Of a stretch of 20,157 nucleotides of DNA, positions 1 through 20,157 are shown piece after piece. Below the pieces are notes generated by a model. That model did not search any database. It saw only the letters and a list, made by a program, of their open reading frames with translations, and was not told the DNA's origin. This DNA is from a virus. The stretch spans positions 284-20,440 of the IMG/VR virus record IMGVR_UViG_3300030106_002469; one strand, given 5' to 3'. The translations under genes and the position numbers were made by a program. Numbering within the stretch: the stretch's first letter is position 1; every line of letters begins with the position of its first letter.

Positions 1-1691
1 ATTTTACCACTCTGTACAATTGTATTATAAAATTTATCTCTTGCAGTAATCGAGGACATTGCTTGCATGTTATTAATAATTGTTCTTCTTGCGTCTTTTA
101 TTTCTCCAAATAATTCTCTAAATGCTTTTAGATCTCTTTGACCTGTAATTAAATCTTTAGGGTCAAACTTGTTTGTAGATATCATTTTAGAAATATTTAT
201 TTCTTGAGTTACACCATCATAAAGCGCACTTTTACTTTCAAATCTAAATGTTGGTGACTTTGTTACAGGGTCCATCTTTACATTTTCAAGAACTCTGTCT
301 ACATCTAATAAAGCGTCTTTATCTGTATAGCCTCTAACTTTATTGTTTTTTGCATAGTTCATAAACACCTGTGCAACAGCCTGTCTTTTTTCGTCTGATG
401 GTATGTAATTTGTTGTTTTTACTATTTTATTATTTTGAAATATCTTGTAATCGTTTGATAGTGTTGAGTTTAATCTCTGACTAAAAAAATTTAATAATTC
501 ATCTTTGTTTGTTGTGGTTAGATTACCACCTTGCAATAGATCTGTTTGTAATCTATTAAAAGCTTTTTTAGAATTAGTAACTGCAGCCACTAATTCATCT
601 TGTTTTGCTGCAGGTATTTTAAGATTAGTCAATGATTTTTTAAAATCTGTTAATCGTTTTTTGTCAAAGTTTCTAAAAACCACTTCATTTTTTACAATTG
701 TGTCCTTACCAGTTCTGATTAGGCCATCCATTTGTTCTAGTATAGCATCCGTATTTTTTACTCTTTCAGCTGCTGTAAATGATTTATCAAATATAGTTTT
801 AAAAGAATCATCAATGTCTCTTACTAAATCTTTTGCAACAATAGCTGCTGCACCTTCTTGTCCTTCAACTCTCATTTGTGCTTCAAACAGCTCTTGTGAC
901 TTTTTACTTCTAGGTCTAAATGTAGATGCAAACTTATCTAATATTCTTTCAAATTTAGAATTGCTGTATGCAAGTTCTTTACCTTTCTTACCTAAAAATT
1001 TTGCACCTTGTCCGATACCATATACAAAAGGTGTTAATAAAACACCTTCTGCAAAAAATTTAGCTCTGTTTTCTAATCTTCTAATAGCATCATCTTCTGT
1101 ATCTTTTGTGGCGTCTCTATCTAAACCTGTTCCTACACCTGGAGCAATATCACCAAAAGTTCCTATATCTTCTATATCGTAAACAGCAGCTGCACCTGCG
1201 GCACCACCAAGACTAGTTGCAGCATATTTAGCGTATCTTGCTGTTTTATTTAATTCGTTTGCTTTCTGTGCACCTTTTAATAAATTTTTTCCCTGTTTAC
1301 CTGTTACGGCAACTCTTTTACCCTTTTGTATACCACCGACTACTTTAACAGCTATATTACCAGCAAGTTTTGCAGCTCTTGCTGCAGGCACACCAACTTG
1401 CACCAATGCCTCTGTTATTCTACCTGCTGCAGTGTCTCTTGCTTTATCCTCTAAACCATTAATAACATCGCCTACAACACTGTCATCGATAAATTTTTCT
1501 AGTCTTGCAACGGCGCTCTCATCATAGTTTACACCTTCTCCTTGTGTTGCATCATATAATTCTGCAGCTACTGAAACTAAACCTAAAGGGATTTTTATTA
1601 GACCAGAACCTACTCCTGCTGCAACAGATACAGCTAAATTTGTTTCTGTTTCTGGCTCTTGGATTGCGAATCTATCGTACTTTTGTACCAT
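1..1691 (-). CDS. Large virion protein, candidate internal/ejection protein (3' end beyond window)
   Basis: An open frame runs from an ATG at 1691 to the left edge with no stop, giving the first 563 residues of a longer protein. The start is preceded by an AGGA about nine bases upstream and lies 8 bases after the stop of the previous gene. Residues 18-45 are a mildly hydrophobic Gly/Ala/Val segment, and a second Ala/Gly-rich stretch follows near 156-170. Residues 200-240 mix charged helix with a short hydrophobic patch (EGVLLTPFVYGIGQG), and the rest is mostly charged, helix-forming sequence. I recognise no enzyme motif in the visible part. Its position last in the late operon, after other Ala-rich or membrane-active-looking virion proteins, fits a large internal protein ejected with the DNA, but that role is inferred. 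It could also be a tail protein with an enzymatic domain beyond the edge. Confidence 0.8.
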   Translation of the reverse strand, partial: MVQKYDRFAIQEPETETNLAVSVAAGVGSGLIKIPLGLVSVAAELYDATQGEGVNYDESAVARLEKFIDDSVVGDVINGLEDKARDTAAGRITEALVQVGVPAARAAKLAGNIAVKVVGGIQKGKRVAVTGKQGKNLLKGAQKANELNKTARYAKYAATSLGGAAGAAAVYDIEDIGTFGDIAPGVGTGLDRDATKDTEDDAIRRLENRAKFFAEGVLLTPFVYGIGQGAKFLGKKGKELAYSNSKFERILDKFASTFRPRSKKSQELFEAQMRVEGQEGAAAIVAKDLVRDIDDSFKTIFDKSFTAAERVKNTDAILEQMDGLIRTGKDTIVKNEVVFRNFDKKRLTDFKKSLTNLKIPAAKQDELVAAVTNSKKAFNRLQTDLLQGGNLTTTNKDELLNFFSQRLNSTLSNDYKIFQNNKIVKTTNYIPSDEKRQAVAQVFMNYAKNNKVRGYTDKDALLDVDRVLENVKMDPVTKSPTFRFESKSALYDGVTQEINISKMISTNKFDPKDLITGQRDLKAFRELFGEIKDARRTIINNMQAMSSITARDKFYNTIVQSGK

Positions 1692-1699
1692 GGTAGATC

Positions 1700-2554
1700 C
1701 TATCTATTAATTTGTATTTCAACAAACCCTTGTGGTACACCATCACCACCTGGTGCATTTGAATCTCTTGTAAAATATTTACCTGAAATTGCATCGTGAT
1801 AAGTAAGACCTTCTTTGTAAGTTTTTCTACCAGGAGTCCAGTAAGGATCTTCAATATCAAACGAAAGATCGTCGTTTTTCTTTTGTATGCTATCAAAGTC
1901 ATATTCAAAAGCTGCCATTCTTTTAGCAACTATTTTATTAACTCTCATACTTGAACGTATGGTTTCTGCATCAGCTTCAATTGTTTTTTCACGTTTTTCT
2001 CCAGGCATAAAATCTACACCATATATTTTTTTCTTTGCTAAAGCATTAAGTGCTTCATTATAGTTTCCAAAAAATTCACTTTCTGGATTGTCAGCTAAAA
2101 CCTGTGCTTCTTTTTGTATTTGAATTCTATCGTCTTCATCTAAGTTTTTTAACATTTGTAATTCTTTTTCTCTCCCAAACTCTCTTTCTTCTTTTGCTTC
2201 TGCAAACTTAGCTTGTTGGAAAGTATCAAATGGATCTTTTGCAGCTCCTGCAATAGTAGAAAAAATATTGCCTGTTGGTGCAGCACTAGCTATGTTTAAA
2301 CCTAAACTTGTTAAGAATCCTGGTAATGTTCCCATACCAATACCAGTTGGTTTACGATCTACTTTTGAAGTTATTTTACTTGTATCAACCTGTGGTGATT
2401 TCATAAAAGGTAAATCACTTAATCTAATATTATCTCTAGCCATACCTGCACCACCACCTATTTGATATTTTGGTCTATCAAGTCCTGACGTAATACCAGT
2501 TCCTGATGAACCACCTATTCTAAACATGGGTCTCATTAAAGTTCTGTTTCTCAT
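1700..2554 (-). CDS. Hypothetical virion-associated protein with N-terminal RIGG-type motifs
   Basis: A 284-residue protein of unknown function. The N-terminus carries two similar short motifs, MFRIGGSSGTG (10-20) and KYQIGGGAGMA (29-39), resembling the LYRIGG near the start of the 566-residue protein two genes upstream. Residues about 72-115 are hydrophobic and Gly/Ala-rich. A charged, probably helical or coiled-coil region follows (EAKEEREFGREKELQ), and the C-terminus has mixed polar sequence ending EIQINR. The ATG overlaps the preceding stop by one base (TAATG), suggesting coupled translation. Its place among putative internal virion proteins suggests a virion component. No domain or catalytic motif is recognised. 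Confidence 0.75.
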   Translation of the reverse strand: MRNRTLMRPMFRIGGSSGTGITSGLDRPKYQIGGGAGMARDNIRLSDLPFMKSPQVDTSKITSKVDRKPTGIGMGTLPGFLTSLGLNIASAAPTGNIFSTIAGAAKDPFDTFQQAKFAEAKEEREFGREKELQMLKNLDEDDRIQIQKEAQVLADNPESEFFGNYNEALNALAKKKIYGVDFMPGEKREKTIEADAETIRSSMRVNKIVAKRMAAFEYDFDSIQKKNDDLSFDIEDPYWTPGRKTYKEGLTYHDAISGKYFTRDSNAPGGDGVPQGFVEIQINR

Positions 2555-3579
2555 TATCTAGATCCTAAATATAGGCCTCCTAGTGTAGTCGCAATACCTA
2601 GAGCAGACTGTAATGGTGTAGGTTGTGGTACGAACTCCTGCCTTGTTCCACCTGGATAACCACCCATTAGACCTGTTACTTGTGCAGCATATCTATCTAA
2701 TTGTTGTTGTGGTTGGAATGCTGCTGTTGTTGCTGCTTGTCTTTGTGCATCAAGTTGTGCTTGGCTTAATGATCTGTCGATTGCGCCCAATGCTCCAAGT
2801 TGTCCGACATCTGCTCTTTGTAATCCAGGAACTAGTGATGCTAGTCCTGTTTGAAATTGTGCTTGTCCTAATTGTTGTCCTGCTAATCCTGCTTGTGCTT
2901 GACCTAAACCAAATCTATTTGCAATATCTTGTTGCCTAGCCGCTTGTGCTTGACCAAACCCTTGTTGTAATAGATTTGCTTGTAATAGTGCACGTTCTCG
3001 TGCCGCCCCCGTACCAAACTCGGCGAGTTGTACGCCCGCTCGACCAGCGCCGAGCACACCCAAAGCTGCTTGTTGATCTCTTATCTGTTGTTCTCTTTGT
3101 GCAGTGTTACGATCAAATTCAGATAAAGTTGCATCAATAACTTGTGATTGGAATGGCGACATAAATTGTCCAACATCTTGTTGAAAAGCTGTAGCTCCTA
3201 ATGGAACACCACCTAATGTTGTTCCTGCTTGTCCTAATATTCCTCCTGCAGTTCCTGCTTGAGTTTGTGCTTCTGTTAAAAATGGTTGAAATGATCCCAA
3301 ACCTGCTTGTGCTCTTGTTCTTGCGTCTTGTTCTAATTGACTTAATCCTGCAACTTGTGGTGCAAGTCCGGCTAAACTTTGTTGTCTAATATCAAACTGT
3401 TGTGCTGCTTGTTGTCTTTTTGCAAAGTCTGCAGCAGTCTCACCTGCTAATTGTGTAATACCACCTGCTCCAGGTGCAACAACAGGTATTTGTGCTTGGG
3501 CCGTGATCTGTGTTGCAAGGTCAGTGCCTAATTTATCTACAAATGGTGCAGGTAATGTTCGAGTTTCTTGAATAGCCAT
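2554..3579 (-). CDS. Ala/Gln-rich virion protein, putative internal virion protein
   Basis: A 341-residue protein very rich in Ala, Gln, Gly and Leu, with few charged residues and no Cys. A central segment, FMSPFQSQVIDATLSEFDR (about 138-156), resembles a conserved stretch I associate with marine podovirus-like virion proteins. Much of the rest, for example QAQAGLAGQQLGQAQFQTGL, would form long amphipathic helices. The C-terminus ends with a small hydrophobic Gly/Leu segment (SALGIATTLGGLYLG), which could touch membrane. The start at 3579 overlaps the previous stop by one base and has a purine-rich GAGGAAG upstream. The composition and position between two other structural candidates suggest an internal or ejected virion protein. 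That assignment is inferred; the existence of the gene is not in doubt. Confidence 0.8.
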   Translation of the reverse strand: MAIQETRTLPAPFVDKLGTDLATQITAQAQIPVVAPGAGGITQLAGETAADFAKRQQAAQQFDIRQQSLAGLAPQVAGLSQLEQDARTRAQAGLGSFQPFLTEAQTQAGTAGGILGQAGTTLGGVPLGATAFQQDVGQFMSPFQSQVIDATLSEFDRNTAQREQQIRDQQAALGVLGAGRAGVQLAEFGTGAARERALLQANLLQQGFGQAQAARQQDIANRFGLGQAQAGLAGQQLGQAQFQTGLASLVPGLQRADVGQLGALGAIDRSLSQAQLDAQRQAATTAAFQPQQQLDRYAAQVTGLMGGYPGGTRQEFVPQPTPLQSALGIATTLGGLYLGSR

Positions 3580-5279
3580 TAAATTACTTCCTCTAATCTT
3601 TTTGATGTTTGAAACATTTCACGTGCGCCTTTTAAGCCTTGCGATTCTTCAGATACGTCACCTCCGGCTTCGAGGTTCTTCATCATGTTATACATGACTT
3701 CTGCGCCTTTGTCTACATCCCCATCACCTGCATTTCTAACAGCGTCAGCTGTAAATACAAACTCATTTTTAGACAATCTTGCAGGGACATCATCTGCCTT
3801 TTCCATACGTCCTATTGGCACAAAACCACCTTCAGCTCTTAAATCCATCTCTTGTCCACCCATATCTAATAGTGGCATAGTCTTTTTAGCTACGGGTTCT
3901 TTCATAGAACCACCTTCAGCCCTACTGTCTCTGGCTGCATCTTGTAAAGCATCATACTCTTCATCAGTAAGTTGATCTAGATTTTTACCAAATAACATTT
4001 GAGCTAAGTCATTTAATGAATCCATTATATCTGGTGCTGATGCTACTTTCATAATACCCTCACCATTTTTTAATCCGATTCTACCACCTTCAGCCATTCT
4101 AAATGCAGGAAATAAAACATCTCTAGGATTTGTATATGCTCTTGGATCTATTTGACCACCTACTGATCCCATACTTGCTAGTTGTTGTGTATCGTCTTCT
4201 TGATTTCCAAATATAAATGGTGCTAAAGATAAAAGACCCCCTCCAAATAATTTACCAGCTCCTGTTAATTTACCAGCTTGCATAAATGGAAATGCTTTGT
4301 TTAATCCGAAACCACCTGCTGCTAATAAACCTATCTTACCAATAGGACTTTTAACTATCTTCTTGACTGCTCTTTTAGCTTTCTTAACTAGTTTACCTAA
4401 AAAATATTGTTGTCTACCTGCAGCGTCCATGATGCCTCCACCTATCATACCACCATCTGCTACTTTGTAAAAATTCCTAACTTCTTGTAATGTAGCTGGA
4501 TCATTAGGATCATTGAATGGAGCAATATTCTCTAATATTTGTTCATCTGAAATATCCATTATATTTTTTAAATTTTTTTGAGGACCAGCTAACATTTGTT
4601 GTTGTTTTTTAGTTAATCCAGCTATAGCATTATTTAAAAATTCGTCGTCTTCCTGGTTTTGTGTATCGTCAATTATTTTTTTTTGTTCCGGTGTTAATAA
4701 ACTCATATCACTTTCAGATATTCGTTCTATCGTAGGTATGCTCATGTCACTTTCAGATATTGGTTCTATTGGTTTTTTCATATCTATAGTGGGTCTAAGA
4801 CCACTACCTCTTCCTGAGTCTACAGAAATATCAGAAATCTTTTTTGTTTTCATGTTTTCTAAAAAGTCTGCTAATGTTGGAGACTCTTTAAAAGTTTGAA
4901 AAGTATCTGGTGCTGACGTAACAAATCTAGAAGCTATACCTAACGCAGGGTTTATCAATCCTAATATAAAAGATAGTGGATTAAATCTAGAAGCTAAACT
5001 TCTTAGACCTTGAAACCTTTTAGGTTTTAAATTTTGAGCCATTACGTTTCTACCAAATTGAGAAAACTGACTTACTGCTCTTCTATCTGGACGTCTAGGA
5101 TCTGCGTCTCGTGTATCTATTCTACCAGTTGTCCCACTTGGTCCTTTAAATTGTTGAGTTATACCTCTTTCTCTATTGGAACTTCCACCAGTTCTTTCAA
5201 CTGATCCTTCTTTAGCTCGTCCTCCAACGCCGCCTATTCTATATAATTGTCTTGCTATTTGAGTTCTAGTTATGGCCAT
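3579..5279 (-). CDS. Virion structural protein with cationic helix and C-terminal ARLSxxEFV motif
   Basis: A 566-residue protein. Visible landmarks are LYRIGG at 12-17; a hydrophobic Pro/Leu/Ile stretch at 101-118; a duplicated ISESDMS (174-180 and 187-193); a strongly basic amphipathic segment at 296-316 running into a Gly-rich hydrophobic stretch at 317-336; three AEGG motifs (396, 454 and 482); and a C-terminal motif PARLSKNEFVFTADAVRNAG (499-518). The ARLSxxEFV block is, to my knowledge, a recurrent C-terminal signature in phage tail or internal proteins, without a defined role. The basic-plus-hydrophobic middle suggests membrane interaction during DNA entry, which is inference. The gene starts 9 bases after a 56-codon gene with only a weak ribosome site, and its stop overlaps the next start. 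Confidence 0.82.
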   Translation of the reverse strand: MAITRTQIARQLYRIGGVGGRAKEGSVERTGGSSNRERGITQQFKGPSGTTGRIDTRDADPRRPDRRAVSQFSQFGRNVMAQNLKPKRFQGLRSLASRFNPLSFILGLINPALGIASRFVTSAPDTFQTFKESPTLADFLENMKTKKISDISVDSGRGSGLRPTIDMKKPIEPISESDMSIPTIERISESDMSLLTPEQKKIIDDTQNQEDDEFLNNAIAGLTKKQQQMLAGPQKNLKNIMDISDEQILENIAPFNDPNDPATLQEVRNFYKVADGGMIGGGIMDAAGRQQYFLGKLVKKAKRAVKKIVKSPIGKIGLLAAGGFGLNKAFPFMQAGKLTGAGKLFGGGLLSLAPFIFGNQEDDTQQLASMGSVGGQIDPRAYTNPRDVLFPAFRMAEGGRIGLKNGEGIMKVASAPDIMDSLNDLAQMLFGKNLDQLTDEEYDALQDAARDSRAEGGSMKEPVAKKTMPLLDMGGQEMDLRAEGGFVPIGRMEKADDVPARLSKNEFVFTADAVRNAGDGDVDKGAEVMYNMMKNLEAGGDVSEESQGLKGAREMFQTSKRLEEVI

Positions 5280-5288
5280 CTTACTATT

Positions 5289-5459
5289 CTATTTTGTTTT
5301 ACTTAAAAAATCAAGGCTTGGCATTATCACAGTAACATCTCTTCTAATATCCTCAGGAGATATACCCTTTGCTTTCCACTCAGAATCATCTTTGTATTCT
5401 TCGCCTGTTTTCTTATTTGTTATTTTTTCTATTATTTTTTTTGGTTTTAGTTCTTTCAT
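5289..5459 (-). CDS. Small conserved-looking phage protein, 56 residues
   Basis: A short reading frame of 56 residues beginning MKELKPKKIIEKI and ending SLDFLSKTK. Its ATG overlaps the stop codon of the upstream gene by one base (TAATG) and its TAG lies 9 bases before the next gene, so it exactly fills the gap in the operon. It is very lysine-rich (14 of 56) with a central EEYKDDSEWKAKGI segment and a hydrophobic VTVIMPSLDF near the end. I have an impression of similar small proteins in marine phages at this place, but no function is known to me. The tight stop-start junctions are the main evidence that it is translated. Confidence 0.7.
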   Translation of the reverse strand: MKELKPKKIIEKITNKKTGEEYKDDSEWKAKGISPEDIRRDVTVIMPSLDFLSKTK

Positions 5460-5800
5460 TATGCTGTTACCTCTCTTGGCTGTATTTCTAATATAGAAGC
5501 TATGACGTGCAGCTCATTCGCGTCAGAGGCTTGTACCTTTAATATCTCACTTTCCTCCATTACAAGAGGGTTAGTTAAAAGTTCTGTTGTAGTAATTGTT
5601 GCTATAGTTTTTGTTTTAAATAAACTAAATATATTACCGCTAGCATCTACTAGAGTAACATCTATATTACAACCAGATCCTGCATCATTCGAAACTAATA
5701 GAGATTTTACTACAGATGTTTTTGCACTTGGCACAGTATACAAAGTGGTTAAATCTGTTGTGGTTAGATCTACTTTTTTATTTATAAAACTATTTGCCAT
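5459..5800 (-). CDS. Small beta-rich virion protein
   Basis: A 113-residue protein beginning MANSFINKKVDLTTTDLTTL. It has alternating short beta-strand-like segments (YTVPSAKTSVVKSLLVSND, IDVTLVDASGNIF, ILKVQASDANELHVIASILE) typical of a single beta-sandwich or barrel. This pattern, with a TTLYTVP start and a VSVLEI-like end, matches a family of small structural proteins I know from cyanophages and other marine phages, where it lies in the tail module. The function is not established; a tail or capsid decoration role is plausible. The start overlaps the stop of the 54-residue gene by one base, and the stop overlaps the next ATG by one base. Confidence 0.78.
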   Translation of the reverse strand: MANSFINKKVDLTTTDLTTLYTVPSAKTSVVKSLLVSNDAGSGCNIDVTLVDASGNIFSLFKTKTIATITTTELLTNPLVMEESEILKVQASDANELHVIASILEIQPREVTA

Positions 5801-5964
5801 TAATTTAAAAAGAAGTTTTGAGCTTCTACCTCGTCTTTTAATTCTTGTTGATATGTAGTATTTAATTTTACTATAATCCCATCTATATCTCTAGTTTGAG
5901 CCTCTGCAACTGTATAATCATACTCTTGTGCAGGTCTTGTTAATACTTGTACTATCTTAGCCAT
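5800..5964 (-). CDS. Small hypothetical phage protein, 54 residues
   Basis: A short frame encodes 54 residues starting MAKIVQVLTRPAQEYDYTVA and ending VEAQNFFLN. It starts inside the stop codon of the 736-residue gene (TAATG, one shared base) and its own stop again shares one base with the ATG of the 113-residue gene. Three consecutive genes are thus chained by identical TAATG junctions. The protein is acidic to neutral, with a probable helix over DIDGIIVKLNTTYQQELKDE. No function can be assigned. An in-frame start at such a junction, and no other gene in this stretch, make it a likely real gene. Confidence 0.7.
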   Translation of the reverse strand: MAKIVQVLTRPAQEYDYTVAEAQTRDIDGIIVKLNTTYQQELKDEVEAQNFFLN

Positions 5965-8174
5965 TATCGTCTACCATCTGGTTGTGTATCTAATCTAAAA
6001 GTTCCTAGTTTCCAACTTTGACTCGCAGCTGTATTTTCTATTTTTAATGCAATCGATCTTGCTCTTGCTCGCGTATCTACTTTTAAAGTAGAGGATGTTA
6101 TGTCAAAAGGACCTAGTGATGAGCTTGCAGCTGTTTCATTAGGGAAATTTCTTAATTGTAAAGTTACTCTTGTTGCTCCTGTCTGTGATATAAAGTCAGG
6201 TATAAATCTTCGTATTTTCATTAAAAATTCACCATCTCCTCTAAATGTTGCAATACCTGTTTGTTGACCTTGTGATGTTCTTTGTGCTGTGATGTCAAAA
6301 TCTCCGGATACTATATTCGCTGTTATAGCTGTGATTGTACCATTTTTATTTTGATCTGTCCCTGTTTCATGTTCGTAGTATGCTGTTCTACCCTCAGTAT
6401 TTCCAACCACATCAAAAGATGTATCTGTTGATGCATCGTATTCTAAAGCGTGTGGTTTAGTAAATACCGCTGAGTCTTGCCACATAGTTCTAGATAAACT
6501 ACCTACAGTCCATACTGGTCTTTGTGGTGATGAGTCAAAATAATTGTATGAAACCATTCTGTTTACCACAGAGGATGTAGACTCTGGATAAAACCACATG
6601 ACCTCACCAAATAAATTATTTAACCCTGCTGACACCATTTGGTTACCAGACTCAATATTTATATTGTCAAAAACAAAATCTTCTACCAAACATGGTAATG
6701 ATTCTAATTTACCAGCATATCTAAAGAAGCCATTTTCTGACATCCAGTATGCAGCACCATCTACTTCAACACATGCATTCTGTCCTACAAGTCCACAGTT
6801 AGTTCCAACTTGTGAAAAGGCAAATGTAAACGGTTGACCAACAAAACGTTGTGTAAATAAAGCTGTGTCGGTCCAAACATAAATTGCATCACGACCTCTA
6901 ATCGCTCCTCTGATCTGTGATCCATCGGCCAGTCTTTGTGTACCAGCTGTATTGGTTGCTGTTGGTGTGTAGCTATTAATATTTTCTTGGTCCGAGAACC
7001 TAATAAACATATCATCTTGTGTTGCTGGATTTCCAATAGTTGTCTCTGTTCCAAAAAATACTAAGTGACGATCCGGTGTTGATACGACCATATGTCTTGA
7101 TGCAGTTGGTGCTCCTGTTATAATCGTGCACCTTGTTTCTGTTGCGTTTGATAAACTAGAGTCCCATTCAAATACAGAGCTATCATGAATTAAACAAATT
7201 GCTTTGTCACCAAAATTATCTATTGACCACATACCGGGTTCTAATACTAAGTCACCTGATGCTGCTTCACCCCAAGCAACAAAGTCCGTGGTATTAGTTA
7301 CAGTTGCGCCATTACTGTGTGCAGCTCTTGTAGTTCCTCTAACAGCCCTTGTAATACCTGTCAATGTAGTGCCTCCTGTAACCCCCGTGTAAGATATTTC
7401 TTCGGTCCCTACTTTTATAAAATTAGTTCCTGTGCTAGGAAATTGTGTAGCATCAGCTAAAACAATAGATGTTCCAGACCCACCAGTACCAAATGCATCG
7501 TTTAATAATGCACCATTTAAAGTTGTAGTGACTGCATTTGAAGCTTCTCCACCCCAAGATCCTAAACCCCAACCAAAACCTTTTTCCTGAACAGCAGATC
7601 CAACAGGAAAATAATGTTGCACTCTAATACCACCAGATGTTGTTGCACCAGATCCTGATTCATTAGAAGGCATCGTAATTGTTAATGTTGATGTTGTAGG
7701 AACAGTTGTAACCATAAATTTTTTATTATCAAAATCAGAGGCGCTAAAATTAGAATTAGTTATTGCAGTAAAATTATCTAACAAAATAATATCTTGCGGA
7801 TTTATACCATGAGATCCACTAAAAGTTATTGTAACAGTTGGTGATCCATTAGTCGTGCTGAATGCACTTGTAAGTGTTGTTGTAGATTTAATAGGGTGTA
7901 TGTCATAAAATACACCACCAGAAAAAGCATATAAAATTCTATTAGTGCCAATAATAGCGTATCTTCTACCTAAACTATTAACAAAATGATGTAAACCACG
8001 TCCTGCTCCTGTCAATTCATTCTCATTGACGTTACCTAATTGATTCCATCCACCTATTTTTTCAGGTGTGCCATACCTAAATCTTACATTGTCACAATCT
8101 ACCCATTGACCCTCGGCTCCTGTGGGTGTGATTTGTTTGTTGATTCCTGGCTGAAAACCTATTTTTTGTAGCAT
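5964..8174 (-). CDS. Large tail protein, candidate tail hub/nozzle (P22 gp10-like)
   Basis: The largest complete gene, 736 residues. The N-terminus (MLQKIGFQPGINKQITPTGA, then QWVDCDNVRFRYGTPEKIGG) and the C-terminus (LGTFRLDTQPDGRR) match conserved ends I associate with a family of large marine phage structural proteins. Comparison with the P22 gp10-type tail hub is a fold-level guess. Residues about 94-185 look like a beta-rich Ser/Thr insertion. A GWGLGSWGG segment lies at 200-208. A separate module at 226-294 (IVLADATQFPSTG, EEISYTG, TLTGITRAVRGTTRAAHSNG) is a widespread exchangeable phage module. The middle region (320-560) has regularly spaced aromatic strands compatible with a beta-propeller. 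The start is 43 bases downstream of the 163-residue gene, with only a weak GTGGGCG as ribosome site. Confidence 0.82.
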   Translation of the reverse strand: MLQKIGFQPGINKQITPTGAEGQWVDCDNVRFRYGTPEKIGGWNQLGNVNENELTGAGRGLHHFVNSLGRRYAIIGTNRILYAFSGGVFYDIHPIKSTTTLTSAFSTTNGSPTVTITFSGSHGINPQDIILLDNFTAITNSNFSASDFDNKKFMVTTVPTTSTLTITMPSNESGSGATTSGGIRVQHYFPVGSAVQEKGFGWGLGSWGGEASNAVTTTLNGALLNDAFGTGGSGTSIVLADATQFPSTGTNFIKVGTEEISYTGVTGGTTLTGITRAVRGTTRAAHSNGATVTNTTDFVAWGEAASGDLVLEPGMWSIDNFGDKAICLIHDSSVFEWDSSLSNATETRCTIITGAPTASRHMVVSTPDRHLVFFGTETTIGNPATQDDMFIRFSDQENINSYTPTATNTAGTQRLADGSQIRGAIRGRDAIYVWTDTALFTQRFVGQPFTFAFSQVGTNCGLVGQNACVEVDGAAYWMSENGFFRYAGKLESLPCLVEDFVFDNINIESGNQMVSAGLNNLFGEVMWFYPESTSSVVNRMVSYNYFDSSPQRPVWTVGSLSRTMWQDSAVFTKPHALEYDASTDTSFDVVGNTEGRTAYYEHETGTDQNKNGTITAITANIVSGDFDITAQRTSQGQQTGIATFRGDGEFLMKIRRFIPDFISQTGATRVTLQLRNFPNETAASSSLGPFDITSSTLKVDTRARARSIALKIENTAASQSWKLGTFRLDTQPDGRR

Positions 8175-8182
8175 AATCGCCC

Positions 8183-8194
8183 ACTATATATAGT
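8183..8194. promoter_or_regulatory. 12-base AT palindrome in the gap before the 736-residue tail gene
   Basis: ACTATATATAGT is a perfect palindrome in the 43-base gap between the 163- and 736-residue genes. This is one of the few real gaps in the operon. Read on the minus strand it contains TATATA, which could serve as a -10 element, but no convincing -35 element lies at the right distance. It could equally be a chance feature of AT-rich DNA. Confidence 0.2.
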
Positions 8195-8217
8195 TTTAAT
8201 ATTTTTTGTAGTCTAAA

Positions 8218-8709
8218 TTATTGTTGAATCCAAACTAAATTATCAGAATCCCAAGCAAATGTATTTCTAGGGGAGTCCCAATCAAGTGCTTTCCATTCTA
8301 AATCGTTTTCATTCCAAAAAATATTATAGTTTACGTCTGCACCATTATCTTTGTATGTAGTTATTGTAGGATAAGGGACTGGAGCTTTCCAAGTCACACC
8401 ATCATCTTGTTTTATCCATGATGCGAAAGGTTGTCTTTCAATAAATTTATCTTCCGCAAAATCATATGTTCCACCTATCATTGCCATTCTCCCTCTAAAA
8501 GCATGACCTGCTGAGGTTTGTTTCCAAGTCCCACCTTGGAAGAAATTTTTACACCAATTTTCTCCGTCAATGTGCATGTCATTATCACCGAGAAGTCCAT
8601 CAGATGTTGGTGTTTTGTTACCAACTTTTATTACATTCATAACAGTCCATCTTTCTGTGCTTGAATCAAATGGATCGGGTCGTTTTTCTAATTTTGCAAA
8701 AGTAGCCAT
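8218..8709 (-). CDS. Trp-rich fibre-associated virion protein
   Basis: A 163-residue protein with 10 tryptophans (21, 52, 62, 98, 107, 132, 139, 144, 153, 160). The order of blocks is MATFAKLE, a VMNVIKVGNK strand, an ENWCKNFFQGGTWKQTS block (50-66), a TYDFAEDKFIERQPFASW block (81-98), a WKAPVPYPT block, and a C-terminal run of WD/WN/WIQQ strands. This order matches a family common in cyanophages and other marine phages near tail-fibre genes, whose role is unknown to me. The start has an AGGA seven bases upstream and lies two bases after the stop of the last oxygenase gene, so normal ribosome-site use resumes here. Because it immediately follows the halogenase cassette and is so Trp-rich, it is one candidate substrate, but that is speculation. 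Confidence 0.8.
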   Translation of the reverse strand: MATFAKLEKRPDPFDSSTERWTVMNVIKVGNKTPTSDGLLGDNDMHIDGENWCKNFFQGGTWKQTSAGHAFRGRMAMIGGTYDFAEDKFIERQPFASWIKQDDGVTWKAPVPYPTITTYKDNGADVNYNIFWNENDLEWKALDWDSPRNTFAWDSDNLVWIQQ

Positions 8710-8711
8710 AA

Positions 8712-9389
8712 CTATATCCTATATTTCTTATATTTTATTAAAGGCGTATTGTCTATAATTAATTCTTGTATAAAAAAGACTAAATTTAACCTTTCTTTAC
8801 TATCCTCAACCACCATATTATCAAAGGCATGCCAAATATTCCCTCCATATACTATTAAATTATTATAAACATTTTTTACCGTTTGAATTTTTATAAATTT
8901 ACTATTGTGGTTTTTATAAATTTTTTCATATATTTTTTTATTAAATATATTTTTTTTGTATAAATTTCTTTTTTGATTTACAGCATCATTATTTTTTATA
9001 GGCATTACTGGTTTATAAAAACTAGTCCCACTATCTAATCTAGATTTTTTATTTAAATAAACTAAACCTGCTAAAGCACAGTCATCTTTGTGAATCCAAC
9101 CTTTATTTCTTACGTCTAAAATATTTTTTGAATATGGTTTCATTTTATGAAAACAAACATGAGCCCCTCTCCACTGAATATCATGATGTCTAAAATCATA
9201 ATACAATGATAATACAGAAACTATAAATTTATCAAATATTTTTTTGTCTATTTCATGTAAACTTTTTGTTCTAATGTTTGGAAAGTTACCGGTTTTAGAT
9301 TTATAGTATTTTAAAGTATTTGCAAATTTAACTATTTCATCCGGATTATCAAAACAATCTGTAACTGTTGTAACAGGAAAATAAATCAT
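8712..9389 (-). CDS. DUF6445-like Fe(II)/2-oxoglutarate oxygenase family protein
   Basis: A 225-residue protein, last gene of the tailoring cassette. It has an HxD iron-binding pair in GWIHKDDCALAGLVYLN (H100, D102), a distal histidine in GGNIWHAFDN (H187) and an arginine in ERLNLVFFIQ (R200) that would bind the 2-oxoglutarate carboxylate. This order and the surrounding words fit DUF6445, a cupin-type family related to Fe(II)/2OG dioxygenases. Between the two halves is a lysine-rich insertion (132-165). The expected chemistry is oxidation, most simply hydroxylation, of an unknown substrate in the infected cell. The start lies in an ATGA overlap with the upstream oxygenase and no Shine-Dalgarno sequence is visible. 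The very Lys/Asn/Ile-rich composition matches the cassette and not the flanking virion genes. Confidence 0.8.
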   Translation of the reverse strand: MIYFPVTTVTDCFDNPDEIVKFANTLKYYKSKTGNFPNIRTKSLHEIDKKIFDKFIVSVLSLYYDFRHHDIQWRGAHVCFHKMKPYSKNILDVRNKGWIHKDDCALAGLVYLNKKSRLDSGTSFYKPVMPIKNNDAVNQKRNLYKKNIFNKKIYEKIYKNHNSKFIKIQTVKNVYNNLIVYGGNIWHAFDNMVVEDSKERLNLVFFIQELIIDNTPLIKYKKYRI

Positions 9390-9994
9390 TGTGATTTAAA
9401 TTCTTTCGGTAGTCCTAAAAAAGGTCTGGAGTCAAATAAATTATTAGAACCTTTTTTATTATAGTGTAAAAATACTTGTGAACATAAATTACCTTCAAAC
9501 TCTTCTCTCCAATGTTCTAACTCACATCCGGAGTAAACTAAAAGATCACCTTGTTCTAATAATATTTCTTTACCCGCTCTATTTTTACCACCTGTTGGAT
9601 CAAGATATATTGGCCAAATGTCTCCTCCTAAATTTAAGGTACCTGATATTTGACAACTTGGTCTATCGATATGTCTTTCTAATATATCACCCTTTTTATA
9701 TATTCTAAAATAAGTATAAGTTTCATCTAATTTTATTTTTATTTTATTTTCTATTTCCTCTTTAATAAATACAAGTAATGTTTCCATGGTTATATCTGAA
9801 TAATGAGAATAAGTATTAGGAACTTGATCATCGTTGTAAGTTCCAAAATACTCTGTATATGGTGAAAGATATCGTTTTTCAAACATTTTATCCGCGACTT
9901 TCTTTTTTAAAAAAGAATAGTTAAATAAAAAATTAGCAAATTTTTTATCAATAATATTTTTTATTATTTGATATTTATTTTTTTTAAAGCTCAT
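9386..9994 (-). CDS. Fe(II)/2-oxoglutarate oxygenase-like protein (atypical 2OG site)
   Basis: A 202-residue protein. The core reads YTYFRIYKKGDILERHIDRP (93-112), giving an HxD pair H108/D110. Then come a GTLNLGGDIWPIYLDPTGG strand pair, EQGDLLVYSGCELEHWREEF with distal histidine H161, and GNLCSQVFLHYN. This is the double-stranded beta-helix layout of prolyl-4-hydroxylase-like oxygenases, with all three iron ligands present. The usual arginine or lysine about ten residues after the distal histidine is not evident: that place has CSQVFLHY. The 2OG carboxylate may be held by another residue, or the co-substrate may differ. The N-terminal 40 residues are very Lys/Phe-rich. The start lies 11 bases inside the end of the halogenase gene, with only a weak AAGA upstream. 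The substrate is unknown. Confidence 0.8.
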   Translation of the reverse strand: MSFKKNKYQIIKNIIDKKFANFLFNYSFLKKKVADKMFEKRYLSPYTEYFGTYNDDQVPNTYSHYSDITMETLLVFIKEEIENKIKIKLDETYTYFRIYKKGDILERHIDRPSCQISGTLNLGGDIWPIYLDPTGGKNRAGKEILLEQGDLLVYSGCELEHWREEFEGNLCSQVFLHYNKKGSNNLFDSRPFLGLPKEFKSQ

Positions 9995-11396
9995 TTCTTA
10001 TATTAGTTAGATATTGTTTGTGTGTTATAATATTATTAGCTTGTATGTTAAAATCACTTATATAATTTTTAACATCATCATTTAATAATTCATATTGTTT
10101 TTTAATTTTTTGTTTGTTAATTAAATTTAAACCTTGCATAATGTGTATATAATTTTTGTCCCAAAATAATTGATATTTACAACCATTATTAAAATCTTCT
10201 TGTATTGGTAATCTGTTTTTAAATAAATCTAATTTATATTTTAATGTGTCAGGTATAACTTGTGTCTTCCAAAACTCTTCTTTTCTTTTTGTTATATAAT
10301 GTAAACAAATAAAATCTCTGATATTAAGCATAATTTTTTCTACTAAATTATTTACATGATTAATAATTTTGTCATCATAATTAATTAAATAATGAGATAA
10401 TAAATAAGATTGTTGGATTGAAGTCCCTATTGATGTCGCCTCTAAAGGTTCTACAAAATTTGCACTTAAACCCACAGCAAAACAATTTTTAATCCACACT
10501 TTATCTAAATACCCAGACTCAAAGTTAATCTGTTTTCTTACATCAATTTTGTGTTTTAAATATTTTTCTACTTCTTTTTTAGCTTGGTCTGAATTAATTA
10601 AATCACTATCAAATATATAGCCATTACCGTGTCTACCCCAAACAGGAATATTAAATAACCAACCAGATTTCATGGCTTTGGCAGTAGTGTAAATATTGTA
10701 ATTATTTGTATCTTTAGTTTGAAAAACTATAGCTGATTTAACTTTTAAATATTTATTAAGTTTTACCCATCTATGTTTAAATTTAGAAATTAATATTCTT
10801 CTAAAACCAGTGCAATCAATGTAAAAATCTGATTTATATTTAACTGTGCCTTTTATGTAATTAATTCCATTTTTATTAATTTTAACTTCTTTTATTTTAT
10901 CGTTTATAATTTTAACATTTCTTTCTTTACATTTTTTTATTAAATATTCATTTAATTTATATGTATCAAAATGAAACTGATTTGTTGGTCTTGGTTCATT
11001 AGCAACTACTTTATTTTTTAAAAATAAAGGAAATACAAAATCATTAGCTTTTTTATTGTTAGCTATCTTTTTTAAATAAAATATATTTTCTTGACCCAGT
11101 TTATTAATCCCACCATAAACACTGTGTAAAAAATTATTATCAGACCAGTCTTTAAACATTATACCAGATTTTAATGTGCAATTACATTCTCTGATTAATT
11201 CAAAATAATCTAAATCGCACCAACCCATAAAATCAATCCAATGTTCAGTGCTACCCTCTCCTACACCTATGATGCCTATTTCATCAGATTTTATAATTTG
11301 TATATTAATATGATTTCTAAATTTTTTTTCTAATATTAAAGCAGAAATTAATCCAGCAGTACCACCACCTACTATAGTTATATTTTTTACTTTCAT
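9984..11396 (-). CDS. Flavin-dependent halogenase (tryptophan halogenase family)
   Basis: A 470-residue FADH2-dependent halogenase-family protein; such enzymes make HOCl or HOBr from halide and O2 and pass it to an active-site lysine to halogenate an aromatic substrate. Visible elements are the FAD dinucleotide fold ITIVGGGTAGLISALIL (G10, G12, G15); GVGEGSTEHWIDFMGW (45-59), the family's GE-ST/ATP region; K76 in CTLKSGIMF, aligning with the catalytic lysine of PrnA/RebH; CTGFRR (195-200); GWLFNIPVWGRHGNGY (245-260), a variant of the WxWxIP signature; and GLSANFVEPLEATSI (309-323), where E319 matches the conserved glutamate and T321-S322 the halide-binding turn. It is shorter than typical bacterial tryptophan halogenases (about 500-540). 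A marine viral member, VirX1 from a cyanophage, is reported to iodinate diverse substrates. A flavin reductase partner is not in the window and may come from the host. ATGA overlap start; no ribosome site seen. Confidence 0.9.
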   Translation of the reverse strand: MKVKNITIVGGGTAGLISALILEKKFRNHINIQIIKSDEIGIIGVGEGSTEHWIDFMGWCDLDYFELIRECNCTLKSGIMFKDWSDNNFLHSVYGGINKLGQENIFYLKKIANNKKANDFVFPLFLKNKVVANEPRPTNQFHFDTYKLNEYLIKKCKERNVKIINDKIKEVKINKNGINYIKGTVKYKSDFYIDCTGFRRILISKFKHRWVKLNKYLKVKSAIVFQTKDTNNYNIYTTAKAMKSGWLFNIPVWGRHGNGYIFDSDLINSDQAKKEVEKYLKHKIDVRKQINFESGYLDKVWIKNCFAVGLSANFVEPLEATSIGTSIQQSYLLSHYLINYDDKIINHVNNLVEKIMLNIRDFICLHYITKRKEEFWKTQVIPDTLKYKLDLFKNRLPIQEDFNNGCKYQLFWDKNYIHIMQGLNLINKQKIKKQYELLNDDVKNYISDFNIQANNIITHKQYLTNIRNEL

Positions 11397-12046
11397 ATAT
11401 TTTTTGGATAAGCCCTACAATTCCAGTGAATAAATCTAAAAGGTTCTACTCCCTCATCAACTGTATATAAATGAGGCATGTAAGATGGAAAAAACATCAT
11501 TCTACCAGATTTTACAACGTATTCAATTTGCGGAATCCCATAAACTAATTCTTTCGTTGGTTTTATAGGTAAAGAATTCATATTAGCTCCAGGCTTTGGG
11601 TCTTGAAAAACAGGCTTAGAAGTTTTATCACTTGCCTTTAAAAAATAAAAACCAGACATGTGTCCATTCCAATGTGTGTGTAATGTGTGGTGTCCTCCTC
11701 CAGATTTAGCAAATTCTTGAACCCAAATTTCATCTAAATTAACTTTATAATTAGTTAAATCAAAACCCATCTCATCTAATAAGTTATGACAAGTTGCAAC
11801 AATATAGTTGTTAAACTTTTCTAATTTAGGATCATTAGCTATTAAACCAGAGTGATAAACTAAACCGTGATCATTTTTTGTATTATAAAATTTATTCTTA
11901 TCTTTTAATTTTTGTTTAAAATTTTTTTTAGCTTGATTAATATGAGGATCACATATCTTATTTATTTCTTTTAATTTATCTGGAAAATCACATATCCAAA
12001 GTGGTGTTGAAAATATATCTTCTCTGTTTAAAATTTTAGGAAACAT
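11393..12046 (-). CDS. Putative Fe(II)/2-oxoglutarate oxygenase, 2OG-FeII_Oxy_5 (TIGR02466)-like
   Basis: A 217-residue protein. The block HHTLHTHWNGHMSGFYFLKA (119-138) corresponds to the PHTHPNxxxSGVYYL signature of the TIGR02466/2OG-FeII_Oxy_5 family. It is followed by a strand with PVFQDPKPGAN, KSGRMMFFPSYMPHLYTV (179-196) with distal histidine H192, and EPFRFIHWN (201-209) with R204 as probable 2OG-binding arginine. The first iron motif reads H123-T-H125, so the usual aspartate of HxD is replaced by histidine if the alignment is right. Function in this family is mostly uncharacterised; hydroxylation of a protein or small molecule is expected. Its start shares one base with the stop of the upstream oxygenase, and its stop overlaps the halogenase start by four bases, which argues for coupled production with the halogenase. 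Confidence 0.82.
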   Translation of the reverse strand: MFPKILNREDIFSTPLWICDFPDKLKEINKICDPHINQAKKNFKQKLKDKNKFYNTKNDHGLVYHSGLIANDPKLEKFNNYIVATCHNLLDEMGFDLTNYKVNLDEIWVQEFAKSGGGHHTLHTHWNGHMSGFYFLKASDKTSKPVFQDPKPGANMNSLPIKPTKELVYGIPQIEYVVKSGRMMFFPSYMPHLYTVDEGVEPFRFIHWNCRAYPKNI

Positions 12047-12642
12047 TATCTAAAGTCTTTACCACCGAACCAAATGACTAAACTATATCTTGTTCCTTTT
12101 AAAACAGGTTTTACTCTATGCCACATAAAAGAAGGGAAAAAACAAATAGAACCTTTATTACCAAATTCTTCATTTGTTACTATGTCTGGTGTAGCATCTG
12201 GCGAACTTTCTATGCAAAATTCTAAGTCTCCACCGGTATAGTCTTTTCTGTCTGATAAGCAAAGTGTCATTGATAATTTCCTATTTCTATCCCTATCATA
12301 CTTTTTTAAATCTTCTTTGTCAAATCTATCTGTGTGCCAACCATAAAATTCATTAGAATTGTATATTGTAAACTGACAAGGTTCTGCATTATCTATTTCA
12401 TAATTCCAACCTGCATTTTTATTAGCGAGTTTTAAATAAGGTTGTATTTCTCTATAAATCCAAGTTTCATCAAGCCATATAATATTTGAGTTTCTTACTG
12501 AGCTTAATGTGGGGTTATCCGTTTTTAATGATTTTGTTCGACCTACTCTTTTTCTTTTTGATTTTGCAAATTTAATTATATCATCACAAAATTTTAAAGA
12601 TAAAGATTTATTCCAATACCAGAAAGGATGTTGCACACGCAT
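12046..12642 (-). CDS. PKHD/PiuC-like Fe(II)/2-oxoglutarate oxygenase
   Basis: A 198-residue protein and the first gene of the cassette. It shows the full 2OG oxygenase set: H103 and D105 in NEFYGWHTDRF, the RKLSMTLCLSDRKDYTGGDLEF strands (121-142), distal histidine H175 in CFFPSFMWHRVKPV, and R185 in GTRYSLVIWFGG. The order and wording resemble PiuC-type PKHD hydroxylases and phage-encoded relatives in cyanophages. The reaction would be O2- and 2OG-dependent oxidation of an unknown substrate, possibly a virion protein or the halogenated product made by the downstream enzyme. The gene starts 9 bases after the glycine-rich adhesin gene. The DNA before the ATG is TAATAATTTTTT, with no Shine-Dalgarno sequence. 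All catalytic residues are present, so activity is expected. Confidence 0.87.
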   Translation of the reverse strand: MRVQHPFWYWNKSLSLKFCDDIIKFAKSKRKRVGRTKSLKTDNPTLSSVRNSNIIWLDETWIYREIQPYLKLANKNAGWNYEIDNAEPCQFTIYNSNEFYGWHTDRFDKEDLKKYDRDRNRKLSMTLCLSDRKDYTGGDLEFCIESSPDATPDIVTNEEFGNKGSICFFPSFMWHRVKPVLKGTRYSLVIWFGGKDFR

Positions 12643-12651
12643 AAAAAATTA

Positions 12652-13584
12652 TTAAAATGACGCGCTCCCACTTACTGTAAATGTTAAAAGTGTACAACAA
12701 CCAGTGGTTGTTATAGTGTTGTCTCCAGGTGTAATAGACATACCTGCTGGTTTGCAGGCTGTTGGAAATCTTAAAATAACTACTCCAGTAGCTCCTGCTG
12801 GAGCTCCGTTTCCTCCTCCACCACCGGCTTGATTAGCAGTAGGAAGATCTGAACCATTTCCTCCATCTCCTCCGTCACCTCTACCCCCTGTGCCGGCACC
12901 GCCTGATGGGTGTGCACTTGCTCCACCACCACAGCCATAATTTACACTTGAACCTGTTATTGAAATTTGTTTTCCGTTTCCACCATTTGCAGATGTAGCC
13001 GCTGCACACGCTCCACCTCCGCCTCCTCCGACAAAACATGGAGATTGAGATGGTGCACCATTATTACCAAAACTTCCTCCGCTACCGCCTGCTTGAACAG
13101 GAAAGGCATGATTACAACCAGCACCGCCACCTGAACCACAAGAAGATGGTGCACCCGGATTTCTACGACCGCCACCACCGCCGCCTCCTCCCATTGGGAT
13201 AGCGACTGGTTTACAATTAAACATAGAACTAGTTCCACCAGTGCTTCCTGTGCCATCAAAACTTCCTGCTTTTGCACCACCTGCAGCTATTGTTACAGCT
13301 ATTGGTCCACAATCTGTATTTAAAGTTATTGCTGAACATGGAGTTGAAAAAGATGTTCTCACGCCTCCAGCGCCTCCACCTCCCGGTCCGTGTGCGTGCG
13401 AGCCGCCACCACCGCCTCCGGCTATTAGATAATCGAAAGCAATGCAAATTGGTCCACCAGCACCACCTGAACCAAAACCTAATATTTGATAACCAAAAGA
13501 TTTTCTTTTTGATGATTGTGAATTATTTGATGATTTACCAGTTCCACCAAGTTTTAATAAATCGTTTAATTTATCATCTCTCAT
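12652..13584 (-). CDS. Glycine-rich, cysteine-rich tail adhesin-like protein
   Basis: A 310-residue protein dominated by polyglycine runs (55-61, 68-74, 132-139, 186-191, 254-260) between short beta strands. The words DYLIAGGGGGG at the start of the glycine domain and TGVVILRFP near its end (266-274) are the typical boundaries of phage glycine-rich domains found in tail tips and receptor-binding proteins. Such domains can form polyglycine-II lattices, as in the Salmonella phage S16 adhesin. The first 35 residues are polar (KLNDLLKLGGTGKSSNNSQ) and could attach to the preceding fibre. There are 12 cysteines, an unusually high number for an intracellularly assembled fibre. The gene lies 11 bases after the fibre gene, with a weak TAGG as ribosome site, and directly before the oxygenase/halogenase cassette. 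A host-recognition role is inferred. Confidence 0.8.
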   Translation of the reverse strand: MRDDKLNDLLKLGGTGKSSNNSQSSKRKSFGYQILGFGSGGAGGPICIAFDYLIAGGGGGGSHAHGPGGGGAGGVRTSFSTPCSAITLNTDCGPIAVTIAAGGAKAGSFDGTGSTGGTSSMFNCKPVAIPMGGGGGGGGRRNPGAPSSCGSGGGAGCNHAFPVQAGGSGGSFGNNGAPSQSPCFVGGGGGGACAAATSANGGNGKQISITGSSVNYGCGGGASAHPSGGAGTGGRGDGGDGGNGSDLPTANQAGGGGGNGAPAGATGVVILRFPTACKPAGMSITPGDNTITTTGCCTLLTFTVSGSASF

Positions 13585-13595
13585 TTTTAAACCTA

Positions 13596-14966
13596 TTACG
13601 CATCGTTAGCAGCGTCTGTAGTAAAGAATAATTTAATTCCAAGTAATCTTGCATCAGCGTCTAGGGAGTCGTCTGATACATCTCTAGTTACTTGAAAGAA
13701 AACATATTCATCTGTACTAGGTGAACCTGCGATAGTAACTGCCCCACTTTCTGCTGTAACATCTAAATCATTTGATGTGCCGCTATGTGCTTTTGCTGTA
13801 GGTGCAACCGCTGTTCCAAAAGCAGTATTTAAATCACCACTATCTGCTAAAGCAACACCTGCTAAATCCCAAGACACAGTTCCTGTATCTGTTGAAGTGG
13901 CTGTGAAGAATGCTTGAAAAGTTACTGTGCCCTCATTCCAAGATTTAGGGAAAGCAACTGCAAATTGTGCACTCTCATCAGAGCTTTTGTCAAAATCTAA
14001 AACTTTTAATTCTGGTCCGTTTCCTAATTCTACTTGTGCAGCCTCTGCACCATTTGTAGTATTTGGATACATAGCCACTGCTGGAATCCATATAGTTTCC
14101 TTTCCAGCAACTTTTACTGCAGCTCCACCAGCTTGAACAACACCATTTCCATTAGGTGCAAGATTAATATTTCCATCTGCTCCATCTGTTATTGTAATTG
14201 TTCCAGAGTTAGTTCCTGAATTAGTGTCTAATATTAAATTGTGAGCACCACTAGATGTAATTGTTGCATCTCCTGAACCTGTACCAACTACGGTTTCTCC
14301 AGTTCCTTTTGGAGCTATGTTAATGTTTACGTTAGAGTCACTGCTCCCTGTTGCTGAAATAGTTGGAGCGCTTCCGTTAGCTGCGTTTGCTATCGTTAAC
14401 TCGTTAGTTGCTGAACTTGTAGCTGTTAATTTAAATAACTCATTACCATTAGTATCTAAAATAGATGTACCAATTTTTGGTGAAGTTAAAGTTTTATTTG
14501 TTAAAGTCTGTGTTCCAGTAAGTGTTACGTCCCCTGCACCAAAACCTAGGTCTATGATGTCTGGATTCACACCATCGTTTGCAGAAGCAAATACAATTTT
14601 AGTTGTTGCAGGTGCTACCGCTACACTATCACCCGATCCTGAAACATATTTAAATGTTACATTTTGTGATCCACTTGTAGAATTTTTTAAGAAGTAAAAA
14701 GTTTGAACATCAATTGGTATGGTAACGTTTCTTCCAGCACTTAATGATCCTGTAAATTCAATCATTCTGTGTGCAAGAGTTGCTCCTGTTCCACCATCAG
14801 TTACTGAAAGATCTGTATCTCCTGAATCAGAGACAGCCTGTTGTGTAAAACCACCAGATATCTGTTCTACTATCTGTAAATTGGTATTAGTCTTCGTCCC
14901 CCATGTACCGGCATTTTCACCAGTTGCCTGAAGTTCTATACCCAAAGGGCTGAATGTTGATGCCAT
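13596..14966 (-). CDS. Tail fibre protein
   Basis: A 456-residue fibre. The N-terminus (LGIELQATGENAGTWGTKTN, 8-27) is a conserved start of many phage fibre-type proteins and probably the virion attachment part. GTQTLTNKTLTSPKI (151-165) is the classic short tail-fibre repeat word. A beta-helix-like shaft follows, with two related units NINIAPKGTGETVVG (213-228) and NINLAPNGNGVVQAG (266-280). From about 290 a globular C-terminal domain begins (TIWIPAVAMYPNTTNGAE), ending in LGIKLFFTTDAANDA, and is a likely receptor-binding or trimerisation part. A strong AGGAG site lies upstream of the ATG. The gene sits between the repeat protein and the glycine-rich adhesin, so the three probably build the distal tail. 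No cysteines and no enzymatic motif are seen. Confidence 0.87.
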   Translation of the reverse strand: MASTFSPLGIELQATGENAGTWGTKTNTNLQIVEQISGGFTQQAVSDSGDTDLSVTDGGTGATLAHRMIEFTGSLSAGRNVTIPIDVQTFYFLKNSTSGSQNVTFKYVSGSGDSVAVAPATTKIVFASANDGVNPDIIDLGFGAGDVTLTGTQTLTNKTLTSPKIGTSILDTNGNELFKLTATSSATNELTIANAANGSAPTISATGSSDSNVNINIAPKGTGETVVGTGSGDATITSSGAHNLILDTNSGTNSGTITITDGADGNINLAPNGNGVVQAGGAAVKVAGKETIWIPAVAMYPNTTNGAEAAQVELGNGPELKVLDFDKSSDESAQFAVAFPKSWNEGTVTFQAFFTATSTDTGTVSWDLAGVALADSGDLNTAFGTAVAPTAKAHSGTSNDLDVTAESGAVTIAGSPSTDEYVFFQVTRDVSDDSLDADARLLGIKLFFTTDAANDA

Positions 14967-14976
14967 AAATTATCTC

Positions 14977-15798
14977 CTATGCGACGTCACTATATGTTAT
15001 ATTTGATCCCGTTGCAACATCAGAATATGAAATATTTGATCCCGTTGCAGCATTAGAATATGAAATATTTGATCCTGTGTCAACTTCTGAATACGCTTGT
15101 ATTCCAAACCCTGTTGAAGTTCCAAACTCAGCTACAGAGGCAGTTGCAGATTGACCTGTTAATCCCATAACATCGGCAGGTGTTATTGATCCTACACTAA
15201 ATGTTGCGGAAACTCCTGTTAACCCCATAACATCGGCAGGTGTTATTGATCCCACATTAAATGTTGCAGAAACTCCTGTTACATCTACAATTGGATTTGA
15301 TGAAATATTTATTTCTCCTGTGGAAGATGTTGCTGAAACTCCCGTTAATCCCATCACATCGGCAGGTGATATAGAACCAACGTTAGATGTTACCGCTTGA
15401 CCCGTTAGTCCCATTACATCGGCAGGAGAAATTGATCCAACGTTTGATGTTGTAGAAACTCCTGTAATAGAAAAAGATGCATCTACAGTTATTGTGGGTG
15501 AGCCAACACCTCCAGTTGCGGCTTGACCTGTTAATCCCATAACATCCGCAGGATTTAAAACAAATTGTCCCCAGCCTTGTTCTTGACCCCAAGCACCCTC
15601 ACCAAAATTAGATCCAATACTAACTTTAGATGTTATCGCATCAGGAGCTGTTAATGAAACTATCTCATCACCTACATCGCCCCAAGTTGATGCAGCATCA
15701 TTATAGGGATCTGCACCCCAACCTGTTTTTAAAGTTACGGCTTCATTCCAATTAGCCTGTCCCCAGGTTAACCGGCCCCATCCTGAAGTCACCGACAT
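14977..15798 (-). CDS. Trp-rich repeat-containing virion protein
   Basis: A 273-residue protein in three parts. Residues 1-80 carry seven tryptophans, most in Gly-Trp-Gly settings (SGWGRLTWGQANWNE, KTGWGAD, GAWGQEQGWGQF). This N-terminal style is common in marine phage structural proteins. Residues 83-226 are seven units of about 20 residues built on xxxxTGxxATxxVGSI; five of them begin with PADVMGLTG. The final 33 residues are three 11-residue copies of TGSNISYSxxA ending exactly at the stop. The repeats look like stacked beta strands of a fibre shaft or stalk. A strong AGGAGG site precedes the ATG. I place it in the fibre/baseplate region by context; the exact role is unknown. Confidence 0.82.
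   Translation of the reverse strand: MSVTSGWGRLTWGQANWNEAVTLKTGWGADPYNDAASTWGDVGDEIVSLTAPDAITSKVSIGSNFGEGAWGQEQGWGQFVLNPADVMGLTGQAATGGVGSPTITVDASFSITGVSTTSNVGSISPADVMGLTGQAVTSNVGSISPADVMGLTGVSATSSTGEINISSNPIVDVTGVSATFNVGSITPADVMGLTGVSATFSVGSITPADVMGLTGQSATASVAEFGTSTGFGIQAYSEVDTGSNISYSNAATGSNISYSDVATGSNITYSDVA
14980..15078 (-). repeat. Three tandem 33-base repeats encoding TGSNISYS units
   Basis: Three in-frame 33-base copies encode TGSNISYSNAA, TGSNISYSDVA and TGSNITYSDVA, the very end of the repeat protein. The stop follows directly. The last two copies differ by one residue, so the array is recent or homogenised. Confidence 0.85.
15121..15552 (-). repeat. Seven degenerate ~60-base repeats encoding TGxxATxxVGSI units
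   Basis: The coding DNA for residues 83-226 of the repeat protein consists of seven units of about 60 bases. PADVMGLTG begins units 1, 3, 4, 6 and 7 (residues 83, 125, 145, 187, 207). Units 2 and 5 keep the ITGVSTTSNVGSI / VTGVSATFNVGSI half but have a different first half. Start spacing is therefore 42, 20, 42, 20, suggesting a higher-order duplication of a two- or three-unit block. Confidence 0.85.
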
Positions 15799-15808
15799 GG
15801 TTGACCTC

Positions 15809-16249
15809 CTATGCTAATCTGATTATCGCGTTACTTGCGTCTGCTGCAGGGAATTGAATTGTAAAAGTTCCACTTGTTACAGTTTTATCACTACCAAATG
15901 CTATAACAACACATGCTGGATCACCAGAAGCAGAATCATTAAAAATTAATGCACCGTTTGCTGTGAAAGATGCACTTGTGTAACTTACATCATTAAAATC
16001 ACAAACAGCCGTTGTGCTTGATGCAGCTGGATCAATATTTGTAAGTTCTGCACCTTTTGCTACATAAGCAGATCCTGATGTGTTAGAAATTTCGTTTGAA
16101 GTCGTATATGCTGTTGTACTAGCACCCAATGATGCAGAACTAGTGTATAATGCGATTCTAAATGTGTCACCGCCTGACGCTGAAAAATTGTGAATTCCTT
16201 TTAAAAGTTCAACTTTAAAACTTGTGCATACTGCAGATGTTATAGCCAT
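15809..16249 (-). CDS. Beta-sandwich virion structural protein
   Basis: A 146-residue protein, MAITSAVCTSFKVELLKGIH at the start and IRLA at the end. It has strands such as TFRIALYTSSASLG, YVAKGAELTNIDPA, AVCDFNDVSY, GALIFND and FTIQFPAAD. The pattern SFKxELLxGxHxF with FRIALYTSSA is one I know from a family of small phage structural proteins in tail modules of diverse phages; their exact position in the virion is unclear to me. A TAGGAG ribosome site is formed by the preceding stop region, 11 bases upstream. It lies between the head-tail connector genes and the fibre genes, consistent with a tail component. Confidence 0.78.
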   Translation of the reverse strand: MAITSAVCTSFKVELLKGIHNFSASGGDTFRIALYTSSASLGASTTAYTTSNEISNTSGSAYVAKGAELTNIDPAASSTTAVCDFNDVSYTSASFTANGALIFNDSASGDPACVVIAFGSDKTVTSGTFTIQFPAADASNAIIRLA

Positions 16250-16260
16250 AATTTAATCTC

Positions 16261-16965
16261 CTAAGGGTTTGCCGATCTTATTGGTATACGAACGGCGCCA
16301 TCAGTATAATCGTCTCTTCGTCTTCTACCAACTTGCTCGTTAGCAAACTTCTGTACTTCTTGTTTATATTTATTTTCATACAAAGTCAACATGTCTATCG
16401 GGCCTTTTAAAAAGCCATAGGCTTCCGATAAACAGCAATATAAAAGCCCGTTTGGAAAATTAAGACTAATGTAATTAGTATCATTATTTTCTAACAGAAC
16501 AGGCATAAAATTAAAATGTATTCTAAATTTATACGCTTGATCTGGAGTTGGAGCTAGAGCTATACGTCCTGATGTGGTATCAGATTCTCCTGTTGCCCCA
16601 CCATACATGGCATAATATTTAGGTTTGCCTCTTTTTGCAGTTTCTGTAGACGGAACATATTGTTGTAAGTATGTATAATCTTTTTTTTCTAAATATGAAT
16701 TAGCACCTGTCACAGCTGATGTAGAATCATAAATTTGTATGCTTCTTACAAACAAACACCCTGCAGGAGCATTTACTTGATCTTGTCCTGTTACAAGAGA
16801 TCCTGTTTGTTGTTTCCTATCCGCATCAATAGGAACCTCTCGCATTATTCTATATTGTGCATTTAAAATAATATTTTCTAAAACAGCATCTGTTAGAACA
16901 TTTGAGTCTGTTTCAGTGTAACTTCTTATTTGAGTTTTTAATCCTGATGCACTTAATCCTGCCAT
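16261..16965 (-). CDS. Putative head-tail adaptor protein (SU10-adaptor-like)
   Basis: A 234-residue protein. The N-terminal helices LKTQIRSYTETDSNVLTDAV (9-28), LENIILNAQYRIMREVPIDA (29-48) and the later strands (RIALAPTPDQAYKFRIHFNF, ISLNFPNGLLYCCLSEAYGF) fit the adaptor proteins that dock under the portal of short-tailed phages, such as the SU10 adaptor family. In those, an N-terminal helical bundle attaches to the portal and a beta domain faces the tail. The C-terminus is basic (GRRRRDD). The start shares one base with the stop of the zinc-ribbon gene. Assignment rests on pattern memory only. A second adaptor-like gene lies at 17862, so the two may form successive rings. Confidence 0.75.
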   Translation of the reverse strand: MAGLSASGLKTQIRSYTETDSNVLTDAVLENIILNAQYRIMREVPIDADRKQQTGSLVTGQDQVNAPAGCLFVRSIQIYDSTSAVTGANSYLEKKDYTYLQQYVPSTETAKRGKPKYYAMYGGATGESDTTSGRIALAPTPDQAYKFRIHFNFMPVLLENNDTNYISLNFPNGLLYCCLSEAYGFLKGPIDMLTLYENKYKQEVQKFANEQVGRRRRDDYTDGAVRIPIRSANP

Positions 16966-17177
16966 TATGCTATCCCTGCCACTTCTTTACAAATAGGACA
17001 ACTTTTTTTATATCTATTATGTGTCCCACATTTTACTGCTTTACCATTAACATCCGTATAGATAGGACCTTTTGGTTCTGGTGCTTTTGTATATAATTCT
17101 ATGTGTTCATCCTCTGGACAAGCACATTGTTTAATACCAAATAGTTTACAAATAAAATTTTTAATTTTTTTAATCAT
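16965..17177 (-). CDS. Small zinc-ribbon protein, 70 residues
   Basis: A 70-residue basic protein starting MIKKIKNFICKLFGIKQCAC. A CGTHNRYKKSCPIC block (50-63) gives a C-x2-H ... C-x2-C metal site (C50, H53, C60, C63), and three more cysteines lie at 10, 18 and 20. The fold is probably a small zinc ribbon or knuckle. The start overlaps the previous gene by four bases (ATGA) and the stop shares a base with the next ATG. Role unknown: it might be a virion component, an assembly factor or a regulator carried within the connector operon. The short amphipathic N-terminus could bind membrane or a partner protein. Confidence 0.72.
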   Translation of the reverse strand: MIKKIKNFICKLFGIKQCACPEDEHIELYTKAPEPKGPIYTDVNGKAVKCGTHNRYKKSCPICKEVAGIA

Positions 17178-17668
17178 GGTGTTACCGTTACAGGTCCTGC
17201 AGATGCAGAGCCCCCTCCTCCTGTCTCAGTTATACTAGATGTTGTACCTGTTGCAAAGGTATAATTATCATCATCAACCTTTGTAATTACGTATCCTGCT
17301 GCATCATTTATTGTTGCTGCAGCTACTCCACCAACCACTTGTGCGTCTCTAAATCTAACTCTATTAGTTGAAGATCTACCATGATCTGGTTCATTTACAG
17401 ATATTGTTGCAGACCCACTTGTTGTTGTAAACGCATTTAGTGGTAAAATTTTAGGAACAGCAGTTTCTATTCTATCAGGTCTTACGTGTCTAAGAGATAT
17501 AGAATCACCATTCATAGGTTTTGGTTCTAATTGTGGTTGCTTTGGTTCAAATTCAGATACATGTACAAACGCACCATTCCACTCTCTAACCATTTCTTTA
17601 TATGGAAACTCCATACCTGACCTGTCTGATATTGCTCTTGCGTATTTACCTGTTGCGTACTTTGCCAT
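17174..17668 (-). CDS. Conserved marine-phage connector-region protein
   Basis: A 164-residue protein. The N-terminal half has AISDRSGMEFPYKEMVREWN (13-32) followed by GAFVHVSEFEPKQPQLEP, a distinctive signature I associate with small proteins next to head-tail connector genes in many phages. The second half (from about 90) is beta-rich (SATISVNEPDHG, NRVRFRDAQVVGG, YVITKVDDDNYTFATG), resembling a small beta domain as in fibres or neck proteins, and ends in a flexible Gly/Ser tail. GGAGGT just upstream overlaps the end of the 63-residue gene, and the ATG shares one base with its stop. The function is unproven; head-closure or neck is plausible. Confidence 0.75.
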   Translation of the reverse strand: MAKYATGKYARAISDRSGMEFPYKEMVREWNGAFVHVSEFEPKQPQLEPKPMNGDSISLRHVRPDRIETAVPKILPLNAFTTTSGSATISVNEPDHGRSSTNRVRFRDAQVVGGVAAATINDAAGYVITKVDDDNYTFATGTTSSITETGGGGSASAGPVTVTP

Positions 17669-17859
17669 TATTTACCTCCAGCTCCTATAGGTTTTCCAAC
17701 ACTTCCACCCATAGCATATTCTCCGGGTTGGTATCCTTTTTCTTTTAATCTTTTTTCAAGTTTAGAAAAATCTTTTAATTGTAAACCTTCAACATAAAGA
17801 CTTAAAAGTTCTTCGTCTCCTGTGCTTTCAATAAAATCTTTAAAACTTCCGTATTCCAT
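17668..17859 (-). CDS. Small hypothetical phage protein, 63 residues
   Basis: A 63-residue protein: an acidic first half (MEYGSFKDFIESTGDEELLS), a charged helix (KDFSKLEKRLKEKGYQ) and a glycine-rich C-terminus (AMGGSVGKPIGAGGK). It starts two bases after the stop of the adaptor gene, with CAGGAA upstream, and its stop is shared with the next ATG. The Gly-rich end contains the ribosome site of the next gene, so that part may be constrained at DNA level as well. No function is recognised; it is conserved-looking because it exactly fills the space between two structural genes. Confidence 0.65.
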   Translation of the reverse strand: MEYGSFKDFIESTGDEELLSLYVEGLQLKDFSKLEKRLKEKGYQPGEYAMGGSVGKPIGAGGK

Positions 17860-17861
17860 AA

Positions 17862-18614
17862 TTATGTTCCTGGGTAATATGCTTTTGGTGTTATATGTGT
17901 GCTAGAAGCAGAACCATCTTCTGCTAACGCTCTAGCAAATTCATCTTCATAAGCTAATTTCATAGGTTGAATTAAGTTTGGTTGATATTTTTGTGAAAGA
18001 TAATACGCAAGTCCTGATACCATGCAAGGCACAAATCTAAATGGTACATCTGTTGCATTTGTATAATCTCCAACATCTTGTATTCTTTTTATAAAAAAGA
18101 AATGCATATCTTTTGATGCATTTGTTGAATCTGGTGTTGGATAAATATGTATTGTAACTTTATCTATAAATCTCTCTACCCAGTACTGATTAGGTGTACC
18201 TTTGGATAATTTATTTGAAAATCCTGCATAAGTAGATCTATCTACTTTTGTCATTGGACTATCTGATTGTGTTGTCTGTGTTCTGTTAGATCTTAATTGT
18301 GCCTCAAGAACATCGGATATACCAAACACACTAGCTGGATCTGTGGTTGTTGCTGACGTTCCATCATCACTAGATCTAAAAAAATCATAATCTGCTTGAC
18401 CTTCTATAAGATCTAGATTTGTTGAACCTACTTCCCAATAATGAATACCCCTGTTGCCCCATTCTTGAAGTAAAATATTGAGAGATCTTCTTGCAGATTT
18501 AAGTTGATAACCTGCTACAGAATTTAATCCAATACGTTCAAAAGCATCTTCTATTATTTCATCAATAGAAAAAGTTTTATCAAATGTTGTTGTTCCCGAG
18601 GTGGTGTTAGCCAT
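17862..18614 (-). CDS. Putative head-tail adaptor / tail accessory protein (P22 gp4-like)
   Basis: A 250-residue protein. The helical N-terminus FSIDEIIEDAFERIGLNSVA (15-34), SARRSLNILLQEWGNRGIHY (40-59) and the loop NLDLIEGQADYDF recall the tail accessory factor gp4 of P22 and its relatives, which attach below the portal and close the neck after packaging. The C-terminal part (LAYYLSQKYQPNLIQPMKLA, then YEDEFARALAEDGS) is also typical. The AGGAGG site overlaps the stop of the previous gene and lies 6-7 bases before the ATG. It occupies the expected place between beta-rich head proteins and further connector genes. The function is a homology guess from memory; the gene itself is certain. Confidence 0.8.
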   Translation of the reverse strand: MANTTSGTTTFDKTFSIDEIIEDAFERIGLNSVAGYQLKSARRSLNILLQEWGNRGIHYWEVGSTNLDLIEGQADYDFFRSSDDGTSATTTDPASVFGISDVLEAQLRSNRTQTTQSDSPMTKVDRSTYAGFSNKLSKGTPNQYWVERFIDKVTIHIYPTPDSTNASKDMHFFFIKRIQDVGDYTNATDVPFRFVPCMVSGLAYYLSQKYQPNLIQPMKLAYEDEFARALAEDGSASSTHITPKAYYPGT

Positions 18615-18622
18615 TTAACCTC

Positions 18623-19246
18623 CTATCCATCAAAGAATGTCGTAACACTCACTGCTGTTCCTGCTGGAATATCTATAAAAGCTCCTGCATCAAACAATAC
18701 TCCATCATCTGGGATATAGGGATCAATATAATCTTTTGTAGTTGTTGCAACTTGAAAAGAGAATAAAGACGTTCCTGATACAGGTGATGTGTTGAAATAA
18801 GATATATTTCCTACAGTTCCGCCAGTCGTAATGTGCATTCCTCTGACTCTTGTTCTACCAGCAGTTAATACAGCTTGTCCACCTGTAGTTCCTGCAGCAT
18901 TTCCAACTGAAGTATTTGTTCCAACTGTGCCACTAGCAGCTATTTGAGTAACTGTGTTAAAAAATTTACTTCCTGTTACTGTAGTAGAATCTGGTCCAGT
19001 AATTGCTTCTGATAATGCATTGCCTGCAATATCAGTTCCAGTCACTGTAAAAGTAACTCCAGAAACATCTGAGGCACAAGTTATAGTAAGTTTACACGCT
19101 TGATCTGTTTGATGAAACGCACCTGTCCCAGCTGCTGCCGCTAAAGTTAAGTTAGCAGCTCCACTTGTAGTTTGTAGTGCAGCTACTGATGCTGTTGCAG
19201 CAGATAAACTGTTTAAGAATGTTTTACTCTTTACGTCTGTTGACAT
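18623..19246 (-). CDS. Beta-rich Ala/Thr/Gly virion protein, possible head decoration
   Basis: A 207-residue protein rich in Ala, Thr, Gly and Ser. It has repeated strand words: KLTITCASDVSGVTFTVTGT (68-87), TDIAGNALSEAITGPDSTTV (87-106), KFFNTVTQIAASG and RVRGMHITTGGTVGNISYF. TVTGTDxxGN..EAITGP is a common segment in phage beta-sandwich structural proteins. An AGGAG site lies about seven bases upstream. A strong hairpin lies between this gene and the upstream 242-residue gene, so the two may be transcribed at different levels. A capsid decoration or similar role is plausible; I see nothing that decides it. Confidence 0.75.
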   Translation of the reverse strand: MSTDVKSKTFLNSLSAATASVAALQTTSGAANLTLAAAAGTGAFHQTDQACKLTITCASDVSGVTFTVTGTDIAGNALSEAITGPDSTTVTGSKFFNTVTQIAASGTVGTNTSVGNAAGTTGGQAVLTAGRTRVRGMHITTGGTVGNISYFNTSPVSGTSLFSFQVATTTKDYIDPYIPDDGVLFDAGAFIDIPAGTAVSVTTFFDG

Positions 19247-19265
19247 TTGTTTCTCCTAAAAGTTT

Positions 19266-19285
19266 GTGTGGGCCGAAGCCCACAC
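19266..19285 (-). terminator. UUCG-capped hairpin, terminator or processing/stability element
   Basis: On the transcribed strand GTGTGGGC-TTCG-GCCCACAC forms a perfect 8-bp, GC-rich stem with the very stable C(UUCG)G tetraloop. It sits between the stop of the 242-residue gene and the start of the next gene. The bases after it are AAACTTTTAGG, so the U-run is short and offset. It may therefore be a partial terminator or a 3' stabiliser that raises expression of the upstream gene, rather than a full stop. Confidence 0.6.
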
Positions 19286-19294
19286 TATTACTTA

Positions 19295-20023
19295 TTAAAG
19301 TTCAGTATCAGCTGTTCTCTCTTTTCCTACATTAATGTAGTCAAGAGTTAGTGATTTAGCTGCCGCTGCACCATTCTTAATACCAAAAGAAATAGCAAGT
19401 TCCTCATCGTCAGGTGCATTTGTATTTACAACCTTTCCGATTTCTTTGTTATTTTTGTAAACGTGAAACTGTCTATCTTTAGTATCGTAGTAAAAACCAA
19501 CAGTGATAAAAGTATCATCTGCTAGTTCAGCAACATCTAAAGTTGACTCTGTACCATCTTTTTCAACTACAAACTGTAATGTTGCATCTCCATCAGCTTT
19601 TCTGAAAAATATACCATCAGTTACAGATGTAAATGGATCTGTATCTGTGATTATTAGTCCGATAGCTAATTCACTTTGAGTTGCATCATTAGTTTGGAAT
19701 CTTACAGAATAATATAAGTCCTTTGCTGCTTCGTATTTATAGTTTTCAATAGTTCCAGACGCATGTCCTTTCCATTGTAAAAAATCTAAATCGTCGTCTG
19801 CAGCATCATTTGTTATTTTTAATAAACCACCATCACCAGTGATGATAGTCTCTGTAGCGTCTCCGCCACCAGCTTCTGTAGTAGTGATTGTATAATCAGC
19901 CGCTACAAATTTATCGAAGTCGTTGTGGTACATGTGGTACTTGATTGGATCAGGTGTTTTAAGTCTTCCACCAGTTCCACCCGCTACAACGTTAGTTACT
20001 CCTGAAGTAAAGTGTGTTGTCAT
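19295..20023 (-). CDS. Beta-sandwich virion protein (ConA-like), probable abundant head protein
   Basis: A 242-residue acidic, cysteine-free protein. It opens with MTTHFTSGVTNVVAGGTGGR, then has HMYHNDFDKF (30-39), FLQWKGH (81-87), LYYSVRFQTNDATQSELAIG (103-122), ITDTDPFTSVTDGIFFRK (125-142), TFITVGFYYD (171-180) and ISFGIKNG (211-218). This strand order is like the concanavalin-A/laminin-G sandwich. Similar proteins are, as I recall, widespread in marine phages near the capsid gene. It has the strongest translation signals here (AGGAGG ten bases upstream, a candidate promoter behind it) and a stable hairpin after its stop, suggesting high expression. It does not look like an HK97 capsid protein, so a decoration or outer head role is more likely; this is inferred. 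Confidence 0.8.
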   Translation of the reverse strand: MTTHFTSGVTNVVAGGTGGRLKTPDPIKYHMYHNDFDKFVAADYTITTTEAGGGDATETIITGDGGLLKITNDAADDDLDFLQWKGHASGTIENYKYEAAKDLYYSVRFQTNDATQSELAIGLIITDTDPFTSVTDGIFFRKADGDATLQFVVEKDGTESTLDVAELADDTFITVGFYYDTKDRQFHVYKNNKEIGKVVNTNAPDDEELAISFGIKNGAAAAKSLTLDYINVGKERTADTEL

Positions 20024-20079
20024 AATATCAGCGCCTCCTAAACGCCAGTTATTTTTTGATAACCAATTTATTTAAACAA

Positions 20080-20108
20080 TCTATATACTAGATTTTAGTA
20101 GAGCGCAA
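20080..20108 (-). promoter_or_regulatory. Candidate sigma70-like promoter for the virion gene block
   Basis: In the 109-base gap before the 242-residue gene, the minus strand has TTGCGC, a 17-base spacer and TATAGA. Both boxes match the consensus only partly, but the spacing is ideal and the gap is the longest in the window. A small inverted repeat, AATCTA-GTATA-TAGATT, overlaps the -10 region and might be an operator or a weak terminator of the upstream gene. The rest of the gap holds nothing further that I can identify. Confidence 0.25.
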
Positions 20109-20132
20109 GAGAGCCTGTAGTGTGAATTGAAT

Positions 20133-20157
20133 TTATTCAACGATGTAGCTTTTTACT
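20133..20157 (-). CDS. Possible 3' end of an upstream gene (mostly outside window)
   Basis: Reading leftwards from the right edge, one frame gives VKSYIVE followed by TAA, leaving one incomplete base. Another frame gives SKKLHR then TGA. With so few codons the true frame cannot be decided, though the position just before a promoter-like gap fits the end of a structural gene, perhaps the capsid gene. This is listed only as a possible partial gene. Confidence 0.3.

Follow-up and report, generated by a model that had tools for sequence, protein, structure and literature searches.

What does a phage gain from encoding a flavin-dependent halogenase-family enzyme and several Fe(II)/2OG oxygenase-like proteins among its tail genes? 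The locus lies in a window (the whole stretch of DNA analyzed here) that covers 20,157 of the 20,440 bases of one virus record. The genes are part of the tail module in a pelagiphage (SAR11 phage) of the HTVC023P type, whose virion structural protein STR736 (5964–8174; PHROG 3287, E=5e-93) is 46–47% identical to STR736 of the HTVC023P-type pelagiphages 023Pt_psg01, HTVC027P, and HTVC023P. Among the known phages of SAR11, the most abundant bacteria in the ocean, this type ranks first in abundance.

Layout of the locus and its enzymes

The minus strand holds all clear genes of the window: FIB273, FIB456, GLY310, OX4, OX3, HAL, OX2, OX1, DUF163, and STR736. FIB456, a tail or fiber protein (13596–14966; PHROG 31104), and STR736 flank the slot that contains the enzymes. 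The first-pass annotation had described five contiguous, co-directional genes with overlapping ends inside a fiber module, and both descriptions are borne out. The five ORFs span 8712–12642 with overlaps of 1, 4, 11, and 4 nt between successive frames from OX4 to OX1, and they sit between a glycine-rich, tail-tip-like protein, GLY310, and a Trp-rich protein, DUF163, at gaps of 9 and 2 nt, respectively. Given these overlaps and the equally tight gaps on both sides, we infer that the genes are likely carried on a single transcript. The GC content of the cassette is 23–30% versus 36–47% in neighboring genes. None of the five is a chance ORF, since every one has homologues with invariant catalytic positions.

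The assignment of HAL (9984–11396) to the tryptophan-halogenase family of flavoenzymes stands, with matches to Pfam Trp_halogenase (PF04820; E=1e-83) and PHROG 2928 (E=1e-98) and a relationship to PyrH, PrnA, RebH, and VirX1 in sequence searches. K76 (K79 of PrnA and VirX1) and E319 (the Glu of FxEPLE) are conserved in 72 of 72 phage homologues and were aligned with PyrH and others; a GxGxxG dinucleotide-binding motif is present, with G10–G15 conserved in the 72 homologues. Where the family motif WxWxIP would be expected, HAL reads GWLFNIP: the GW at positions 245–246 is found in 72/72 homologues and position 248 has F for W, a position at which 36 of the 72 phage homologues have F and 36 have W. 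LodB and QhpG, flavoproteins that act on protein-bound Trp, have NCBIfam models that HAL matches weakly and far below cut-off. The Trp4 motif of free-tryptophan halogenases (groups A/B; defined in PMC8269204) is absent from HAL in the aligned region, and because of this absence the halogenase-family enzyme is probably not aimed at free Trp; it may halogenate or hydroxylate. Such enzymes are also less rare than had been supposed, as 70 phage records match where a single marine viral halogenase had been cited.

Four 2OG-like proteins had been proposed beside HAL, and the motifs support this for OX4, OX2, and OX1, whereas OX3 matches a 2OG family but has HxH for HxD. OX4 (12046–12642), a PKHD-like Fe(II)/2OG oxygenase with a match to PF13640 over cut-off (E=8e-16), has the HxD...H...R residues, with H103 conserved in 87/87 homologues, D105 in 83/87, H175 in 82/87, and R185 in 81/87. 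The same pattern is found in OX1 (8712–9389; DUF6445, PF20043, E=1.5e-11), where H100, D102, H187, and R200 are present in 32/32. OX3 (11393–12046), a putative 2OG oxygenase, matches PF13759 over cut-off (E=4e-11) and resembles TIGR02466 at 57 bits (cut-off 62.5); H123, H125, and H192 are conserved in 46/46 sequences and R204 in 33/46. OX2 (9386–9994; PHROG 2954) has no Pfam match over cut-off and bears the label "ferrochelatase." Its residues H108, D110, H161, and R163 are invariant (87/87), and its confident AlphaFold model (pLDDT 96) combines the HxD...H triad with a DSBH fold. The top Foldseek match in the PDB is the Pseudomonas putida P4H:EF-Tu complex (4iw3; E=6e-9), and DdPHD and PHD2 are also matched. 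OX2 is therefore predicted to have a protein-prolyl-hydroxylase fold. Among its 50 best PDB matches those that are named are 2OG-type oxygenases and ferrochelatase is absent, and we reject the ferrochelatase label on the basis of the predicted fold.

An anti-phage defense system was considered and rejected, as no specific match to PADLOC defense or counter-defense families was found, with OX4 matching a generic 2OG model alone. A cellular origin is weakly disfavored: a genome scan with short exact peptide patterns, itself a weak instrument, returned one relative, carried by a phage contig within a single-cell genome.

Variation of the slot and exchange with the adhesin

A scan with flanking STR736 yielded 80 loci, in which the FIB456–STR736 slot typically holds a glycine-rich gene, a Trp-rich gene, and 2–10 2OG genes. 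OX4- and OX2-type enzymes are nearly universal in these slots, and a halogenase is present in 8/80. The five genes are thus one version of a variable array in which the halogenase is optional. The first-pass annotation had suggested checking whether they co-occur in the same order across phages; the order OX4–OX3–HAL–OX2–OX1 does recur, with extra 2OG genes inserted, in two groups of loci (L003/L006/L007 and L051/L097), but the set is not fixed. A scan with a second halogenase found 374 relatives, 80 of which were retained, and most of these halogenase loci, on dozens of contigs, have the order GLY–DUF163–s177–2OG–HAL–(2OG)–OX2. A 2OG gene lies no more than two genes away in 39/47 halogenase clusters versus 43/198 large background ORFs; 8/47 clusters are outside such a module.

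The number of 2OG genes depends on the type of fiber in the slot. Among 63 de-duplicated complete slots, a set that takes in loci found through the halogenase and retains some phylogenetic relatedness, three or more 2OG genes are present in 47/51 slots with a glycine-rich protein, 6/6 with a tail-collar fiber, and 0/6 others (Fisher p=3e-6). Two of the alternative slot fibers were examined and contain laminin-G and/or SPRY domains. The looser statement that slots without a glycine-rich protein have no oxygenases is wrong, as sensitive annotation finds two in some.

Comparison of the window with locus L002 identifies the unit that moves. Within about 8140–13600 the two are 97–100% identical, apart from two to three 250-base bins at 95.6–96.4%, versus 69–87% outside, with one boundary at the start of STR736 and the other in the GLY310–FIB456 interval. 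The glycine-rich protein, the oxygenases, the halogenase, and the Trp-rich protein have been swapped as a single block between phages, so that the exchanged unit is not the five genes first taken as the system but seven, with GLY310 first and DUF163 last. L051 and L097 are 99% (GLY), 98% (HAL), and 100% (OX2) identical at the protein level versus 80% for STR and 85% for FIB, and L006 and L007 show the same pattern for FIB456 and STR736 (in L007 the STR736 reading frame is interrupted). Protein distances agree: in partial Mantel tests on 28–66 de-duplicated loci, from which relatedness is not fully removed, distances track the glycine-rich protein and not STR736 for HAL (partial r=0.30, p=0.002), s177 (r=0.34, p=0.007), OX2 (r=0.19–0.20, p=0.03–0.04), and DUF163 (r=0.21–0.27, p=5e-4), although the OX2 gene often adjoins STR736.

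The first-pass annotation named no known system with this combination; combinations of the same kind are present in cultured phages. The SAR11 myovirus HTVC008M encodes a glycine-rich protein (33% G; Gly_rich_2) followed by a DUF163 homologue and an array in inverted orientation that includes OX2 (49% identity), OX4 (40%), three more 2OG genes, and a weak one; a further 2OG gene and then a halogenase (34%) are found near this array, which adjoins the fiber and neck genes. In cyanophage S-H38 the glycine-rich protein is 36% glycine and the DUF163 homologue is weak (E=7e-6); a halogenase and four 2OG genes, two of them labeled endonuclease V, are also present. P-SSM2 is an exception: its halogenase has a single 2OG gene close by, and the ORFs checked include no glycine-rich protein. 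In HTVC027P a collar fiber is accompanied by three inverted 2OG genes.

Possible substrates and competing explanations

GLY310 (12652–13584; 28% G; Gly_rich_2, PF21722, E=3e-11) is a probable tail-tip adhesin and our proposed substrate. Its AlphaFold model (pLDDT 82) has weak Foldseek matches to the Bxb1 tail tip (9d93; E=1e-3, prob 0.99, TM 0.32), the Pam3 cyanophage fiber, and the ALK glycine-rich domain. DUF163 (8218–8709; PHROG 7759), a small protein whose gene adjoins the glycine-rich gene in most slots, is a candidate co-substrate or fiber partner. The glycine-rich protein cannot be the sole substrate, since collar-type fibers also carry 2OG genes. Trp in glycine-rich proteins was tried as a general halogenase target and is not supported, as its content is not raised in halogenase-positive phages; GLY310 of this window has no Trp. 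In the first set of loci, His in these proteins is more frequent where the halogenase is present (p=5e-4 de-duplicated; p=2e-6 in a second cut); it gave p=0.23 in new loci (length-matched p=0.033), with several residues and proteins tested, and we treat this pattern in the sequences as a lead only.

Since array and adhesin are transferred jointly from one phage to another, the enzymes probably modify the adhesin chemically. The first-pass annotation left the choice between virion proteins and a host or environmental metabolite; we favor the former, and posit, with a probability of roughly 0.55, that the enzymes modify the tail adhesin made by the same phage or the Trp-rich protein that accompanies it. 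This is the most economical account because it covers the dependence on fiber type, the block exchange that includes the adhesin gene, and the recurrence of this gene set in phages unrelated to one another. The match of OX2 to protein prolyl hydroxylases and the lack of Trp4 in HAL also speak for it; the halogenases outside such modules, as in P-SSM2, speak against it, as does the lack of Trp in GLY310. A dedicated modification system tied to the fiber module, as proposed at the outset, finds good support in recurrent synteny, block exchange, intact catalytic residues, and sequence variation that parallels that of the adhesin, though its boundaries were drawn differently.

Co-transfer would also be expected of enzymes that act on the host surface (LPS, polysaccharide, or an outer-membrane receptor) during infection, blocking superinfection or aiding progeny release, as such enzymes and the adhesin would share a receptor and hence move jointly; co-variation and block exchange are also compatible with this explanation. 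Pelagimyophage host-recognition clusters mix tail fibers with glycosyltransferases and have been read as surface modification (PMC7029224), and a glycosyltransferase is encoded just downstream in HTVC023P and HTVC027P. Action on the host surface is thus the main rival, though we consider it unlikely: OX2 resembles protein hydroxylases, a halogenase requires an aromatic target, unlike typical surface sugars, and inspection of the five sequences by eye revealed no obvious signal or membrane segment.

We regard as quite improbable an auxiliary metabolic role, in which a host or environmental metabolite, or 2OG or iron status, is altered. Precedents are 2OG/NtcA signaling in cyanophages (PMC3037559), an iron/heme reading (PMC9599517), and metabolite halogenation (PMC10452541). 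However, such a role predicts neither dependence on fiber type nor co-exchange with the adhesin, the heme reading depends on a "ferrochelatase" predicted to fold as a 2OG oxygenase, and the number of different 2OG enzymes, up to 10 in a slot, is more than any simple pathway would need. The NtcA logic does not extend to SAR11 phages, since NtcA is a regulator of cyanobacteria. Least probable in our judgment is hitchhiking, whereby AT-rich accessory genes pile up in a recombination-prone fiber slot with no functional link to the fiber. Slot content does vary strongly, and 2OG genes are below structural genes in GC in 219/219 loci, with HAL genes likewise AT-richer; against this, catalytic residues are invariant, OX2 and OX4 are near-universal, enzymes are absent or few where lectin-type fibers occupy the same slot, and unrelated phages carry the same gene set.

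If the enzymes do modify the adhesin or its partner, the array would supply the maturation enzymes of a tail-adhesin module, transcribed, as the operon suggests, together with the tail genes and expressed late. With Fe(II), 2OG, and O2, the 2OG oxygenases, which include at least one resembling protein hydroxylases, would place hydroxyl groups on side chains in the glycine-rich adhesin and/or the Trp-rich partner, and HAL would halogenate (or hydroxylate) an aromatic side chain of these proteins with FADH2 from a host flavin reductase and halide from seawater. As each phage's enzyme set differs and is matched to its adhesin, the likely purpose would be to change tail-tip chemistry and thereby receptor specificity or stability. 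More tentatively, adhesins and matched, interchangeable hydroxylases and halogenases might form a combinatorial "oxidation and halogenation code" that helps set host range, which might, with the same reserve, be a virion self-modification system of a kind not described before. If enzymes do hydroxylate and halogenate the tail tips, the dominant phage–host pair of the ocean would rely for receptor recognition on chemistry invisible in sequence alone. Many 2OG and halogenase genes of marine phages now called auxiliary metabolic would then move to the class of virion maturation enzymes, and protein halogenases and hydroxylases from nature, with their partner proteins known, would come within reach.

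Relation to known systems

Marine phages are already known to carry single halogenases and 2OG genes. In the open-access literature we came across no account of a tail adhesin linked to an oxygenase/halogenase array and nothing relevant on fiber hydroxylation by phage oxygenases. The PGII-type (gp38-like) adhesins of S16 and PP01 are, as GLY310 probably is, glycine-rich terminal tail proteins, and we know of no modifying enzymes described beside them. VirX1 of cyanophage Syn10 (6qgm; PMC8407142) is, like HAL, a phage-encoded PF04820 protein (PDB chain match E=3e-37), characterized as a single enzyme with its natural substrate unassigned; HAL keeps GW, but F stands at the second Trp position of WxWxIP. 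Halogenases that act on Trp within peptides or proteins are known, and MibH, SrpI, and ChlH, of HAL's enzyme superfamily, act on ribosomally made (RiPP) polypeptides; they work on leader-guided or small peptides, and no phage adhesin is involved (PMC10286304, PMC12518702). OX2 shares its predicted fold (E=6e-9) with P. putida PPHD, which acts on EF-Tu (4iw3), and with PHD2, at 11–19% identity, and differs in being phage-borne. The pelagimyophage host recognition cluster (PMC7029224) is likewise a hypervariable island of fibers and modifying enzymes, but is described there with glycosyltransferases and a changed surface rather than with an oxygenase/halogenase array linked to an adhesin. In the auxiliary metabolic gene sets of HTVC023P-type phages (PMC9599517), the same 2OG and "ferrochelatase" genes, in the same phage group, were already noted as co-located. 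That study reads OX2 as a ferrochelatase with an iron/heme role and mentions neither the halogenase nor the linkage to a glycine-rich protein; here, the predicted hydroxylase fold of OX2 corrects the annotation that backed this interpretation, and the array tracks the adhesin.

Annotation of the oxygenase genes

The "ferrochelatase" label carried by the PHROG 2954 and 3531 family, to which the product of window 9386-9994 belongs, appears to be a mis-annotation, and structure prediction assigns this product a prolyl-hydroxylase-type fold of the Fe(II)/2-oxoglutarate (2OG) oxygenases. The iron and heme readings published for pelagiphages depend on this label. Profiles of 2OG oxygenases also match two genes of cyanophage S-H38 that are both annotated as DNA endonuclease V, 10389-11021 with E=1e-36 and 13431-13922 with E=8e-50.

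Variation among loci

In three larger phage contigs (L010, L014, and L022), three to five halogenases lie amid many 2OG genes, and these sets adjoin several glycine-rich proteins and one fibre gene. In L279, a phage contig within a single-cell genome, a single ORF (734-2053) begins as a 2OG-like protein, of which it has the N-terminal part, and continues as a halogenase, of which it has the C-terminal two thirds; it lacks both the FAD motif and the catalytic lysine. This ORF either arose naturally as a deletion fusion or results from faulty assembly.

The slot of L101, L114, and L119 contains no oxygenases and is filled by long proteins (with a SPRY domain in L101 and laminin-G and SPRY domains in L114), which are a different type of adhesin. 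Next to the tail-collar fibres of L023, L025-L028, and L033 lie inverted cassettes that additionally encode a methyltransferase-like protein, a conserved protein that has no Pfam match and is sulfotransferase-like by eye, and a further Trp-rich protein (c19).

Across 219 loci, mean GC is 28% in 2OG and halogenase genes versus 37% in structural genes, and the 2OG genes fall below the structural genes in every locus. This low GC reflects either a recent common source or a relaxed composition of the cassette.

Metal-site motif of OX3-type proteins

In proteins of the OX3 type (window 11393-12046), an HxH motif is invariant and the acid ligand is absent. Judging from this motif, which occupies the position of HxD in 2OG oxygenases, OX3-type proteins could have another metal site or perform other chemistry.

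Follow-up and report, generated by a model that had tools for sequence, protein, structure and literature searches.

A viral flavin-dependent halogenase gene among 2OG-Fe(II) oxygenase genes beside tail genes, with a possible role in tail protein modification

Several described variant-A flavin-dependent halogenases (FDHs) can be set beside the viral gene examined here. The tryptophan 5-halogenases PyrH and AbeH (PDB 2weu/2wet and 8fov) share with its product the fold, the GxGxxG motif and the catalytic lysine and glutamate; identity is 26%, however, and the viral protein is without the Trp1, Trp2 and Trp4 motifs, has FxxPxxAxS in place of FxxPxxSxG, and is encoded in a phage tail-gene context. 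MibH and ChlH (PDB 5uao), which act on tryptophan in peptides, come from RiPP clusters of Actinobacteria and are 23% identical. BrvH (PDB 6frl), a bacterial gene from metagenome mining (25% identity), has an open substrate site, whereas that of RebH is covered (PMC5945002). VirX1 of cyanophage Syn10/syn9 (PDB 6qgm), a useful biocatalyst, is likewise a phage-encoded variant-A FDH, but it is longer (531 aa versus 470 aa), reads ESTG rather than EATS, and belongs to a separate clade. The "tryptophan halogenases" (phrog_2928) of P-SSM2 (PSSM2_217) and S-H38 fall in the same clade as the present protein, with 40-41% identity and the EATS and STEH signature, although both are T4-like cyanophages and their gene surroundings differ. 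Halogenases of phages are widespread in the ocean, with 20 of 153 cyanophages carrying one (PMC10452541); no native substrate of any phage halogenase was reported in the literature examined. Pelagiphages of the HTVC023P type are of the same phage group and carry the same oxygenase families in the same genomic slot, but PMC9599517, in which a halogenase goes unmentioned, describes these slot genes as ferrochelatase and oxygenase auxiliary metabolic genes (AMGs) and does not interpret them as a set for tail-linked modification.

The window analyzed is a stretch of 20,157 nucleotides from a marine phage (positions 284 to 20,440 of IMG/VR record IMGVR_UViG_3300030106_002469), nearly all of that 20,440-base record, and a megablast of it against phage records gave no match. 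A preliminary description, made from the sequence, had placed a flavin halogenase gene at 9984-11396. The open reading frame is indeed complete on the minus strand, and the plus strand across this interval is full of stops. The gene run proceeds from tail-fibre-like (phrog_31104) and Gly-rich genes through oxygenases and the halogenase to a virion structural gene, as listed below.

5964..8174, minus strand: virion structural protein, phrog_3287; borders the slot on the downstream side
8218..8709, minus strand: Trp-rich protein (6.1% W), phrog_7759; downstream end of the cassette, possible substrate
8712..9389, minus strand: DUF6445 / phrog_1644 ("minor coat protein"); downstream of the halogenase gene, 2OG protein-hydroxylase fold in the model
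9386..9994, minus strand: 2OG-Fe(II)-oxygenase-like protein, phrog_2954 ("ferrochelatase"); downstream, overlapping the halogenase gene by 11 bp
9984..11396, minus strand: flavin-dependent halogenase, variant A, PF04820; 470 aa
11393..12046, minus strand: 2OG-Fe(II) oxygenase, TIGR02466 / PF13759 type; upstream, 4 bp overlap with the halogenase gene
12046..12642, minus strand: 2OG-Fe(II) oxygenase, PKHD / prolyl-hydroxylase type, PF13640; upstream, HxD...H...R invariant
12652..13584, minus strand: Gly-rich protein (28% Gly), PF21722, tail adhesin-like; candidate substrate
13596..14966, minus strand: phrog_31104-type, tail-fibre-like protein; upstream border of the variable slot
14977..15798, minus strand: tail-region protein with repeats and a Trp/Gly-rich N-terminus (2.6% W); candidate substrate

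The product of 9984-11396 is a viral variant-A FDH by family, residues and fold. The PF04820 (Trp_halogenase) profile matches residues 5-429 of the 470-aa protein (E=1.4e-83; 281.8 bits, cut-off 21), and phrog_2928, "tryptophan halogenase", matches it at 1e-98. The FAD motif GGGTAG occupies residues 10-15, K76 lies inside CTLKSG, and WLFNIP and EATS stand at 246-251 and 319-322, as first reported. In the alignment with AbeH and PyrH, K76 occupies the column of the catalytic Lys, and E319 that of the Glu in EPLEST. An AlphaFold2 model built from a 33-sequence input (pLDDT 92.6) was compared with known structures by VIA-align, and the superposition proposed in the preliminary description bears its reading out to this extent: the whole model superposes on tryptophan halogenases, with AbeH/PyrH at Z 44.7 (2.2-2.4 A over 461 residues), PrnA at 42.7 and RebH at 41.3. 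BrvH reached Z 42.7, the lanthipeptide halogenase MibH 40.6, and VirX1 37.4, the lowest score among the 48 best-ranked flavin-halogenase entries. The predicted placement of K76 and E319 relative to the flavin rests on this superposition together with the alignment.

A scan of viral contigs yielded 43 loci with relatives, and a tree of 125 halogenases was constructed, in which viral halogenases form several separate groups. The window protein belongs to a virus-only clade (SH-aLRT 100) of 33 viral sequences plus one sequence, L057, from a contig binned as a Verrucomicrobia MAG (n=34). VirX1, identified as the syn9 gene at 5001-6593 of locus L047, lies outside this clade and is not a near relative. 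GxGxxG is kept in all 34 members, and K76, E319, W246, F314 and P317 are identical in all of them; the viral flavin halogenase with catalytic Lys and Glu named in the preliminary description is thus upheld by PF04820, alignment, fold and invariance. Between the window gene and two IMG/VR relatives (L001 and L002) there are 9 and 14 synonymous differences and no non-synonymous ones. Several close halogenase pairs have dN/dS of about 0.05 (0.11-0.23 in the remaining pairs); this low value indicates purifying selection, with the gene maintained under strong constraint on the protein, and together with the residues invariant in 34/34 it means that the resemblance to halogenases is not due to chance. 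A bacterial donor of the cassette was sought, and the best bacterial halogenases had, apart from L057 (47%), at most 34% identity and were without the oxygenase set. The L057 contig (TMED56 bin), which is probably a phage contig inside a MAG bin, has a layout like that of viral locus L036.

Members of the clade depart from the motifs of characterized enzymes. The published criterion for active FDHs is FxxPxxSxG, with the G at times swapped for a charged residue, and WxWxIP is usual in variant-A FDHs but not universal, since Bmp5 is without it (PMC8407142). FxxPxxSxG is absent from the window halogenase, which has FxxPxxAxS; this lowers the claim of activity of a known type and leaves family and fold unaffected. 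In the clade alignment position 320 is Ala in 34/34 and position 322 is Ser (29) or Ala (5), positions 48-53 are mostly GSTEHW, and of the tryptophans of WxWxIP the first is present in 34/34 and the second in 16/34, with Phe in the other 18. GSTEHW and the A-x-S/A that replaces S-x-G mark the virus-only clade, and the odd motifs are a clade-wide property, none of them peculiar to the window protein. The divergent signature noted earlier therefore holds for the clade as a whole and not as a special trait of this protein. The short length noted with it is mild, as 470 aa falls in the range of 460-506 aa of most clade members, against a median of 511 aa for the nearest bacterial relatives.

The same changes bear on whether the enzyme halogenates at all. 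A related-fold flavin monooxygenase, resembling QhpG in hydroxylating protein tryptophan, would fit an altered halide region that had lost halide binding: S-x-G of FxxPxxSxG is A-x-S or A-x-A throughout the clade, WxFxIP occurs in 18/34 where WxWxIP is thought to prevent monooxygenation (PMC5945002), and there are weak matches to LodB and to QhpG, which modifies protein tryptophan (PMC7876137). However, the Lys and Glu of halogenation are invariant in 34/34, and the structural matches are variant-A halogenases at Z 37-45, compared with 28.9 for CndH, the next fold type. Monooxygenation is accordingly considered improbable. Still less likely is the reading put forward in the preliminary description, of an iodinase like VirX1 whose halide preference is unusual and whose substrate is bulky. 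Superfamily and viral origin are shared with VirX1, and the layout of the VirX1 locus is similar, but VirX1 sits in another clade and at the bottom of the 48 structural matches, and the halide is not predicted by motif differences. The W-to-F change occurs in half of the clade, and as the motif changes are shared clade-wide no argument about the halide follows from them; no evidence for iodide was found for the window halogenase.

A substrate other than tryptophan, which had also been suggested, is better supported. The Trp1, Trp2 and Trp4 motifs by which free tryptophan is bound (PMC8269204), as published for groups A and B of the PrnA/RebH/PyrH enzymes, are absent from 34/34 clade members; the Trp1 position reads GSTEHW, the Trp2 position reads HSVYG, and neither the Trp4-A nor the Trp4-B pattern occurs in any member (0/34). 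Their clade-wide absence suggests that a non-tryptophan substrate is likely. Such a substrate could be a small aromatic host metabolite (indole, phenol or other), in which case the gene would be an AMG whose product alters signalling or toxicity during infection. Small molecules are the substrates of most characterized FDHs, VirX1 accepts many small aromatics (PMC8407142), and phage prnA has been treated as an AMG or speculated to give protection from antibiotics (PMC2984593, PMC10452541). Nevertheless, the halogenase lies among overlapping genes within a tail structural module, no small-molecule biosynthesis gene was recognized near it, and the missing free-Trp motifs also count against this role, which is regarded as rather unlikely.

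The gene neighbourhood, overlooked in the preliminary description, is the most informative part of the locus. The product of 11393..12046 matches PF13759 (E=3.7e-11) and phrog_81, has a conserved His-rich motif, and scores 57.2 bits against TIGR02466, slightly below the cut-off of 62.5. PDB matches of the product of 12046..12642 are the PKHD-type hydroxylases PiuC and Sbal_3634. In the phrog_2954 protein H107xD109...H160 is invariant, a weak PDB match to a TET-like dioxygenase was obtained (E=0.054), and a Pfam profile search gave no match to a ferrochelatase profile. These proteins thus look like 2OG-Fe(II) oxygenases, to judge by motif and match. The family has matches in 149 phage records and bears the ferrochelatase label in several phages; if it is an oxygenase, the account of a ferrochelatase AMG may rest on a wrong annotation. 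The DUF6445 protein, with invariant H100xD102...H187...R200, was modelled because a PDB profile search with it gave nothing. The model (pLDDT 87) matched OGFOD1 (Z 13.4), the P. putida prolyl hydroxylase P4H (12.8), PHD2 (12.8) and a viral collagen prolyl hydroxylase (12.1), all of which act on proteins. DUF6445 / phrog_1644 is therefore predicted, from the model, to be an enzyme of the 2OG protein-hydroxylase fold rather than a coat protein, and both names, ferrochelatase and minor coat protein, mislead.

Overall, the Fe-binding HxD...H is invariant in three of the four neighbour families, and the TIGR02466-type family has the His-rich motif and the Pfam 2OG match. The 2OG fold is assigned by model for DUF6445, by Pfam for two others, and by motif and the weak PDB match for phrog_2954. 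Profile-profile comparison among the oxygenase families, made with shallow alignments, was not significant, so the families are linked by fold and motif and not by sequence. A defence-system reading of the neighbourhood was discarded, its sole match being a generic 2OG model. The Gly-rich protein of 12652..13584 has unusually many Cys (3.9%) and no Trp, and the protein of 14977..15798 has repeats of the PADVMGLTG type and no PHROG match.

In order to examine the slot in related phages, the virion structural gene (phrog_3287) was used as bait, and 80 related contigs were fetched and scored with the cassette profiles. Complete slots (n=54) had a median length of 5.1 kb; one to five 2OG oxygenases were present in 51 of the 54, and a halogenase in seven, each with at least two oxygenases. 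Further occupants include sulfotransferases, a carbamoyltransferase, methyltransferases, JmjC, cupin, tail-collar and Gly-rich proteins, and this mixture indicates that tail parts and modifying enzymes are exchanged at the site. The phrog_7759 protein is common in the slot with or without a halogenase. Since oxygenases occupy the slot regardless of the halogenase, their pairing could be mere co-location. Differences in Trp, Tyr and His content of candidate substrates between halogenase-positive (n=7) and halogenase-negative slots were small, and no candidate was enriched in Trp beyond noise. The closest cultured phages, the SAR11 phages HTVC027P and HTVC023P, both have oxygenases in the slot. 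The pelagiphage HTVC033P, which is covered by a paper on the HMO-2011-type group (PMC9038755) and placed in another phage group than the window, carries two 2OG genes together with a phrog_2954-type gene, at a distance of a few genes from its tail fibre.

Among halogenase loci with at least 6 kb of flank, 22 of 30 have oxygenases, and L028, of the L025-L028 type missed by the oxygenase models used, has two that are Pfam-confirmed; by eye, a sulfotransferase-like gene also lies beside them and the halogenase. In L023, L025-L028 and L033 the halogenase occupies the same slot on the strand opposite to the structural genes. There are exceptions to this layout: none of the searched oxygenase families was found near the halogenase in L018/L019, where the halogenases lie among Pam3-like phage genes, or in S-H38, and the 6 kb examined around the halogenases of P-SSM2 and S-H38 contain no annotated tail genes.

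The sulfotransferase, carbamoyltransferase and methyltransferase genes in the slot of relatives are typical of glycan decoration, and the first two could equally indicate a glycan target. The set might thus decorate the host receptor or envelope, for example in superinfection exclusion, and not the virion; yet the cassette genes lie among tail structural genes, and FDH chemistry requires an aromatic ring, not a sugar. This possibility is given little weight, about the same as monooxygenation.

The halogenase, identified by family, residues and fold, is under purifying selection and overlaps its neighbours in a slot that lies beside tail genes and holds other decorating enzymes. An FDH needs an aromatic ring as its target, and enzymes of this type are known to halogenate tryptophan residues within peptides or proteins (PMC12518702). 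These points, with the gene context and the absence of free-Trp motifs, favour the reading that the halogenase and oxygenases modify a tail protein of the phage itself. This reading is tentative and by no means certain, with catalysis, halide, target and effect all predicted; it includes that the gene encodes a functional variant-A FDH of the virus-only clade. The enzyme would use O2, chloride or bromide from seawater, and FADH2 that a flavin reductase of the host probably supplies. Hypohalous acid formed at the flavin would pass through the tunnel to K76, and E319 would activate or orient attack on the aromatic ring, this being the known FDH mechanism. The substrate would most likely be an aromatic side chain of a late phage protein from the same operon and not free tryptophan, with the tail-fibre/Gly-rich protein or the Trp-rich phrog_7759 protein as candidates. 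The four Fe/2OG-type oxygenases would hydroxylate the same target, and the modification may alter the receptor-binding surface or the stability of the tail. If so, virion proteins would carry a modification of a new kind, one that might bear on host recognition, and the clade would be a source of protein-acting halogenases. A literature search found no report of tail-linked phage halogenases, which is weak evidence of absence.

A related layout is present at the VirX1 locus of Syn10, where two tail-fibre-assembly proteins are followed by two halogenases, VirX1 included, and then by about eight oxygenase-type genes, JmjC and DUF6445 among them. Like the window, this locus combines tail-fibre genes and halogenase with an array of 2OG-type oxygenases. 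VirX1 belongs to a clade other than that of the window protein, so the layout arose, or was retained, in no fewer than two lineages of viral halogenases and is thus shared by separate viral clades. More doubtful than the tail-modification reading of the window is its extension to marine phages at large, in which pelagiphage-like podoviruses and cyanomyoviruses would carry exchangeable cassettes of halogenase, Fe-2OG hydroxylases and transferases that decorate their own tail fibres, halogenated virion amino acids would tune host adsorption, and this would be the native job of VirX1 too. In three further viral loci (L010, L014 and L022), divergent halogenase paralogs, three to five per locus, lie within about 15 kb and are interspersed with 2OG oxygenases.
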